Positions 1 through 64,000 of a stretch of DNA of 64,000 nt are shown piece after piece. The stretch covers positions 3,729,030-3,793,029 of the forward strand of contig AP017308.1 in the NCBI GenBank assembly GCA_001548435.1, written 5' to 3'. Origin of the DNA: Leptolyngbya sp. NIES-3755 (lineage in GTDB: Bacteria > Cyanobacteriota > Cyanobacteriia > Leptolyngbyales > Leptolyngbyaceae). The stretch's first letter is position 1, and each line of letters starts with the position of its first letter. The notes under the pieces are model-generated. The model worked only from the letters and a program-made list of their open reading frames with translations. It did no database searches and was not told where the DNA came from. The position numbers and the translations under genes were made by a program.

Positions 1-66
1 ACAACTAGCGATTGGCGGGCGGGGAGAAATATCGTAGGTCATATTTCTAATTTGTTGCTTTAGCGA

Positions 67-96
67 ATGCCCTCTGAATCTTTCACCAAAGGGCAT
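67..96 (-). terminator. weak terminator-like hairpin after pyrG
   Basis: A 9-bp inverted repeat (ATGCCCTCT at 67-75 with AAAGGGCAT at 88-96, one G-T pair) lies 10 bases past the pyrG stop. No T-tract follows, so intrinsic termination is uncertain. Confidence 0.35.
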
Positions 97-106
97 CCAG
101 AACTAT

Positions 107-1828
<1,722 letters not shown>

Positions 1829-1916
1829 TCAAGGAATCACAGGCAACTGTTTGAACATTTCTCGCGTCAATGCAAACGGGATGTGGTACGGTATCTTGTT
1901 ATTTTCAATTGCGACG

Positions 1917-3659
1917 ATGAAGCGATTCCTGAGCGCGTTAATTTTAGCGGTGCTGACGACAGCGTTGATTGTGACAGCAGCATGGTCAAACCCTTCTCTG
2001 GGTGTGGTTTATCCGCCTCCTGATCATGAAACGATCGCGAAACAAATCTTTTTTATTGGTTCTGCTCCGCCTACAGGTCAAGTGACGATCAATGGCAAGC
2101 CGATTCCGCGCAGTACAGGCGGGCATTTTGCTCCGAGTTTTCCGCTGCAATTGGGAGAAAATTCATTCTCAATTCGCTATCAGGATCAAGAAGTCAAACT
2201 GAAAGTGACTCGGAATTCGGCTGAACCACCCGCGCCGACTGGAACGAATTTTGGTAAGGATTCGCTGACTCCTGCGATCGATCTGGCTCGATTACCGGGA
2301 GAGTCGATTTGTTTAAGCGCGATCGCGGCTCCCAACCAAATGGTGAGTGCCAGAGTTGCAGGTCAAGTTTTGCCACTCATGCCACAAACTGCGATCGCGA
2401 ATCTTCCTGCAAATTCGGGTGTTTTAACCGGACTGGTTCAACCAACGAAGCCCGAAGCGACTCAGTACGCAACTTGTATTCAGCCGCAATCGATCGGAGA
2501 TTTAGGAAAAGTCACGTATCTTCTAGGAAGTAACAGTCAAGAAGCACCAGGAAAACTTGTGATCCTCGATCCGGCTCGATTAGAAGTGGCGGAAGTCACC
2601 GCAGAACAAGGAACCGCTAGAACCGGAGCAAGTACGGATTTTTCGCGTCTGACTCCGCTACCAAAAGGAACGAGAGCGACGATTACAGCACGTGAGGGGG
2701 ATTGGGTGCGGCTCGATTATGGTGGATGGATTCGATCGAGCGAAGTCAAAATCGTTCCTGGGGCAACTCCAGTTCGATCGATCATTCGTGGTATTACCTC
2801 TCGACCATCAAAAGATTGGACAGAAGTGCTATTCCCATTACAAACACCAGTGCCAATCACTGTACAACAAGACGAAAATCGATTCATTCTCACGCTGTAC
2901 AATACAACCGCGCAAACCGATACGATTCGATTAAATGATGATCCGGTGATTTCTAGATTGGATTGGGAACAAGTCGAACCTGGAAAGATCGAATATCGGT
3001 TTAATCTAAAATCGAATCAATCGTGGGGATATAAGCTGAGATACGAAGGAACAACACTGGTTTTATCGCTAAAACATCCACCTCGAACAAGAGCGAAATC
3101 ATTGTCGGGAATCAAAATCTTAATTGATCCGGGACACGGTGGACCTGAAGATCTTGGATCGAGAGGTGGAACCGGATACCCAGAAAAAGAAGTCGCATTA
3201 ATTACGAGTAAATTGCTGCGTGAGGAATTGATCAAACGTGGGGCAACTGTGGTGATGACTCGTGAAGCGGACGTTGATGTCGATTTGGCGGCGCGAGTGA
3301 AGCAGATTAATCAAAGTGAGCCAGCGATCGCACTTTCAGTTCACTACAATGCGCTTCCGGATGAGGGTGATGCAATCAATACGAAAGGCGTTGCAACGTT
3401 TTGGTATCAAACTCAGGCGCATGATCTGGCGCTATTTCTGCATAATTATTTGGTGGAAAAGCTCGATCGACCTTCTTATGGCGTGTACTGGAATAATCTC
3501 GCGCTGACTCGTCCAACGACGGCTCCCTCAGTCTTGTTAGAGTTGGGATTCATGATTAACCCGACTGAATTCGAGTGGATTACCAATCCGCAGGAACAAA
3601 AGAAACTCGCAGCGACTCTAGCAGATGGCGTTACTGAGTGGTTTTCCCAGACTCGTTAA
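1917..3659 (+). CDS. N-acetylmuramoyl-L-alanine amidase (Amidase_3), AmiC-like, exported
   Basis: This zinc amidase cleaves the bond between N-acetylmuramic acid and the stem peptide of peptidoglycan, probably in the periplasm during cell separation or wall remodelling. An ATG at 1917 opens a clear signal peptide (MKRFLSALILAVLTTALIV). The open frame reaches back to 1815, but that extension has no export signal at its start. The middle of the 580-aa protein contains an SH3-like segment (GDWVRLDYGGWI) and a beta-rich AMIN-like region. The last ~190 residues are the catalytic domain: zinc ligands His in DPGHGG, Glu in YPEKEVAL and His in SVHYNA, and the catalytic Glu in LLELGF. The specific paralogue (amiC1 or amiC2 type) cannot be assigned. 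Confidence 0.92.
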   Translation: MKRFLSALILAVLTTALIVTAAWSNPSLGVVYPPPDHETIAKQIFFIGSAPPTGQVTINGKPIPRSTGGHFAPSFPLQLGENSFSIRYQDQEVKLKVTRNSAEPPAPTGTNFGKDSLTPAIDLARLPGESICLSAIAAPNQMVSARVAGQVLPLMPQTAIANLPANSGVLTGLVQPTKPEATQYATCIQPQSIGDLGKVTYLLGSNSQEAPGKLVILDPARLEVAEVTAEQGTARTGASTDFSRLTPLPKGTRATITAREGDWVRLDYGGWIRSSEVKIVPGATPVRSIIRGITSRPSKDWTEVLFPLQTPVPITVQQDENRFILTLYNTTAQTDTIRLNDDPVISRLDWEQVEPGKIEYRFNLKSNQSWGYKLRYEGTTLVLSLKHPPRTRAKSLSGIKILIDPGHGGPEDLGSRGGTGYPEKEVALITSKLLREELIKRGATVVMTREADVDVDLAARVKQINQSEPAIALSVHYNALPDEGDAINTKGVATFWYQTQAHDLALFLHNYLVEKLDRPSYGVYWNNLALTRPTTAPSVLLELGFMINPTEFEWITNPQEQKKLAATLADGVTEWFSQTR

Positions 3660-3756
3660 AGCTTTTGTGAATCTTAATAGGAGCGACTTGCCAGAGAATT
3701 TTCGGATGCTAACTTATAGGGAAATGTGTTAGTTGCGACAGGGCTAGGATTGGATT

Positions 3757-4236
3757 GTGAGTAAGCGGATGAGTCTCGTTTTGGCTGTTTTGATATGTTT
3801 GCCCTTGGGGTTGTTCGTTGCTAAAAAGCTTCAAGCTCGGACTCCAGGGGTGGTCTCAGCCTGTCCTGATAGCGTCCTTGAACAGATCGAAAACCCAGCA
3901 AACGTTGTCCACCCAGAAAAAGTTGTCGTCGAACCTTGGCAGGGTAGACACAATGTGTTTGCGACTTTCAAAGTTCCAGATGGTTATAAAGCAAGTGATA
4001 CGGTTGTTGTGACAGTGAAAGGGTCACATCCTTACTGTGGGATTGTGATGCCGTATTCGCCGTCTGGAATGTCGATCGATCAACGAGTGTTCGGCTGGTT
4101 TAGAACTCGCACTGCACTATGGTTATTTACTAAAGGACAACTCAGCCAGTTAGAACAGCCAGCGAATTGGAAATTAGTCATTCTCAAAGAGTCGAAGCAA
4201 ACAAACTTTCTTAAGACAGACGAACACCCGCTTTAA
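3757..4236 (+). CDS. small secreted protein of unknown function
   Basis: I do not recognise this 159-aa protein. Its N-terminus (MSKRMSLVLAVLICLPLGLF) is a signal peptide or membrane anchor, and the mature part has two Cys residues (SACPDS and HPYCGI) that could form a disulfide outside the cytoplasm. The frame opens with GTG at 3757. An ATG four codons later (3769) is an equally good start, and neither has a strong ribosome binding site. It follows the amidase by about 100 bases on the same strand, so it may share its transcript. Confidence 0.6.
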   Translation: MSKRMSLVLAVLICLPLGLFVAKKLQARTPGVVSACPDSVLEQIENPANVVHPEKVVVEPWQGRHNVFATFKVPDGYKASDTVVVTVKGSHPYCGIVMPYSPSGMSIDQRVFGWFRTRTALWLFTKGQLSQLEQPANWKLVILKESKQTNFLKTDEHPL

Positions 4237-4413
4237 GACAGAGGGCGATCGTTCTAGAAATTGTCAAGAATGGATGAGATCCCAGAAAGCAAAGACCAGA
4301 TTTAGAGACTGAGCAATGGACACGATTTCTCTTCAAACGTGTTCGTATTCCTTTGGCTCTCTTAATCCTGAATTTGCTACTACGCTTCATCCTGACGATT
4401 TCTATTGACAAAA

Positions 4414-5562
4414 ATGTTTAACAAAATCTCGATCGCGGCAGTTTTGGGAATGTTCTCGTTCCTAGCTGCTTGCAGTAACAATTCTGCTACGAATTCAACT
4501 CAAACCGCTCCGAACAATTCAACTCAAACTGCTGATACATTTAAAGCCGCAAGAGGTTGTAAAAACGTCGGATTACTGTTGCCTGAAACGGATACCTCAA
4601 CGCGCTGGGAAACCTACGATCGACCTTTACTCCAGCAAGAAATCACGAAAAATATTCCTGGTGTTCAGATTCAATACGCAAACGCGAACAATGATGCGGA
4701 CACTCAACAGAACCAAGCGGAATCAATGTTGACCCGTGGCGCTTGTATTTTAGTCGTTGGCTCAAAAGATAGTCAGAAAGCATCCGCGATCGTACAGTCT
4801 GCGAAAAATAGCGGCGTTCCAGTCATTGCTTACGATCGATTAATTCAGGACAATGATCTTGCCTACTATGTGTCATTTGACAATGTACGAGTTGGCGAAT
4901 TGCAAGGACAATACATCATTGATCAATATCGTAAAGGGGCTTATGGACTAAAACGCGGCTCGAATATTGCCTTACTCAATGGTTCTCAAACGGATAACAA
5001 TGCCATTCAATTCCGTCAAGGTGCATTAAACAAGCTGCAACCGTTGTTTGATAGCAAGGAACTGAATAAAGTCTTTGATCAATACACGCCAAATTGGGAT
5101 GTCACGAGAGCGCAGTCTTTGACCGATGGGGTTCTGACGCAAGAAAAGAACAATGTGCAGGGGATTTATGCCGCGAGTGATATTTTGTCTACAGGTGCGA
5201 TCGCGGCACTCAGAAACCAAAACCTCAATGGTAAGGTGCTTGTGACCGGACAAGATGCGAATGCCTCGAATATTCAGGCGATTCTAACAGGCGATCAAGC
5301 GATGACCATTTATAAGCCGATCGTTCAAATTGCTCAATCCACGGGCAGAATTGTGGGTGCATTGAGCAATGGAGCAGATACCAAAGATTTGCTCAATGCG
5401 ACGACGAAAACGGCTGGAGGTGCAGAAATTCCTTCAGCCTTGTCGAATCCGCAGGTAGTGGATAAGACCAACATCAAACAAACGGTGATTGCGGATGGAT
5501 TCCTCAAGTTAGAAGATGTCTGTCGAGGATTGCCGAGCGGTGCGGGCGGAGTGTGCCCTTAG
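4414..5562 (+). CDS. sugar ABC transporter substrate-binding lipoprotein (XylF/RbsB type)
   Basis: This is a periplasmic binding protein of the type that delivers sugars such as xylose or ribose to an ABC importer. The 382-aa product starts at ATG 4414 with a lipoprotein signal peptide whose lipobox ends LAAC at residue 20. The mature protein is a Peripla_BP_4 domain: a first lobe beginning KNVGLLLPETDTSTRWE, the central GVPVIAYDRLIQ strand, and a hinge near GIYAASDILSTGAI. The family normally sits beside ATP-binding and permease genes. None lies nearby, so it is an orphan that must use a remote transporter or act as a sensor. A TTG at 4405 is in frame but less likely as a start. Confidence 0.85.
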   Translation: MFNKISIAAVLGMFSFLAACSNNSATNSTQTAPNNSTQTADTFKAARGCKNVGLLLPETDTSTRWETYDRPLLQQEITKNIPGVQIQYANANNDADTQQNQAESMLTRGACILVVGSKDSQKASAIVQSAKNSGVPVIAYDRLIQDNDLAYYVSFDNVRVGELQGQYIIDQYRKGAYGLKRGSNIALLNGSQTDNNAIQFRQGALNKLQPLFDSKELNKVFDQYTPNWDVTRAQSLTDGVLTQEKNNVQGIYAASDILSTGAIAALRNQNLNGKVLVTGQDANASNIQAILTGDQAMTIYKPIVQIAQSTGRIVGALSNGADTKDLLNATTKTAGGAEIPSALSNPQVVDKTNIKQTVIADGFLKLEDVCRGLPSGAGGVCP

Positions 5563-5615
5563 AGTTGGATGATGGGTGTTGGGTTAATGTCTAACACCCT
5601 ATCTCTTCAGCCTTT

Positions 5616-7118
5616 CTACTTCAATCGATCGATCAAATGATCACCCACCCGTAACGCATTCGCAATCACAGTGAGGGCTGGACTCACACTAGCACTCGAC
5701 GGGAAGAAACTACTATCAACGACATACAGATTATCGACTTCATGAGCGCGACAGTTGAGATCTAATACTGAAGTTCGTGGATCTTCTCCAAAGCGACAGG
5801 TTCCACATTGATGCGCCACGACTTGAACGGGCATGTCGCTACGCGGGTGTGCAACTCGATTGAACATGCCCGGATGTAGCGACTCGACTTGTTTGAGCAC
5901 ATCAATCCAGCGATATACTAAGCGATCGTGTGCTTCTGCATTACTCACGGTGTAGTCAATGTGCAGTTTGTCGCCGACAAATCGAATGCGATTATCTGGA
6001 TTTGGTAAGTCTTCGGTTTGCAGCCACCAACCCAGCGATCGAGTAGCGAGTTGTCGAATTCCCACACCGGGTAACAATCGCGAAATCGGCGAAAACACAG
6101 GTGGTGCTTCGGTGAAAATCACATCTCGCAGAATGCCACCAGAGTTTTGCACATGTCCCATCGGATAGTGATAGTCCTTGTCACCCCAGTAGAAATCATT
6201 CACGCTCACCGTTCGTTGGAACAATGCAGAGTTTGGATCGGTCGTCAGTTGAATCACAACGGATAACTGCTGTTTCATCAAGTTGCGACCGACGAGATCA
6301 GAACTGTTGGCAATTCCGTTGGGATGCTTCTCGTTTTGCGATCGCATTAATAACGCGGCTGAGTTAATCGCGCCACAAGAGAGAACAACAATGTCTCCTA
6401 GAAATAGATAAGACTGATCACCAATCTTCGCTTGTACTGCTTTGATCGAGTTGCCTGAAGGATTGGTGTGCAAACAAACCACATGAGCCGAAGTTTTCAG
6501 CGTGACATTCTCGTATTTGAGAGCAGGAGTAATGCCCGTATCTTCAGAATCTGTCCGACCTTGATCCCCTAAGCCGATCGGTAAATAAGTCGGATGTAAG
6601 TTTTGTTTGGAGAGTCCATCGACAACGGTTTGGATGTGCGACTCATGTTCAACCGGAGCAAAGGGATAGTCTTCACTGTGAGCGGGTTCGGTGGGGTCAT
6701 CTCCAAGCTTGCCGTGGACTTGATAGAGCTTTTCGGCTTCCGTGTAGTATGGCTCGAAGTCAGAGTACTTTAAGCCCCACATCGGAGAAACGCCATCTTG
6801 ATGCTGAACCATTTCAAAATCTCGATCGCGCATTCGCATCAAAACGCCGCTATAAATTTTTGTATTGCCCCCGACACAGTAGCTAGTTTGCGGATTAAAT
6901 GGTTCCCCATCTTGGTCGTACCATTGTTCTGGAGCATGAAACGCTTCTTTCTTAAAGAGTTCAGTTCCTTGAGCTTCTGAACTTTCTCGAAGTGGAAAAA
7001 TGCCTCGTTCTAAAATGAGTATCTTCTTTCCAGTAGGAGCCAGCTTACGTGCTAAAGTTCCGCCACCCGCGCCCGTTCCGACAATAATCACGTCATAGTA
7101 TTGATCATCGACAATCAT
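5616..7118 (-). CDS. GMC family FAD oxidoreductase
   Basis: This is a flavoprotein of the glucose-methanol-choline family, which oxidises alcohols or sugars and passes electrons to O2, a quinone or a carrier. The 500-aa protein starts with the dinucleotide-binding motif VGTGAGGGTLARKL and ends with the conserved C-terminal GMC segment (ASVSPALTVIANALR). A Cys-rich HQCGTCRFGEDP motif, found in bacterial GMC dehydrogenases, lies near residue 430. The gene begins 10 bases after ctaE on the same strand and is the last gene of the oxidase operon. The donor substrate is unknown. That it feeds electrons to the neighbouring oxidase is inference from position. Confidence 0.88.
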   Translation of the reverse strand: MIVDDQYYDVIIVGTGAGGGTLARKLAPTGKKILILERGIFPLRESSEAQGTELFKKEAFHAPEQWYDQDGEPFNPQTSYCVGGNTKIYSGVLMRMRDRDFEMVQHQDGVSPMWGLKYSDFEPYYTEAEKLYQVHGKLGDDPTEPAHSEDYPFAPVEHESHIQTVVDGLSKQNLHPTYLPIGLGDQGRTDSEDTGITPALKYENVTLKTSAHVVCLHTNPSGNSIKAVQAKIGDQSYLFLGDIVVLSCGAINSAALLMRSQNEKHPNGIANSSDLVGRNLMKQQLSVVIQLTTDPNSALFQRTVSVNDFYWGDKDYHYPMGHVQNSGGILRDVIFTEAPPVFSPISRLLPGVGIRQLATRSLGWWLQTEDLPNPDNRIRFVGDKLHIDYTVSNAEAHDRLVYRWIDVLKQVESLHPGMFNRVAHPRSDMPVQVVAHQCGTCRFGEDPRTSVLDLNCRAHEVDNLYVVDSSFFPSSASVSPALTVIANALRVGDHLIDRLK

Positions 7119-7128
7119 GACATTGCTC

Positions 7129-7737
7129 CTACTGCCAAACGTAGATTAGAACGTACAAGATAATCCAGATAACATCGACAAAGTGCCAGAACAATGATGT
7201 CGCTTCAACTCCGAAGTAACCACTATCATAGTTACCAGGAATAAACGATCGACCAAACATCACCAATTGCAGCAAGATTCCTGAGAGAACGTGCAAGCCG
7301 TGAAATCCCGTCAATAGATAAAACAATCCACCAAATGTACCAGAGGTGACTCCGAAGCTCAGATTACTCCATTCGATCGCTTGACCATACAGGAAGTAAC
7401 CACCCATTGCCATTGTTGCCAGAAGAAACACACGAAAGCCCCAGAGCTTTTTATCGTGCAAGTATCGTTCAGCGACATAAATGACAAAGCTACTTGAAAC
7501 CAGCACTAATGTGTTGATCTGCGGGTCTTTCGTGTCTAGACCTGTGACTCCAGGCGGATACCAATCAGTCGTGCTCGTTTTGAAGACGCTGTAACCCACA
7601 AAAAAGCTCAGGAAAATCACACTCTCAGACAGCAGGAATACAATGAAGCCGAACTTACTATTTTCAGCAGCTTCATGTGCTTGATCTTCGCGAATGTTGG
7701 CTTCGACTGATTCAGCGATCGAACGTTCTGCGGTCAT
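7129..7737 (-). CDS. ctaE: cytochrome c oxidase-type subunit III (alternative oxidase)
   Basis: Subunit III of a heme-copper terminal oxidase, an integral membrane protein that stabilises the catalytic core and helps oxygen and proton access. The 202-aa protein has about five hydrophobic helices (for example FIVFLLSESVIFLSFFVGY and the last, HFVDVIWIILYVLIYVW) and the family motifs TGFHGLHV and LFWHFVD. Its ATG overlaps the ctaD stop by four bases (ATGA), which points to coupled translation. The Cu-less subunit II in the operon makes this the alternative (ARTO/CtaII) set. Confidence 0.93.
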   Translation of the reverse strand: MTAERSIAESVEANIREDQAHEAAENSKFGFIVFLLSESVIFLSFFVGYSVFKTSTTDWYPPGVTGLDTKDPQINTLVLVSSSFVIYVAERYLHDKKLWGFRVFLLATMAMGGYFLYGQAIEWSNLSFGVTSGTFGGLFYLLTGFHGLHVLSGILLQLVMFGRSFIPGNYDSGYFGVEATSLFWHFVDVIWIILYVLIYVWQ

Positions 7738-9422
7738 GTTGTAACTCCATCAGCGGGGACAATTTCAGACTGATTTTCGATCAACGGTTGATTCTTGCCG
7801 TACTGATAAGGTGGAGAGATAACTACCGGAATTTTTTCAAAGTTCTCGACCGGAGGCGGCGAAGTCGTCAGCCACTCAAGCCCGATCGCTCTCCAAGGAT
7901 TGTTCGGTGCTTTTTCGCCTTGAATCCAGGAACTGACCATATTGAGAATAAACGGCAGCACCGAAATGCCGAGCAAAAATCCGCCAATACTCACGAAAAC
8001 ATTCCAAAACGCGAACTCTGGATCATACGACGCAACTCGTCGTGGCATTCCCTGTAATCCAGGAATGTGCATCGGCAGAAAACAAAGTGTTGTTCCAATA
8101 AAGGTCAGCGCAAAATGCAGTTGTCCAAGTCCTTCGTAGTACATTCGCCCAGTTATTTTCGGAAACCAATGATACAGTGCCGCATAAATGCCAAAGACGA
8201 TCGTGCCGTACAGCACATAGTGGAAGTGCGCGACGACGAAATAAGTATTGTTGACGTGAATATCGATCGGGACTGATCCCAACATCACCCCCGTAATTCC
8301 AGCAAACACAAAATTCGTAATTCCTGCCAGCGCAAATAACATCGCTGTTGTTAATCGCAGCTTTCCGCCCCAAATCGTTGCAACCCAAGCAAATACCTTA
8401 ACTCCGGTCGGAACCGCCACGAGCAGCGTCGTAAACATAAACAGAATTCGCATCCATCCCGGTGTACCGCTGGCATACATGTGATGCACCCACACCAATC
8501 CGCTGATAACAGTAATCAGAACCGATGAAGTTGCAACGACGCGATATCCAAACAATGGTTTTCGTGTATACACTGGAAGCACTTCTGAAAATGCTCCGAA
8601 GACCGGAAGCACCATCACATATACCGCAGGATGCGAGTAGAACCAAAAGAAGTGCTGATACAACACTGGATTCCCGCCGCGCTCTGGGGCAAAAAAGCTC
8701 GTTCCGACTGTGAGATCAAACAGTAACATCACGGCTCCAGCAGTTAGAGCAGGCAACCCATACAGTTGAATCAATTGTGCTGCTAACACTGACCAGACAA
8801 ACGCAGGTGTTCGATACCAGGTCATTCCAGGCGCTCTCATTTTGAAGATCGTTGTAACAAAATTCACGCCGCCCAAAATCGAGGACACTCCCGAAATTGC
8901 GACCGCCAGAATCCATAACACCTGACCATTGATCAGATTCCCGGTCGGATTTTGCAAGCTGACAGGTGGATATGCCCACCAACCTGATTGCGAAGGACCA
9001 CCTGGAACGAAAAAGCTGGCAATCATTAAAATTCCGACAACTGGGATCATCCAAAATGACACCGCATTCAGTCTTGGAAACGCCATGTCTCGCGCTCCAA
9101 TCATCAACGGAACGAGATAGTTTCCCAAGCCCACAAGTACCGGAAATGTCCACAGAAACAGCATGATCGATCCGTGCATCGTGAACAATGCGTTATAGAC
9201 AGTACGATCGACAACATCTGCATCCGGAGTGATCAGTTCACCCCGCATGATCATCGCCAGTAAACCACCGACTAGAAAGAACACAAACGAGGTAACAATA
9301 TATTGAATTCCAATCACCTTATGATCAGTGCTGAAGCTGAAGAATCGTTTCCAGTTGTCGGGCGCACCCGGATAGGGCTGGCGACGAGGAATCTCGATCG
9401 CTTCAATAGGAGCATTTGTCAT
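7734..9422 (-). CDS. ctaD: heme-copper terminal oxidase subunit I (A2-type)
   Basis: This is the catalytic subunit, which carries heme a and the heme-CuB centre and reduces O2 to water while pumping protons. The 562-aa, 12-helix protein has the low-spin heme His in TMHGSIMLF, the CuB ligands in FYSHPAVY and VHHMY, and the last heme ligands in HFHYV. The motif YSHPAVY replaces the GHPEVY of A1 oxidases, so the D-channel glutamate is missing. That is the known signature of A2-type enzymes. It lies between ctaC and ctaE. Confidence 0.95.
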   Translation of the reverse strand: MTNAPIEAIEIPRRQPYPGAPDNWKRFFSFSTDHKVIGIQYIVTSFVFFLVGGLLAMIMRGELITPDADVVDRTVYNALFTMHGSIMLFLWTFPVLVGLGNYLVPLMIGARDMAFPRLNAVSFWMIPVVGILMIASFFVPGGPSQSGWWAYPPVSLQNPTGNLINGQVLWILAVAISGVSSILGGVNFVTTIFKMRAPGMTWYRTPAFVWSVLAAQLIQLYGLPALTAGAVMLLFDLTVGTSFFAPERGGNPVLYQHFFWFYSHPAVYVMVLPVFGAFSEVLPVYTRKPLFGYRVVATSSVLITVISGLVWVHHMYASGTPGWMRILFMFTTLLVAVPTGVKVFAWVATIWGGKLRLTTAMLFALAGITNFVFAGITGVMLGSVPIDIHVNNTYFVVAHFHYVLYGTIVFGIYAALYHWFPKITGRMYYEGLGQLHFALTFIGTTLCFLPMHIPGLQGMPRRVASYDPEFAFWNVFVSIGGFLLGISVLPFILNMVSSWIQGEKAPNNPWRAIGLEWLTTSPPPVENFEKIPVVISPPYQYGKNQPLIENQSEIVPADGVTT

Positions 9423-9447
9423 GGTCAGTTATCCTAAGTGAGTTCTT

Positions 9448-10383
9448 CTAAGTCGGAGAGCTAGTCGGTTCTTGTTTTGGAGCAAAATTGACCACAGGTG
9501 GCGGCGCAGGTTCAACCGTTTTCCAACCGCGTACCACGTTTCTTTGAGCGATTCGAGCATGTTCAACTGCGGCAGGATTGTAAGCCTCAGTTGGTGTTTG
9601 ACTTGCGGCAGTCGCAAGCCATCGATCGTACTCTTCTTTCGATTCGACCACGACATCGGCTTGATTCGATGCAAAGTATGTACCGCTGTAGATTGAATCG
9701 CGCAGTCGATACTTCCCGGTCTGAATCGGGGTGAATTCAAAGTCGATCGTTTTACTCGGAATCACATCTTGCTTGAGTCGAAAGGCGGGCACATAAAAGC
9801 CATGTAGCACATCTTCAGAATGCAAGCTTAAATGAATTCGATGATCCACTGGCAAATGTAGTTCGGTGCTAGTGACTTGTCCGGGATAGCGGAAAATCCA
9901 AGCCCATTGTTTTGCGGTGACATCGATCGTTTCAGTTGGAAGTTGTGGCTTGACTTCATCAAGGGGAACCGCATAAGCCGATTGCATTTCCATTGGATTG
10001 TGCAAATGAACGAGTTCCATTGGACCGCGAATCGCCATTGCATCATAGATTTGATAGCTATAAGTTGCAATCCATAGCACTAACAACAATGGAGCCGCTG
10101 TCCAAACAATCTCGATCGTAGTATTGCCTTCGATATGCGGACCGTCAGTAAAATCGTACTTTCCAGCCCGTTGAAACACCATAGAGTACAGCACGACTAA
10201 GGAAATTCCAAGCAGAATAAACGTTCCGATCCCAGTCAAAATGCTGAATAGTTCATCATACAGTTTGGATTCCGCTGAAGCTTGAGGAGGAAACCAAGAA
10301 TATGCCTGTTTTGCCATCCAAAAACTCGCGATCGACAAAAACGCAACAAAGGCACTAATCGATAAAATCGGGCGCAGTCTCAT
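9448..10383 (-). CDS. ctaC: terminal oxidase subunit II lacking the CuA site (ARTO type)
   Basis: This is a membrane-anchored subunit II with a cupredoxin domain outside the membrane. The 311-aa protein has an N-terminal hydrophobic segment, two transmembrane helices (around residues 45-70 and 90-112) and the cupredoxin fold (HLPVDHRIHL, VLHGFYVPAF, KQDVIPS). The first CuA-type His (VLHGF) is present, but the CxxxC-xxxH-xxM cluster is replaced by a stretch reading RDSIYSGTYFASN, so both Cys, the second His and the Met are gone. Known cyanobacterial CtaCII proteins show this loss and are thought to take electrons from quinol rather than cytochrome c. The C-terminal tail is Pro-rich. Confidence 0.92.
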   Translation of the reverse strand: MRLRPILSISAFVAFLSIASFWMAKQAYSWFPPQASAESKLYDELFSILTGIGTFILLGISLVVLYSMVFQRAGKYDFTDGPHIEGNTTIEIVWTAAPLLLVLWIATYSYQIYDAMAIRGPMELVHLHNPMEMQSAYAVPLDEVKPQLPTETIDVTAKQWAWIFRYPGQVTSTELHLPVDHRIHLSLHSEDVLHGFYVPAFRLKQDVIPSKTIDFEFTPIQTGKYRLRDSIYSGTYFASNQADVVVESKEEYDRWLATAASQTPTEAYNPAAVEHARIAQRNVVRGWKTVEPAPPPVVNFAPKQEPTSSPT

Positions 10384-10388
10384 AAGCT

Positions 10389-10997
10389 TTACAATCTCAA
10401 ATCGGGGTTTTCGCCTGCTTTAATCAACTGATCTGCGGTGATATGAATGCCAAACTCACCCCCTAAATGTGCTCCCAAGGTTCCCTGTAGAAACATCAGC
10501 AGAAAGATGAACAATCCCGCTGCAAGGTAGCTCCACTGCACCTGTCGCGCCATATCTTTTCGCCAAACAAAGCGCTGAAATCCCCGCCATACAGTCATTC
10601 CAACAATCAATGTTAGTAGCAACACACCCCCAACCCCATGCCAAACCATTGTCGGAAGTGCCTGCAATCCCCAAATGCTCTTAATCTCAGGGATCGGATC
10701 AGCCAGCAGCATTTCATAAAACCCAGAAGCAACCGTGAAAAAGGTAATCACAGCGGCTCCGAGCAGATTGTACCAACCGACATCAAACAATCCCGATCGC
10801 GTTACCGGAATCGCTAAATACTTGAATAATGCCTTATCCACTGGAAACAGCACCCCGACGATATCAAATGAGATCGCGACAATGAATAATCCCAGCGTCA
10901 AATGCACAAGATTTGGATGAATCGGAATGATATAGGGCAAATGATTCGCACCTAACTGATCCGCCATTTGATCCAACAGTTCAGTTTTAGTCGTCAT
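10389..10997 (-). CDS. DUF2231 membrane protein
   Basis: A 202-aa membrane protein of the DUF2231 family, whose function is not established. It has an N-terminal amphipathic part with the family motif IHPNLVHLTLGLF, then about four helices, and ends GEFGIHITADQL. The His residues within helices could bind heme, but that is only a suggestion. It starts with a 4-base overlap (ATGA) with the upstream DUF2231 gene and stops 5 bases before ctaC, so it belongs to the oxidase operon. Confidence 0.85.
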   Translation of the reverse strand: MTTKTELLDQMADQLGANHLPYIIPIHPNLVHLTLGLFIVAISFDIVGVLFPVDKALFKYLAIPVTRSGLFDVGWYNLLGAAVITFFTVASGFYEMLLADPIPEIKSIWGLQALPTMVWHGVGGVLLLTLIVGMTVWRGFQRFVWRKDMARQVQWSYLAAGLFIFLLMFLQGTLGAHLGGEFGIHITADQLIKAGENPDLRL

Positions 10998-11491
10998 AGT
11001 TCCCCTCCTTTGGTGGCTTCAACGACTGGAATGCTATGCAACCCGTACACCCACACCAGCAAATCACCAAAATAAGTTTGAACCAGCACAAGTCCCACGA
11101 GCACCACACTCGCAACCAGGTAAGGAACTGGAAGCGGTTTATTCTGCGATCGAATCACATACCGCCATCCCGTCACCGCTGCCAAAATTCCCGACAGTGA
11201 CCAACCGAGCAGCGTATGAAAATTAAGGGCTGAAACCGCAGCGGCATAAGGTTCTGCTAAACCCGCCTCAATCTGTCCAAAAATGACCGCAATGAAGATA
11301 GAAACGGTCGCAAACACCAAATTCCACCAACTGACCTCAGCGAGTTTGGGATTGCGAGTAAAGTAGCTGATGATATCGCACACGAACGCAAACAACACCA
11401 TCGCAATCACGAAATGTACCACGATCGGATGAATCGTATCGGGGTACGGGAGATTATGCTGATTGAGCGGGGGCAAGAGAGAGTCAAACAC
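10994..11491 (-). CDS. DUF2231 membrane protein, first gene of oxidase operon
   Basis: A 165-aa four-helix membrane protein related to its downstream neighbour; both carry the family motif IHPxxVHFxxA near the N-terminus. It is the promoter-proximal gene of the six-gene operon ending with the GMC oxidoreductase. The pair probably arose by duplication. Its function is unknown. A role in assembly of, or electron transfer to, the alternative oxidase is inferred only from context. Confidence 0.85.
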   Translation of the reverse strand: MFDSLLPPLNQHNLPYPDTIHPIVVHFVIAMVLFAFVCDIISYFTRNPKLAEVSWWNLVFATVSIFIAVIFGQIEAGLAEPYAAAVSALNFHTLLGWSLSGILAAVTGWRYVIRSQNKPLPVPYLVASVVLVGLVLVQTYFGDLLVWVYGLHSIPVVEATKGGEL

Positions 11492-11822
11492 GGGTTCTCA
11501 AAGGTATAACTACGACTAAATTAGAGGACGATCGCGGAATCCAAGAGCGCCCTACAGTAATGTTTTAATCTTTGATGCTCGGTCAAACTGATTCAGACAC
11601 TACAAACACCCGGAGTGTACCTTAAGGAATAGATAGAAAAATCCATCTAGAGAAGGGCGTAAAAAATTCCTCTGTATTTTCTTTCTCTCAAACTTTTCTT
11701 ACAGATTGACGCTCCATCCCAATCCAAATGAGTATCATGAATTACTTTTATTAACTATTCCTGGAATCTCACATCTATTCTCTGTTGCATTCGTAGATTA
11801 CCTATCCCCGATCAATAACGTT
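11492..11822. other. divergent intergenic region, oxidase operon / SLH gene
   Basis: About 330 bases between the start of the oxidase operon and the surface-protein gene must hold promoters for both. The right half is AT-rich with several T-runs. I see no convincing -35/-10 pair or RNA structure. The surface-protein frame stays open back to a TTG at 11706, but that extension has no good ribosome site. Confidence 0.4.
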
Positions 11823-14114
11823 ATGGTTCAATCAGGCTCCCCCATTCTTTTTGTCAATCCGAGTAGTGGCAATGATAGTGCGAATGGCACTCAAGCATCT
11901 CCTCTAAAAACGATTACTCGTGCCCTTCAACAAGCCCGCTCTGGCACGACCATTCAACTGGCTTCCGGTACTTACGATACCAATAGTGGCGAAGTCTTTC
12001 CGCTGACGATTCCCACCGGTGTAGCAGTGATCGGAAACGAAGCCAGCAAAGGCAACGGTATTCTGATTCAAGGGGGCGGAAGCTATCTGAGTCCAACTTG
12101 GGCAGGACAAAATATCACGTTCCGACTCGAAACCAATGCTCAATTACGCGGTGTAACCGTCACCAACGCAAATACTCGTGGAACAGGTGCTTGGGCAGAA
12201 TCGAGCGCTCCCTCGATCGCGAATTGTACGTTCACCAGATGTAACCGCGAAGGCTTTTTCGCCACCGGAACCGCAAACCCGATCGTGACTGATTCTGTTT
12301 TCACTCAAAATGGCGGGAACGGCGCTTCATTTTCCCGCAACTCAAAAGGCGAATTCCGTCGCAATCAATGTCAAAGCACTGGATTCGGGATTGCTATCAG
12401 CGACAATGCTGCACCTTTAGTGATTGAAAATACTATTACTGGAAATCGATCGGGCATCGTAGTCAGTAATGCGGCTCGTCCAGTTTTGCGGGGAAATACG
12501 ATCGCACAAAGTACCGAGTCTGGGCTGGTCGTTCTCGCCAGTGGCGCACCAAATCTCGGCAGTTCTCAAGATCCTGGCGGCAATATTTTCCGCGACAACG
12601 GCACGTTAGATATCGAAAATGCGACCAATCCGCAAATTACGATCGTGTCAGTTGGCAATCAGGTCACTGCGTCGAAAGTCCAAGGTGCAGTTGATTTTGT
12701 AGTCGCCCAAGTTCCAACCCCGACTCCGACTCCAATTCCCGCACCGACTCCAACTCCTGCTCCAACACCCACACCGACTCCAATTCCCGCACCGACTCCT
12801 GCTCCAACTCCGATTCCTGCGCCTACACCGACTCCAGTTCCAACCCCGACTCCTCTACCGCCACCCATTCCTGTTCCTCTGCCCTCACCCACCCCGACCC
12901 CAACTCCTGCCCCAACGCCCGCACCGACTCCAACGCCCGCTCCAACGGCAGGCTTGACCGATATTCGTGGACATTGGGCACAACCGTTTATTCAAGCCTT
13001 GGTCAGTCGGGATCTGATTACTGGATTCCCAGACAATACCTTCAAGCCAGAGAACTCGTTAACTCGTGCTCAGTTTGCAGCGATCGTCGCAAAAACGTTC
13101 AATCTCCCGCTCAAGCAAGCCGCAACGAATTTTTCGGATGTGCCGTCTAACTTCTGGGCAGCCGAAGCGATTACGAAAGCGAATCGAATGGGCTTTATTA
13201 CCGGATTTCCAGATGGAACATTCCGTCCTGGATTGAACCTGACTCGGACTCAAGCGATCGTAGCTTTAGTCAACGGTCTCGGACTGACTGGAGGAACACA
13301 GCAACTATTGGGACTGTATAGCGATCGTGCTCAAATCCCCAGTTTTGCTACCGAAAAAGTTGCCACTGCGACTCAACGCCGCCTGATCGTGAACTATCCG
13401 AATGTGTCTCAACTCAGACCGTTGCAGGAATTAACTCGCGCTGAAGTGACCACGTTTATCTATCAATCCTTGGTCGCATTGAATCAGGCACAAACGATCG
13501 CATCTAATTACATTGTCAATCCCGACACTGCGAATACTGCTTTCGTGGATGTAACGAACCATTGGGCAAAAGATTTCATTCTGGGCTTATCCGGTCAGAA
13601 CTTCATCCAAGGATTTGCAGATGGAACTTTCAAGCCAGATGCACCGATGACTCGCGCCCAATATGCGACATTGATTGCTCGTGCTTTCAGTCCAGCCCCT
13701 AGACGATCGAGCATTAGCTTCCCGGATGTTCCAAACGACTTTTGGGCGAGAGCTGCGATCGATCAAGCCTATCGTGCGGGATTCATTTCGGGCTTCCCGG
13801 ATGGCAGCTTTAAGCCGAATCAGAATGTCACGCGATTGCAGTTGGTACTGTCGCTGGTGAGTGGATTTAATCTGTCTCCTGCAAGTCCAAATCTGTTGGC
13901 AGTGTTAGACGATCGTAGTTCGATTCCACAATCGTTCCAGGATCGGGTCGCTGCGGCAGTTCAAGCAGACATTGTGGTGAACTATCCGAATCAAAAACAG
14001 TTCAGCCCCAATCGAGAAGCGACTCGTGCGGATGTCTCGGCAATGGTGTATCAAACCTTGGTGCGAGATGGACGGGTTGCAGCGCTGGATTCTCCGTACA
14101 TTGTGACGGCATAG
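11823..14114 (+). CDS. beta-helix (DUF1565) surface protein with Pro-Thr linker and six SLH repeats
   Basis: A 763-aa protein in three parts. Residues ~8-290 form a right-handed parallel beta-helix of the DUF1565/NosD class ([11 protein letters not shown], then repeats such as [19 protein letters not shown]). Residues ~300-375 are a low-complexity Pro-Thr-Ala linker. The rest holds two triplets of S-layer homology repeats with the typical GFPDGTFRP and LTRAQ motifs (for example 12961-13110, 13140-13290, 13545-13700 and 13720-13870), the third member of each triplet being degenerate. SLH domains bind wall polymers, so the helix is probably displayed for polysaccharide binding or cleavage. No signal peptide is visible at the ATG 11823 start, which is odd for an exported protein. 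Confidence 0.82.
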
Positions 14115-14123
14115 AGAGGATAT

Positions 14124-14153
14124 GAGCGGCGATCGTCTTTTAGGTCGTCGCTC
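14124..14153. terminator. 11-bp hairpin between convergent genes
   Basis: GAGCGGCGATC (14124-14134) pairs over 11 positions, two of them G-T, with 14143-14153 around an 8-base T-rich loop. It separates the convergent SLH gene and 59-aa gene. No T-tract follows on either strand, so it may act as a pause or mRNA-stabilising hairpin rather than a classical terminator. Confidence 0.45.
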
Positions 14154-14156
14154 AAC

Positions 14157-14336
14157 TCAATCATGCTTTTGTTCAGATTGAATCAAAGGAATCTGATCAG
14201 CCGGAATAACAACAACTTGCCCATCGCGCCAGATTGCGATCGCTTCACCTAATTTATGATGACGTTCAAGAGCTTGCGAGATTGCAGACTTCACGCCATT
14301 ATTAATTTTGCTTGATAGTTTTTGCTGCTCAGTCAT
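14157..14336 (-). CDS. 59-aa conserved small protein
   Basis: A short frame that opens MTEQQKLSSKINNGVKS and ends LIQSEQKHD, with the central motif GEAIAIWRDGQVVVIP. The pattern (helical first half, then a strand-turn-strand with IWRDG) resembles a family of small cyanobacterial proteins of unknown function. It ends just before the hairpin shared with the SLH gene and starts about 20 bases from the stop of the metal-binding lipoprotein gene upstream on the same strand, so it is probably co-transcribed with it. Confidence 0.65.
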   Translation of the reverse strand: MTEQQKLSSKINNGVKSAISQALERHHKLGEAIAIWRDGQVVVIPADQIPLIQSEQKHD

Positions 14337-14353
14337 CTACGTTCTTTAATAGT

Positions 14354-15295
14354 TTACTGTGTTTGAAATGGAGTTATCTTGCCGCCCAAAGCTTCTACGA
14401 TCGTCGTTGTATTCGCGACCATCATCTTGATATAGGTTTCCCCAGGACTACCCGGTGCACCGATCGAATCCGAATACAATTGCTGAGGTGCTAGTTTTAC
14501 GCCTGCTTCCTGAGCGACTGTTTGAATTAATGCAGGATTGATCGTTGTTTCTGCAAAAATCGCTGGAACTTTTGTAGCTCTAATCGATTGCACTAATTTT
14601 TGTACCGTTTGGGCACTGGGTTGTTCTTCAGTGCTGATGCCGATTAATGTTCCTGCGATCGACAATCCGTAAGCATTTGCGTAGTACTGAAAAGCATCAT
14701 GTGTCGTAACTAAGCGACGATTTTGAGCAGGAATGGTTTGAATTTGCTGCTTGATCCAACTATCTAAGCGATTGAGATCAGCAATTAAGCGATCGGCATT
14801 TTGTGTGAATTTTTCTCGATCGTTTGGCACGAGTTTGATCAATTCATCTCGAATCGCGGCTGCCATTTTTGCCACATTTTGCACATTCCCCCAAACGTGC
14901 GGATCAGGAACTTTCTGTCCTTCTTTTTCGAGTTGAAGCGATGGAACAACTTCGCCGATCGCAGCTTGTCGCACATTGTTTCCTGCTGCTCTCATCAATC
15001 GAATCAATCCTGGCTCTAAATTATAGCCGTTGTACAAAATCAGGTTTGCTCGCTCCATTGCCGCCGTATCTGCCGGAACAGGCTCGTAAGTATGTGGATC
15101 GGCTCCAGGTTTAAGAATTCCTGTGATCTGAACTGAATCACCCGCGATCGTCGTTGTAAGATCTGTCAAAATCGTACTGGTTGAAACCACTTGCGGTTTT
15201 TGATTCGTGGCTTGTTCTTGTCCAGTACAACTATGTAGCCAGAGTGCAAGAACACTTCCGATTAAAACTTGCCCGAATCTCCGTCGATCGAACAT
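14354..15295 (-). CDS. zinc/manganese ABC transporter substrate-binding lipoprotein
   Basis: A cluster A-I (ZnuA/MntC/TroA) binding protein that captures a divalent metal outside the membrane. The 313-aa protein has a lipoprotein signal ending LHSC. Metal ligands can be placed: His in GADPHTYEP, His in VPDPHVWGN, His in TTHDAFQYY and Asp in LYSDSIG. Manganese-specific members usually have Glu at the third position (SEGAF), whereas zinc-type and TroA-type members have His, so zinc is slightly favoured. There is no His-rich loop. No ATPase or permease gene is adjacent, so the partner transporter is elsewhere. Confidence 0.88.
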   Translation of the reverse strand: MFDRRRFGQVLIGSVLALWLHSCTGQEQATNQKPQVVSTSTILTDLTTTIAGDSVQITGILKPGADPHTYEPVPADTAAMERANLILYNGYNLEPGLIRLMRAAGNNVRQAAIGEVVPSLQLEKEGQKVPDPHVWGNVQNVAKMAAAIRDELIKLVPNDREKFTQNADRLIADLNRLDSWIKQQIQTIPAQNRRLVTTHDAFQYYANAYGLSIAGTLIGISTEEQPSAQTVQKLVQSIRATKVPAIFAETTINPALIQTVAQEAGVKLAPQQLYSDSIGAPGSPGETYIKMMVANTTTIVEALGGKITPFQTQ

Positions 15296-15359
15296 TTCTC
15301 GCTCCTGATTTTCCTTAGCGAGATCAATCTACAGCGAAATGGGTAGAATCTCGATCGCT

Positions 15360-15815
15360 CTAAAGCGAGAAATTTTCCTCATCATCGATCTGAACATCTA
15401 AGCTGGCGGATAACACTTCTGCGACCATTGCTTCGAGTTCTGCTGCGTTGATTCCACGCTCGGCTTGATCTTGAAGCGGATTGGTTAAGGGAATGAGTCG
15501 GAGTTGTCGATCGTCTTGGATCAAATCAAATCGCGAACCTTCATCGGTTTTGCTGAGTTGGAGATAATCAAAGCTGCACACGTTAAGATAAAGCGCATGG
15601 TTTGCGACCATTGTTGCTCGATGCGGATCAGAAATGACTTCGAGAATACAGCCTTCTCCTTCGCTGGTCGTTCTGCCATCATGCGTGTGAATGTATCGCA
15701 CTCGATTTAGATCAGTTAACACACGCTGCATATCTTGTTTGTCGATGATTGTGCCATCGTCGATGATACAAGGAGCAGGGATTCGAGTGTGGCGGGAGAA
15801 AGAATCGTGACTCAT
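15360..15815 (-). CDS. hypothetical cytoplasmic protein
   Basis: I do not recognise this 151-aa protein. It has no signal peptide or membrane segment, begins MSHDSFSRHTRIPAPCIIDD, has a central beta-rich part (GCILEVISDPHRATMVANH) and ends in an acidic tail (DVQIDDEENFSL). The frame opens 11 codons earlier at 15848, but the inner ATG fits better. It is convergent with nothing and lies upstream of the metal-binding gene on the same strand. Confidence 0.6.
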   Translation of the reverse strand: MSHDSFSRHTRIPAPCIIDDGTIIDKQDMQRVLTDLNRVRYIHTHDGRTTSEGEGCILEVISDPHRATMVANHALYLNVCSFDYLQLSKTDEGSRFDLIQDDRQLRLIPLTNPLQDQAERGINAAELEAMVAEVLSASLDVQIDDEENFSL

Positions 15816-15963
15816 GGCACAAACAAAAGAGGGGTGATGGAAGCTCAATAAAGAATTTCTAACTCAAGTTGGATGCTTCCTATCGCAATTATGGCTGCAA
15901 ATCGGGAATGCGATCCGGTCGATCGATATAAGAAGTTTACGATATGTAAATTGGTTTGGCGCA

Positions 15964-16686
15964 ATGATTATTCAAGTCTGGAATCAATGCCTTGCAGCAC
16001 TTACGTTTTATACGTGTCTGCCGATTCCAACTTCAAAAAATTTAGAGTTTCGTGGGATCGCTCGGCTTGCTCCGATCGTTGGTTTCGCGATCGGCGGTTT
16101 GGTTGGTGCGATCGATCTAGGTCTTACTTATGTCGGAATGCCTATCTTGACTCGAAGCGCGATCGATGTAGCGATCTGGCTAGGACTCACAGGCGGTTTG
16201 CATCTAGACGGTGCGATGGATACAGCCGATGGATTAGCCGTAATGAATCCCGATCGACGTTTAGAAGTGATGGCAGATAGCGCAACCGGAGCATTCGGAG
16301 CAATGGCAGCAGTAGTCATTTTGCTCTTAAAAACCGTGGCTCTGAGTGAGATTGGACAAAATCGATTCTGGATTTTAATTGGAGTTGCGGGATGGGGACG
16401 GTGGGGGCAACTGGTCGCGATCGCGAAATATCCTTATCTCAAAGCCACCGGAAAAGGTGCATTCCATAAAGAATCGATTCGATCGATTTGGGAAGCTGTC
16501 CCGACTTTAATTCTGTTATTGGGATTGAGTTGGTTTGTTCATCCGCTGATGATGATGGGGAGTGCGATCGCACTTCTAGTCGGGGCTTGGTTGAATTGGA
16601 AATTAGGCGGACAGACTGGAGATACTTATGGCGCGATCGTGGAATGGACTGAGGCTCTTTTACTCTGCTTGCTGACTACGATTTAG
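15964..16686 (+). CDS. cobS: adenosylcobinamide-GDP ribazoletransferase (cobalamin synthase)
   Basis: This integral membrane enzyme joins adenosylcobinamide-GDP with alpha-ribazole to give adenosylcobalamin (or pseudocobalamin), the last stage of B12 assembly. The 240-aa protein has the diagnostic motif [14 protein letters not shown] (residues ~78-92) and the following [13 protein letters not shown], within five or six hydrophobic helices. The start at ATG 15964 gives the usual N-terminus (FYTCLPIP). No other cob gene is adjacent and no cobalamin riboswitch was recognised in the 148 bases upstream. Its 3' end overlaps the convergent channel gene by 27 bases. Confidence 0.94.
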
Positions 16687-17475
16687 ACATGCACCACAAT
16701 TTTTACAATAGTAAGCATCTGAATCGTGAAAGGCTAAACCGCAATTTGAACAAATGATTTGAATTTGATCAGCCGTTTTGACTAATCGTTTGATTAAATC
16801 TCCAAGTTGCCAGGGAATGAGTACGATTCCCGTTAAAACCATTAAAATCGTCAAAAACCTTCCCCACTCTGAGGTGGGTGTAATGTCTCCAAGTCCAGCA
16901 GTTGAGATCGTTGAAACTGAGAAATAAACCGCATCTAAGAACGTACCAAACTTAGAATTAGTCGGGTGTTCGACTTGATAAATTAGACCAGAGAATACAA
17001 AAATAATCGAGAAAATAGTGAAAAGAATTCGAGTGAAAATTGCACTGTCTTCGCTACTTACGTATCCGAAAATTGTTTTACCTTGGATAAATCTGATTAA
17101 TCTGAGAATTCTGAACCAGCGAAATATTCTAAGATAACCGACATTTGTACCAGTTAAGAAAGGCGCGATCGACAATAAATCAATAATCGAATACAAGCTG
17201 AAAACGAATTGTAGTCTCCGCTCAGCACACCAGATTCTTAGAACATATTCGATTACGAAAATTGCGAGGATTACGTTCTCGATCGTATCCAGAATTTCTC
17301 TAACTTCAATCGGAATCTTATAAGTTTCTGCGATAAAGATCCCAGAAGAAACAAGAACTAATCCGGTAATAAAAAGATTGATTCCTTTTCCGATCGGTGT
17401 ATCAATATCCTCAAGATAAAACGCAACTTTTTCGCGGAGTGGCAACATACAAAAAAAATGCTGGATCGGAGACAT
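16660..17475 (-). CDS. voltage-gated-type ion channel with C-terminal zinc ribbon
   Basis: A 271-aa membrane protein of the voltage-gated ion channel superfamily. It has helices S1-S4 (S4-like [17 protein letters not shown] has regularly spaced Arg), then S5-pore-S6. The pore reads [10 protein letters not shown] in place of the TVGYGD of classic K+ channels, so selectivity is uncertain. The last ~35 residues form a zinc ribbon with two Cys pairs (CSNC and CKNCGAC), presumably a cytoplasmic sensor or assembly domain. A GAGG ribosome site stands before ATG 17475. A second ATG at 17448 is possible. Confidence 0.82.
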
Positions 17476-17517
17476 TTTGCCTCAAAATCCAGCATCACGC
17501 CAAAAACGAAGTTAATC

Positions 17518-18693
17518 TTAGGTTGCCACTTTTGTGTCAATATTCAACAATTCCGCGATCGCTTGATGTTCCGCTGCTGGATGAGAGGGAACTTCATGCC
17601 GCGTATCCGTAATCAACCAATCCAAAGACGCGGCTTGAACATCGATCGTGGCTCCCGTCTTATCGACGCAATATCGACCAAACACCAATTTATCGACCAG
17701 TCGCACACCCGGACCCAATCGCGACCATTCAAAGATCACACTGTTATCAACCGTTGCGCCACTGCAAATCCAGCAATTGTGCCCAATCATCGCAGGTCCA
17801 ACAATCTTCGCACCATCTTCGATACAGGTCATGCTGCCGATATAAACCGGACCTTGAATATCGACCTTATTCCAGTTCACCGAAACATTCAGCCCAGTAA
17901 AAATGCCAGGTTTCACTTCACGACCAGGAACTGACACATTTTTCACTTCACCATTCAGCACACCGCGAACTGCTTGCCAGTAGTCCGGCACTTTCCCAAT
18001 GTCTACCCATTCAAAGTCCATTGGCAATCCATAGAACGGCGCACCCATTTCCACCAATTTGGGAAACAGTTCGCTCCCAATATCAAATTCAACGCCTGAC
18101 GGAACGTAATCAAGGACTTCGGGTTCAAAAATGTAAATCCCAGTATTGATATTCGTGCTCAAGGCTTCTTCGACAGACGGTTTTTCTTGAAATGTTTTAA
18201 TCCTGCCGTCTTCGTCCGTCACCACAACGCCATAGCTCGAAACCTCAGAGCGATCGACAGTCTTCATAATCACCGTTGCGATCGATCCCTTCTCTCTGTG
18301 CCACTTCACCGCAGCCGTTAAATCCAAATCAATCAGCGCATCGCCGCACAGCACTACAAACGTGTCATCAAAAAACGGCGAAAAATCCTGGATTCGCTTC
18401 ATCCCGCCCGCCGAGCCGACCGCTTCGCCGACAAGTTCGCCCTCCACGATCCGTCCTTCAAACGAATAGCCAATCTGGACTCCAAAGCGTTGCCCATCTT
18501 TGAAATAGCTTTCGATCTCATTTGCCAAGTGGCTGACATTGACCATGATCTCGTCAAAGCCGTGTTGACGCAGCAACTCCAGCAAAAACTCCATCACAGG
18601 CTTTTGCAGGATCGGAATCATCGGCTTGGGAATCGTATACGTAATGGGACGAACTCGTGTACCTTTCCCTGCCGCCAGAATCATGGCTTTCAT
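17518..18693 (-). CDS. NDP-sugar nucleotidyltransferase (glucose/mannose-1-phosphate type) with beta-helix domain
   Basis: This enzyme transfers a nucleotidyl group to a sugar 1-phosphate and supplies activated sugars for exopolysaccharide or glycan synthesis. The 391-aa protein begins with the pyrophosphorylase motif LAAGKGTRVRPIT, followed by IPKPMIPI and the metal-binding VLCGDALIDLDL near residue 115. The C-terminal third is a left-handed beta-helix with hexapeptide-like repeats (IGHNCWICSGATVDNSV). Such fusions are widespread in cyanobacteria and are variously annotated as mannose-1-phosphate guanylyltransferase or glucose-1-phosphate thymidylyl/cytidylyltransferase. The nucleotide and sugar cannot be decided from sequence alone. 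Confidence 0.85.
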   Translation of the reverse strand: MKAMILAAGKGTRVRPITYTIPKPMIPILQKPVMEFLLELLRQHGFDEIMVNVSHLANEIESYFKDGQRFGVQIGYSFEGRIVEGELVGEAVGSAGGMKRIQDFSPFFDDTFVVLCGDALIDLDLTAAVKWHREKGSIATVIMKTVDRSEVSSYGVVVTDEDGRIKTFQEKPSVEEALSTNINTGIYIFEPEVLDYVPSGVEFDIGSELFPKLVEMGAPFYGLPMDFEWVDIGKVPDYWQAVRGVLNGEVKNVSVPGREVKPGIFTGLNVSVNWNKVDIQGPVYIGSMTCIEDGAKIVGPAMIGHNCWICSGATVDNSVIFEWSRLGPGVRLVDKLVFGRYCVDKTGATIDVQAASLDWLITDTRHEVPSHPAAEHQAIAELLNIDTKVAT

Positions 18694-19343
18694 AAATCGT
18701 TTCTCTCCAACCCTACGCCATCAGTTTTCAGACGATCGCTTCATAAACTGGACGATTTGAAAAAAACCATCCGCTACACCCTGAAGCGCGATCGAGAACT
18801 TCAGAAGTTTTTCTCGGTAATGTCAACCCTAACGTACCCAACTTCATCTTGAATTCATCTGAAAGTCCAGTTCCTTCAAGATGGTAGTAGAAGCACGATC
18901 GTGCCATCATAACCCTCTTGCATTATCGCTGAAAGCCTCCGTGTTCCATCAGTACGGATGCTTCTGTCCTGTGGTTTTCTCGCAAACCAGATCTGTTTGA
19001 TACTGAAACGGGAACGCTAGGACGATCGCAAATTCGGCACAAAACTCGAATTTTCAGTATTTCTACAGATTAGCCATCCGGAAAATACCTGTTCGTATTT
19101 ACACGGGAAGGGAACTTTAAGATTGTGCGAAGTAGATACGAAGTTTCCGCAAAGCAGTGGAAACCTGAGAACGATGCTTTTCCTGTTGGTGTCTTAGTTT
19201 CAGGTGTTTTAGTCAAGTGAGACAATTTCTTGTTTCAGAAATGGAATCAGCCGCCGATGTAGGAATGACTAACGCCTACAATCCAATGCGAGTTCACTTT
19301 TGCATTTGGCGAATCCAAGATCTGACCGTGGACGTATTTAGTT
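18694..19343. other. 650-bp intergenic region
   Basis: The longest gene-free stretch of the window lies between two divergent genes. I find no convincing frame. It holds at least two small hairpins: TCCGT/ACGGA around 18942-18960, and the perfect GTTTCC/GGAAAC pair around 19143-19164. It may carry a long 5' leader for the TPR gene or a small RNA, but nothing is recognisable. Confidence 0.4.
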
Positions 19344-20174
19344 ATGGCACTTGGACAGAAAACATCTGATGAGCGAGTCGGTAATTTAGTTCATAGACAT
19401 GGTGAGGATGGTATGAACGCTCGGACTTTTTTAGACGGCAACAAATCGAGACAAGGTAGAACCAACTTAGCTGGCATTTCTGGGGCGAGTCGCCGTCGCT
19501 CTCCGAAAGTCGATCGCTCTTCTAAGCTATCTCGACCCCAAACGGTCTGGCTTGATCCAGTGGCTCAAGATCGCTTACTGCGTCAACAGTCTCTAGCTGA
19601 TGCCAAACAAGGTCACTATCTAGAAGCGATCGCAGGTTTAACAATTTTGATCGATCGCAATCCCGAAAATGCAACCGACTACAATAATCGGGGTTTAGTC
19701 CACTACCAATGTGGTCATTTGGAAGCTGCAATCGAGGACTATAACGCCGCCATTCAACTCAATCCAAAACTTGCAAGTGCTTATAACAATCGCGCCAATT
19801 ACTACGCGGCTCAAGGGCAATTGATGGAAGCGATCGACGATTACGAAATGGCGATCGATCTTGATCCAACAAACATTCGTGCTTGGTTGAATCAAGGCAT
19901 CACGTATCGCGATTTAGAAATGTACGACGAAGCGATCGAGAATTTTGAACACGCTTTGCAGATTAAAGAATTGCTTTCACCGACTTTAGATGACAATTCC
20001 ACGTTAGAAGCTCATATCTACGGAGCACGAGGAAGAGCGCATCATTTGGCAGGGGATTGGAATTATGCGATCGCGGATTATCGACGCGCCTTGGATCGCA
20101 CCTCGGAATTGGATGTATCGGTCAAGAGAATGCGATCGCAAGTCACCCGCTGGATGCAGGAATTAACGAATTGA
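19344..20174 (+). CDS. TPR-repeat protein
   Basis: A 276-aa cytoplasmic protein. The first ~75 residues are basic and probably disordered. The rest is four or five tetratricopeptide repeats with the usual spacing (YNNRGLVHYQCGHLEAAIEDYNAAIQ, YNNRANYYAAQGQ, WLNQGITYRDLEMYDEAIENFEHAL). TPR repeats bind partner proteins; the partner is unknown. A second ATG at 19413 has a better ribosome site (GTGAGGA seven bases upstream) and would remove only the disordered part, so the true start may be there. Transcription ends at the strong hairpin at 20185. Confidence 0.8.
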   Translation: MALGQKTSDERVGNLVHRHGEDGMNARTFLDGNKSRQGRTNLAGISGASRRRSPKVDRSSKLSRPQTVWLDPVAQDRLLRQQSLADAKQGHYLEAIAGLTILIDRNPENATDYNNRGLVHYQCGHLEAAIEDYNAAIQLNPKLASAYNNRANYYAAQGQLMEAIDDYEMAIDLDPTNIRAWLNQGITYRDLEMYDEAIENFEHALQIKELLSPTLDDNSTLEAHIYGARGRAHHLAGDWNYAIADYRRALDRTSELDVSVKRMRSQVTRWMQELTN

Positions 20175-20184
20175 AAGTTTCAAT

Positions 20185-20223
20185 AAAAAGCCCCTAAAGC
20201 TCTAAGAAGATTAGGGGCTTTTT
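20185..20223. terminator. bidirectional intrinsic terminator
   Basis: A perfect 13-bp inverted repeat (AAAAAGCCCCTAA at 20185-20197 and its complement at 20211-20223), with A- and T-runs at its ends, serves the convergent TPR gene and carotenoid-protein gene. Confidence 0.92.
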
Positions 20224-20231
20224 ATTGAGAA

Positions 20232-20735
20232 TTACAGTCCAGTCTCAGGGTCAATCACGCCTTCCTGAGTCGGATCAACGCCCATCGGTGCAACATAATC
20301 TCTAAAGAACGTAATCTGTTGCTCGAATTCCATTTGTTTCACTCGATCGAGCAATCCCCGTGCCTCTTCTTCCAATTCATATCCTGCTGGCATCGGAATG
20401 ATCGTCTGATTGTCCATTCCTTGCGCCAACAAATACCAAACCAGCAATTTCGTCGTATCGCCCAATGCGCCATATTCGCGAGTCAATTGCGTATTTCGAC
20501 GCGCAACCAAATCCCGCTGCACGTTCAACTGTTCTTCCTGAGGCAGTTCTTTGATTTGATTAAAAATTCCTTCCGCGATCGCAGGCGACACTGTACTTGC
20601 ACCAGGAGCCGCTGGCGTGATCGAACTCCCCATTTCCCTATAAATAAACCAGAACAAAGCCAGTTGAGTATCTACATCTAGCTGCTGAAACGCTTCGATT
20701 AAATCATTTGCTGTACCGGAAGTTGTATAAGTCAT
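20232..20735 (-). CDS. helical carotenoid protein (orange carotenoid protein N-domain homologue)
   Basis: A free-standing homologue of the N-terminal, carotenoid-binding domain of the orange carotenoid protein. Family members bind a keto-carotenoid and quench singlet oxygen, and some quench phycobilisome excitation. The 167-aa protein has the all-helical OCP-N pattern: QLALFWFIYREMG, SSITPAAPGA, a central Asn/Arg-rich helix (DLVARRNTQLTREYG), KLLVWYLLAQGMD and PMPAGYELEEEA, then QITFFRDYVAPMG. It stops where OCP would continue into the NTF2-like C-terminal domain, so this is an HCP and not a truncated OCP. No C-terminal-domain homologue or fluorescence recovery protein gene is nearby. The HCP clade (1-9) is not assigned. 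Confidence 0.9.
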   Translation of the reverse strand: MTYTTSGTANDLIEAFQQLDVDTQLALFWFIYREMGSSITPAAPGASTVSPAIAEGIFNQIKELPQEEQLNVQRDLVARRNTQLTREYGALGDTTKLLVWYLLAQGMDNQTIIPMPAGYELEEEARGLLDRVKQMEFEQQITFFRDYVAPMGVDPTQEGVIDPETGL

Positions 20736-20936
20736 AAAAAAATTCCCATTCGACTCCCAAACCGTATCAAAAGAGTCTTTCTCGATCGACTTGCTAGAGA
20801 AGGACGATCGATCCCCGCTTCAGATAGAGGCACGATTACCGTACAAACCGTAACTCACAAGCCTGAAATATTCCTCTTTCCACGCGCTACCATAAGGAAA
20901 CCGCCACTTATAGGCAATTTGTTTCAGGCAACTGCT

Positions 20937-21623
20937 ATGGAATCACCGATTAAGGCTGTTCAGTCCTCGAATTATTACGGCGATGCGTCCTATCGCACGC
21001 CCCCACCTGATTTGGCATCATTGATGCTGAAAGAGCGCATCGTTTATCTTGGCGGACCGCTGCACTCGATCGATGAATATCGCAGAAACCCCAACCAAGA
21101 TTACACTCGCTTGATCATTGCACAGTTGCTATACCTGCAATTTGATGATCCCGAAAAGCCGATCTTTTTCTATATCAATTCCACCGGAACTTCTTGGGAA
21201 GGGGAAACGATCGGGTTTGAAACTGAAGCGTTTGCTGTATGCGATACGCTGAGTTACATTAAGCCTCCAGTCCATACGATTTGTATCGGCCAAGCTGTAG
21301 GAACAGCAGCGATGATTCTCTCGGCAGGAACAAAAGGTTTCCGGGCGAGTTTGCCTCACGCCACGATCGTATTAAATCAGCCGAAATCCGGGACACGCGG
21401 ACAGGCGACGGATATCCAAATCCGAGCAAAAGAGGTTCTAGAAAACCGTGCGGCGATTCTCGACATTCTTTCTAAAAACACTGGACAAACGATCGAGAAA
21501 ATTGTCAAAGACACCGATCGCACGTTCTACATGACTCCGCAAGAAGCGAAAGAATACGGGTTAATCGATCGTGTTCTCGAAAGTACGAAGCAACTCCCGA
21601 AACCTGTTGCGGCTTTAACCTAA
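20937..21623 (+). CDS. clpR: Clp protease proteolytic-subunit-like protein ClpR (catalytically inactive)
   Basis: A non-catalytic ClpP paralogue of the cyanobacterial ClpR type, expected to form a mixed ring with ClpP3 that works with a Clp ATPase. The 228-aa protein keeps the ClpP fold ([51 protein letters not shown]). All three triad positions are changed: Ser to Gly in GQAVGTAAM, His to Asn in TIVLNQP, and Asp to Thr in KDTDRTFYM. The start at ATG 20937 gives the MESPIKAVQ N-terminus usual in ClpR. An upstream TTG at 20919 is unlikely. It is the first of three clp genes spaced 16-18 bases apart. Confidence 0.9.
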   Translation: MESPIKAVQSSNYYGDASYRTPPPDLASLMLKERIVYLGGPLHSIDEYRRNPNQDYTRLIIAQLLYLQFDDPEKPIFFYINSTGTSWEGETIGFETEAFAVCDTLSYIKPPVHTICIGQAVGTAAMILSAGTKGFRASLPHATIVLNQPKSGTRGQATDIQIRAKEVLENRAAILDILSKNTGQTIEKIVKDTDRTFYMTPQEAKEYGLIDRVLESTKQLPKPVAALT

Positions 21624-21641
21624 TTCACCCCTCACCGCCTT

Positions 21642-22271
21642 ATGCAAGTTCCTTACCGCGTTCCCGGTAGTCAATATGTGCAGTGGGTCGATATCTACAC
21701 CCGCATGGCATTCGAGCGTATTGTCTTTCTCGATGGTGAAATTGATGACAATACTGCGAATGGGATTGTCGCCCTCCTGCTGTATCTCAATTCAGAAGAT
21801 GCGACTAAGCCGATCTACGTGTACATCAATTCTTATGGTGAACGGATGGGAGGCGGCGTGTCTTCGTTAGCGGCAAGCATGGCGATCTACGACACGATGC
21901 AGTACATCAAAGCGCCAGTTCATACGATTTGTATGGGTGTGGCGGCGAGTAGTGCTGTGATGCTGTTGTCTTCGGGCACAAAGGGATCGCGCCTGAGTTT
22001 GCCGAATGCGGAGCTTGTTCTGTCACCCCAGTATGGTCGATCGAGAGGTCAAGCAACCGATATTCAAGTCGATGCTCAGAAAGTTCTCGCCGATCGTCGT
22101 ACATTTCTAGAAATTCTGTCGTCCAATACGGGGCACAGCATTGAGAAATTAGAGAAAGATCTCGATCGACGTTTTTATCTCACCGCTGAAGAAGCGAAAG
22201 CTTATGGACTCATCGATCGGGTTCTCACCAGCACCAAAGAGCTACCGAAACAACTTCCCGCCCTCGTTTAA
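21642..22271 (+). CDS. second inactive ClpP paralogue (ClpR-like)
   Basis: A 209-aa ClpP-fold protein in the middle of the clp cluster. It retains the nucleophile Ser (MGVAASSAVM) but has Ser in place of the catalytic His (LVLSPQYG) and Arg in place of the catalytic Asp (KDLDRRFYL), so it should be proteolytically dead. It carries an insertion after the first strand motif (YINSYGERMGGGVSSLA). The N-terminus (MQVPYRVPGSQY) resembles its downstream ClpP neighbour more than the upstream ClpR, which suggests a separate duplication. It probably joins the same heteromeric core. Confidence 0.88.
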   Translation: MQVPYRVPGSQYVQWVDIYTRMAFERIVFLDGEIDDNTANGIVALLLYLNSEDATKPIYVYINSYGERMGGGVSSLAASMAIYDTMQYIKAPVHTICMGVAASSAVMLLSSGTKGSRLSLPNAELVLSPQYGRSRGQATDIQVDAQKVLADRRTFLEILSSNTGHSIEKLEKDLDRRFYLTAEEAKAYGLIDRVLTSTKELPKQLPALV

Positions 22272-22287
22272 TTAAGAGTTTTGTCTT

Positions 22288-22881
22288 ATGCCAATTGGAA
22301 CTCCGAAAGTCCCGTATCGCTTACCGGGTAGCTCGTATGAGCAATGGATCGATATCTATCAGCGTCTCAGCCTAGAGCGCATCATTTTCTTAAGCCAAGA
22401 TGTCGATGACAATATCGCGAATCAGATCGTGGCAATCATGCTCTATCTCGATTCCGAAGATCCGACCAAGCCAATTCAGTTGTATATCAATTCTCCCGGT
22501 GGCTCGGTCACTGCGGGAATGGCGATCTACGACACAATGCAGCACATTAAGTCTGAAGTGATCACGATTTGCGTCGGGCTTGCCGCTTCGATGGGAGCAT
22601 TTCTCCTCGCTGCTGGCAGTAAAGGAAAGCGGGTTGCCCTTCCCCATTCACGGATCATGATTCACCAGCCGTTGGGTGGAACTGGAAGACAACAAGCAAC
22701 CGACATTGAGATCGAAGCTCGTGAGATCATTCGGATGCGCCATCAGTTGAATGGAATGCTGTCAGACCGCACCGGGCAGCCGCTTGAGAAGATCGAAAAA
22801 GATACCGATCGAGATTACTTCATGTCCGCCGCTGAAGCGAAAGAGTATGGATTGATCGATCGCGTCATCGAAACTGTCTAA
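22288..22881 (+). CDS. clpP: ATP-dependent Clp protease proteolytic subunit (active)
   Basis: The catalytic ClpP serine peptidase of the cluster, 197 aa, corresponding to the cyanobacterial ClpP3 position next to ClpR. The triad is intact: Ser in GLAASMGAF, His in IMIHQPLGG and Asp in DTDRDYFM. It degrades proteins unfolded by a ClpC/ClpX-type ATPase in the cytoplasm. It begins 16 bases after the preceding gene and is followed by a strong terminator at 22908, so the three genes form one transcript. Confidence 0.95.
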
Positions 22882-22907
22882 TCGTCACACCAATTTGATA
22901 AAGAAGT

Positions 22908-22938
22908 GGCAGAATGCAATAAGTTCTGCCCTTTTTTT
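22908..22938 (+). terminator. intrinsic terminator of the clp operon
   Basis: GGCAGAA (22908-22914) and TTCTGCC (22924-22930) form a 7-bp stem followed by CTTTTTTT. It ends only 6 bases before the next ATG at 22945, which rules out the longer upstream start for that gene. Confidence 0.9.
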
Positions 22939-22944
22939 GTATCT

Positions 22945-23553
22945 ATGAACATCGCTGATTCTTACCGCTTGTTAGGGCTAAGGACAGGAGCAACCCACGA
23001 AGACATTAAAGCCGCATATCGGAAACTCGCACGTCAACTGCATCCCGACTTGAATCCGGGCGACGATCGAGCCAAAGATCGCTTCATTCGCATCACGGAA
23101 GCGTACCAGTTTCTGATGGGGATCGTTCCTGCTGAACCGGAACAAGCACCAGAATCACAAAAGCCAGAAGAACCAAAATCGACAGAACCTCCGAAAGTCA
23201 AGATTAAAGTGACTCATTCGCCAGAGGCTCCGGAGCTTTCTTTGGTCGATCGACATCTTTTGCAGGCTTCTTACGAACAATTACAAGATTTATTCAAGCT
23301 CAAACGATTTCCTCGTGCTGTTGCTCTCGTAGAAGGATTAGCCCAGCGCTTTCCCGATCACCCCGATGTGCGTCAATGGCAGGCAATTACTTATCACCGT
23401 TGGGGACAGCATTTGATCGGTGAGCATGATTATGAAAAAGCTCGATCATATCTGAAAAAGGCTCTCCGCACTGATCCCCACAATCGACGGCTTTGGGCAG
23501 AAATTGAACAGGATTTTCGTAGGTTGGAAGAAAAAATTTATCGAAGACGCTGA
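22945..23553 (+). CDS. DnaJ-domain protein with C-terminal TPR-like region
   Basis: A 202-aa J-domain co-chaperone that should stimulate an Hsp70 ATPase. The J domain occupies residues 1-60 (SYRLLGLRTGATHEDIKAAY) with the essential HPD in QLHPDLNPGDD. A charged Pro/Glu-rich linker follows (~65-95), then helical repeats resembling TPR (LFKLKRFPRAVALVEGL, YEKARSYLKKALRTDP). It lacks the Gly/Phe and zinc-finger parts of true DnaJ. The start at ATG 22945 is forced by the clp terminator. It lies directly behind the clp genes, which may reflect a shared protein quality-control role. Confidence 0.85.
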   Translation: MNIADSYRLLGLRTGATHEDIKAAYRKLARQLHPDLNPGDDRAKDRFIRITEAYQFLMGIVPAEPEQAPESQKPEEPKSTEPPKVKIKVTHSPEAPELSLVDRHLLQASYEQLQDLFKLKRFPRAVALVEGLAQRFPDHPDVRQWQAITYHRWGQHLIGEHDYEKARSYLKKALRTDPHNRRLWAEIEQDFRRLEEKIYRRR

Positions 23554-23616
23554 TTGGGTTTCAGGTGGAAATTAGGTGGATCAGCAATCGACTTTTGGTA
23601 TACGATGGAAGTATAG

Positions 23617-23648
23617 AACTACATCGAGGGGCATACCTCTGCGTAGTT
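23617..23648 (+). other. hairpin downstream of the DnaJ gene
   Basis: AACTAC (23617-23622) pairs with GTAGTT (23643-23648), and the inner GAGG pairs with CCTC, followed by TTGACG. It lies 64 bases past the DnaJ gene stop and about 195 bases before the kinase gene. It could be a weak terminator or part of a leader RNA. Confidence 0.35.
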
Positions 23649-23842
23649 TTGACGAATTTCTGACTCTTTTAACAAGGTTGCTTAATTCTTTAAGTCCGAG
23701 ATTGACAGTAAAGCTGGATAACAACTCTACGGTTCTTCAACCATTGCCAATCTGATCTTGATCAGAAGTAACCAAGTGTTCCCAGGTGCAATTGCTAAAT
23801 GATCTGTATGTTGATCCATTTGAAAGCAACGGGGTTTTCTGA

Positions 23843-24295
23843 GTGATTGCGATGTCTCCTCGTCCGGCTGGACGCAATTGGAATACGGTCAGCTTTCCAT
23901 CAACGCTGTATCTCATTCCGATTCTTGACCTTCTTCTATCGAAAGTTCCCAGTCGCTGGAAGGCAGAAGTTCGATTGGGATTACAAGAAGCTCTCGTCAA
24001 TGCCGCCAAACACGGAAATTGCCTCGATCCGGGTAAGAAAGTTTTAATTCAATTCTCAATGGTCGCGGATGAATATTGGTGGATTATATCAGACCAGGGA
24101 CCTGGCTTCGATGCACCAGAATGTTGCTGCCTAGAAGAAATAGAGGCGCATCTTCCTTGTAATGAGGGTGAATCTGGGCGAGGATTGTACATTCTGTACC
24201 AAGTATTTGATCAGGTTGAATGGAACCGCGACGGGACAGAACTTAGACTGTGTAAGCAAGTTCGCAATCCTGCTCGATTGCCATTAGTAGTTTAG
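23843..24295 (+). CDS. RsbW-like anti-sigma factor / serine-threonine kinase (HATPase_c_2)
   Basis: A 150-aa single-domain GHKL ATPase of the anti-sigma regulatory factor family, which phosphorylates an anti-sigma antagonist or binds a sigma factor in partner-switching circuits. The N box is LQEALVNAAKHGN, the G1 box SDQGPGFD and the G2 box GESGRGLYIL. The GTG at 23843 gives the family-typical N-terminus (MIAMSPRPAGRNW). ATG 23852 is the alternative. No STAS-domain partner is adjacent. Confidence 0.87.
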   Translation: MIAMSPRPAGRNWNTVSFPSTLYLIPILDLLLSKVPSRWKAEVRLGLQEALVNAAKHGNCLDPGKKVLIQFSMVADEYWWIISDQGPGFDAPECCCLEEIEAHLPCNEGESGRGLYILYQVFDQVEWNRDGTELRLCKQVRNPARLPLVV

Positions 24296-24446
24296 TACTA
24301 CTTTTCTCTCACGTCAATCTTTCTATTTGAAATTATTGATCTCGTTTTTCAGTAGGGATCAAGCGTTGCGAGATCTGAAACGAAACTGCATCATTGCGGC
24401 AAAATTTTGTTATCTTGGCAGAGCAGATTGCCCGTAGTCCTGAAGA

Positions 24447-24644
24447 ATGAAAACAAAACGGTTAGAGTTATTTCTGTTAGCTGGTTGCTCGTGTTTGATT
24501 ACGCTGTTGGCACAACCGATTGCAGGTGCGATCGCGTCTCCCCCAACTTTGCCAAATCTCCAAGCACCAAGACCCGCAACCGGAGCTTTTTGCCCAATTA
24601 AATCTGAGTCTGAATACCTAAGCACTAAACGGGCTAACGGCTAG
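24447..24644 (+). CDS. possible small secreted peptide
   Basis: A 65-aa frame with a convincing signal peptide (MKTKRLELFLLAGCSCLITL, with LAGC or CSC near residue 15) and a short Pro-rich mature part. I do not recognise it. Its 3' end overlaps the convergent membrane-protein gene by 11 bases. It may be real or a remnant; the coding evidence is only the signal peptide. Confidence 0.35.
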   Translation: MKTKRLELFLLAGCSCLITLLAQPIAGAIASPPTLPNLQAPRPATGAFCPIKSESEYLSTKRANG

Positions 24645-25104
24645 GTTTGAAGCGTTCAATGGCTTCAAGAATTAAGCAAGAAACTAACCCCGTTACAAGA
24701 ATCCAAGCACCATGAGTGAGATGTCCTTGCCAGAGAAACAAAACGGCAAATGCACCGATCCCGCTCATGGTAATGAGAAAGAGCGATCGTAGTGTTTTTC
24801 GATTCTTTCTCCACCAAATCAATGTAAGACTTTGCATCATCACATAGACAATCAAGCTGATTAGGCTAACCAATCCTCCCAGGTATAGGAAGAGTCCGGG
24901 GAGCTTTGTGGGAATTGCGATCGCTTGAAAAATCACACCGGGTAAGAACATCAACATTACAGACAGAATGTTCAGGTAGTTGATTGCGCCGAAGGTTTGA
25001 TCCTGGACGATTGGGGTGAAAAAGCCGATCGTTAACAGCATTAAATTAATCAGCCGCCAGATTGTTCTCATTGCAGAAGAGCGGCGAGGAGCGAGTTTGC
25101 TCAT
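24634..25104 (-). CDS. hypothetical membrane protein
   Basis: A 156-aa integral membrane protein with about five helices (INLMLLTIGFFTPIV, ILSVMLMFLPGVIFQAIAI, LYLGGLVSLISLIVYVM, SGIGAFAVLFLW, ILVTGLVSCLILEAI). I do not recognise the family. The frame stays open back to 25524, but that part overlaps the upstream glycosidase-like gene in another frame and looks non-coding. MSKLAPRRSSAM at 25104 is the best start, with another ATG at 25071. Confidence 0.6.
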   Translation of the reverse strand: MSKLAPRRSSAMRTIWRLINLMLLTIGFFTPIVQDQTFGAINYLNILSVMLMFLPGVIFQAIAIPTKLPGLFLYLGGLVSLISLIVYVMMQSLTLIWWRKNRKTLRSLFLITMSGIGAFAVLFLWQGHLTHGAWILVTGLVSCLILEAIERFKPSR

Positions 25105-25171
25105 GAACACGGGCACAAAAAAACTTACTGTTTCAGGATAACCACTGTCATGAGTCACTGCCTTCAGAAAC

Positions 25172-26254
25172 TCAAGATTCGAGCAATTGACGCATTCCAA
25201 GCCACCATTGCTCACGTCCTTGTCTGCGATGCCAGTACCAATATTCACAGCCCCATAATAGAACGGGATCAAAGCCAATTTCTTGAACTCGATCGACGAT
25301 TCCCAATGCCTGAACTGGAGATGAACTCGGATACTCAGTTTGGGCGACCGGAACCAGTTCATTATGCTCCCAAGGTTCTGCTTGTGCTTCTGCAATCCAA
25401 CCTTCTTTCCCCCAGCGTTTGAGTTCCGATCGCCAAGCTTTGAGCTTTTTCCAATATTGTGGTTGTGCTTCGAGATAATTCGCGCCATGTGGCACTTTGG
25501 TATAGACATTAAACCCGATCGCATCCGCTAACCAAAGACTTGCTCTAAATGCTTGATTGTCTTCTTCGCCCTGTCCATCTGGAAGTGTAATTGCATTCGT
25601 TAAAAGGATTTTTTGATCTGATCGAGCATGAGATCGCACCAGTTTTACTTCTTGTTTTACGAATGATTCACTGAGCGATCGACCATGCGTAATCTCGATC
25701 GTTGTAAACGGCTCATTCTCAACTTGCCAGTACTTGATCGCTGGAGCAGTTTTTGTATGACTCACCACACGATCAAGCATTGTTAATGTTAAATCTGCGA
25801 TCGCAGGATCTCGATCCATGACTCGCGCCGTTTTCGTATCGTATTTCGATCGCATCCAGTCAGGGAAATGAAACTCTGGATATCGTGGCACTTTCATTCC
25901 AACTGCCAAAGTGACTTTGATCCCACGTCGATCGCTTTCTTCGAGGAGCCAATCGATCGTGCTGAAGTCAAACTGATTGGGTCTCGGTTGGAGTTCATGC
26001 CAGTATGCACAGAGTCGTAAGCGATCGAAGCCTAAATCGCAGATTTCCCGGAATGCGTCACGATAATCCAGCCCAAGATACCAGCACTGTAACTGACTAA
26101 ACGTTGTGCCGAGGTTCGATCGCTTAGAAGGAATCAGATTGGGCAAAGTGATGCTTGCTCCTGCGCTGGTTGCCATCAGATTGAGAAAGCCGAAAGTCGA
26201 AAGGGTGGTGAATTGTCTGCGAGTTAGATTTCGGGAAGCTCGATGAGATTTCAT
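25172..26254 (-). CDS. Tat-exported TIM-barrel glycoside hydrolase-like protein
   Basis: A 360-aa protein with an N-terminal twin-arginine signal (RNLTRRQFTTLS, then a hydrophobic stretch). The body is a clan-A-like (beta/alpha)8 barrel: DLGFDRLRLCAYWHELQP near residue 75, the acid/base Glu in YWQVENEPF and a second Glu in WIAEAQAEPW, the spacing expected for a retaining glycosidase. It probably cleaves an extracellular or periplasmic polysaccharide. The GH family is unassigned (GH42/GH5/GH10-like). An ATG ten codons upstream (26284) is less likely, because 26254 places the Arg pair correctly. Confidence 0.75.
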   Translation of the reverse strand: MKSHRASRNLTRRQFTTLSTFGFLNLMATSAGASITLPNLIPSKRSNLGTTFSQLQCWYLGLDYRDAFREICDLGFDRLRLCAYWHELQPRPNQFDFSTIDWLLEESDRRGIKVTLAVGMKVPRYPEFHFPDWMRSKYDTKTARVMDRDPAIADLTLTMLDRVVSHTKTAPAIKYWQVENEPFTTIEITHGRSLSESFVKQEVKLVRSHARSDQKILLTNAITLPDGQGEEDNQAFRASLWLADAIGFNVYTKVPHGANYLEAQPQYWKKLKAWRSELKRWGKEGWIAEAQAEPWEHNELVPVAQTEYPSSSPVQALGIVDRVQEIGFDPVLLWGCEYWYWHRRQGREQWWLGMRQLLES

Positions 26255-26459
26255 GAATCGTAAGTATGATAACGAACTCAGCACTACACCCGAATGGTTT
26301 TGAAAAATATGGCAATGACTTCGAGATCGCTTCCGTCAACGTGAAGAATGAAGGAATGCGATCGCGATTGATCACAGGAATATTTTGTCAAAGAAAACTC
26401 AGGAGAAGCAAGTATATTATGATACTTGGTCCGAAAAATGGACTAAATTTCTAAACAGT

Positions 26460-26487
26460 AAAAAGCAGAGAGATTTTGTCCCTCTGC
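26460..26487 (-). terminator. intrinsic terminator of mreBCD
   Basis: On the minus strand GCAGAG...CTCTGC form a 6-bp stem (26465-26470 with 26482-26487), followed by a run of five T. It lies 23 bases past the mreD stop. Confidence 0.75.
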
Positions 26488-26509
26488 CTCTCGATCGATC
26501 CTTAAAAAT

Positions 26510-27070
26510 CTAGGTCTGTTCTGGAATTGCCATTCTTTCCCACCAGCGATTCAGTGGAAAGTAAACGACAGGTGCCCACAAGCTACTAAGAATCGCAGAA
26601 CTTAGCGCTACGAATTGGTGATATGTCCAAATTTCGGAAAGAGAACGATCGCCAATAAAACTAAATTGAAGTGCCGTCACCGTTTCCGAAATCACTGCCA
26701 TCAAAAAGACAATCAGCGCGACAGAAATGAAGTCTTCTTGAACGTATTTTTGCTTCTGTAATTTCGCCGTTAACGCACCCACAACCATTAAACTCAGTGC
26801 ATGAGTGGGTTCTGGCGAAGTCATCCCATCCTGCAACAACCCCAGAATAAAGCCTGCCATTGCACCTTGCCAGACCACTCGCTTCACGCTCCAAGATACG
26901 ACCCAAATCAACAGCCAATTCGGGCTAATTCCAGCCAGTTCCATTCCAGGCAATCGTAGTGGTAATAGAACCAAACATAGCCATATAGAAGTAACCGTGA
27001 CCGCACCGTTGAGAATTGGACGGGCGATCGGGTAAGTATCGACAAAATTTTCGATCGCACGAAGAGTCAT
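26510..27070 (-). CDS. mreD: rod shape-determining protein MreD
   Basis: A 186-aa membrane protein with five or six helices. It is part of the elongasome that links cytoplasmic MreB filaments to peptidoglycan synthesis. Typical features are the conserved early helix (SPNWLLIWVVSWS) and the GLLQDGMT motif in the middle. Its start overlaps the mreC stop by four bases (ATGA). It is the last gene of mreB-mreC-mreD, which ends at the terminator at 26460. Confidence 0.9.
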   Translation of the reverse strand: MTLRAIENFVDTYPIARPILNGAVTVTSIWLCLVLLPLRLPGMELAGISPNWLLIWVVSWSVKRVVWQGAMAGFILGLLQDGMTSPEPTHALSLMVVGALTAKLQKQKYVQEDFISVALIVFLMAVISETVTALQFSFIGDRSLSEIWTYHQFVALSSAILSSLWAPVVYFPLNRWWERMAIPEQT

Positions 27071-27927
27071 GGGGTATCACTCGGTGATGCAGTTGAATCA
27101 GGCGAAGCATCCGGAGACACAGAAGCATCCGGTGAAGGAGCAACCGATGGAACAGGTTTTGGAGCAGCGGGTAACGGTTCTGCCAACGCGGGCGAATGCG
27201 GATAAATGATTGCCCATTCGAGGTAACTGATTGGAGCCGTTAGCTCGATCGTGGCTTCGGGAGCAGGGCTTTTCGTTAAATCGACTGATTCCACTCGTCC
27301 GATCGGAATTCCGGCTGGATACAATTGGCTGAACGAAGAAGTCGTTACAACATCGTCTTTGCGAACATCAGGAACTTTTTCAAAAAATTCCATCACAGCG
27401 CGATTTCCAGTCTTACCGCGCAGATAGCCCATAAATCGACTGCGGCTAATTGCAACCCCAACTCGGCTCGATGGATCGCTGAGCAAGAGAACGCGACTGC
27501 TACTGGGAGTCGTTTGAGTCACACGACCGACTAATCCACCCGGACTCATCACCACTGCACCTTCTTTGACTCCATCATTTGAGCCGCGTCCGAGTGTGAC
27601 TTGCTGCCACCAATGATCCGCACTGCGACCAATCACGGGCGCGGGAATTCCTTCGACTTTCTTCGATCGAGCAAGTCCCAACAGTTCTTCCAGTTTCTGG
27701 TTCTTACTCTCTAACTCGATCAATCGCTGGCGTAGTTCCGTATTTTGGATATTCGCCAACTGGTCTGGAGTCAGCGTTTTTGCCTGAAACGGACGAGTCA
27801 ACCACTGGTAAGTTTCCATCACAAAGCCAGCTTGAGTTTGACGAACCAAAAGAGCCGTCCCCAATCCCAGGGTGGCTAGAGTGAATGGAATTCCAAATCG
27901 ATCCCACCAGCGGCGCAATTCGTACAT
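27067..27927 (-). CDS. mreC: rod shape-determining protein MreC
   Basis: A 286-aa bitopic protein with one N-terminal transmembrane helix (PFTLATLGLGTALLVR), a coiled coil (NTELRQRLIELESKNQKLEELLG) and the periplasmic beta-barrel domain (APVIGRSADHWWQQVTLGRGSNDGV, GGLVGRV, LLLSDPSSRVGVAISRSR). The C-terminal 40 residues are a low-complexity Pro/Ser/Ala tail. It organises wall-synthesis enzymes along MreB. It follows mreB by about 100 bases. Confidence 0.93.
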   Translation of the reverse strand: MYELRRWWDRFGIPFTLATLGLGTALLVRQTQAGFVMETYQWLTRPFQAKTLTPDQLANIQNTELRQRLIELESKNQKLEELLGLARSKKVEGIPAPVIGRSADHWWQQVTLGRGSNDGVKEGAVVMSPGGLVGRVTQTTPSSSRVLLLSDPSSRVGVAISRSRFMGYLRGKTGNRAVMEFFEKVPDVRKDDVVTTSSFSQLYPAGIPIGRVESVDLTKSPAPEATIELTAPISYLEWAIIYPHSPALAEPLPAAPKPVPSVAPSPDASVSPDASPDSTASPSDTP

Positions 27928-28025
27928 TCAGCGTTCTCAGGCAATAGACTGCAATATCAATCCGGTCTCACGGGTTGCGAGACTATACATAGCTTCCACG
28001 CTCAGTTGCGCCCAATCAGGACAAT

Positions 28026-29063
28026 TTAGCGAGGGGGACGAGTGCTGAACACACGCTCCAGTTGCTTGAAGTTTTCTAACACACGACCTGTCCCCAGCAC
28101 AACACAACTTAGGGGATCAGCAGCAACGTGAACGACAATTCCCGTTTCATGGCTGATCAGCGTGTCGATTCCTTTGAGCAGTGCGCCGCCACCCGCCAGC
28201 ATAATTCCTCGATCGATAATATCCGCTGCAAGTTCCGGAGGAGTTCGTTCTAAAGTTCGCTTCACGGCATCGACGATGACCGACAACGGCTCTGACATAC
28301 TTTCGCGAATCTCCGGTCCTTTAATCGTCACGGTGCGCGGGAGTCCTGATAACAGGTGCAATCCGCGCACTTCCATCACATCCTCATCGGCAGCACTCGG
28401 ATAAGCAGAACCGATTTGAATTTTGATTTCTTCAGCGGTTCTTTCCCCGATCACCAGGTTGTGAACTTTTTTCATGTATTGCACGATCGCATCGCTCAAT
28501 TCATCGCCCGCCACTCGAACCGATTCGCTTAAAACCGTTCCTTGTAAACTCAGAACCGCGACTTCCGTTGTACCGCCACCGATATCGATGATCATGTTTC
28601 CGGTCGGTTCTGCTACGGGTAAACCCGCCCCGATCGCCGCCGCAACCGGTTCATCGATCAAATACACTTCCCGTGCTCCTGCTTGCGATGCCGCTTCCAT
28701 CACTGCCCGACGTTCCACACCGGTCACGCCACTCGGAATGCCAATCACTATGCGAGGAGAAACCAGAGCTTTTCCTTCGTGAACGCGCTGAATAAAGTGT
28801 TTGAGCATCAATTCCGCCGTATCGAAATCAGCGATTACCCCGTCACGTAAAGGGCGCAGTGCCACAACGTTACCTGGAGTTCGACCTAGCATCCGTTTCG
28901 CATCTTCACCGACGGCTAGGGGAACTTTTTCTGCCTGGTCGATCGCGACCACTGAAGGTTCAGAGAGAACAATTCCTTTACCGGATACGTAGACCAGGGT
29001 GTTAGCGGTACCGAGATCGATACCCATGTCCCGTGAAAGCGAGAAGCGATTGAAAAAACCCAC
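28026..29063 (-). CDS. mreB: rod shape-determining actin homologue MreB
   Basis: A 345-aa bacterial actin that polymerises under the membrane and directs lateral wall growth. It has the phosphate-1 motif [14 protein letters not shown], the phosphate-2 motif [16 protein letters not shown], and the adenosine motif [13 protein letters not shown]. Length and N-terminus are standard for the family. It heads the mreBCD operon and is divergent from ssb. Confidence 0.97.
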
Positions 29064-29289
29064 TAGATTCTTGCCTCTTAAACTGCAATGAGTACGCTGA
29101 AGATCGCAATGCCACGCAAAGACGTTGATCGATAGTGGATCTTATTACAGTTTCGATGCCGAGTCTAGAGCGATCGAGAAGTTTCAAGCGGAGAAATACG
29201 GATTCAGCGGCAAGTTTAATTTTGATCTCCGATTTTACGGATAGATCGATTAATATAGAGGCGATCGATAAATTAAGTACAGGTGAACT

Positions 29290-29652
29290 ATGAGCTTGAA
29301 TGTGGTAACGCTCGTGGGACGAGTGGGTGGTGAACCCGATGTGAAATATTTTGAGTCGGGTAGTGTGAAATGTCGGCTGACGCTGGCGGTAAATCGGCAA
29401 ACCAAAAATAGTGATCAGCCCGATTGGTTTAATCTCGAACTTTGGGGTAAGCAAGCGGACGTGGCGGCGAATTATGTTCGCAAAGGCAGTTTGATCGGAG
29501 TCAAGGGAGCGCTGAAGTTTGATACTTGGACGGATAAGAATTCGGGCGCACCTCGATCGTCGCCTGTGATTTTAGTCGATCGACTCCAGCTTCTCGGCTC
29601 GAAGCGCGATAACGAAGGCGGTGATGCTCCAGCTTACGAAGAAGATTTTTAA
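29290..29652 (+). CDS. ssb: single-stranded DNA-binding protein
   Basis: A 120-aa OB-fold protein (MSLNVVTLVGRVGGEPDVKY, LAVNRQTK, WFNLELWGKQADVAANYVRKGSLIGV) that coats single-stranded DNA in replication and repair. The C-terminal acidic tip (YEEDF) corresponds to the protein-interaction tail of bacterial SSB. The short length, with almost no linker, matches other cyanobacterial SSBs. An AGGTG ribosome site precedes the ATG and an intrinsic terminator follows. Confidence 0.92.
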   Translation: MSLNVVTLVGRVGGEPDVKYFESGSVKCRLTLAVNRQTKNSDQPDWFNLELWGKQADVAANYVRKGSLIGVKGALKFDTWTDKNSGAPRSSPVILVDRLQLLGSKRDNEGGDAPAYEEDF

Positions 29653-29658
29653 GCGTTT

Positions 29659-29693
29659 GAGTGGGAGGTCATTCTTTTCCCACTCATTTTTTT
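29659..29693 (+). terminator. intrinsic terminator of ssb
   Basis: GAGTGGGA (29659-29666) and TCCCACTC (29678-29685) form an 8-bp stem followed by ATTTTTTT. Confidence 0.92.
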
Positions 29694-29715
29694 AAGCGCC
29701 CGGAGTTTGATCGGA

Positions 29716-30183
29716 TCATCGATCGCGCATTCTCCCTCTCCGCTGTTCCATCCGTTCCGCGAACCGTTGACGCTGCTCTGGAGTCAGTACATTTCGGATC
29801 TCCAACATACTGTTGAACTGAGCATCGGCAGCTTTGGTTCTTAATTCTTTGACTTGACGGAATTTTTCTCGAATTTGATCGTCATTTGCTGTTCCCGCCA
29901 TCAAAGTTCGGAGTTCTTGTTGAGCTTGACGGGCGGCATCTCGATCGCGCTTCATCTGATCCCGATAGCGCGATCGAATCTGCTGAATCCGACTCGTTTG
30001 ATCTGCTGACAAGTTTAATTCCCGCAATAATCCCATTTCACCGCGTCCAGGACGATCACCCGGTGAAGGAGCTTGAGCAATGAAATGATTGGATTGTCGG
30101 AAGTCGATCGCACGTAAAACCGCCGCACTTCCGACGACTATCAGAACAGTAGACGCGACCACGATCGCAACACGACGCAGCAT
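29716..30183 (-). CDS. Spy/CpxP-like periplasmic LTXXQ protein
   Basis: A 155-aa exported helical protein. After the signal anchor (MLRRVAIVVASTVLIVVGSA) the mature part has two LTXXQ-type motifs (LNLSADQTSRIQQIR and VLTPEQRQRF) in long charged helices, as in the Spy/CpxP family of periplasmic chaperones and metal or envelope-stress proteins. The frame extends to 30255, but the inner ATG at 30183 starts the signal sequence. It is the third gene after an ECF sigma factor and a putative anti-sigma factor. Confidence 0.8.
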   Translation of the reverse strand: MLRRVAIVVASTVLIVVGSAAVLRAIDFRQSNHFIAQAPSPGDRPGRGEMGLLRELNLSADQTSRIQQIRSRYRDQMKRDRDAARQAQQELRTLMAGTANDDQIREKFRQVKELRTKAADAQFNSMLEIRNVLTPEQRQRFAERMEQRRGRMRDR

Positions 30184-30196
30184 AAGATTCAGACTC

Positions 30197-30520
30197 CTAA
30201 TTGGCAGTAGGTTCGATAAGGGGTAAATAATCTCCAGAGGTCTCGCTCGTGCCATCGACCACAGTTGACCAGTTACTTTCTAGATAAGCTTCTAAAGTGG
30301 CATCAACAGACGGCGATCGAACAGGTTGAGCAATGATCACTCCGATGAACGAGGCGGCAATTCCCGCCATACAAAGAACAAGCGGACGAGACAGACGGGA
30401 GCGTTTCGGCAAAGATTGAATAATTCGATCCTCTAAATCCGGTGAAGCGGTCGGCGGATGCGATCGATGACGACGAAGAAAGCTCGTCAGCTCCTCATCC
30501 TCTTCCGGGTGTGGATTCAT
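30197..30520 (-). CDS. putative anti-sigma factor
   Basis: A 107-aa protein with a charged N-terminal part (HPEEDEELTSFLRRHRS), one transmembrane helix (VLCMAGIAASFIGVIIAQ) and a short external tail. That topology and its position, overlapping the ECF sigma gene by four bases (ATGA) and followed by a periplasmic Spy-like protein, indicate a membrane anti-sigma factor. No zinc-binding HxxxCxxC motif is present, so the assignment rests on context. Confidence 0.65.
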   Translation of the reverse strand: MNPHPEEDEELTSFLRRHRSHPPTASPDLEDRIIQSLPKRSRLSRPLVLCMAGIAASFIGVIIAQPVRSPSVDATLEAYLESNWSTVVDGTSETSGDYLPLIEPTAN

Positions 30521-31128
30521 AATTGGACTCCTTGACGATCGAGAAATTGACGCATTGCCCCACGAGCATGAAATAATCTCGATTTCACTGTCCCAACTGG
30601 AATGTCTAGAATTTCTGCGACTTCTTTCTGTGGCATTCCTTCGAGATCATGCAGAACTAATATTGTGCGGTGATCAAAGCTCAATTCTTTTAATCCTCGC
30701 ATGACAATATCTTCGTAGTGTAACTGGATCAGATCGGGGGCTTCTTGCTGTTTCGGTGCCTGTTGAGTCAGAACTTCTAAGCGCGATCGACCTTTTGCCG
30801 CTGCTTGTCGATAGTCCGATGCGACATTCCACGCAATGCGATACAGCCAAGTCGAAAACTGAGCATTTTGGCGAAACTTGGGCAATCCTTTCCAGACTCG
30901 GAGGAACACTTCTTGAACGAGATCATCGATCGCATCGGCATCACACAGTTGAAAAAGCAATGCCCGGACGCGATTTTGATAGCGCCTGTAAAGACGGCGA
31001 AAGCTTTGAGTGTCACCCGCAACGCAGTCTTTGATCAATTCGCGTTCAGATTGATCTGGAGAATTCGATGAAGGAGTTGCTTGCACCGAAAAGGTTGAAC
31101 TAATCCAAGAAATTGCTGCCGTTGTCAC
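30517..31128 (-). CDS. ECF-type RNA polymerase sigma factor
   Basis: A 203-aa group 4 sigma factor. Region 2 is AFRR-like FRRLYRRYQNRVRALLFQLC with the core-binding DDLVQEVFLRVWKGLPKF and -10 recognition FSTWLYRIAWNVASDYRR-like segment. Region 4 contains a helix-turn-helix (KEVAEILDIPVGTVKSRLFHARGAM). The N-terminal ~25 residues are an unstructured extension. It is the first gene of the three-gene envelope-stress operon and an ECF-like promoter is visible upstream at 31161-31189. Confidence 0.9.
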   Translation of the reverse strand: MTTAAISWISSTFSVQATPSSNSPDQSERELIKDCVAGDTQSFRRLYRRYQNRVRALLFQLCDADAIDDLVQEVFLRVWKGLPKFRQNAQFSTWLYRIAWNVASDYRQAAAKGRSRLEVLTQQAPKQQEAPDLIQLHYEDIVMRGLKELSFDHRTILVLHDLEGMPQKEVAEILDIPVGTVKSRLFHARGAMRQFLDRQGVQL

Positions 31129-31160
31129 GGTTGGGAGTGCCCTTCAATTCAAGATACTGC

Positions 31161-31189
31161 TTAGACTCTGACTCGTTCAAAACGGTTCA
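31161..31189 (-). promoter_or_regulatory. candidate ECF sigma-dependent promoter
   Basis: On the minus strand TGAACC (31184-31189) and GTCTAA (31161-31166) are separated by 17 bases. They resemble the GGAAC / GTCTAA elements of ECF promoters and lie 33 bases upstream of the sigma gene start, which suggests autoregulation. Confidence 0.45.
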
Positions 31190-31210
31190 AATCGATTAAA
31201 ATCCGCTAGA

Positions 31211-31230
31211 CTTGTACAAGAAATAGTACA
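31211..31230 (+). promoter_or_regulatory. YefM-YoeB operator (two TGTACA-type half-site palindromes)
   Basis: CTTGTACAAG (31211-31220) is a perfect palindrome with core TGTACA. A second, imperfect core AGTACA lies at 31225-31230, 12 bases centre to centre. E. coli YefM-YoeB is known to bind adjacent palindromes with TGTACA cores at this kind of spacing. The site ends 12 bases before the yefM ATG. Confidence 0.65.
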
Positions 31231-31242
31231 AACAAAGCGCGA

Positions 31243-31497
31243 ATGGATATTGTTTCTTTTAGCGAAGCAAGAAATAACCTGAAGGCTGTTTTAGATCGTG
31301 TGGTCGAAGATGCTGACTTTACAGTGATTACGCGACGGGACGCAGAGGATGTGGTTGTGATGTCGCTGGAGTTGTTTAATCGTTTGATGGAGACGGATTA
31401 TCTGCTTAAATCTCCAGCAAATGCGGCTCATTTAGAGCGATCGATTGCTCAATACAAGCAAGGAAAGGCGATCGAACGGAACCTAGTGGATGAGTAG
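31243..31497 (+). CDS. yefM: type II antitoxin, Phd/YefM family
   Basis: An 84-aa antitoxin. The N-terminal DNA-binding Phd/YefM fold reads VSFSEARNNLKAVLDRV, then DFTVITRRDAEDVVVMSLELFNRLMET. The C-terminal half is the charged, flexible part that wraps the toxin. It is expected to neutralise YoeB and repress its own promoter through the palindromes at 31211-31230. It overlaps the toxin gene by 8 bases. Confidence 0.93.
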   Translation: MDIVSFSEARNNLKAVLDRVVEDADFTVITRRDAEDVVVMSLELFNRLMETDYLLKSPANAAHLERSIAQYKQGKAIERNLVDE

Positions 31498-31756
31498 AAA
31501 GCTCGCTTGGACTGAAGAAGCCTGGAACGACTATGTCTATTGGCAAGGTCAAGATAAGAAGACGTTAAAGCGGATTAACAAACTGATTCAAGAGACTCTA
31601 CGATCGCCCCTGGAGGGAATCGGAAAGCCAGAAGCACTCAGCGGCAATTTGACTGGGTTCTGGTCGCGTCGTATCGATGAAACGAATCGGCTAGTTTACG
31701 CAGTTGACGATGACTATCTCACGATTATTGCTTGTCGATACCACTACTCCGATTGA
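31490..31756 (+). CDS. yoeB: YoeB-family mRNA interferase toxin
   Basis: An 88-aa RelE-fold ribosome-dependent endoribonuclease that cuts mRNA in the A site. Diagnostic parts are LAWTEEAWNDYVYWQ at the N-terminus, GIGKPEALSGNLTGFWSRRI (catalytic Glu and Arg) and the C-terminal ACRYHYSD with the conserved His-Tyr. Length and C-terminus are complete, so the toxin looks intact. Confidence 0.94.
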   Translation: MSRKLAWTEEAWNDYVYWQGQDKKTLKRINKLIQETLRSPLEGIGKPEALSGNLTGFWSRRIDETNRLVYAVDDDYLTIIACRYHYSD

Positions 31757-31830
31757 GAAGTAATAACTACGCCTCTCGGATTAATCCAGATGGCATAGGA
31801 TTGAAAAGAAGAAAACATTCCTCCTAATCT

Positions 31831-32733
31831 ATGTCTGCTTCGTCTCAAGTGGTTTTAATTACGGGTGCATCGGCGGGGATCGGAGCCGCACTCGCGCAAT
31901 TGTTAGCCGATCGCTTTCCGGGGATCAAACTAATTCTTGCGGCTCGAAGTATTGATAAATTGGATCGAATTGCCGATCGCGCTCGTGAATCTGGGGCGGA
32001 AGTGCTGACGGTGGCGACGGATATGGGACAGCCAGAACAAGTGGAAGCGCTGGCGAAAACTGCGATCGACAAATTCGGACGTGTGGATGTTTTGGTGAAT
32101 AACGCAGGATACGGACAGATGGGACCGATCGAGCTAATTCCGATCGAGTTAGTCCAACGACAGTTTCAGGTGAATGTGATTGGTGCGATCGGATTAATCC
32201 AAGCCTTGATTCCAGTGATGCGCGACCAAGGAGGCGGCAAAATTATTAACGTCAGTTCGCTTGGCGGTCGAATTGCGTTTCCGTTTTTTGGATTGTACAG
32301 TGCTTCTAAATTTGCGCTGGAATCGTTGAGTGATAGTTTGCGACGAGAATTAGTCCCGTTTAATATTCGTGTCAGTGTGATTGAACCGGGTCCGGTGACT
32401 ACGGAATTTTTCGAGGTGGTTGAGCGTGAAGTGGATACCACCATGCCCGATGGACTGAATACGCCGTATCGGGCTGCATTTGAGAATTTAGGAAACTTGG
32501 ATAGACTTACAAGAAGTCAGGCTTGGAGTTCGGAGCGAGTCGCGGCTGTGATTGTGAGAGCGATCGTAGCAAAGCGACCTCAGCCTCGATACATTGCAGC
32601 GACCGCTGGAGGCTTGACCATATTTATGATGACTAAGGTACTGCCGACATGGATCGTGGATCTCTTTTGGCAAAAATTCTACGCAATCGATCGCGTCGCC
32701 AAGGATTGGAAAACTCGTCAACCCTCCCTGTAA
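31831..32733 (+). CDS. short-chain dehydrogenase/reductase
   Basis: A 300-aa classical-to-extended SDR. It has the NAD(P)-binding TGASAGIGAALA, the NNAG motif (LVNNAGYGQMG) and the catalytic Ser and YxxxK (SLGGRIAFPFFGLYSASKFAL). The C-terminal helix (FMMTKVLPTWIVDLFW) is hydrophobic and may associate with membrane. The substrate is unknown. The stop codon overlaps the start of sucC (TAATG), so the two are translated from one mRNA. Confidence 0.9.
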   Translation: MSASSQVVLITGASAGIGAALAQLLADRFPGIKLILAARSIDKLDRIADRARESGAEVLTVATDMGQPEQVEALAKTAIDKFGRVDVLVNNAGYGQMGPIELIPIELVQRQFQVNVIGAIGLIQALIPVMRDQGGGKIINVSSLGGRIAFPFFGLYSASKFALESLSDSLRRELVPFNIRVSVIEPGPVTTEFFEVVEREVDTTMPDGLNTPYRAAFENLGNLDRLTRSQAWSSERVAAVIVRAIVAKRPQPRYIAATAGGLTIFMMTKVLPTWIVDLFWQKFYAIDRVAKDWKTRQPSL

Positions 32734-33914
32734 TGGATCTCCTCGAATATCAAGCTAAGGATTTGTTTCGTGAAGTGGGAATTCCGGTTCTGCCTTCTCA
32801 ACGTATCGAGCGTCCTACGGATTTGAAGGCGCTAAAGATTCCTTACCCGATCGCGCTTAAGTCTCAAGTGTATATGGGTGAGCGTGGTCGGGTTGGAGGA
32901 GTTCGGTTTGTGTCGAATACCATTGATGCGATCGCGGCGGCTCATTCAATTTTTAATCTGCCAATTGTGGGGGAATATCCCAAGGTGCTATTGGCAGAGG
33001 CGAAATACGAAGCGCAACAAGAACTTTATGTGGCAGTGGTTTTGAACCAGTCGATTCGGCGACCTGTGATTTTGGGATCGGCGAAAGGTGGCATTGATGT
33101 GCAAACAGCGATCGATGAAATGCAGCACGTTGTGATTGATCAAGATTTCTCTCCGTTTTATGCCCGTCGATTAGCTCTGAAAATGGGGCTGCAAGGAGAT
33201 TTAATCAATTCGTTTAGCGAGATTGTTGAACGCATGTATTGGTTATTTGTCGATAAAGATCTGGATCTCGTTGAAATCAATCCTCTAGGTGTGAATGCCA
33301 AAGGCGAAATTATGGCGCTTGATGGCAAGATTACTGTCAACGATGCGGCACTGGGACGGCATCCAGCATTGGCAGCTTTGGATAATCGACCTCGAAAATT
33401 TGTCCTCGATCGCTTACCCGATTCGTTGACCACGATCGATCCCGATGGGCAAATTGCGGTTTTGTGTAATGGAGCCGCATTGACAATGGCAACAATGGAT
33501 CTAATTAGTCAATCGGGTGGAAAGTTGCTGCACTATCTCAATATTGGCAGTGAAACGCATCACAGTTGGCAGCCAGAAACTTTGTGCGATCGATTAGAGC
33601 AAGGCTTGACGATGCTGGCGAAGAATAAACAAGTCAAAACGATTTTGGTGAATATTGTTGCAGGAGCGGTCGAGAGCGATCGAATTGCAGAAGCGATCGG
33701 GCGATTTCTCCGTCCGCCTGCACCCACGAGAGCCGTCAGCCAAGAACTAAAAATCAGCCGGGGTGCACCTTTACCAAAATTAGTCGTGCGATTGTTAGGA
33801 GCGAATCTAGAGGTAGCAAAAGAGTACCTAGCCTCGACTCCAGCCTTAATCATGGATGACTTGGATAGCGCGATCGCGCAATTAATCATTCTCACCAGGA
33901 AGAAAGATCCTTAA
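32733..33914 (+). CDS. sucC: succinyl-CoA ligase (ADP-forming) beta subunit-like protein
   Basis: An ATP-grasp subunit that, with the alpha subunit, interconverts succinyl-CoA and succinate with synthesis of ATP. The 393-aa protein starts MDLLEYQAKDLFREVGIPV, the family N-terminus, and has LKSQVYMGERGRVGGV, the LVEINPLGVN motif and the ligase domain with LCNGAALTMATMDL. The start at ATG 32733 overlaps the SDR stop. The frame open further upstream is coding for the SDR in another frame. Its partner sucD begins 369 bases downstream after a structured spacer. Confidence 0.88.
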   Translation: MDLLEYQAKDLFREVGIPVLPSQRIERPTDLKALKIPYPIALKSQVYMGERGRVGGVRFVSNTIDAIAAAHSIFNLPIVGEYPKVLLAEAKYEAQQELYVAVVLNQSIRRPVILGSAKGGIDVQTAIDEMQHVVIDQDFSPFYARRLALKMGLQGDLINSFSEIVERMYWLFVDKDLDLVEINPLGVNAKGEIMALDGKITVNDAALGRHPALAALDNRPRKFVLDRLPDSLTTIDPDGQIAVLCNGAALTMATMDLISQSGGKLLHYLNIGSETHHSWQPETLCDRLEQGLTMLAKNKQVKTILVNIVAGAVESDRIAEAIGRFLRPPAPTRAVSQELKISRGAPLPKLVVRLLGANLEVAKEYLASTPALIMDDLDSAIAQLIILTRKKDP

Positions 33915-33942
33915 CTTGGTATTAACCTTACGTTAACTAAAA

Positions 33943-34258
33943 TATAATCAAGTACTTCCACGGATCTTTTTTTCCGCCTTCGAGTTACGTTTGGTGACTT
34001 TAGCGAATCTGGGGATTTGTGTTCTAGCTGACCCCTTTATAATTTGGGAAAGACGCAAGCTTCACCTGTATGTGGCTCGGAGAACGAATAAATCTGAGTC
34101 AATTCTATCCATTGTTCCGTAGCCCCCCTGATCGTCCGAATACTTCTGAGCTTGCAACCTGACTTTGGGACGGGTTGTAGTGCTTGAATTCACCGTTTAT
34201 AGTTCTAGCAAAAAGCTCATTTTGAACAGTAATCGTCATCATTCTTCGGAATGATTTT
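33943..34258 (+). ncRNA. candidate structured RNA in the sucC-sucD spacer
   Basis: A TATAAT box (33943-33948, -35 unclear) is followed by about 300 bases with no frame but nested complementary segments: 33984-33989 with 34118-34123, 33995-34000 with 34096-34101, 34021-34028 with 34075-34085, and an inner CCC/GGG pair at 34033-34048. This gives a long rod interrupted by internal loops, reminiscent of 6S RNA. A further stem (34155-34159 with 34173-34177) and a UUCG-capped hairpin (34238-34255) follow. It could be an independent RNA such as 6S, or a long regulated leader of sucD. I could not match it to a named family. Confidence 0.4.
34238..34258 (+). terminator. UUCG-tetraloop hairpin before sucD
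   Basis: ATCATTC (34238-34244), loop TTCG, GAATGAT (34249-34255), then TTT. A perfect 7-bp stem with a stable tetraloop and a short T-run, 26 bases before the sucD ATG. It could terminate the spacer RNA or attenuate sucD. Confidence 0.5.
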
Positions 34259-34283
34259 CACTTAATACGTGCTTACCAACCTT

Positions 34284-35192
34284 ATGAATTTTACGCCAGC
34301 CAGCAAGGTCATCGTGCAGGGCATTCTAGAGCCATTGGGAAAACTTTATGCGCCGCTGATGCAGGAGTATGGCACTCAAATTGTTGCAGGAATCAGCCCC
34401 GGACAAGGAGGACAGGCACTTTCAGGGATTCCTGTGTTTGATATGCTCGAACAGGCATTACCGAAGGTTGGAGCAGTAGATACGACGGTGATTTTTTCGC
34501 CTCCTTATGCGGCGTTGGATGCAGCACTCGAAGCGATCGCGGTCGGCATCAGACAAATTGTACTGATCAGCCAAGGAATTCCCCCTCTTGATATGGTACA
34601 TCTGATCCGCAAAGCTGAGGCAACTGATACGCTGATTGTGGGTCCGAATAGTCCAGGCGTGATTGTCCCCGGACAGATGTTACTCGGAATTCATCCGCCA
34701 AACTTTTATCGACCCGGCTCGATCGGGCTTTTGAGTCGAAATGGAACCTTAACGTATGAAGTAGCTTGGACATTAACGCAAGCAGGATTTGGACAGTCGA
34801 TCGCAGTGAGTTTAGGGGGCGATCAGATTACAGGTTCGACCTTTCCGCAGTGGCTCCAGATTTTAGATGAAGATGATCAGACGGATGTAATTGTGCTTGT
34901 CGGTGAGATTGGTGGAGATTATGAAGAAATTGCAGCCCATTACATTGCAGAAGCGATCGATAAACCTGTGATTGCGTATATTGCAGGTCGAAGCGCGCCA
35001 CGAAATCGACGAATGGGACACGCAGGAGCCATTATTGATTCGCAGACTGCTAATTTGGGACCGGATTTAGGAACAGCGGAAAGTAAGATATCTGCATTTA
35101 AACGAGCAGGAATCCCAGTGGCTGAGAGACCGTCTGAGATTCCTGAGATTGTGAAACGAATTTTGAAAACGCCTGTGAGAAAGGCAATTTAA
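34284..35192 (+). CDS. sucD: succinyl-CoA ligase alpha subunit-like protein
   Basis: The CoA-binding subunit that carries the phospho-histidine. The 302-aa protein has the CoA-binding N-domain (KVIVQGILEPLGKLY, GISPGQGG), GPNSPGVI, and the active-site His in RMGHAGAIID. The ATG at 34284 gives MNFTPASKV. A GTG at 34269 is less likely. In cyanobacteria lacking 2-oxoglutarate dehydrogenase, SucCD works with the succinic semialdehyde or related TCA bypass. It is separated from sucC by the structured spacer. Confidence 0.87.
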   Translation: MNFTPASKVIVQGILEPLGKLYAPLMQEYGTQIVAGISPGQGGQALSGIPVFDMLEQALPKVGAVDTTVIFSPPYAALDAALEAIAVGIRQIVLISQGIPPLDMVHLIRKAEATDTLIVGPNSPGVIVPGQMLLGIHPPNFYRPGSIGLLSRNGTLTYEVAWTLTQAGFGQSIAVSLGGDQITGSTFPQWLQILDEDDQTDVIVLVGEIGGDYEEIAAHYIAEAIDKPVIAYIAGRSAPRNRRMGHAGAIIDSQTANLGPDLGTAESKISAFKRAGIPVAERPSEIPEIVKRILKTPVRKAI

Positions 35193-35193
35193 T

Positions 35194-35679
35194 CTATGCT
35201 TCGGTTGCTTTTGCCAGTTCCGCAGGTTTCACGAATCCGCCATAGGCAGCCAAGATTGCAGTCAGCGCATTGAACCAGACATTGTTACCGTAGATCGGCA
35301 TCAGTCCGAAAGTGGTATTCGTCGCAGGAATCAAGCCAAATAAGACGATCGCGGTATATGCGATCGCGAATCCTTGGTTGTACACCAGTGAACCACTAAA
35401 GCTCGTTGCGGCTGCAATTCCAAGCAATCCAACCACAATATGCACAGCATTATGCACATAGTTAGTGGGGAACAATCCGAATAAATGTCCGTAACCCACC
35501 GAAGATGAGAGGCGAGGAATATAAACATCCCCTGTTACAGGTGCAGATCCAGGAAACGACATGAATGCAGGAATGAAACCAGCAATTCCGATCGTCAAAA
35601 AGATAATACCGAGAATGAGCGCGATCGCTTTTTCGGTGTCTGCTAGGCTTTTGAACGAGAGTTTGAATTTGTCTTGCAT
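35194..35679 (-). CDS. DUF4383 membrane protein
   Basis: A 161-aa membrane protein with four helices, matching the DUF4383 pattern: IALILGIIFLTIGIAGFIP near the start, YGHLFGLFPTNYVHNAVHIVVGLLG in the middle and GLIPATNTTFGLMPIYGNNVWFNALTAI near the end. Function unknown. It is convergent with sucD, their stops only one base apart. Confidence 0.8.
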   Translation of the reverse strand: MQDKFKLSFKSLADTEKAIALILGIIFLTIGIAGFIPAFMSFPGSAPVTGDVYIPRLSSSVGYGHLFGLFPTNYVHNAVHIVVGLLGIAAATSFSGSLVYNQGFAIAYTAIVLFGLIPATNTTFGLMPIYGNNVWFNALTAILAAYGGFVKPAELAKATEA

Positions 35680-35872
35680 TGTTCAGGTAAGAGTTTGTGA
35701 GTAGGCTTACACCGTCTATTCAATTAACTTCCGCTCACTAAACATCTATCGAAGGACAATGAAGCTTACAGACCTTTCTGAGTAGAAATAGAGCCGTTTC
35801 ATCTGTCTTAAGCGGCATTCTGAAATTTTTTAGCTCCGACATAATAGAACCCAAATTCTTATGCACTGAGCT

Positions 35873-36916
35873 ATGACGGACGGAATAGAATTATTGAGAG
35901 CAAATCGCGATCGACTATTTGAATTAATCGATCGTTTCTCTAAAGCAACTGTGTTAGTCGTTGGCGATCTCACCTTAGATGAATTTCTGAATGGTGAAGT
36001 GGAACGAGTCTCGCGTGAAGCTCCAGTTCTAATTTTGCGACATGAGGAAACCCAACAGATTCCAGGCGGTGGAGCGAATGCGGTCTATAACTTTGCAAGA
36101 TTGGGCGCAAACGTAAAAGCGGTTGGATTGCTTGGAAAAGATATTCAAGGAGCAGCATTAGTGCGATTGTTTGAAGCAGCGGGAATTAGTACGGATGGCA
36201 TTGTTTGGGATGTCGATCGACCGACTGTAACCAAAACTCGAATCTCTGGACATTCTCGGCAGTCAGTAACCCAGCAGATTGTGAGAATCGATCGTAAATC
36301 GAATGCGCTCCCTGCATTAGAACTTCAACAACAGTTAGCAGCTTATATTCGCGATCAGATTGATCAAGTCGATGCGATCGTCTGTTCCGATTATGGGGAT
36401 GGAACCTTGACGCAACCTGTAATTGAAGCTGCATTGGAGCATTCGAGAACGATCGTGGATTCTCAGAAGCAAATTCCACGCTATCAGGATGCAATGATTT
36501 TCACACCGAACTTACCTGAAGCAGAATTGGCAGTGGGATACTCGATCAATGATGCTGAATCACTATCAAGAGCAGGACAGGATTTGCTTCGGATTACTCA
36601 TGCTCAGTACATCTTGATTACTCGTGGCGAACAGGGAATGACATTGTTCGATCGTCTAGGCAATCAGCAGCATGTTCCTGCATTTAATCGAACCAAAGTA
36701 TTTGATGTGACGGGAGCAGGAGACACCGTTGTGGCAGCTTTGACCTTGGGACTAATTGCGGGTGCAACGGTTTGGGAAGCGGTGATTTTAGGAAATTTGG
36801 CGGCGAGTATTGTTGTGAGACGATTTGGAACGACGACAACGACAGCAGCAGAGATGAAACTGGAACTGGAGAAAATAATTGAGCGATCGGAGTTATCAAC
36901 TGCTTCAAATCGTTAA
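35873..36916 (+). CDS. PfkB-family sugar kinase (heptose-7-phosphate kinase HldA/RfaE1-like)
   Basis: A 347-aa ribokinase-fold enzyme. The N-terminal part (VLVVGDLTLDEFLNGEVERVS, then EETQQIPGGGANAVYN) and the catalytic GAGDTVVAALTLGL near residue 285 match the kinase half of HldE, which phosphorylates D-glycero-beta-D-manno-heptose 7-phosphate for lipopolysaccharide or glycan heptose. No adenylyltransferase domain is fused. The exact sugar is inferred. It ends at the terminator shared with the DoxX gene. Confidence 0.83.
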   Translation: MTDGIELLRANRDRLFELIDRFSKATVLVVGDLTLDEFLNGEVERVSREAPVLILRHEETQQIPGGGANAVYNFARLGANVKAVGLLGKDIQGAALVRLFEAAGISTDGIVWDVDRPTVTKTRISGHSRQSVTQQIVRIDRKSNALPALELQQQLAAYIRDQIDQVDAIVCSDYGDGTLTQPVIEAALEHSRTIVDSQKQIPRYQDAMIFTPNLPEAELAVGYSINDAESLSRAGQDLLRITHAQYILITRGEQGMTLFDRLGNQQHVPAFNRTKVFDVTGAGDTVVAALTLGLIAGATVWEAVILGNLAASIVVRRFGTTTTTAAEMKLELEKIIERSELSTASNR

Positions 36917-36929
36917 GCTTTCCATTCAA

Positions 36930-36975
36930 TAAAAAATGGAGACAACCTATAAGACTGTCTCCACTTCATTTTTCA
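36930..36975. terminator. bidirectional terminator
   Basis: TGGAGACA (36937-36944) and TGTCTCCA (36956-36963), preceded by A-run and followed by TTCATTTTT. It serves the convergent kinase and DoxX genes. Confidence 0.87.
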
Positions 36976-36985
36976 ATTAGGGCAG

Positions 36986-37525
36986 TTATTTTGCTGCGCT
37001 TGCCTGCTTTTCAACGCTAGGAGATTGGTACGCTTTCTCCAATCGCATCAATTGTTTCGCCTGTGCCGATAATGCACCCGCATCCAGCCAGTTTGCAATC
37101 AAAGCATCGGTCGAGAACAATCCTGCTCCGTTCACCGTGAAGAGAAGGAAGGAAGCTGCATAGATCGCTGATAGTTCTAGATAAGGCAGATTCAAACCAG
37201 CAACCAGGATGTGATGATACATCGCAACACACATCGTACCGAACAGTCCGAATGCAGCGGGACGAGTCAAAAAGCCGATCGCGAGTAAGGGTGCAGCGGT
37301 GGTTTCAGTGAGTGCAGCGAGGTAGCTGAAGAAGATCGGGAATGGAAGACCAATCACTTCAACATAGCCGTGAGCAAAGCTTTCGATGTCAGCAAATTTG
37401 TCGAGTCCGTTGTGGATCATCATGATGCCTAAAACGGCGCGTAAAACTGCCCAAGCGGTTTGTGACCAGAAGTTAGGCGTAACAGTCGGCTTGAGAATTG
37501 CCGTTACCAGAGGAGAGGTCGCCAT
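36986..37525 (-). CDS. DoxX family membrane protein
   Basis: A 179-aa four-helix membrane protein of the DoxX/DoxD family, linked to redox and sulfur metabolism in other bacteria without a firm biochemical role. Typical motifs are RAVLGIMMIHNGLDKFAD, LAALTETTAAPLLAIGFLTRPAA and GAGLFSTDAL. It is followed by a bidirectional terminator. Confidence 0.88.
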   Translation of the reverse strand: MATSPLVTAILKPTVTPNFWSQTAWAVLRAVLGIMMIHNGLDKFADIESFAHGYVEVIGLPFPIFFSYLAALTETTAAPLLAIGFLTRPAAFGLFGTMCVAMYHHILVAGLNLPYLELSAIYAASFLLFTVNGAGLFSTDALIANWLDAGALSAQAKQLMRLEKAYQSPSVEKQASAAK

Positions 37526-37942
37526 GATTAAAATTCCGCAATGTATGTGGGTGAAGTATTAAGATATCTAAATCATAGCATTAAATATTATGAAGCTGCT
37601 TGATCGAATTATTAGATCTACAGGGGTCTGGGTTTATTTCTCAGCCCTTAGATAGAACGGGATTGAGAGGTTGAACCCTTTGTAATTCGGAGAGCCTTGC
37701 TAATTCTCATCATTAACTTTGTTAAGAAATCCTTACACAATATTCTTATAATCTCTGTCTTCAGAAAGAAAGTATGACAATCAGCTTTACTTCTTGTAAC
37801 CTAATGATTAAGGTTTGTGAACGAATGATATTATCTCGATCGTCTAAACCAATACCTCAACGACATCAAACAGAACGATCGAATACGGTCTGGAGCGATG
37901 TCAGCTTGATTGTTTTATCTCAGCAAACCCTAACGGACAAGA
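37526..37942. other. 417-bp divergent intergenic region
   Basis: AT-rich spacer between the divergent DoxX gene and the small secreted protein. A good -10 hexamer TATAAT stands at 37747-37752, with only a weak -35 upstream, and could drive a ~190-base leader of the plus-strand gene. A 79-codon frame at 37774-38013 overlaps the real gene and has no coding features. Confidence 0.4.
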
Positions 37943-38281
37943 ATGATGAAAATTCAGCGATTTGCTCCTGTGATTACCGTGTTACTGGGCTGCCTTCTGT
38001 TCCTTGGCATTAACCTCGTTGCGCCTCAAACTGCAATGAGCAGTCCTCAACAGTCGCATTATTTGATCAAGCCGCTTCATGCCGATCGCGTTCTTTATGT
38101 GCAGCCGAGATTAGCATTAGGCAATTTAGCACCTGATTCGCTTCTGGTCGCTTTAGAAGAGATTTCACAGCAGTACACCATCAAAGGTTCTAAGCTGTAC
38201 ACGCGGCACGTTAATGGTCGAGACATTCCAGGGCTAGTCGTCTACACTTCACCGCTTACTGCACAAGTTATTAGCGAGTAA
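37943..38281 (+). CDS. small secreted protein of unknown function
   Basis: A 112-aa protein with a signal peptide (IQRFAPVITVLLGCLLFLGIN) and a mature part with no cysteines and no recognised domain. There are two adjacent ATG codons (37943 and 37946) after GGACAAGA. It ends 11 bases before a strong hairpin and is convergent with rsr. Confidence 0.55.
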   Translation: MMKIQRFAPVITVLLGCLLFLGINLVAPQTAMSSPQQSHYLIKPLHADRVLYVQPRLALGNLAPDSLLVALEEISQQYTIKGSKLYTRHVNGRDIPGLVVYTSPLTAQVISE

Positions 38282-38292
38282 TCATTGAATCA

Positions 38293-38326
38293 GGAAAGCT
38301 CTTGATTAATCGATCAAAAGCTTTCC
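38293..38326. terminator. hairpin between convergent genes
   Basis: GGAAAGCT (38293-38300) pairs with AGCTTTCC (38319-38326), with an inner TTGAT/ATCAA stem and a 6-base loop. It lies between the small secreted protein and the end of rsr. There is no clear T-tract. Confidence 0.6.
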
Positions 38327-38339
38327 ATTGTTGAAAAAA

Positions 38340-39941
38340 TCAACTAATCTCACCGGTTGCCAACATCTGAATCAATCGTGGCGTACCTGGATCGAATCCA
38401 GCAATATCCCAAGAAAGCGGATCTTGAGGATCAGCTAGCGAGATATTGTAGGGTGCAAGCGAGATGTAGATTGCTTTTGCATTCGGATTCACCTTACGGC
38501 GATAGATTGCTAGAGCTTGGCTTGGATGGGTTCGTCCTGCCCAGCTTTCACAGTCTGTCCAGAAGCAAAACAGATCGGCATTGAATCGCTGCTTAGTTGC
38601 CCATTCGTAAGCAACAGAAGCATCCGTTCCACCAAAGTTTTGATGAGTTGCTTTCGCGATCGCATCACTAAAACTATCTCGTGATGTGATCTTCAAATCG
38701 CGGAACTCATTCGCAAATCCACGAATTTTACAGTATCTCTCTGCTTTCGCGGTCGCTAATGCCATCACCGTCGCAATTTCACAGCAAGTTAAGCCAATTG
38801 AATCCACACTGTAGTAAGACATCGAACCGGAAACATCGATCGCATGTAAAAACACTTGCTCAGTCGGCGGTAGAACGTTGAATGAAAGTTCTAAGGCTTT
38901 CTCTAAGAGGGTGTTGATTCGCGAAACAGGCTTCCAAGTTTTTTGGCTGCGTCCGATTTGTCCACCGGATTGATAGGTTTTCAGAGCTTTGAGAACATCG
39001 ATCGGGTGAATTCGCCCTTTTCGCAGATGTTCTGCATTGTTCAACACAGAAGCAACTCGATCTAAGTTCTTTTTGTTGTCAGCATTCAACACACCCAATT
39101 GAGTCAACGATCCTAAGTTTCGGAGCATTGCACCGATCGGCATTTCTTCAAACAGAAGTTGCCATGATCGCTGATCCATATTGCCAACCGGAGCCACCAT
39201 TTCATGCGTTAGATGTCCTTGTTGAATCGCTTGATGAGTCTGAGTTGGATTGCGCTTGAGCCATTCGTACCACCAGATTTGAGCGAGAACATCAGAATCG
39301 ATTTTCTTCGGTAAGTTGTCCCAACCTTGAGCAACCCATTGAAATAATCGATCGTGATTTTCAGTTGGTGGCTTCACATGGAACAATCGCAACGCATCTC
39401 GATGTGAAAATCCTTGACGCTGTTGGTATTTCAACAGTTGATACGCCAAGCCTTTGACATCTTCGCGAGAGAGCCAAGCTTTTCCTGCTTCACGAACTAT
39501 CTTTCCAAATCCGCGCATTGACTTCGTATAGCTCATCCATTCGTAGAAATGGCTTCCAGTCCGAACAATGTGCGGAAAGATTTCGGTAAAGGCGCGTTTT
39601 GCTTCGGGAGTTTCGCCCATTGAAAGCAAGACTAAAGCGAGGATTGGAGCGCTGTTGTTAATCGATCGACCATCACTTGCATAGAGGATTTCTTCAGCGA
39701 CACGAGCGGGATTTTGTGCGATCGCATTCTGCACGACATCAATGAACTCACTCGTTAATTCATGCTTTCCCGCATAGTAAGTACTTTGAGCGGTTCCAAT
39801 CAATAAGCAGCGACGCAGAACAGTCCAGATATCCGCTTTGAACATCCAGCCGCTCGATCGACCTTGGATCATTTCGGCTTCTCGACCGGGAATTGGACGA
39901 GTTTGAGGCGTTTTATTCTTGGTGTAAAACTTGTATGACAT
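38340..39941 (-). CDS. rsr: TROVE-domain RNA-binding protein, bacterial Ro60 orthologue (Rsr)
   Basis: A 533-aa orthologue of the Ro60 autoantigen, a ring-shaped protein that binds Y RNAs on its outside and misfolded RNA ends in its hole, with roles in RNA decay and stress survival. The TROVE HEAT-like domain occupies about residues 20-350 (ADIWTVLRRCLLIGTAQSTYY, HPIDVLKALKTYQSG). The C-terminal von Willebrand A domain has a complete MIDAS set: DVSGSMS, the Thr in FGGTDAS and the Asp in FWTDCES. ATG 39941 has a very good ribosome site (GGAGG), so the longer open frame to 40004 is not used. It is the last gene of the rtcB-yrl-yrl-rsr locus. Confidence 0.93.
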   Translation of the reverse strand: MSYKFYTKNKTPQTRPIPGREAEMIQGRSSGWMFKADIWTVLRRCLLIGTAQSTYYAGKHELTSEFIDVVQNAIAQNPARVAEEILYASDGRSINNSAPILALVLLSMGETPEAKRAFTEIFPHIVRTGSHFYEWMSYTKSMRGFGKIVREAGKAWLSREDVKGLAYQLLKYQQRQGFSHRDALRLFHVKPPTENHDRLFQWVAQGWDNLPKKIDSDVLAQIWWYEWLKRNPTQTHQAIQQGHLTHEMVAPVGNMDQRSWQLLFEEMPIGAMLRNLGSLTQLGVLNADNKKNLDRVASVLNNAEHLRKGRIHPIDVLKALKTYQSGGQIGRSQKTWKPVSRINTLLEKALELSFNVLPPTEQVFLHAIDVSGSMSYYSVDSIGLTCCEIATVMALATAKAERYCKIRGFANEFRDLKITSRDSFSDAIAKATHQNFGGTDASVAYEWATKQRFNADLFCFWTDCESWAGRTHPSQALAIYRRKVNPNAKAIYISLAPYNISLADPQDPLSWDIAGFDPGTPRLIQMLATGEIS

Positions 39942-39978
39942 TGCAACCTCCAGCCCATCAAGGCAACATTCGGTTAAT

Positions 39979-40098
39979 TGGCAGAGTGGGATTTGCACCC
40001 ACATTTCCCGCTTAGAAGGCGATAACCCTCATTCTTCGTCCCAGAGGGCAAGGTTTGAACAAGGATGTTTAGGTGTCCTACTCTTAGACGATCTGCCA
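39979..40098 (-). ncRNA. tRNA-like Y RNA (Yrl) candidate, rsr-proximal copy
   Basis: A 120-nt tRNA-like unit. On the minus strand TGGCAGA (40092-40098) pairs perfectly with TCTGCCA (39979-39985) as a 7-bp acceptor-like stem. A D-like arm (GTC...GAC) follows the 5' strand. A canonical T arm (GTGGG, loop TGCAAAT, CCCAC; 39986-40002) precedes the 3' strand. The anticodon arm is replaced by about 65 nt containing the 32-nt core (40020-40051) shared with the other copy, with a CCC-NNN-GGG hairpin and GAGGGTTATCG. No CCA is encoded. It lies 38 bases upstream of rsr. Known Yrl RNAs are Ro-binding RNAs with tRNA-mimicking modules. Confidence 0.75.
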
Positions 40099-40106
40099 GT
40101 ATTTTT

Positions 40107-40234
40107 TGGTGTAGCGGAGCGGGATTTGCACCCGCATCTCCGGCGATTAAGGGGGAATTCGATTTCAACGATAACCCTCGATCTGCGTCCCGATGGGCAA
40201 TAAGTTGGCGCTCTACTGTTGAGCTACCCGCCAC
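40107..40234 (-). ncRNA. tRNA-like Y RNA (Yrl) candidate, rtcB-proximal copy
   Basis: A 128-nt tRNA-like unit. GTGGCGGG (40227-40234) pairs over 8 positions (two G-T) with TCCGCTAC (40111-40118), followed by an encoded ACCA (40107-40110). The D-like arm reads GCTCAACAGTAGAGC, as in true tRNAs, and the T arm (40119-40135) reads GCGGG, TGCAAAT, CCCGC. About 75 nt replace the anticodon arm and include the shared core (40169-40200; 26 of 32 bases identical to the other copy). It ends 8 bases before the second unit. The replacement is too short for a group I intron, and the setting between rtcB and rsr supports a Y RNA. Confidence 0.78.
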
Positions 40235-40242
40235 AAGAAAGA

Positions 40243-40320
40243 TGGGTGTGGGGTATGGGGTGTGGGGTGCGGGGTGGTAAACCGTTAATCCCGCACCTCG
40301 CACCTCGCACCTCGTACCCT
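40243..40320. repeat. heptanucleotide tandem repeats (STRR-like) forming an inverted pair
   Basis: GGGGTGT-type heptamers (GGGGTAT, GGGGTGT, GGGGTGC, GGGGTGG) run from 40243 to 40276, and CGCACCT heptamers (three copies plus CGTACCC) run from 40292 to 40319. The two blocks are partly complementary (GTGCGGG/CCCGCAC), so they can form a hairpin. Short tandemly repeated heptamers are known in cyanobacterial spacers. This one separates rtcB from the first Y-like RNA. Confidence 0.75.
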
Positions 40321-40330
40321 GTTTGCCGCT

Positions 40331-41512
40331 TCAACCTTTCACGCACAATACTTGTTTTAAGGTTGCGACCACTTCAACTAAGTCGGCTTGGTTTGCCATG
40401 ACTTGCTCGATCGGCTTATAAGCTCCCGGAATTTCATCAAGAACTCCTTCGTCTTTGCGACACTCAACGCCCTTGGTTTGTTCGATGAGATCATCCAACG
40501 TATAGGTTTTCTTCGCTGAGTTCCGAGACATTAAGCGACCTGCACCGTGAGAACAAGAACAATAGCTTTCGACATTGCCTTTTCCACGAACAATGTAGGA
40601 TTTTGCCCCCATGCTGCCAGGAATGATGCCCAAGTCTTCGGAACGTGCTCGAACGGCTCCTTTTCGAGTCACGAATACTTCTTCGTCAAAGTGCATCTCT
40701 TTTTCTGCATAGTTGTGATGGCAGTTCACTTCTAACAGTGGCTTCATCGGCTTTCCACCTGCAAGATGCTTCTCAACCACTCGCTTAAACCGAGACATCA
40801 TCACAACCCGATTGAATCGAGCATAGTCCTGTGCCCACTGAAGGTCATGCCAGTAGTTCTCGAACTCAGCCGTTCCTTGTACAAAGTGAGCTAAGTCAGG
40901 ATCAGGTAACTTCGTATCCGTCATCTTTGCCAGATTTTTTGCAGTGTCGATGTGACGTTGAGCCAGAATATTCCCGATGTGTCGAGAACCAGAATGGAGC
41001 ATTAACCAAACAGCATTGTCTTCATCCAAACAGAGTTCTAAGAAGTGGTTTCCACCTCCGAGTGAACCCATTTGGCGCAAGGCTTTGGTTTCGAGATCTT
41101 TCACACCCGGATGGAGTGCTTTGAAGTCTTGCCAACCTTGCCAGTTCGAGACTTGTCGATCGCTCTCCTTATTCTCGTTAAATCCAGTCGGAATCACTGC
41201 TTCAAGGTCTAATCGAATTTGCTTCAGTTTCCCTTCAAGTTGATCCGATTTGTAAGGCGTTTTGATTGCTGCCATTCCACACCCGATATCTACTCCGACG
41301 GCTGCCGGGATAATGGCATCTTTGGTGGCGATGACAGAACCGACGAGCGCTCCTTTTCCTAAATGCACATCAGGCATGAGAGACACGTGCTTGAACACAA
41401 ACGGCAGAGACGCGACATTCTTTGCCATTTTGGTTTCAGCGGTTCCGAGTTCGTGGTTCGCCCAAGATAAAACAGGTTTGTCAGTGGAAAGATTTAAGGG
41501 TTCGTAAGGCAT
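40331..41512 (-). CDS. rtcB: RNA-splicing ligase RtcB
   Basis: A GTP- and Mn-dependent ligase joining 2',3'-cyclic phosphate or 3'-phosphate ends to 5'-OH ends, used in RNA repair. The 393-aa protein has the metal-binding VGVDIGCGMAAIK, LGGGNHFLE, the His of MLHSGSRHIG, the NCHHNYAE cluster and the guanylylated His in SCSHGAGRLMSR. Length and all key residues are complete. It is the first gene of the locus and has its own upstream region bounded by a terminator at 41663. In other bacteria rtcB is often linked to rsr and Y-like RNA genes. Confidence 0.95.
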   Translation of the reverse strand: MPYEPLNLSTDKPVLSWANHELGTAETKMAKNVASLPFVFKHVSLMPDVHLGKGALVGSVIATKDAIIPAAVGVDIGCGMAAIKTPYKSDQLEGKLKQIRLDLEAVIPTGFNENKESDRQVSNWQGWQDFKALHPGVKDLETKALRQMGSLGGGNHFLELCLDEDNAVWLMLHSGSRHIGNILAQRHIDTAKNLAKMTDTKLPDPDLAHFVQGTAEFENYWHDLQWAQDYARFNRVVMMSRFKRVVEKHLAGGKPMKPLLEVNCHHNYAEKEMHFDEEVFVTRKGAVRARSEDLGIIPGSMGAKSYIVRGKGNVESYCSCSHGAGRLMSRNSAKKTYTLDDLIEQTKGVECRKDEGVLDEIPGAYKPIEQVMANQADLVEVVATLKQVLCVKG

Positions 41513-41618
41513 GGTTTCGTGTCCTTTCGTTTTGATGTCCTTAGCTTAAAGGGCGAGTCTTCCCCGAAGCGAATTGAGGTTTGATTGTCGAAAAGTCTTT
41601 TGATGATTGAAGTTTAAG

Positions 41619-41646
41619 CCTGGGGGAATGCGATCGACCTGGGGGA
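41619..41646 (-). promoter_or_regulatory. direct repeat upstream of rtcB
   Basis: CCTGGGGGA occurs at 41619-41627 and 41638-41646 (plus-strand reading), 19 bases apart, about 107-134 bases before the rtcB start. The near two-turn spacing suits a regulator binding the same DNA face. No matching regulator is known here. Confidence 0.35.
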
Positions 41647-41662
41647 TTCCCTCAGCTTTTCC

Positions 41663-41691
41663 CATAAAAAAAGGAGCCTCATTGAGACTCC
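41663..41691 (-). terminator. intrinsic terminator of the DUF4278 gene
   Basis: On the minus strand GGAG-T-CTC, loop AAT, GAG-G-CTCC, followed by seven T. It insulates the rtcB promoter region from the upstream gene. Confidence 0.88.
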
Positions 41692-41719
41692 CAGGCGTGA
41701 AGAGTAGAAGTAAATAGAC

Positions 41720-42106
41720 TTAGACGATCTGACGACGCTCAGCTTCAAGGAGTGCCAAAAGTGCGTTATCGCCTTTCTGACGAGCGCTTTCAATCCGACG
41801 CTGCAAATTCCGCTGTAAGTTCTCGCGATGCGTTGCGGTCAGGTTTGCGGCTTGTCTTGGCTTGCTCGTGGTCGGAGTCAATGTCGGCTTGCCATCGGGA
41901 TAGCCCACCCAGTAGCGGTTGCCACGATAAATCAATTCACGCGGCTGTTGTTGAACCGTCGATCGAACAGGGCGATTCGGATCGAGTTGGTAATGGTTGC
42001 CACGATAGGTTAGAGTGATCGGCTCACGGAATCGAGAAAAGCGATCGTCGCGTGTGCCTTGAGTTGGGTCGTAGTCGTATTCGACACCACGGTAAATCAG
42101 TCTCAT
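41720..42106 (-). CDS. DUF4278 protein
   Basis: A 128-aa basic protein of a cyanobacterial family of unknown function. It has three copies of the short LIYRGxxY motif (MRLIYRGVEYDYDP, LTYRGNHYQLDP, LIYRGNRYWVG) and a helical C-terminus (ENLQRNLQRRIESARQKGDNALLALLEAERRQ). A TATAAT -10 box on the minus strand at 42213-42218, with TTGGGA 18 bases upstream, implies a leader of about 100 bases. Confidence 0.85.
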   Translation of the reverse strand: MRLIYRGVEYDYDPTQGTRDDRFSRFREPITLTYRGNHYQLDPNRPVRSTVQQQPRELIYRGNRYWVGYPDGKPTLTPTTSKPRQAANLTATHRENLQRNLQRRIESARQKGDNALLALLEAERRQIV

Positions 42107-42212
42107 AGTCGCCTCGGAAAATCAAAATGAAGTGAGATAATGAGGCGCGTTCCTTCAGGAAATCTCCTTACTTCCGTCCCTGGCACATACCAAGGATGAA
42201 CGTTCATATCTG

Positions 42213-42242
42213 TATTATACACTACCGTTTTGGAAATTCCCA
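42213..42242 (-). promoter_or_regulatory. promoter of the DUF4278 gene
   Basis: On the minus strand TTGGGA (42237-42242), an 18-base spacer, then TATAAT (42213-42218). The leader contains alternating GGA and TTCC blocks (AAGGAGATTTCCTGAAGGAA) that could fold over the ribosome site. Confidence 0.5.
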
Positions 42243-42316
42243 AACTTCTATCGAGAGTTAGAGAGCGATCGAGGTCGGGATCAGTACGCTTCTATGTGAT
42301 GTGATTCTCAATTTCT

Positions 42317-43750
42317 ATGCAGATTCAAACGCCAGACTGGGTAAAACATGCGGTTTTCTATCAGATTTTCCCCGATCGATTTGCTCGTGCAAAACAGCCT
42401 CACAAGAAACTCCTCAAGTCGATGCGCTGGGAAGATTGGGAGGCAACCCCAACGCTGAATGGATACAAAGGCGGCGATCTCTGGGGTGTGATGGAAAAGT
42501 TGGACTATATCCAAGATTTGGGCGTGAATGCGATTTACTTTACGCCGATCTTTCAATCTGCGAGTAATCACCGTTATCACACACACGACTATTATCAAGT
42601 TGATCCAATGTTGGGCGGCAATGAAGCGTTTCGGGATTTGCTTGAGGCGGCTCATGAACGAGGAATCAAAGTTGTGCTAGATGGCGTATTTAATCACTCT
42701 AGTCGGGGCTTTTTCTTCTTTCATGACGTGCTAGAAAATGGTGGAAGTTCACCCTGGTTGGATTGGTTTAAGATTCACAGTTTTCCGCTGCATCCGTATA
42801 CTGGCGAATTTCCCGCAGGGTATGAAGGGTGGGCGGATAATCGCGCTTTACCTGTGTTCAATCACGATAATCCGGAAGTGCGAGAGTACATCATGGAAAT
42901 CGCAGAGTATTGGATCAAGTTTGGGATTGATGGTTGGCGATTGGATGTTCCGTTCGAGGTAACAACGCCTGGATTTTGGCAGGAATTTCGCGATCGCGTT
43001 AAAGCAATCAACCCCGAAGCCTACATTGTCGGAGAAGTCTGGGGTGATTCACGTCAGTGGCTTGATGGCACTCAGTTCGATGGCGTGATGAATTACTTAT
43101 TTGCTGGACCGACGATCGCATTTGCAGCAGGCGATCGAGTCGTTCTCGATCAAGTTCAGAGCCGCGATTATCAGCCGTATCCACCGATGTTTGCAGGTGA
43201 ATATGCTCGAAAGATGCAGGAATTAATCGAACTGTATCCTTGGGAAATTCAACTGACGCAATTGAATCTGTTAGCGAGTCATGACACAGCACGATTAATG
43301 ACGATCGCAGGAAGTGATCGTCCGAGCATTAAACTTTGTACATTACTGCTGATGACGTTTCCCGGTGCACCCAGTATCTACTATGGGGATGAAGTAGGAT
43401 TGCCAGGAGCGATCGATCCAGATTCACGACGAGGATTCCCATTAGAAGCAAATTGGGACTACGAAATCTATGAATGTCATCGTCAGTTAGTTAAAGTTCG
43501 TCATGCTTATCCAGCTTTGAGAACGGGCGATTACAAGGTTCTTTATGCTGAAGGAACGACGTATGTGTTCTCTCGAACTCTAGAGGATCAATCGATCGTG
43601 GTTGCGGTGAATGTGGGAACCGTTCCAGCGAAAGTGTCGATCGACATGACCAAGGATCTGAAACTTGTTTATGGCAAAGCAAACTTGCATCGAACAGACA
43701 ACAAACTAGAGATTGAACTGGCTGAACGATCGGGATGTATCGCGATCTAA
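42317..43750 (+). CDS. alpha-amylase family glycoside hydrolase (GH13, cyclomaltodextrinase/neopullulanase-like)
   Basis: A 477-aa GH13 enzyme that hydrolyses or rearranges alpha-1,4/1,6 glucans, probably small maltodextrins in the cytoplasm since it has no signal peptide. The four conserved regions are visible: DGVFNH (I), GWRLDVPFE with the nucleophile Asp (II), VGEVWGDSR with the acid/base Glu (III) and LLASHDTAR (IV). The start MQIQTPDWVKHAVFYQIFPDRF directly enters the barrel, so it lacks the N-terminal domain of classical neopullulanases. Confidence 0.92.
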   Translation: MQIQTPDWVKHAVFYQIFPDRFARAKQPHKKLLKSMRWEDWEATPTLNGYKGGDLWGVMEKLDYIQDLGVNAIYFTPIFQSASNHRYHTHDYYQVDPMLGGNEAFRDLLEAAHERGIKVVLDGVFNHSSRGFFFFHDVLENGGSSPWLDWFKIHSFPLHPYTGEFPAGYEGWADNRALPVFNHDNPEVREYIMEIAEYWIKFGIDGWRLDVPFEVTTPGFWQEFRDRVKAINPEAYIVGEVWGDSRQWLDGTQFDGVMNYLFAGPTIAFAAGDRVVLDQVQSRDYQPYPPMFAGEYARKMQELIELYPWEIQLTQLNLLASHDTARLMTIAGSDRPSIKLCTLLLMTFPGAPSIYYGDEVGLPGAIDPDSRRGFPLEANWDYEIYECHRQLVKVRHAYPALRTGDYKVLYAEGTTYVFSRTLEDQSIVVAVNVGTVPAKVSIDMTKDLKLVYGKANLHRTDNKLEIELAERSGCIAI

Positions 43751-43796
43751 GGAGAGCTTGCTATATTAAAATCTCGCTCTTTTCTCGATCGCGCCT

Positions 43797-44714
43797 ATGT
43801 TTCCGGTGATCTACTCCGATGAATTTCTGCTGCATGATACAGGCAATTTTCATCCCGAAAAATCAGAACGGCTCACAGCAATTAAATCTGCCCTAAAATC
43901 CGCATCTTGGGCAGATCAACTCGACTGGCGACTTCCGACTCCAGTTGAAACGCGATCGCCTTTACCTTTAGTCGAAGCGATTCACGATCGAGCCTACATC
44001 AATCAAGTTCGACTGATAGCCAATCGCGGCGGTGGATTCATTGATGGCGAAACGGTTATCTCTCCGCGTAGCTATGAAGTGGCACTATTAGCGGTGAATG
44101 CTTGGATCGATGGAGTCGATTATGCGATCGCATCCGGTGAACCGAATTTTGTCATGGCTCGTCCACCGGGGCATCATGCCGTTGCCGACGAAGGGATGGG
44201 ATTTTGTCTGTTTAGCAATGCAGCGATCGCGGCTTACTATGCGTTGGAAAAAGGACTCGATCGCGTTTGTATTCTCGATTGGGATGTGCATCACGGGAAT
44301 GGAACCCAAGCGATCGTCGAAACCAATCCGAAGATTCGATTTTGTTCGCTACACGAATCGCCACAATACCCCCGTACAGGACATCCAGGGGAAAGAGGCT
44401 TCTATGAGAATGTCTTGAACTTGCCAATGGCTCCTGGAAGTACGATCGAAGATTACCAACCCTTATTTGAGCAGAAGGTTATCCCATTCTTAAGCGAATT
44501 CCAGCCCGACTTATTGATTGTGAGTGCTGGATATGATGCGAATGCGGCTGATCCATTAGCGGGAATTTTACTGAATCCAGAAGATTACCGATTGTTCACT
44601 GAATATTGTTTGAGCGTCACTCGGCGGACGGTCTTTGGATTGGAAGGGGGCTACGACTTGGACGCATTAGGACGATCGGTTGTGGAAACGATCGGAGCGT
44701 GTCTAAACTCATAG
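43797..44714 (+). CDS. histone deacetylase family protein
   Basis: A 305-aa zinc-dependent deacetylase of the class II HDAC/acetoin-utilization (AcuC)/acetylpolyamine amidohydrolase superfamily. Key residues are the His pair in RPPGHHAVAD, the zinc ligands in DWDVHHGNGTQ, a second Asp near SAGYDANAADPL, and the Tyr-containing GLEGGYDLDALG. Bacterial members deacetylate small amines or proteins. The substrate is unknown. It is 46 bases from the GH13 gene and may be co-transcribed. Confidence 0.9.
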   Translation: MFPVIYSDEFLLHDTGNFHPEKSERLTAIKSALKSASWADQLDWRLPTPVETRSPLPLVEAIHDRAYINQVRLIANRGGGFIDGETVISPRSYEVALLAVNAWIDGVDYAIASGEPNFVMARPPGHHAVADEGMGFCLFSNAAIAAYYALEKGLDRVCILDWDVHHGNGTQAIVETNPKIRFCSLHESPQYPRTGHPGERGFYENVLNLPMAPGSTIEDYQPLFEQKVIPFLSEFQPDLLIVSAGYDANAADPLAGILLNPEDYRLFTEYCLSVTRRTVFGLEGGYDLDALGRSVVETIGACLNS

Positions 44715-44763
44715 CTTCCTCGCAACTCGTTATACTTAGGATCTGAAATAGACTGTACGATTT

Positions 44764-45627
44764 ATGTCTTTTACAAAGTCAGCACTTATTGGGCTAAAAG
44801 CCGACCAATTCCGCCATCCGTTGGATTTGGAGGCAACCAACGCCCTAAGACAATTACCTGGATTAGATTTGGCAATCCGAACCCTTTTGGGTCCAGTTGC
44901 CGAGCAATTTTTCTATTTGGAAAACATCGCCTCTAGTATTCTTGTCAGCGAACAACAACTTCCAGATCTCCACAAATTATTAGTTGAAGCCGCGAGAATT
45001 CTAGATCTTGAAGCTCCTCAACTCTATGTTCGTCAGCATCCTGTTCCCAATGCGTACACGTTTGCGATGCGTGGACGACAGCCCTTTGTTGTGATGCACA
45101 CTTCGCTGATTGAATTACTCACACCTGAAGAAATTCAAGCGGTGATTGCTCACGAATTGGGACATCTCAAATGCGATCACAGTGTTTATCTCACGCTGGC
45201 AAATGTGCTGGTGTTAGCGGCGGGACAACTTCCGTTTCCGATCGGTGGCGTGATCACCCAAGGTTTACAAGCCCAAATTATGAACTGGGTTCGCTGTGCT
45301 GAATTTACCTGCGATCGCGCTGCTCTCCTAGCGACTCAAGATCCCCGAATCACCATGTCCGTGATGATGAAACTCACAGGCGGATCACCGACGTTAGCAA
45401 AACAATTAAACTTAGATGCGTTTATCGCTCAAGCCCGCGCTTACGATGACATCAGCAAGACTGAGATGGGCGAGATGCTTAAACAGCTTCAAACGGCTCA
45501 ATTGTCGCATCCGGTTCCAGTGTTAAGAGCGCGAGAAATCGATCGCTGGGCAAGTTCACAAGAGTATCAAACCTTGGTCGCGGCTCGATCGAATGACTCC
45601 TCAAAAGGCGGTTGGCGTAACTGGTAA
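44764..45627 (+). CDS. M48 family zinc metalloprotease
   Basis: A 287-aa HtpX/Ste24-like peptidase. The zinc motif HELGHLKCDH is near residue 130 and the third ligand lies in the ECxxDRA-like segment AEFTCDRAAL. A weakly hydrophobic stretch (YLTLANVLVLAAGQLPFPIGGV) follows the motif. It lacks the clear N-terminal membrane helices of HtpX and may be a cytosolic or peripheral member. It precedes a TMEM14 gene by 5 bases. Confidence 0.88.
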   Translation: MSFTKSALIGLKADQFRHPLDLEATNALRQLPGLDLAIRTLLGPVAEQFFYLENIASSILVSEQQLPDLHKLLVEAARILDLEAPQLYVRQHPVPNAYTFAMRGRQPFVVMHTSLIELLTPEEIQAVIAHELGHLKCDHSVYLTLANVLVLAAGQLPFPIGGVITQGLQAQIMNWVRCAEFTCDRAALLATQDPRITMSVMMKLTGGSPTLAKQLNLDAFIAQARAYDDISKTEMGEMLKQLQTAQLSHPVPVLRAREIDRWASSQEYQTLVAARSNDSSKGGWRNW

Positions 45628-45632
45628 ATCCC

Positions 45633-45986
45633 ATGATTTGGACCGTTTTGATTGCGGTGTACGGATTATTGATCGCGATCGGGGGCATCATTGGTTACAC
45701 GAAAGCCAGAAGCCGCGATTCGCTCTTAGTTGGATTGAGTAGTGGTGTTGCCCTTTTATTTGCGGCTTATGCAACTTCGACCACTCTGGGAAATCGAATC
45801 GGAGCTTTACTTTTTGCTGCCCTGATTGCGATCGCGTTGGCAATTTTCTTCAGTTTCCGCTGGCGAGTGACCCGAAAATTCATGCCAGCGGGACTGATGA
45901 CGATTCTGAGTACCGTTGCCACGATCGCATTTGCTGCTGGATTTGTGATCAATTGGGTATTGGCGTTAGATCCTCGATCGTATTAA
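45633..45986 (+). CDS. TMEM14 family membrane protein
   Basis: A 117-aa protein with four hydrophobic helices rich in Gly and Ala, matching the Tmemb_14 family (GGIIGYTKARSRDSLLVGLSSG is diagnostic). Eukaryotic and plastid relatives (TMEM14C, FAX1) move heme precursors or fatty acids across membranes. Its cyanobacterial function is not known. It is co-directional with the M48 gene and overlaps the convergent gene's stop by four bases. Confidence 0.85.
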   Translation: MIWTVLIAVYGLLIAIGGIIGYTKARSRDSLLVGLSSGVALLFAAYATSTTLGNRIGALLFAALIAIALAIFFSFRWRVTRKFMPAGLMTILSTVATIAFAAGFVINWVLALDPRSY

Positions 45987-46582
45987 TTCGACACCATCCA
46001 GACCAACATTCCGAGAACCTGATCCACAGGCGGGATCGGGTATTCCATCAAATCAAATGTTGCAGTTTGTTCTTTCAATTGCATAAACTTCCAAGCGCCA
46101 CCATTCGTGACACAGCCATAAACGGTTTGTAATGGATTATCGTTTTCAGCATTAAATTTCTGCGCTGCGATCATCTCCGCCAAGCATTGCCCCATTCCTG
46201 ATTTGAGGTCTGCTTTTTTTGCTTCGACAATGATCACCGCTGGCGCTTCAATAAACATTTGTTCCGGCGATCGACTCAGCAAAAAATCACAAGTTCCAGC
46301 GAGTCCAAGTTCCGGTGCAACCGTAAAATCTTCCCCAGAGAACAGACTAATTTGTCGATCGAGTCGTCTGCGAACTTCCATTAAAACTGGGCTGATGATT
46401 AATTCCGATCGCGCTTTTTCTGACCCGGTGGCAAGTGCAACAGGTAGCCCTTCCGCCAATTGGTCTTGAAGTAGATTACTTGGTGCAATGGATTCGATTT
46501 CAGGCAAAAAGCTTCCTCCCTCAATCAACGTCAGATTGAAGTCCTGTTTCACTTTTCGCAAACTGAAATCGCTATACGCCAT
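45983..46582 (-). CDS. PD-(D/E)XK-like hypothetical protein
   Basis: A 199-aa protein whose core resembles a restriction-endonuclease fold: GLAGTCDFLLSRS followed by AVIIVEAKKADL gives the D-(x)n-ExK pattern. The rest is alpha/beta with a conserved YGCVTNGGAWKFMQL. Similar proteins are common in cyanobacteria and have no assigned role. It may be a nuclease or a degenerate nuclease-fold protein. It starts 3 bases after the FHA gene stop. Confidence 0.65.
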   Translation of the reverse strand: MAYSDFSLRKVKQDFNLTLIEGGSFLPEIESIAPSNLLQDQLAEGLPVALATGSEKARSELIISPVLMEVRRRLDRQISLFSGEDFTVAPELGLAGTCDFLLSRSPEQMFIEAPAVIIVEAKKADLKSGMGQCLAEMIAAQKFNAENDNPLQTVYGCVTNGGAWKFMQLKEQTATFDLMEYPIPPVDQVLGMLVWMVSN

Positions 46583-46585
46583 TGG

Positions 46586-47239
46586 CTAAATTTGAAACAA
46601 AAACGAGACCTTATCACCTTTACCGAGCGAAATACGATCGCCTGCTCTCAGTCGATGCCGATTGCCCATTGGAAGCGGTGAATTGTTGATGTACGTGCCA
46701 TTCGAGCTACCGACATCTTCAATGTAGTACGCATCTCCCTCAATCCGAATATCAGCATGAATCCGCGAAACGACTTCAGAATTCGGGAAGCCAGACATAT
46801 CAATATCTGGAGGAATACGATCGTTGGGTTTGCCAATATGAACCACGAGCAATCCTGGCGGAATTTCAATTTCCGTACTCGTTTGCAAATTCAATAATCG
46901 GGCGAAGGACTGCTGAATCTGCGTCATAGAATTCTGCTTGGGAGCAGGAGTCGCTTCAGCTTGGGTCGGAAGCACGATCGGATCAGGCTCGATCAAGGGA
47001 TCAGGCACAACCGGATCGGGGAGTTGTTGCGGATCAGGCAGCGAAGATTCAGGAGTTGATAGCATAGGAGCGCTCACAGAGTTCAAGTTAAAGCCGCACT
47101 GTCCGCAAAAACTGGCATCAGATTGAACAGATGAACCGCAATTGGGACATGCGATCGTAGACGGCAGGGGTGTGTAACAAGCTTCACACTGAACTGCACT
47201 ATCGGGATTGGGATGATTGCAATTGGGACAAACAATCAT
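46586..47239 (-). CDS. FHA-domain protein with two zinc ribbons
   Basis: A 217-aa signalling adaptor. The N-terminus has two zinc ribbons (CPNCNHPNPDSAVQCEAC and CPNCGSSVQ...CGQCG), then a long Pro/Asp linker, and a C-terminal forkhead-associated domain (residues ~130-215) with the phosphothreonine-binding pattern EVVSRIHADI and SSNGTYIN. FHA domains bind phosphothreonine peptides made by Ser/Thr kinases. It probably forms an operon with the downstream nuclease-like gene. Confidence 0.88.
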   Translation of the reverse strand: MIVCPNCNHPNPDSAVQCEACYTPLPSTIACPNCGSSVQSDASFCGQCGFNLNSVSAPMLSTPESSLPDPQQLPDPVVPDPLIEPDPIVLPTQAEATPAPKQNSMTQIQQSFARLLNLQTSTEIEIPPGLLVVHIGKPNDRIPPDIDMSGFPNSEVVSRIHADIRIEGDAYYIEDVGSSNGTYINNSPLPMGNRHRLRAGDRISLGKGDKVSFLFQI

Positions 47240-47337
47240 TCAGGGATTTCCATCAAAGTTAAATTGATCATATCCGTCAGAAGTTCAGCAGAGAACGTAC
47301 TTGTAATAAATACAAGCTGAATTTTTGGATTTCGGGA

Positions 47338-47427
47338 TTAGAAACGGGAAGAACACTTCACTATCAACAGACTCGTGGTATCCGTGAACGGAAACGGCAC
47401 AATCACAACTTCAAACTGATTATAAAT
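47338..47427 (-). pseudogene. remnant of a MazF/PemK-type toxin gene
   Basis: Directly overlapping the end of the antitoxin-like gene is a 29-codon frame, IYNQFEVVIVPFPFTDTTS, that matches the N-terminal strand of MazF/PemK toxins (xxFDVVxVPFPFTD). It then runs out of similarity and hits a stop at 47338. The central KRRPALV part and the rest of the toxin are absent. The remaining ~95 bases before the FHA gene hold only stop-rich sequence. Confidence 0.6.
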
Positions 47428-47677
47428 CTGCGTAGGCTTGCTCATCCGCTTCTGATTCCCATTCACTCATTAGGCTAGAAACGCTTTCAAGATACACTCG
47501 ATCAGCGGGATCAAATGTGCCATGAATTTCCGTTGTTTCCAATGGTTGGGATCTTTCTTGAACCGTTGATCCCTCTAAAACGATGACCTCAACGGTTTCC
47601 CCAACTCGAAAGGGTAAACCTTGTAACAAGACCTTGCCATCTTCTAGAACAACCGTTTCTACTTTGTACGCATTCAT
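47420..47677 (-). CDS. antitoxin-like protein of a decayed toxin-antitoxin pair
   Basis: An 85-aa protein with a short beta-rich N-terminal half (KVLLQGLPFRVGETVEVIVLEG), compatible with a SpoVT/AbrB-like or related small DNA-binding fold, and an acidic helical C-terminal half (SLMSEWESEADEQAYADL) suited to wrap a toxin. Similar proteins occur in front of MazF genes in cyanobacteria. Here only a MazF remnant overlaps its 3' end, so it survives as an orphan. Confidence 0.65.
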   Translation of the reverse strand: MNAYKVETVVLEDGKVLLQGLPFRVGETVEVIVLEGSTVQERSQPLETTEIHGTFDPADRVYLESVSSLMSEWESEADEQAYADL

Positions 47678-47781
47678 TCTGTGCGACTCTCCGATCGACT
47701 TTGGCTCTTATTGTGGCGTATTCTCCCACTCCTACGAAAGCTGAGGCTGACCAAGAGAGTGGTTACAAAAAAGATTTAGAA

Positions 47782-47871
47782 CGGAGAGAGAGGGATTCGA
47801 ACCCTCGGTACGGTTCAAGACCGTACAACAGATTAGCAATCTGCCGCTTTCGACCACTCAGCCATCTCTCC
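47782..47871 (-). tRNA. tRNA-Ser (anticodon GCU)
   Basis: Acceptor GGAGAGA (47865-47871) pairs with TCTCTCC (47783-47789), discriminator G at 47782. The anticodon stem-loop CAGATTGCTAATCTG has anticodon GCT (47835-47837). A long variable arm (GTACGGTC...GACCGTAC-like) and the T arm GAGGGTTCGAATCCCTC complete a class II tRNA. CCA is not encoded. Confidence 0.97.
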
Positions 47872-47942
47872 AGAGTGACGAGTCACATCATAACAGACTT
47901 TCTGTGACTCGATCGCATGATTTTTGTGCGGAAGTGAAGAAT

Positions 47943-49034
47943 CTAGTGAATCACGAAGCTGAAACTTGCAAGCAAAGCGGCGATCGCATAAAACCATCCG
48001 ACAACCTGCGTTTCTGTCCAGCCTGTCAATTCCAAATGATTGTGGAACGGTGACATCTTGAATAAGCGCTTACCGACTCCATTCGCGTCTTTGGTCGCTT
48101 TGTAATAAGTGACTTGAGCAATCACTGAGAGCGTTTCGAGGAAGAATAGACCACTGAGGATCAAGAGCGCAAACAATGAATTGGTGAGTAATCCGACCGC
48201 TGCAAGTGCGCCTCCAAGTGCCAGCGATCCGGTATCGCCCATGAACACTTTTGCCGGGTTGCGGTTGTGAACCAAGAATCCAAGGCAGCCCCCGCTTAGA
48301 GCAGAGCAGAAGACTCCAAGATCGGGATGTTCAGGGAAGACGAGAGCGCCGAGACCGAGAAGCGCGATCGCAACCGTTCCTCCTGCTAATCCATCCATGC
48401 CATCGGTCAAGTTGGTCGCGTTGCTTTCTGCCACAAGAACAAAGCAAGCTAAGACCCAGAACAAAGTTCCCAAAGGCAACACTAGACCGAACGGAAGCGC
48501 GATCGTCGTCAAGCTCGAACTCGTCACCATCAACCAGAGACAGAACACAACTGCGAAAAAGATTTGCAGCCCCATCTTGGTTTTGGGAGAAATACCTTTG
48601 TTCGACTTGCGACGAATGATTTGCCAATCGTCGATAAAGCCGATTCCAGCATACGAAAGAGTCAGCGCAGAAACCGCGATCACATTGCTATCGAAATTGG
48701 AGAGATAAAGCGCGATCGCGACCGCAACGGGAACAAAGAAAGCGCCTCCCATCGTCGGGGTTCCTGCCTTCTTTAGATGCGATTGGGGACCATCTTCGCG
48801 AATAATTTGTCCCGCTTTCAACGCTTTGAGAAAGGGAACTGCCCAGTAGCCTACACCCGCTGTTGCAAGTCCGCTCATCCATAAGGGGAAAGTCAGCGAT
48901 GCACTCTGGCTCCAGACTCGACCACTAAAGTGATCAAGACCGATCGAAGCGATCGTGACTCCGATCGTTAATAAAAGGAACAGTCTCGTTCCTGAAAAAT
49001 TTAAGGCTCGTCCTGTAAAAAGTTTCGCGTCCAC
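47943..49034 (-). CDS. mraY: phospho-N-acetylmuramoyl-pentapeptide transferase
   Basis: This membrane enzyme transfers phospho-MurNAc-pentapeptide from UDP to undecaprenyl phosphate, making lipid I, the first membrane step of peptidoglycan synthesis. The 363-aa protein has the family motifs: KAGTPTMGGAFF, IGFIDDWQIIRR, the Asp/Asn-rich NLTDGMDGLAGG, FMGDTGSLALGG and SPFHNHLELTGW, in about ten helices. It stands outside any mur/mra cluster, as is usual in cyanobacteria. Confidence 0.96.
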   Translation of the reverse strand: MDAKLFTGRALNFSGTRLFLLLTIGVTIASIGLDHFSGRVWSQSASLTFPLWMSGLATAGVGYWAVPFLKALKAGQIIREDGPQSHLKKAGTPTMGGAFFVPVAVAIALYLSNFDSNVIAVSALTLSYAGIGFIDDWQIIRRKSNKGISPKTKMGLQIFFAVVFCLWLMVTSSSLTTIALPFGLVLPLGTLFWVLACFVLVAESNATNLTDGMDGLAGGTVAIALLGLGALVFPEHPDLGVFCSALSGGCLGFLVHNRNPAKVFMGDTGSLALGGALAAVGLLTNSLFALLILSGLFFLETLSVIAQVTYYKATKDANGVGKRLFKMSPFHNHLELTGWTETQVVGWFYAIAALLASFSFVIH

Positions 49035-49108
49035 AAGAATTCACTTCACTCCGCACATTTACACCACACCGGACTGTCAGGGACTAGATCGCTCTAGCCC
49101 CGCATCGT

Positions 49109-49351
49109 CTATTCGTCGTCTAAACCGAGATCACTATCGTCATCATCGTCACTATCAAACGCGCCGCCGTCGTTTTCCATCAGTTCGTTAATTTCTTCCT
49201 CATCATCGAGGTAATCGAAATCTGCATTATCACGAGCGAGGAGACGACCTGAGCTTTCGAGCCAATCGAGAATCGAAGACTCCTGCTGCATGGGAATGAC
49301 CGCTGCGCGTTGGTTTCGAGTTTCTTGACGTAAGGAGGGATTGTAAGTCAT
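49109..49351 (-). CDS. DUF3134 protein
   Basis: An 80-aa cyanobacteria-specific protein: MTYNPSLRQETRNQRAAVIP, then SSILDWLESSGRLLARD, then a very acidic tail (DDDDDSDLGLDDE). Function unknown. A CTATAA-type -10 element lies about 45 bases upstream of its start. Confidence 0.85.
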   Translation of the reverse strand: MTYNPSLRQETRNQRAAVIPMQQESSILDWLESSGRLLARDNADFDYLDDEEEINELMENDGGAFDSDDDDDSDLGLDDE

Positions 49352-49632
49352 TGAGCGTTTCTAACTCCAGCGCTATTAAGTATCCACTTTTATAGTAGAT
49401 CGACCGAAACACCCGAAGTGTACCATTTTGGGTCACATTTGCAAGATGTTTTTTGCTCGAATGGAAGCAATTTTTGGGGTCGGTCTATTTGATTTAGATT
49501 CAAGCATTTTCCACGGATTCCTGAAATTGTCAAGCAAATCATTCCCAAAATTCAATAAAGAATGTTTTTTTACCTGAAACAGAGCGGGGGAGAGCCGTTA
49601 GGATTGATCTCTATCTACGCTGGAATAGCATC

Positions 49633-50217
49633 ATGATCGGGAAAGCGGCTTTACTTGAAGTGATTGCTGGAAAAAATCGCGGATTGCTGGCAAATGAGGC
49701 TCAGAAACAGGGAATTCTTGCTGCGATCGCACAGCTTGAGGATCGAAATCCCACACCCAGACCGATCGAGGCGTTGAGTCTGTTGGATGGCGATTGGCGG
49801 CTACTTTATACGACGAGTCGTGGGATTCTTGGAATTGATCAATTTCCCTTTCTCAAATTGGGACAGGTTTATCAGTGTATTCGCGCACCGGAAGCGAAAA
49901 TATACAACATTGCGGAAGTGTCAGGACTGCCGTTTTTAGAGGGAATCGTTTCGGTTGCGGCGCGATTTCGTCCGGTTTCAGAAAAGCGAGTCGATGTGAA
50001 ATTTGAGCGATCGATTCTCGGACTACAGCGGTTAATCGAGTACCAGTCACCCGCTCACTTTATTCACCAGCTAGAATCCGGTAAGAAGGTTACTGCGATC
50101 GACTTCAGTATCGAGAACCGGGATCAACAAGGTTGGCTCGATATTACCTATCTGGATGAGGATTTGCGGATCGGTCGCGGGAACGAGGGCAGTGTATTCG
50201 TTTTAACCAAAGAGTAA
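49633..50217 (+). CDS. PAP/fibrillin family protein
   Basis: A 194-aa lipocalin-like protein of the plastid lipid-associated protein (fibrillin) family, associated with thylakoid lipid or plastoglobule-like bodies and with stress protection. The N-terminal part (LLEVIAGKNRGLLANE) and the DGDWRLLYTTSRGILGIDQFP motif are diagnostic, and the C-terminal strand (WLDITYLDEDLRIGRGNEGSVFVLTK) closes the barrel with the conserved Asp-Arg pair. Good start at ATG 49633. Confidence 0.92.
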   Translation: MIGKAALLEVIAGKNRGLLANEAQKQGILAAIAQLEDRNPTPRPIEALSLLDGDWRLLYTTSRGILGIDQFPFLKLGQVYQCIRAPEAKIYNIAEVSGLPFLEGIVSVAARFRPVSEKRVDVKFERSILGLQRLIEYQSPAHFIHQLESGKKVTAIDFSIENRDQQGWLDITYLDEDLRIGRGNEGSVFVLTKE

Positions 50218-50222
50218 ACCCG

Positions 50223-50987
50223 ATGCGACTTTCCCAAGGTCATCTCAATTTATTAGAACTGTGTCCGCGAAAATTTCAGCACACGTATTTAGAACAGTTA
50301 GGATCACCGAATTCTCCGGATCAACAAGAGCGACTTTTGGCGGGCAGTCGGTTTCACTCTTTGATGCAGCAGTGGGAAATGGGTTTACCGATCGAGCCTT
50401 TCTTACAGGAAGATTCGCAACTGAGACAATGGTTTCATGCTTTTATCGGAGCCGCACCGCAAATTCTCCAAATTCACGATCCAATGTTCCGAGAAAGCGA
50501 ACATCTACGAATGTTGGAATTTCAAGGACATATTTTGACGGTTATCTATGATTTGCTGATTCTGACCGAGCAAGAAGCGCAGATTCTCGATTGGAAAACT
50601 TATCCCAAGCCCTCGAAAACAGATTTGTCTCAGAGTTGGCAGTCTCGACTGTACCCGTTTGTATTAGCGGAAACGAGCGATTATGCACCTGAGCAGATTT
50701 CGATGACGTATTGGTTTTTTCAAGCGAACGGGGAAATGGCTCAGAGCTTGAAACTGCCTTACAGTGCGAAACAGCATGAGGAAACGCGGCAAGTGTTATC
50801 TCGATCGCTGAATCAGTTTAGTGAATGGCTCGATCGATATGAGACGCAAGGCGAACTTTTTCCGCAACTTCCCGAAACTGCCTCAGAATGTTCGGACTGT
50901 AGTTATGCAATTCGGTGTTATCGATCGACTCAAGCGCTAGAACCCGTTGAACTGTCGTTTGCAGAAATTCAGGAAGTGCCGTTGTGA
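50223..50987 (+). CDS. PD-(D/E)XK (RecB-type) nuclease family protein
   Basis: A 254-aa stand-alone nuclease-fold protein. The N-terminal LSQGHLNLLELCPRKFQHTY, the ILDWKTYP motif (catalytic Asp and Lys) near residue 120 and the C-terminal Cys set (ECSDCSYAIRCY) match the RecB/Cas4-like PDDEXK_1 family, in which four Cys can hold an Fe-S cluster. Here one Cys is near the N-terminus (LCPRK) and three at the C-terminus, as in AddB/Cas4. It starts 5 bases after the PAP gene. No cas genes are nearby, so it is not a CRISPR Cas4. Confidence 0.82.
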   Translation: MRLSQGHLNLLELCPRKFQHTYLEQLGSPNSPDQQERLLAGSRFHSLMQQWEMGLPIEPFLQEDSQLRQWFHAFIGAAPQILQIHDPMFRESEHLRMLEFQGHILTVIYDLLILTEQEAQILDWKTYPKPSKTDLSQSWQSRLYPFVLAETSDYAPEQISMTYWFFQANGEMAQSLKLPYSAKQHEETRQVLSRSLNQFSEWLDRYETQGELFPQLPETASECSDCSYAIRCYRSTQALEPVELSFAEIQEVPL

Positions 50988-50992
50988 AATGA

Positions 50993-51574
50993 TTAGGCTT
51001 GAAAAACTGCTTCAGCGGTCAATTGTAAGTTTGGAAATTCAGGCGAAATAATCTGAGATTGACCCCTGAAGATTCCAAATTCGATGTAGCGACCGAGTTC
51101 TAGTTTCAGTACGGTAATTGTTCGATTTAGCGGATCGATCAGCCAATACTCAAGAATTCCGATCGCTTCGTACTGTGCACGTTTGTTAATTAAATCCCTA
51201 CCGCGATTGGTCTTTCCAGGGCTAAGGACTTCTGCAACCATTCGGGGAGGAGGCATCTCGATCGTAATCGTTAGACGCTTCTGGGTGAGTTCTAAATGTT
51301 CCTCACGCAAAACGACTAAATCAGGGTAACGATTTGCTGCATCGTCACTCTGCAATACCGGAACCTGAATCTCGCATTTTCCCAGACGCACGAGTCGCCG
51401 ATTAATGAGGCTGATTAATTCGTCGCGCAGATTGAGCGCAATCCAATCGTTTGGTTCTGATCCTGGCGGCAACTCGACCAATTCTCCATGAATTAATTCA
51501 TACTGACGATCGCAGTTATCATCGTAAACGAGGTACTCTTCAAAGCTGGAGAATCGCAGTTTGGCTTGAGTCAT
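50993..51574 (-). CDS. Uma2 family (DUF820) putative endonuclease
   Basis: A 193-aa protein of a nuclease-fold family greatly expanded in cyanobacteria. It has the typical YELIHGELVELPPGSEPNDWIA, the Asp in RYPDLVVLR, and PRMVAEVLSPGKTNRGRDLINKRAQY followed by YWLIDP. Function is unknown. The genes are often many per genome and may be mobile-like. Confidence 0.88.
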   Translation of the reverse strand: MTQAKLRFSSFEEYLVYDDNCDRQYELIHGELVELPPGSEPNDWIALNLRDELISLINRRLVRLGKCEIQVPVLQSDDAANRYPDLVVLREEHLELTQKRLTITIEMPPPRMVAEVLSPGKTNRGRDLINKRAQYEAIGILEYWLIDPLNRTITVLKLELGRYIEFGIFRGQSQIISPEFPNLQLTAEAVFQA

Positions 51575-51657
51575 GTCTGTGTCGTCGCTTGATGTATTGA
51601 TCGTAGCGCAAGTGGTGATTTTCTTATAGTATTTATGTATTTATTGTATTGCTTCCT

Positions 51658-53916
51658 ATGACTGACCCAGTTTCGCAGTGGCAAATTCATGCTGATTCTG
51701 ATGTTCCGGAGCCGTTTGTTCAAGCGGTCAAGCAACTGGCTGGAATTGAAGGGCGGTATCTGCCTCGATTGTTGTGGCAACGGGGAATTCGAGAGGTTGA
51801 ACAGTTAGCGGGCTATTTATTTGCAGCGAACTATCAGCCGACGAGTGCCATTGAATTTGGTCAAGAAATGCAGTGGGCGGTACGGCGATTGAGGCAAGCG
51901 ATCGGGCGAAAAGAAGCGATCGCAATCTGGGGTGATTTTGATGCCGATGGGGTCACTTCAACGGCGGTGCTTTGGGATGGTTTGGGACAGTTCTTTCCGC
52001 AGAATGAAAAGCTGTTCTACTACATTCCAAATCGGTTTACTGAATCACACGGACTTTCTAAAACTGGGATTGATCAACTGAAACACGTCCAAGTGATTGT
52101 GACTTGTGACACGGGCAGTACGAACTTAGAAGAAATTCAGTACGCTCAAAGTTTGGGAATTGATGTGATTGTGACGGATCATCATACGCTGCCAGAATTA
52201 CGCCCGCCTGTGATTGCGATCGTCAATCCTCGATCATTAGAAAAAGATCATCCTTTCGCTTCACTCTCTGGAGTTGCTGTCGCTTATAAGCTCGTGGAAG
52301 CCTTGTATGAAGCATTACCGGACATCCCCGAAAAGCCAATTGAGCATTTACTTGATTTAGTTGCGATCGGATTAATTGCTGATTTAGTTGAACTAAAAGG
52401 GGACTGTCGCTATCTAGCTCAGAAAGGAATTGAACAATTACAGAAGCAATCGACCCAAGAAGCAACTCGTCCGGGTATTACCAGACTGTTAGAACTGTGT
52501 AAGCGATCGGGCGATCGACCGACTGATATTTCGTTTGGCTTGGGTCCTCGAATCAATGCAGTAAGCCGAATTCAGGGTGACGCTCATTTTTGTGTGGAAC
52601 TGCTAACGAGTCAGGATGTGCAACGCTGCCGAGAACTTGCGGACGAAACAGAACTTGCAAATACTCGTCGTAAAGCCTTGCAAAAAGATGTCCTACAGCA
52701 AGCAAAAGCAAAATTAGCTCAGATTGATTTATCTACAACAGGCGTGATTGTACTGTGGGATGAACAATGGAGCGGTGGTGTACTCGGATTAGTTGCAGGT
52801 CAGATTGCTCAGGAGTATGGGAAGCCGACGATTTTACTCACAATTGATGGTGAATATGCGAAGGGATCGGCACGATCGACAAATCGAATTGATCTTTATC
52901 AGTTAGTCAAAGATCAGGAACATCTGTTGCATCGGTTTGGAGGACATCCATTTGCAGCGGGACTGAGTTTAGCGATCGACAATCTTCCATTATTTGCTCA
53001 AGCGATCAATCAGCGTTTATTACAACAAAGTGATCCGCCCACTCCAACCATTCAAGCGGATCTTTGTGTCACGATTAGCGAACTAGGATTAGAACTCTAC
53101 AAAGAGCTTCGATTGATTGAACCTTGTGGGATGGGCAATCCAATTCCGAAGTTATTGATCCAAAATTGTTGGTTCCAAGCAGGTCGGAATATGAAGCTTC
53201 AAGATCTGCGTGGACGCAAAGTGGAATACATTCGCACTCCGTTCACGATCTGGGATGAAACCGTTGAGAAAGGATTTCATGGAGTTTGGTGGGGACATTA
53301 TGCGTATGAGCTTCCGACAGGTCGATGTGATGCGATCGTTGAACTTGAGAACAATACTTATCACAAACGGTACGAAGTTCGATTAGTCGCTGTTCGCGCT
53401 TGTGATGAAGTGAATGTGACTGCAAATCTGCAATGGTTATTAGATTGGAGAACACAGAGAACGGAAGAAAAAGCAATCGAGCTTAAAACCGCACCTGCAA
53501 GTTGGATCGAGTTTCAAACCTGGTTCAGACGAGCAATCAATCAACAGTTACCATTAGCGATCGCATATCCTCAACCGACTGTAATTCCAGCAACTGAAAT
53601 TTGGCAAACTTTAGTCGGCATTGCTAAATATCTGAGTCGGACTGAAAAGACTGCAACTCGGCAGCAATTCTACGATCGCTTACAGATCGGTGATGTGGCT
53701 CTGAAAGCTGGAATTCAAGCTTTAGAGCAATTTGGATTTCATGTGACTTATGAGAATCATTGTTTCAAAGTCACGATGAGCGAAGTTAGTCACGATAAAG
53801 CCAATACTACGATCGAACAATTTCTAACGGCTGTGCGCGAAGAACAGTTTTATCGACAGTATTTTGCACAAGTTCCGTTTAGTACGATTCAAGCGATCGC
53901 GAGTCAGTGGAACTAA
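51658..53916 (+). CDS. recJ: single-stranded-DNA-specific exonuclease RecJ
   Basis: A 5'-3' single-strand DNA exonuclease for recombination and mismatch repair. The DHH phosphoesterase core has WGDFDADGVTS, CDTGSTN, VTDHHTLPE and the DHHA1 segment with FGGHPFAAGLSL. The 752-aa length exceeds the E. coli enzyme (577 aa) because of a long C-terminal extension after about residue 560, as in other cyanobacterial RecJ proteins. The ATG at 51658 is preferred over TTG 51649. Confidence 0.93.
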   Translation: MTDPVSQWQIHADSDVPEPFVQAVKQLAGIEGRYLPRLLWQRGIREVEQLAGYLFAANYQPTSAIEFGQEMQWAVRRLRQAIGRKEAIAIWGDFDADGVTSTAVLWDGLGQFFPQNEKLFYYIPNRFTESHGLSKTGIDQLKHVQVIVTCDTGSTNLEEIQYAQSLGIDVIVTDHHTLPELRPPVIAIVNPRSLEKDHPFASLSGVAVAYKLVEALYEALPDIPEKPIEHLLDLVAIGLIADLVELKGDCRYLAQKGIEQLQKQSTQEATRPGITRLLELCKRSGDRPTDISFGLGPRINAVSRIQGDAHFCVELLTSQDVQRCRELADETELANTRRKALQKDVLQQAKAKLAQIDLSTTGVIVLWDEQWSGGVLGLVAGQIAQEYGKPTILLTIDGEYAKGSARSTNRIDLYQLVKDQEHLLHRFGGHPFAAGLSLAIDNLPLFAQAINQRLLQQSDPPTPTIQADLCVTISELGLELYKELRLIEPCGMGNPIPKLLIQNCWFQAGRNMKLQDLRGRKVEYIRTPFTIWDETVEKGFHGVWWGHYAYELPTGRCDAIVELENNTYHKRYEVRLVAVRACDEVNVTANLQWLLDWRTQRTEEKAIELKTAPASWIEFQTWFRRAINQQLPLAIAYPQPTVIPATEIWQTLVGIAKYLSRTEKTATRQQFYDRLQIGDVALKAGIQALEQFGFHVTYENHCFKVTMSEVSHDKANTTIEQFLTAVREEQFYRQYFAQVPFSTIQAIASQWN

Positions 53917-54075
53917 GGCGCAGGATTTGGATATTGTGTGTAAACTTCATCGATCACTTTCAAAATCTCAGGTGTAAGTTCCGCCTGATGAGAGAATTCA
54001 TGTCATCCGAGCGATACAAGCATTTTGGAGAACCAATTCATTAAGATAGCACTGAACTGCTGGAAAGACGCTCAA

Positions 54076-54900
54076 ATGGCTAAAACTGCTCTAATTACTG
54101 GCGCATCACAGGGAATTGGTAAAGCGACCGCTCTAGAACTTGCGAAGCACGGTTATGACATTGTTCTGGTGGCACGTGAACCAGAGCGGCTTGGAGATGT
54201 GGCAACTGAAGTGAGAAATTTAGGACAGAAAGCGTTTGTGATGCCAGCGGATGTAAGAGATCCGGAGCAGATTGATCAGATCGTGAAAAGCGCGATCGCT
54301 CAAGTCGGTCAAATCGATGTGTTAGTGAATAACGCCGCAGTCTACTACATGGGACCTGTCGAAGATGCTTCTTTAGAAGATTGGCATACCATTATTGATA
54401 CGAATCTTTGGGGCTACATTTATACGATTCGTGCTTTGCTTCCTCACTTTTTGGAACGTAAAGCAGGCACGATCGTCAATGTGGTCTCGATCGGTGGACT
54501 TGATCCGATTCCTTATCAAGTGCCGTACACGACGAGCAAACACGCATTAACAGGTTTAACCAAATCTCTGCGATCGGAATTAGAGCCGAAAGGAATTCAC
54601 GTCTGTGGCATCTATCCGAGCTTCATTCGGACGGAGCTTTATGAACGGGCATTGTTCCGGGGTGAAGATGCTAAGAATCGATTCGAGTTCATGTACAAAG
54701 CTTTTCATAGTCCAGTACTGGAGACACCGGAGTTTGTGGCTCAGACCTTACGGAACGCGATCGAGCATCGGAAGCGAGATGTTTTAGTCGGTACAGCAAA
54801 CTTTTGGACAGCAATGTTCCATGTTGTTCCTGGGGTGATGAAGCCGATTGTTCGACGAGTGTTTGGCATGAAAGATGCACAGCGGAATTTAGCACAGTAG
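54076..54900 (+). CDS. short-chain dehydrogenase/reductase
   Basis: A 274-aa classical SDR with TGASQGIGKATA, NNAAVYYMG, the catalytic Ser in VSIGGLDPIPYQVPY and TSK (YTTSKHAL), in the order expected. It is related to, but clearly distinct from, the SDR at 31831. The frame is open to 54025, but the family start MAKTALITG is at 54076. Substrate unknown. Confidence 0.9.
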   Translation: MAKTALITGASQGIGKATALELAKHGYDIVLVAREPERLGDVATEVRNLGQKAFVMPADVRDPEQIDQIVKSAIAQVGQIDVLVNNAAVYYMGPVEDASLEDWHTIIDTNLWGYIYTIRALLPHFLERKAGTIVNVVSIGGLDPIPYQVPYTTSKHALTGLTKSLRSELEPKGIHVCGIYPSFIRTELYERALFRGEDAKNRFEFMYKAFHSPVLETPEFVAQTLRNAIEHRKRDVLVGTANFWTAMFHVVPGVMKPIVRRVFGMKDAQRNLAQ

Positions 54901-55074
54901 GTGCAAATCTCGATCAAGTTTTGCTGCCGTACCATCCTGGGTAGAGAACCGATCTTGTGATAGTTCGGTTCAGTTGATAAACAGCGTAGAGCCGCACTAT
55001 TTCAGGGGTTTCCCACACCAGACAGCGCTTTCTAGATTTGCGAAGATAATCTTGTCGATTGAAAGCGCACCTCA

Positions 55075-55332
55075 ATGAAAAAGTTCATCGGTCAGCCCCT
55101 CTACAACTGGTATCGCACACTGTTACGGAACTCGAAATATCGCTGGATTGTGATTGTCGGAAGCTTACTCTATTTGGTGAGTCCAATTGATTTTGTCACT
55201 GACATGATTCCGGTTCTGGGTTGGATTGATGATGGTGTGGTCGTGAGTATTCTTGTTGCTGAAGCTTCCCAAATTCTGGGTGAGCAATTGAAGCAGCGGA
55301 AAGCAAAAACAACAGAAGCTACTACTCACTAA
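55075..55332 (+). CDS. DUF1232 (YkvA-like) membrane protein
   Basis: An 85-aa protein with a single hydrophobic region (WIVIVGSLLYLVSPIDFVTDMIPVLGWIDDGVVV) whose SPIDFVTDMIPVLGWIDD motif defines DUF1232. Function unknown. It is the first of four small co-directional genes up to 56491. Confidence 0.88.
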   Translation: MKKFIGQPLYNWYRTLLRNSKYRWIVIVGSLLYLVSPIDFVTDMIPVLGWIDDGVVVSILVAEASQILGEQLKQRKAKTTEATTH

Positions 55333-55370
55333 ACAATCGAATCGTCCACTGTTTATCCTGAAGGTGAACA

Positions 55371-55871
55371 ATGTCTAATTCTCTCAAAGACCGCCTCAAA
55401 ACAGATCTGCAATCGATGAAAGCAGAAGGCGGCACTCGAACCAGTCGCATCCGCGAAATTATCCAAAGTGCAGCGACCCAAACCCTGACCGAACTGAAAG
55501 AGGGCGCGACTGAGATTAAATCCACTGCCAGTCAAAGTGTTTCCTTGATCGCTCAAACTTTCAACAATTCTGAGTCTTCCGAAGCATCACTCTTCGATCG
55601 ATTGATGGCTCAAGTGAAGACTCTGGATGCGAAATTGCTGGAGCGATATGGCGATCGCTATACCACTCTCAAACAACGCTTCGGATCGTTCCAAACCTGG
55701 TACAACAACACCAAAGCGAATGCAGAAACGGTTGGAACAACTCCCGTTGAGCAAAAGCAAGCTGAGATTGAATTGAAAGTTGCAGATCAAGGAACGATCG
55801 TTGCCCGCAAAGAACAGCAAATCCGGCAACAAGTGAAAGAACTGCTGAACACTGCAATTTCAAAACGCTAA
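55371..55871 (+). CDS. hypothetical helical protein
   Basis: A 166-aa soluble protein, almost entirely charged helices, with a predicted coiled-coil or apolipoprotein-like pattern (SLKDRLKTDLQSMKAEGGTRTSRIREI, VEQKQAEIELKVADQGTIVARKEQQIRQQ). I do not recognise a family. It lies between the DUF1232 and Pmp3 genes, about 35 bases from each, and is probably in the same operon. Confidence 0.7.
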   Translation: MSNSLKDRLKTDLQSMKAEGGTRTSRIREIIQSAATQTLTELKEGATEIKSTASQSVSLIAQTFNNSESSEASLFDRLMAQVKTLDAKLLERYGDRYTTLKQRFGSFQTWYNNTKANAETVGTTPVEQKQAEIELKVADQGTIVARKEQQIRQQVKELLNTAISKR

Positions 55872-55903
55872 CGACTGTTTTATTCACCAATGAGGTTAAT
55901 GTT

Positions 55904-56095
55904 ATGCAACTTTTTCGATACCTTCTCGCGATTTTACTGCCCCCTGTTGCAGTGTTCTTTACTTATGGGTTTAGCTTCACGTTGATTGTTAGTATTGCGC
56001 TCACGTTGTTGGGTTGGGTTCCTGGCATCATTCACGCGCTCTGGGCAATCTCGAAGCACGATGAAAAGCTCAACCAATCCGCTGATTCTGTCTAA
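55904..56095 (+). CDS. YqaE/Pmp3 family membrane protein
   Basis: A 63-aa two-helix proteolipid (LAILLPPVAVFFTYGF and LTLLGWVPGIIHALWAI), the typical Pmp3/YqaE layout. Members are induced by salt, cold or membrane stress and affect membrane potential. Third gene of the small stress block. Confidence 0.92.
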   Translation: MQLFRYLLAILLPPVAVFFTYGFSFTLIVSIALTLLGWVPGIIHALWAISKHDEKLNQSADSV

Positions 56096-56119
56096 CCAAC
56101 TAACAATGGAGAAATCGCT

Positions 56120-56491
56120 ATGCTTAGTTTTTTGATTACAACACTGACAACCGCACTCGGTCTTCTGGTGGTTGATCTGGCAATTCCTGGAGTGACGATC
56201 GCTTCTTTTCCCGCTGCATTGATCGCGGCTGTCTCGGTCGGATTGGTCAATGGTTCGGTGAAGCCTGTACTCTCTGTGTTGTCTTTGCCGATTAACTTTC
56301 TGACTTTGGGATTGTTCTCGCTGGTCGTGAATGGACTGTGTTTCTGGTTGGCTTCGCTGTTTGTTCCAGGATTCGTCGTTCATGGTTTCTTGGCGTTTAT
56401 CCTGGGTCCAGTGGTACTGTCCTTTGCAACAACTTTCCTTAATCGCTACTTTGTCGAGAAAGGCATTGGTACGTTGCCTGCCAAACAGTAG
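56120..56491 (+). CDS. phage holin family (YvlD-like) membrane protein
   Basis: A 123-aa membrane protein with four helices and the conserved NGSVKPVLSVLSLPINFLTLG motif of the YvlD/phage_holin_4_2 family. Despite the name these are chromosomal proteins, induced by envelope stress in some bacteria. It starts 24 bases after the Pmp3 gene and ends at the terminator at 56506. Confidence 0.9.
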   Translation: MLSFLITTLTTALGLLVVDLAIPGVTIASFPAALIAAVSVGLVNGSVKPVLSVLSLPINFLTLGLFSLVVNGLCFWLASLFVPGFVVHGFLAFILGPVVLSFATTFLNRYFVEKGIGTLPAKQ

Positions 56492-56505
56492 TCTAGAAAT
56501 TAATT

Positions 56506-56543
56506 AGCCCTCTAGAGTTGTGAGAACCTTAGAGGGCTTTTTG
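56506..56543 (+). terminator. intrinsic terminator
   Basis: AGCCCTCTA (56506-56514) and TAGAGGGCT (56530-56538) form a 9-bp stem followed by TTTTTG. It ends the small-protein block and lies just before the convergent oxidoreductase stop. Confidence 0.92.
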
Positions 56544-56548
56544 TTGTT

Positions 56549-57148
56549 TTAGAATCTACCGCTGTAGCGCTCTTCTTTCCAAGGATCGCCTCGGTGATGA
56601 TAGCCATTGCGCTCCCAGAATCCTAAGTCTTCTTTCGACAGGAACTCTAAACCGTTGAGCCATTTCGCGCTTTTCCAAGCATAGAGATGTGGCACAACTA
56701 ATCGCAGTGGACCGCCATGATCCGGAGGCAACGGTTCACCAAATAAGGTGTGAGCAAAAAAGTTCTCTTCCTTGACGAAATCCTCGATCGCAATATTTGT
56801 CGTGTATCCTCCATAGCAATGCTCCATGATGTGAACCGCTTTGGGGTCAACTTCGATGTACTTCATAAAATCGGTAACTTTCACCCCAATCCACTGCACA
56901 TCAAGCTTTGACCAGGTTGTGACACAGTGAAAATCAGCGGTAAACTCGCTTTGGGGCATTGCCATGAAATCGTCCCAGGAAAAGGTTTTCTCCTGAGCGA
57001 GTCCCCAAACGCGGAATTGCCAAGTAGCGCGATCGACTTGTGGGGTAGGTCCGTAGGTCAGGACAGGAAATCCGGTAGCGAGTCTCTGACCCGGAGGAAC
57101 GCGATCGCCATGTTCCGCTTCTGGTTTTTTGAAATACTTGCCTAACAT
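56549..57148 (-). CDS. sulfite oxidase-family molybdopterin-dependent oxidoreductase
   Basis: A 199-aa single-domain protein of the sulfite oxidase/MsrP superfamily. The Mo-coordinating Cys lies in FHCVTTWSKLDVQWIG, and the pterin contacts in LVVPHLYAWKSAKWLNGLEF are intact. There is no Tat signal, dimerisation domain or cytochrome domain, so it is a cytoplasmic stand-alone form. The substrate is unknown. Confidence 0.9.
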   Translation of the reverse strand: MLGKYFKKPEAEHGDRVPPGQRLATGFPVLTYGPTPQVDRATWQFRVWGLAQEKTFSWDDFMAMPQSEFTADFHCVTTWSKLDVQWIGVKVTDFMKYIEVDPKAVHIMEHCYGGYTTNIAIEDFVKEENFFAHTLFGEPLPPDHGGPLRLVVPHLYAWKSAKWLNGLEFLSKEDLGFWERNGYHHRGDPWKEERYSGRF

Positions 57149-57196
57149 TCCAGTGACTCCTATGAAGGCTTCACTTTTAAGTATGGATCAGATAGA

Positions 57197-57238
57197 GAAA
57201 ATGCGTGACTCTCTCATTCGACGGAATCACGCATTTTC
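57197..57238 (-). terminator. terminator of rpmF
   Basis: A perfect 12-bp stem (GAAAATGCGTGA at 57197-57208 with 57227-57238) directly after the rpmF stop and before the downstream oxidoreductase start. The arms end in A/T runs, so it can work on both strands. Confidence 0.75.
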
Positions 57239-57239
57239 T

Positions 57240-57416
57240 TTACTCTTCGTCGCTGCCTTCTTCTTCGGTTGGGTAGACGAATCCTTTTGCCCGTCCGGTG
57301 AGAATCGATTTGCCCAGCGATAAGGCGCGTTGAGCTTGCAGATTGGCTTTGCGTTTCCAGGTGGCTTTCCGCTGGTCGCGCTTGGCGTTGGAGGTTTTCT
57401 TCTTAGGAACAGCCAT
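57240..57416 (-). CDS. rpmF: 50S ribosomal protein L32
   Basis: A 58-aa basic ribosomal protein: [20 protein letters not shown], then [19 protein letters not shown] and an acidic end (EEEGSDEE). The N-terminal MAVPKKKTS is diagnostic of L32. The zinc Cys residues of some L32 proteins are absent, as is common in cyanobacteria and plastids. It reads into a 12-bp hairpin directly after its stop. Confidence 0.95.
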
Positions 57417-57484
57417 AGTTTTGGCGATCGTATTTAAACAGCTTTACCATTCTAAAGGAGTCTGAGCAGATTGCAACGATCAGA

Positions 57485-60400
57485 TCATAAACACAGGGTT
57501 AATTCGGAGCCGTTTTGGTGTTTGGCGATTTCGATGCGGGCTTGGAAGGCTTCTCGGAAATGGGGCATGTGCGTGATGATCAGAATGCAGGCGAACTCGG
57601 ATGAGATAGCGTTGATCGCGGCAATTAAGCGATCGCATCCTTCTTGGTCTTGGTTACTGAAGCCTTCATCGACAATCAGCATTTGAAGCGCAGTTCCCGA
57701 TCGTTGGGCGAGTAGTCGCGCTAATGCTAATCGAATCGCGAAATTGACTCGGAAAGCTTCACCGCCCGAATAGGTTTCATAAGGACGAGTGCCATACGCA
57801 TCGGCAATTAGAATGTCTAAGGTTTCCATTGCTTTCGCGGTTTTGGACTTGCGATTGCGCTGGGTGACGAATTGGACGTGAAGCTGATTCGCACTGAGGC
57901 GGGACAAAATTTGATTGGTAGTGGCTTCGAGTTGGGGCAGAATATTTTCAATCATCAAGGCTTGGATGCCATTTTTACCGAACGCTTGAGTGAGTTCTTG
58001 ATAAACGCGGCATTGTTGACGAGCGGTTTTGAGTTGAGAATTGACTTCCTCAAATTGTTGACTGAGCAGTTCTTGTTGTTGTTGCTGCTGTTGGAGTCTT
58101 CCAAGTTTTGCGAGATGTTGATCGAGTTTTGTACGATGTTGTTGGATTTGTTGTTCTAATGCTTGGATGTGAGTGCTGAGATCGGGTGTTTTTTCTAGAG
58201 CATGGATCAGTTCTTGGCAATGATGTGTAATAGTTTGCAGGTCATTGTAGCGAGTCTGTAACGTGTGTGTTAGCTCGTGTAAACGATGTTGTACTTGAGG
58301 GTACTGCTGTTGAGCTTGTTGGAGTTCTTGATAGCGAAGTTGCCAGGGTTGAGCTTGACGGAGTGCCGATCGGATTGCATTGTGTTGCTCTAAGTTGTAG
58401 CCGATCTCTTGAATTTGTCGATCGTATTGTTGCAATCCTCGCTCTAAATCAGCGTTTAAACGATCGCAGTGTTGCTCTAATTGTTCGATCTGAGTCTTTA
58501 AAGTCGGCTGACGATGCAGAATGTTTGCTTGTCGGCGTTTGGCTTGTTTGATTTCAGCTTGTCGAATTTCTGCCCAACGCCAGCGATCGACACTTCCACG
58601 AGCAAGCGCATGATCGCGTTCGTCGTAGTTTAATTGCTGCAAACTGCGATCGAGAATATTCAACTCTTCGTGCAATTCTGGCTCAAATGCTCTCGTTTTC
58701 AGTTGTGCTTCAAGCTTGATCGCTTCACTGTTGAGTTGAGTTAATTGTTCTTGAACTTCCGCAGTGTTTTGTAATTGTTCTTGTAACTGTCCACGTCGCT
58801 CTAAGGTATCTCCGTATTGAGCAAGTCGCTGTTCGATTTTGGTGTACTCTTCTCGCAGAACTTGGATCTCACGCTCTGAAGTGGTTAATTGTTCGCGGAT
58901 GACCCAAATTTCAGAAAGGATCTCTTCTTTTTGGGCTTGTTGTTTTTCTAAGACTAAGCGCCAGTGATGTTCGTCTAGAGGTCGATCGCACAAAGGACAA
59001 GGCGGAAACTCTAATTGTTTGATTTGAACGATCGTCGTTCCTTCGACTTCTTCTGTGATAGCGGCTGCTCGTTCTTGTTCTAGCATCCGAATCTTATGAT
59101 CAATTTCAGCCAGTTGAGCTTCATAGTTGCGCTGATGTGCTTGTAACTGCTCCATGAAACTTCGACGCTCTAAGCCTTTATCCCGAACTTGATCTTGGTA
59201 TGCTCTAAGCTTTTCGAGTTCGTCAATTTTTACGGCAACCTCGACGGCTGCTTTTTTCAGACTCGGTTGGCGTTGTTGTTGGGTTTGGAGTTGACGGGCA
59301 GAAGTGCGGAGTTCTTCGAGTCGGGCAGACAGACGAGTAAAAGAACGATCGAGCTTTTGTTGAATTTGTTGTTTGCGCTGAAGAAGTGGAGAAGCTTGTA
59401 ATTGTAGCTGATCGAGCTTTTGCAGTTCTTGTCGGGCTGAAGTTAATTGTCCGATCGCAGATTCTACATCCGCTTCTTTGCTCAGGGATTTTTGCAACTC
59501 TTGTAGTTGTTCTTGCAGCGTGATTTCTTGTGCTTGAACTTTCTGAAGCTGATTCTGTAACTGTTGGAGCTTTTCTGAATAATGCTGCTCGAATTGTTGC
59601 CGCTGAGATTGAGCGACTTGATGGGATTGGAACTTGGCAGAGAAAAGCTCCTCTTGTGCCTGAAGCGCTTTCCAATGTTGATAACCTGCAATGATTCTAC
59701 TTTCTTGCTGCAAAAGATATTCTAAGGTTTGGCGCTGTCCGTCGGTTTGCGATCGCTCTTTTTGTAATCGTTGACAGTCTTGATTTAGATTGCGCTGTTG
59801 TTGTTGTTGCCAAGTGAGTTGTTGTTGCCAGGTTTGACGCTGATGTTGGACGGCTTGGAACTGTTGTAGCTGGTGATGATTTGCCGATTGTTGGGCTTGC
59901 ATCTGTTCGAGAACGGTTTCGAGTTCTGCACGTTCTTGTGCGATCGCATCTCGTTGGTGCAACTGTTCTCGAATCGCATCGAGTTGCCGTTCTAAGAGTT
60001 CGACTTGTCCTTTGAACTGTCGCGATTTATCTTTCGCTTGCTCTGACAGTTCATCGTACTGATGAAGTTTTAGTAAATCAGCGAGAATTTGTTTGCGATC
60101 GGCGGGACGTTTGAGCATGAATTCGTCAGCCCGACCTTGACGTAGATAGGCAGAATTGACGAAGGTTTCATAATCGAGTTTGAGATGCGTGAGAATGAGT
60201 TGCTGCGTTGATCGAATGCCTTTTGCGGTTAGCGATCGAAAACTGCTCCCTTGCATGATTTGGAATTCGAGTGAGACTCCTTGACCGCGTTGGCGAGTTC
60301 TCAGGACTCGATAGGTTTGCTGGTGCATCTGAAAGATGAATTCTACCTGAGCCTCTTTTGATCCCAGGTGAATGACATCATCTTCTGAAGTAGCGCGGCT

Positions 60401-60553
60401 TTCTCCCCACAGCACCCAGGAAATGGCTTCCAGGAGCGATGATTTCCCTGCACCGTTGGAACCGCACACACAGGCAGTATGAAGCCCCTGGAAGTCGAGG
60501 ATGGCTTCCCGGTAACTTAAAAAATTACGCAGTGTGAGACGTTGCGGAATCAT
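57485..60553 (-). CDS. sbcC: exonuclease subunit SbcC (SMC/Rad50-like ATPase)
   Basis: A 1022-aa ATPase that, with SbcD, opens hairpins and processes DNA ends. The N-terminal Walker A is GSNGAGKSSLLEAISWVLWG. Two very long Gln-rich coiled coils flank a zinc hook (FPPCPLCDRPLDEHHW near residue 510). The C-terminal lobe has the signature TYSGGEAFRVNFAIRLAL, Walker B LIVDEGFSN and the His switch in IITHMPHF. The coiled coils are unusually rich in glutamine (runs of QQQQ). The sbcD gene is not in the window. Confidence 0.93.
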   Translation of the reverse strand: MIPQRLTLRNFLSYREAILDFQGLHTACVCGSNGAGKSSLLEAISWVLWGESRATSEDDVIHLGSKEAQVEFIFQMHQQTYRVLRTRQRGQGVSLEFQIMQGSSFRSLTAKGIRSTQQLILTHLKLDYETFVNSAYLRQGRADEFMLKRPADRKQILADLLKLHQYDELSEQAKDKSRQFKGQVELLERQLDAIREQLHQRDAIAQERAELETVLEQMQAQQSANHHQLQQFQAVQHQRQTWQQQLTWQQQQQRNLNQDCQRLQKERSQTDGQRQTLEYLLQQESRIIAGYQHWKALQAQEELFSAKFQSHQVAQSQRQQFEQHYSEKLQQLQNQLQKVQAQEITLQEQLQELQKSLSKEADVESAIGQLTSARQELQKLDQLQLQASPLLQRKQQIQQKLDRSFTRLSARLEELRTSARQLQTQQQRQPSLKKAAVEVAVKIDELEKLRAYQDQVRDKGLERRSFMEQLQAHQRNYEAQLAEIDHKIRMLEQERAAAITEEVEGTTIVQIKQLEFPPCPLCDRPLDEHHWRLVLEKQQAQKEEILSEIWVIREQLTTSEREIQVLREEYTKIEQRLAQYGDTLERRGQLQEQLQNTAEVQEQLTQLNSEAIKLEAQLKTRAFEPELHEELNILDRSLQQLNYDERDHALARGSVDRWRWAEIRQAEIKQAKRRQANILHRQPTLKTQIEQLEQHCDRLNADLERGLQQYDRQIQEIGYNLEQHNAIRSALRQAQPWQLRYQELQQAQQQYPQVQHRLHELTHTLQTRYNDLQTITHHCQELIHALEKTPDLSTHIQALEQQIQQHRTKLDQHLAKLGRLQQQQQQQELLSQQFEEVNSQLKTARQQCRVYQELTQAFGKNGIQALMIENILPQLEATTNQILSRLSANQLHVQFVTQRNRKSKTAKAMETLDILIADAYGTRPYETYSGGEAFRVNFAIRLALARLLAQRSGTALQMLIVDEGFSNQDQEGCDRLIAAINAISSEFACILIITHMPHFREAFQARIEIAKHQNGSELTLCL

Positions 60554-60665
60554 CGCGAGAATTGCGAAAAGATCAGTACTGATGCACGAAAGTACACCAG
60601 CACTCGTATATTGAGTGTAATCGGAAGATGAGCAAAATTGCTAAAAAGATTTACCACCCTCAGTT

Positions 60666-62540
60666 TTAGATTGCTTTATCAAGATCATCCAACCAAAGAT
60701 CCGGCATTTCTTCAGGAATCACTGCACGATCGATAACCACTTTCCGACTTTCGCGATTCGTCATCACTTCAACAGCGATCGCTTCAATCCGAATTTCGAC
60801 ACTCTCGAACGGGACTTTGATTTCAGTCGTCGCTTCTAAATTGCCGTGTCCATCCGGTTTGAAATCGATAATCCAGCGAGGAGGTTCGACCAAACTGCGG
60901 CTTTGTCGATCGCTGATCCATGCTTTGACGTAAATCTTTGGCAGAATGTCCGGGAGCTTGATTCGAGCGATCGTGGTTGTGCCTCTGGTGAGTTCGGACT
61001 CTGAAACGGTGACGATCGGATCAGGAACAGGCTGGTCTTCGGGAAGCAGTAACGGGTTTTGAGCGCGATCGGATTGGGTCTGACGACGAGACACAATTAA
61101 ATCTGTGAGCGGCAGAATCGGTTCATCATCGACAACGAATTCATCAATGACTTGGTCGGGACTGGGTTGGAGATCAAGCGCGATGTCGTCTGGAATGAGA
61201 AAATCCCGATCGTCTGCTTGAACTTTTAGCTCGGTGATCGGCTCTTCAACTGGAGCTAACACTGGCTCTTCTTCTAGTTCTTCAACGGCTACTTCAGGAG
61301 ATGCAGATACCGCACTCAGAGGAATTTCTAGCTGTCTTGCATCTGGATCAGGAAAGGCTCCATCTGGCTGAACTCCAAAGTTTGGGAGATCGAGCTTTTT
61401 GCGAGTGTAAGGATTTGGCTGATGAAGTTGGGGTGGAAGGGTTTGAGATTCTTTGGCTGTAAAATTCGCCGCTTCGGGATCTTTTGGAGCAGAAACGAGA
61501 TTAAGAAATGCTAGGTTTAACGATTGAGGCACAGCAGGATTCGTCGCGGGTAGGTCTAACATATCTTCTGCCATTGCTCGATCGTCTTTTCGCGCTTGTT
61601 GCATGGCATCGAGCAGTTCATTCACATCAGCCATTAAGGTGAACGATTGAGTTGCGATAATCGGTTTGCCTTCGACTTGAACATCGTGCAGCGTGATTTC
61701 TCCTAGAATTAACTGGGTTTCAAGATCGACGGGCAACGTGACTCGGTAGACCAAATCAAACGGTAAAGAGGCTTGATTTAGAATCTCATGCTTATCTAAA
61801 AGCGTTTTAGAGGTTTGAGGATCACGTAAGCAAATTCGCAATTCCCCATCTAAATGCGTCAACTCAGTCGCAGTAATTTGACCGGAAATTGTGAGCGGTT
61901 CGCCTCGATTCACAATGTAAGTTTCTTGAACTTGCTCGATCGAGATCTCTGAATCACCAAAACGAGTGGCTTGAGGTGGTTTTTCTTCCTCGTAAGGTTC
62001 TTCAGCAATCAGACCGTACTCCGTTAAAATCTCGTCCGCGATCGAGCTTGAATCTTGATCCGCCTGCTGTAAAAATTCTTCCAAAGAGGCTCGATCTGCA
62101 TCAACTACTTTCGATTCGGTTTGGGGTGCAGAAGTCGGAAATTCAAATGTTGCCTCGTTTTCGAGTTCCCAATCCGGATTCCAATCTTCGACAATGTCGG
62201 ACTCGATCGACAACACTCGTAGTTGAATCGAATGCGCTTCTCCTTCCGGTGCGGCACAGCGAAATTCCCAAATTCCAGGCTGGAGACGGGTATAAGGAAT
62301 GACGGGCATTAAGCCTTTGGGATTCGTTTGGTGTGTTCGGGTTTGAGTGCGGCGTTTGGGAGGAACTTCATCGATCGCATCATGTCTAATTCGGACTTCG
62401 ATGGGAGCACTCCGGCGATTGGTTTTCGCGGCGATGCGATACCGACCTTCCAAAATCTCAACATTGGAACCCTCCAACGGCAACCATGTTCGATCACCGT
62501 CTAGCTGTATCAAAAATTCCCAGGTTTGCAGTTCAGGCAT
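60666..62540 (-). CDS. large hypothetical protein
   Basis: A 624-aa acidic protein I do not recognise. It has no signal peptide. The N-terminal ~110 residues form a beta-rich domain (LIQLDGDRTWLPLEGSNVEI, LQPGIWEFRC). A long disordered stretch rich in Glu, Pro and Asp follows, with at least one further Ig-like or beta-sandwich segment around 230-320 (LTISGQITATELTHLDGELRICLRDP) and another at the C-terminus (IARIKLPDILPKIYVKAWIS). It may be a multi-domain scaffold or matrix protein. It lies between psaL and sbcC on the same strand. Confidence 0.6.
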   Translation of the reverse strand: MPELQTWEFLIQLDGDRTWLPLEGSNVEILEGRYRIAAKTNRRSAPIEVRIRHDAIDEVPPKRRTQTRTHQTNPKGLMPVIPYTRLQPGIWEFRCAAPEGEAHSIQLRVLSIESDIVEDWNPDWELENEATFEFPTSAPQTESKVVDADRASLEEFLQQADQDSSSIADEILTEYGLIAEEPYEEEKPPQATRFGDSEISIEQVQETYIVNRGEPLTISGQITATELTHLDGELRICLRDPQTSKTLLDKHEILNQASLPFDLVYRVTLPVDLETQLILGEITLHDVQVEGKPIIATQSFTLMADVNELLDAMQQARKDDRAMAEDMLDLPATNPAVPQSLNLAFLNLVSAPKDPEAANFTAKESQTLPPQLHQPNPYTRKKLDLPNFGVQPDGAFPDPDARQLEIPLSAVSASPEVAVEELEEEPVLAPVEEPITELKVQADDRDFLIPDDIALDLQPSPDQVIDEFVVDDEPILPLTDLIVSRRQTQSDRAQNPLLLPEDQPVPDPIVTVSESELTRGTTTIARIKLPDILPKIYVKAWISDRQSRSLVEPPRWIIDFKPDGHGNLEATTEIKVPFESVEIRIEAIAVEVMTNRESRKVVIDRAVIPEEMPDLWLDDLDKAI

Positions 62541-62645
62541 AGGTCGGAGAAGCTTTCACCAGGTTTTGCAGTTAATAGGGTACTGCATGTCAACCTACTT
62601 TTGGCGATTTTATCCGCTACTTCTTTAGGTGATGCAACAATTTCG

Positions 62646-62677
62646 ATAAAAAAGCTCGATCGTTCCGTCGATCGAGC
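62646..62677 (-). terminator. intrinsic terminator of psaL
   Basis: On the minus strand GCTCGATCG, a 6-base loop, CGATCGAGC (62654-62662 with 62669-62677) and then six T. It lies 30 bases past the psaL stop. Confidence 0.92.
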
Positions 62678-62706
62678 CTTGGCAAGATATTTCAGTTCGG
62701 TAGAAA

Positions 62707-63174
62707 TTAGTTGAATGCACCCGTGAAGATCTTGTCTACGATCGAGAAATTCGCGATCAGTAGATAAGCGACGAATGCGCCACCCGTTGCACCGACGAAA
62801 AATCCGCCTGCGAATTGGCTCCAGCCGCCAGAAGATTGCAACGAATTCGAGGAAGAATCGTCATCCTGGAAGCTTGCCAAACCGTAAATTGAAAGGCAAG
62901 CCGTCGCAATCAAGATCAATGCAATCGCGGAGATTAATCCACCGACTGCGGCTTGGTCTGAATCACGCAAAGGTCCGAGTAATGTCCAGGGACCAACTAA
63001 AAAGTAACCATGTGCCATCCCGATTTCCAATCCGCGCAGCAAGGGAGAAAGTCCTTTACGGTATGCGGGCAGGTTGCCAATGAAGGCACGGGTGAAGGCA
63101 GAATCACTGATAGGGGTCGAGAGATGTCCGATAAACGGATCGCCGTTGTACGGTTTAATAAGCTCGTCAGCCAT
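62707..63174 (-). CDS. psaL: photosystem I reaction centre subunit XI
   Basis: A 155-aa thylakoid membrane protein at the centre of the PSI trimer, which binds chlorophylls and carotenoid and is needed for trimerisation. The N-terminus ([21 protein letters not shown]) and the [29 protein letters not shown] motif are characteristic. Three helices follow, the last ending KIFTGAFN. No psaI frame is visible within 250 bases upstream, unlike in many cyanobacteria. Confidence 0.97.
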
Positions 63175-63430
63175 ATCTTAATATTTCCTAATGATTCTGA
63201 AGAGAACAAAAAGAATTCGAGACTTATTTTAAGTATGTCTTGGGGCTGATTCTGACAATTGCTTCAGAAAAGTTCATCATTTGGATAGGTGCAGCATCGA
63301 GAAAAATCCTCTGAGAACAGAAACAAAACTAAGTCTTGAGATAAAGGAACCTCTATCGAGGGAGCGATTTGTCTGATTCAGTGATTCGGGTACAAAGTAG
63401 AAGGTTAATTTTTAACGGAGACTGTATCCT
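63175..63430. other. divergent promoter region psaL / secreted protein
   Basis: 256 bases between divergent starts. It holds a small CCTC/GAGG hairpin around 63349-63363 and a purine-rich ribosome site (AACGGAGAC) before the plus-strand gene. I see no clear HLR1-type repeat or -10/-35 pair. Confidence 0.35.
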
Positions 63431-63805
63431 ATGAAACCGAACTATTTTGTAAAACGCTTAATCGCTGGATTGTTCGCGGTGCTGATGATGGTGTCGGCTT
63501 GGGTGACGATGCCTGCTGCAAATGCGGCTCCAAGTGCTGAACGTGCGGCTCAAGAAACTCAAGACAACTCTAAAGGTTTTGTGCGCGATGTACGTGACAA
63601 AGTGAAAGATGCGGCAAAGAGCAATTCGATGAAAGTTGATGAAGCTCAAAATGACAATGCCGTTGCTCGGAAAGCGAAAGAAGATGCGGCAACGATCTTG
63701 GAAAGAGCCGATAAGGATGCAGAACGCACTCAAGATGCGATCGACAATAATATGGGTGCTGTGAAAAAAGCGGTTGAAGGCATCAAAGATGCGTTTAGCA
63801 AATAG
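63431..63805 (+). CDS. small secreted helical protein
   Basis: A 124-aa protein with a signal peptide (RLIAGLFAVLMMVSAWVTM, cleavage after ANA) and a strongly charged, helical mature part (FVRDVRDKVKDAAKS, ARKAKEDAATILERADKDAERT). The low-complexity Lys/Asp/Ala pattern resembles small stress-induced or LEA-like proteins, but the family is not recognised. A good ribosome site and a terminator flank it. Confidence 0.7.
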   Translation: MKPNYFVKRLIAGLFAVLMMVSAWVTMPAANAAPSAERAAQETQDNSKGFVRDVRDKVKDAAKSNSMKVDEAQNDNAVARKAKEDAATILERADKDAERTQDAIDNNMGAVKKAVEGIKDAFSK

Positions 63806-63826
63806 TTGAACTTGAATCGATCGAGT

Positions 63827-63858
63827 CCATCGGGGAGCATTTCTTCGATGGGCTTTTT
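63827..63858 (+). terminator. intrinsic terminator
   Basis: CCATCG (63827-63832) and CGATGG (63846-63851) followed by GCTTTTT, 22 bases after the secreted-protein stop. Confidence 0.78.
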
Positions 63859-63944
63859 CATGGGGCGTAATCTTTCTTTTGAGGCACGTCGATCGATAAG
63901 ACAGTTCGCTATCAATTCTAGAGAGCATTCTTGGTGCAGGGTAT

Positions 63945-64000
63945 GAAAGCGATTTCGCGTGTTCTTCTGATTTTGCTGTTAGTTGGTTTCTTGGGGTATG
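63945..64000 (+). CDS. 5' end of a gene cut by the window, signal-peptide protein
   Basis: The first 18 codons (MKAISRVLLILLLVGFLG) are a typical signal peptide or membrane anchor. The rest lies outside the window, so no function can be given. Confidence 0.6.

Follow-up and report, generated by a model that had tools for sequence, protein, structure and literature searches.

tRNA-like units with an inserted Ro-type stem, candidate Y RNAs, are encoded upstream of the Ro60 gene in many cyanobacteria

The closest described systems are the Salmonella rsr-yrlBA-rtcBA RNA repair operon, the bacterial Y RNA YrlA (Rfam RF02553) and the vertebrate Y RNAs. The operon brings together Rsr, Y-type RNAs and RtcB. 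YrlA is encoded beside rsr and combines D, T and acceptor-type arms with a Ro-type core marked by a C after GGGN and by UUAUC; it starts and ends at the Ro stem, with the acceptor closed, and its circular permutation relative to tRNA is already known (PMC11472068). The lower stem of vertebrate Y RNAs consists of a short helix, a bulged C, an opposite-strand bulge and UUAUC (PMC4726728, PMC4030889), with the free ends at this stem and no tRNA body. Here, these systems are compared with a locus of Leptolyngbya sp. NIES-3755, contained in a window of 64,000 nucleotides, in which rtcB, two RNA units and rsr follow one another in the same direction. All four elements, described as codirectional in the preliminary description, were found, on the minus strand:

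40331–41512, minus strand: rtcB, RNA ligase of 393 amino acids (Pfam RtcB PF01139, 1.1e-124)
40112–40233, minus strand: RNA1, type D unit, tRNA body (Rfam tRNA RF00005, 35.6 bits, and covariation)
39979–40098, minus strand: RNA2, type U unit, tRNA body (scanner match, covariation and match to model R1, E 1.6e-22)
40022–40071, minus strand: insert of RNA2, helix AUCCUUGUUC/GAAUGAGGGU flanking the hairpin GCCC/GGG(A)
39942–39966, minus strand: rsr leader hairpin, UU-GCCY-loop-GGGC-YG as in the units, immediately before GGAGG
38340–39941, minus strand: rsr, Ro60 orthologue of 533 amino acids, TROVE ring and vWA (Pfam vWA_Ro60 1.1e-39, TROVE 1.3e-19)

The rtcB product covers positions 2–426 of the 426 in the PF01139 profile, a full-length family match, and its matches to solved RtcB chains lie between 1e-26 and 1.4e-29. 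Rsr possesses the TROVE ring and the vWA domain with MIDAS that define Ro60 proteins, and its profile matches Deinococcus Rsr (2nvo, 1.2e-85) and Xenopus Ro60 (1yvp, 9.5e-85). Residues D369, S371, S373, T439 and D463, which we take to be those of the MIDAS, are unchanged in all 11 aligned cyanobacterial Rsr sequences, in line with the earlier claim that the TROVE domain and a complete MIDAS are intact. The counterpart of Xenopus H187, reported to be essential for Y RNA contact by Ro60 (PMC4030889), is H188 in the alignment.

The units follow a common plan, with an acceptor of 7–8 bp, a D arm, a T arm and, inserted in the anticodon region, a stem of the Ro-binding type whose free ends are closed by a short loop. 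In RNA2, the insert splits the anticodon stem and the anticodon loop CUUCUAA is retained; the bulged-C position is occupied by C, as in all 58 rows of the type U alignment, UUAU stands at the 3′ end of the insert, and no CCA is encoded. RNA1 has the Y hairpin followed by the Ro-type helix, the partner strand of which (CCCUUAAUC) lies 3′ of UUAUC; it has no clear anticodon loop, and CACCA is encoded directly after it (40111–40107). The match of RNA1 to RF00005, which contains a long insertion in the anticodon region, passes the cut-off of 29 bits; RNA2 reaches 18.0 bits, under the cut-off, ARAGORN calls neither, and no Rfam Y RNA family is listed over 39900–40340 up to E 10. The preliminary description had taken assignment of both RNAs to an unrelated family as evidence against it; the placement of RNA1 with tRNA fits the proposed fold rather than refuting it, while the search assigned neither RNA to a Y RNA family. 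Folds of the two RNAs as single sequences lack significance (z −0.37 and −1.85), and hence the case for the fold rests on comparison.

This comparison supports the predicted fold of a tRNA plus an inserted stem. In alignment A2 (58 of the 69 diverse type U units, the relatives of RNA2, with 11 long, truncated or Leu-like ones excluded), 96.2% of cells are paired versus 85.0% upon shuffling, with change on both sides in 25 of 35 pairs and at least one such pair in all seven helices; in alignment A3 (30 of the 34 diverse type D units, the relatives of RNA1), the values are 94.4% versus 89.0%, with 14 of 34 pairs and five of seven helices, although in both sets, which include copies identical to the window in locus L002, the rows are related and the counts are not independent events. 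For either type, none of 500 shuffles equalled the alignment in paired cells or in covariation score. There are weak spots: of the 30 type D rows, 14 lack the pair that closes the Y hairpin and between 7 and 11 lack each of three long-helix pairs, and 17 of the 58 type U rows lack pair 46–81. Across the insert, pairs 27–43 and 28–42, which played no part in choosing the split, hold in 196 of 202 cells (1000 shuffles: mean 157.6, maximum 167); this test took 101 of the 163 eligible units, those with a local 3-bp hairpin (48 had 2 pairs, 12 had 1 and 2 had 0). We prefer it over a best-of-many search that recovered a split 5-bp anticodon stem in 153 of 233 units, because there the split and the V-loop length were chosen to fit. 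Furthermore, the elbow changes in concert: 189 units combine a D-loop GG with TTC in the T loop and 43 lack GG and have TGC, whereas three lack GG with TTC and none combines GG with TGC. An extra −1/73 acceptor pair is found in 191 of 235 units versus 5 of 43 ordinary tRNAs of the NIES-3755 genome, and an encoded CCA follows 114 of the 235.

Such units are common to many cyanobacteria possessing Ro60. The scanner returned 268 matches, of which 243 distinct ones were kept and 235 scored at least 33; at this threshold, 107 of the 110 cyanobacterial loci, which contain 102 distinct rsr DNA sequences, have units upstream of rsr and on its strand, none has them elsewhere, and 16 hold a single unit. 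Among the loci without a good unit, the model places two units about 1.4–1.7 kb upstream in L020, L089 has a low-score match only, and L107 offers just 556 bases of upstream sequence. In Picosynechococcus sp. PCC 7002, rsr and three such units reside on plasmid pAQ7. Of 291 genomes, 54 have a long rsr, and 51 of these contain strong full-length units (E 1e-12 or better), as against none of the 237 others; the long-rsr genomes G025, G040 and G225 have only full-length matches of 55–58 bits, beside rsr. The count of all model R1 matches (291 of 291 genomes) is meaningless, given that ordinary tRNAs match at about 50–55 bits as 71-nt matches, and full-length matches were used in its place. In total, 61 genomes have an Rsr match, the seven set aside beyond the 54 comprising weak matches (G062, G177, G224) and fragments (G244, with a stop, G010, G116 and G267).

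The Ro-type core GRGNCG-N8–12-GKUUAUC occurs in the rsr loci of phages Myrna (two copies), Sixama, Forrest and Sparky (two) and of PCC 7002 (two), where shuffling expects 0.055, and a loosened pattern is present in 206 of the 235 units; three exact core patterns searched in viral contigs gave no match. The units carry a Ro-type core and are encoded with rsr, as expected of bacterial Y RNAs in the broad sense; binding by Rsr, a further mark of this group, is predicted. No unit scores above the gathering score of any Rfam Y RNA family: against RF02553 (gathering score 69), PCC 7002 yields 31.0 and 22.4 bits, and the phage copies also stay below 69 (46.8, 36.7 in Bosea, 36.6 and 24.2). The units share the short helix, bulged C, opposite-strand bulge and UUAUC reported for the vertebrate lower stem, whereas their order departs from that of YrlA. 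The latter runs through Ro strand, T arm, closed acceptor, D arm and Ro strand; the cyanobacterial units have both ends at the acceptor, frequently with CCA, and place the closed Ro stem between D and T. The predicted layout reverses that of known bacterial Y RNAs, and the initial comparison with Yrl RNAs needs amending: the RNA pair is not YrlA-like in layout but follows tRNA order, with the Ro stem in the anticodon region. Phage YrlA copies also hold an anticodon-type hairpin, all five phage Y RNAs found with a T arm having 3 bp and a 7-nt U33/R37 loop. With tRNA (RF00005), the units share the entire body plan, including the elbow, the V loop and often CCA, but the anticodon stem is interrupted, the acceptor usually has the extra −1/73 pair, and the anticodon is not conserved. 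Our literature search found no description of the tRNA-order layout, although cyanobacterial Y RNAs may have been noticed earlier.

The Y-like hairpin recurs in 103 of 111 rsr leaders compared to 41 of 391 control ORF leaders and, with 4 bp and a Shine-Dalgarno sequence, in 92 of 111 versus 8 of 391; by the criteria used, it is missing from 8 of 111 leaders and present in 7.5% of shuffled ones. Its repetition before the ribosome-binding site in most rsr leaders suggests autoregulation of rsr through this hairpin.

The link with RtcB is one of co-occurrence (rtcB is present in 49 of 54 long-rsr genomes versus 81 of 237 others) rather than adjacency: rtcB adjoins rsr in just 9 of 111 loci, all close relatives of the window, such that an RNA pair between ligase and Ro protein, as first noted, is not the general arrangement. 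RtcA (PF01137) and RtcR (PF06956), already reported absent from the window, have no match anywhere in the whole genome. Accordingly, the locus falls outside the enterobacterial rsr-yrl-rtcBA group, which requires both; it further differs from the Salmonella operon in that the RNAs precede rsr and rtcB is usually unlinked. What endures of the proposed Ro60/Y-RNA/RtcB locus is a Ro60 gene accompanied by Y-type RNAs of its own and associated with RtcB, but with neither a YrlA-like layout nor a general adjacency of rtcB. A single transcript for ligase, both RNAs and Ro protein, as first suggested, may exist: the interval between rtcB and the RNAs contains, on the RNA strand, no sigma-70-like promoter or terminator-like site, and the DNA fold of the repeat in the rtcB–RNA1 spacer is not significant (z −1.15). 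Erythromycin is reported to strongly upregulate a TROVE gene of Chlorogloeopsis fritschii PCC 9212 (PMC6424891), and TROVE (log2 4.5) and RtcB (log2 3.5) genes are listed among the top induced in a coculture (PMC11423583).

We consider RNA1 and RNA2 to be probable Y RNAs of the neighbouring Rsr, that is, tRNAs in which a Ro-binding stem forms an extra arm in the anticodon region. The units would be transcribed upstream of rsr and undergo tRNA-type end processing, half of them with an encoded CCA. Binding of Rsr to the inserted stem would occur at the bulged-C hairpin and the GAGGG-UUAUC element, as suggested by the shared core and the conserved RNA-contact histidine. By analogy, the tRNA-shaped body may gate the Rsr ring or tether a tRNA- or RNA-binding partner, PNPase in Deinococcus being the known precedent, while the bulky arm and the 8-bp acceptor would keep the units from translation. 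Excess Rsr may repress its own translation by binding the Y-like hairpin at the ribosome-binding site of rsr, so that Y RNA supply would set Rsr supply; RtcB, usually encoded elsewhere, presumably acts on the same cut-RNA stress.

Alternatively, the layout would be ordinary if the working RNA were in the YrlA register, made up of the 3′ half of a unit and the 5′ half of the unit that follows it, as hinted by the 31.0-bit match in PCC 7002, which spans exactly two adjacent units (model positions 1–114). This score is far under the gathering score, the 16 single-unit loci cannot form a junction RNA, and in 125 neighbouring pairs the acceptor averages 5.87 Watson–Crick pairs of 7 within a unit versus 4.27 across; together with covariation of the within-unit helices and the encoded CCA, this renders the register highly improbable. 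Degenerating tRNA genes struck by a mobile hairpin element could account for one insert in Gly-, Pro-, Lys-, Met-, Leu- and Ser-like bodies and for the frequent repeats around unit genes, but hardly for the strong covariation, the elbow co-change and the strict tie to rsr, with absence from the 237 genomes without a long rsr, and we regard this origin as extremely improbable.

The units might instead be intron-containing tRNAs, from which an unknown nuclease would cut a novel intron and RtcB would seal the ends into working tRNAs. The covariation of the split stem across the insert and the co-occurrence of rtcB with rsr are compatible with this scenario, as is the retention in anticodon loops of U33 (99 of 101 units that keep the hairpin) and a purine at position 37 (97 of 101). 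Insert removal produces an ARAGORN tRNA call in 152 of 153 units; as 126 of 153 are still called when the excision is misplaced by 5 nt, this control is too permissive and the test was not counted as evidence. No conserved anticodon matching body identity, the mark of a functional intron-containing tRNA, was found among the units: within one stem group of 42, nucleotide 34 is T in 23, G in 17 and C in 2, and one common set of acceptor sequences accompanies many anticodons. With U33 kept and anticodons drifting, decoding is unlikely. Type D units, moreover, lack a clear anticodon loop, ordinary tRNA genes already present in the genome include Arg(UCU), Phe(GAA) and Gly(UCC), and the insert bears the Y core and tracks rsr; the intron scenario is very unlikely. 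The units could serve chiefly to decoy or sense anticodon nucleases, in partnership with Rsr and RtcB, instead of as gates or tethers. U33 is kept while anticodons vary, all loops differ in each of the 28 loci with two or more anticodon-hairpin units, the five phage Y RNAs hold the U33/R37 hairpin, YrlA has been proposed as a possible anticodon nuclease inhibitor (PMC7790460), and a translation inhibitor induces a TROVE gene (PMC6424891). However, no nuclease has been identified, the loop is missing from type D units and Salmonella YrlA is reported to be uncut (PMC7790460), so that a main role as decoys appears rather unlikely.

The probable identification of the units as Y RNAs, with YrlA parts in tRNA order and open acceptor ends, would provide a plausible tRNA ancestor for Y RNAs, add a possible feedback site on the rsr mRNA and allow the function of the tRNA-like domain, long obscure, to be tested in cyanobacteria that are easy to work with, such as PCC 7002. 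More speculatively, and with a low probability in our estimation, cyanobacteria, and perhaps others, given the five phage Y RNAs, may maintain banks of Ro60-held tRNA mimics that differ in their intact anticodon loops and serve both to bait and to gauge anticodon nucleases: once the mimics were cut or depleted, Rsr would be free to bind the hairpin of its own mRNA, while RtcB would reseal cut tRNAs. If so, Y RNAs would be tRNAs in origin and YrlA a circularly permuted offshoot.

The order and common direction proposed in the preliminary description, with rtcB (the RNA ligase gene), two tRNA-like RNA genes and the Ro60 gene rsr on one strand, are borne out in the window:

41512-40331, minus strand: rtcB
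96 bases, minus strand: spacer between rtcB and RNA1, holding a GC-rich inverted repeat
40233-40112, minus strand: RNA1, with CACCA coming next
40098-39979, minus strand: RNA2
37 bases, minus strand: rsr leader, between RNA2 and rsr
39941-38340, minus strand: rsr

The inverted repeat occupies window positions 40240-40328, and differing repeats are found at the same place in relatives. The covariance-model search suggested for the RNA pair gave a tRNA call for RNA1 (35.6 bits by Rfam, long insertion included) and 18.0 bits for RNA2 against the tRNA model, with no Y RNA model listed for either up to E 10. Elsewhere in the window, a glutamine riboswitch (RF01739, 55.8 bits, 42144-42204, minus strand) lies upstream of a DUF4278 gene (41720-42106), and two neighbouring small ORFs (31243-31756, plus strand) resemble, by eye, a YefM/YoeB-type toxin-antitoxin pair.

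Relatives of these RNAs (hereafter units) were sought in 110 loci, 30 from genomes of the class and 80 further ones, using a scanner that requires a Y core, T arm, matching acceptor and D arm. At a scanner score of at least 33, 235 distinct units were identified; those within the 110 loci occur in 107 of them, at 1-10 per locus, and every one is upstream of rsr and on its strand. Among 291 genomes, full-length matches to R1, a model for the units, at E 1e-12 or better occur in 51/54 genomes with long rsr versus 0/237 lacking it (raw counts, related genomes included). Prochloron didemni carries a bank of ten units upstream of rsr, with Ser-like and other tRNA-like bodies. The genome to which the window belongs also contains, outside the window, a dense tRNA array (G000:C1:2495212-2498549; loci L145, L152, L157 and L158), with 17-19 ARAGORN calls in ~3 kb, some of low tRNA score; spare tRNA bodies might come from it. 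In four loci, a block, GCCTRRGGGAAG...CCGCCTATTCT, is conserved 5' of the first unit (L007 1115; L008 1115, minus; L010 1074; L021 983) and is perhaps a promoter or operator.

In RNA2-like units (type U), an insert of ~50 nt follows the D arm and 2-3 nt of the anticodon stem. It comprises strand AUCCUUGUUC, a hairpin UU-GCCY-loop-RGGC-CG, strand GAAUGAGGG and UUAU, beyond which the anticodon stem resumes, followed by a loop of 7 nt, the V loop, the T arm and the acceptor. The type U helices covary in alignment, as do the two anticodon-stem pairs spanning the insert (formed in 196/202 cells; at most 167 in shuffles). In RNA1-like units (type D), the partner strand of the long helix sits 3' of UUAUC, there is no clear anticodon loop and covariation is less full (14/34 pairs). 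Loss of GG from the D loop goes along with loss of TTC from the T loop (GG with TTC, 189; no GG with TGC, 43; no GG with TTC, 3; GG with TGC, 0), which points to retention of the tRNA elbow, and an extra -1/73 pair in 191/235 units, versus 5/43 ordinary tRNAs, yields an 8-bp acceptor. Among 101 units with a full local anticodon hairpin, selected by pairing alone, 99 have U33 and 97 a purine at 37, whereas positions 34-36 vary; the loops are all distinct within each of the 28 loci having at least two such units. Of the phage Y RNAs, all five that have a T arm show a similar hairpin (singly expected in 3-17% of shuffles), a count that leaves out the Bosea RNA and two phage RNAs in which no T arm was found.

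The proposal of a Ro60 locus with Y-type RNAs holds for the linkage and the Y core but not for the score and order of YrlA (RF02553), a bacterial Y RNA-like RNA. All 58 aligned type U units contain UUAUC and a C after the hairpin; a bulged C and UUAUC are among the Y RNA features described in PMC4030889 and PMC4726728, and the core pattern is common to cyanobacterial units and phage RNAs. The YrlA model matches rsr loci of the phages Sixama (46.8), Sparky (36.6) and Forrest (24.2) and of a Bosea plasmid (36.7), all below the gathering score; there, UUAUC comes first, followed by the T arm, a closed acceptor and the D arm. In PCC 7002, the match (31.0 bits) straddles two adjacent units, running from the 3' half of the first into the 5' half of the second: the parts are identical but the register is rotated. 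Acceptor pairing is higher within units (5.87/7) than across them (4.27/7; 125 neighbouring pairs). Membership of the units in YrlA, failing on score and order alike, was rejected; the best reading is that they work in like manner to bacterial Y RNA.

A hairpin of the form UU-4 bp-loop-4 bp-YG is also present in 103/111 rsr leaders (78/83 distinct), mostly with a Shine-Dalgarno right behind it, compared to 41/391 mechanically defined leaders of other ORFs and 7.5% of shuffled leaders. The stricter form, with 4/4 pairs and a Shine-Dalgarno, is found in 92/111 rsr leaders (67/83 distinct) versus 8/391 controls. This Y-like hairpin suggests that Rsr may control its own translation. In Streptomyces phage Forrest (L120 1371-1446), a GCCC/GGGC-CG hairpin likewise precedes the Shine-Dalgarno of rsr; no equivalent is evident in the rsr leaders of Myrna, Sixama, Bosea and Sparky.

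The placement of the RNA pair between ligase and Ro genes holds in the window but is not general: rtcB adjoins rsr in only 9/111 loci. Nevertheless, rtcB is carried by 49/54 genomes with long rsr versus 81/237 others. RtcA and RtcR are absent from this genome, as had been claimed. TROVE and RtcB genes are co-induced in Chlorogloeopsis fritschii PCC 9212, according to PMC11423583; the 5-kb flanks of the rsr locus (L090) of the related PCC 6912 contain no rtcB.

The analysis shows the anatomy of the units, their covariation and their linkage to rsr; we infer their transcription, their processing, their binding by Rsr and their partners, as well as the regulation. On the best reading, RNA1- and RNA2-type units would be Rsr-bound, tRNA-shaped Y RNAs serving as a gate or tether, a role that feedback through the rsr leader would accompany.
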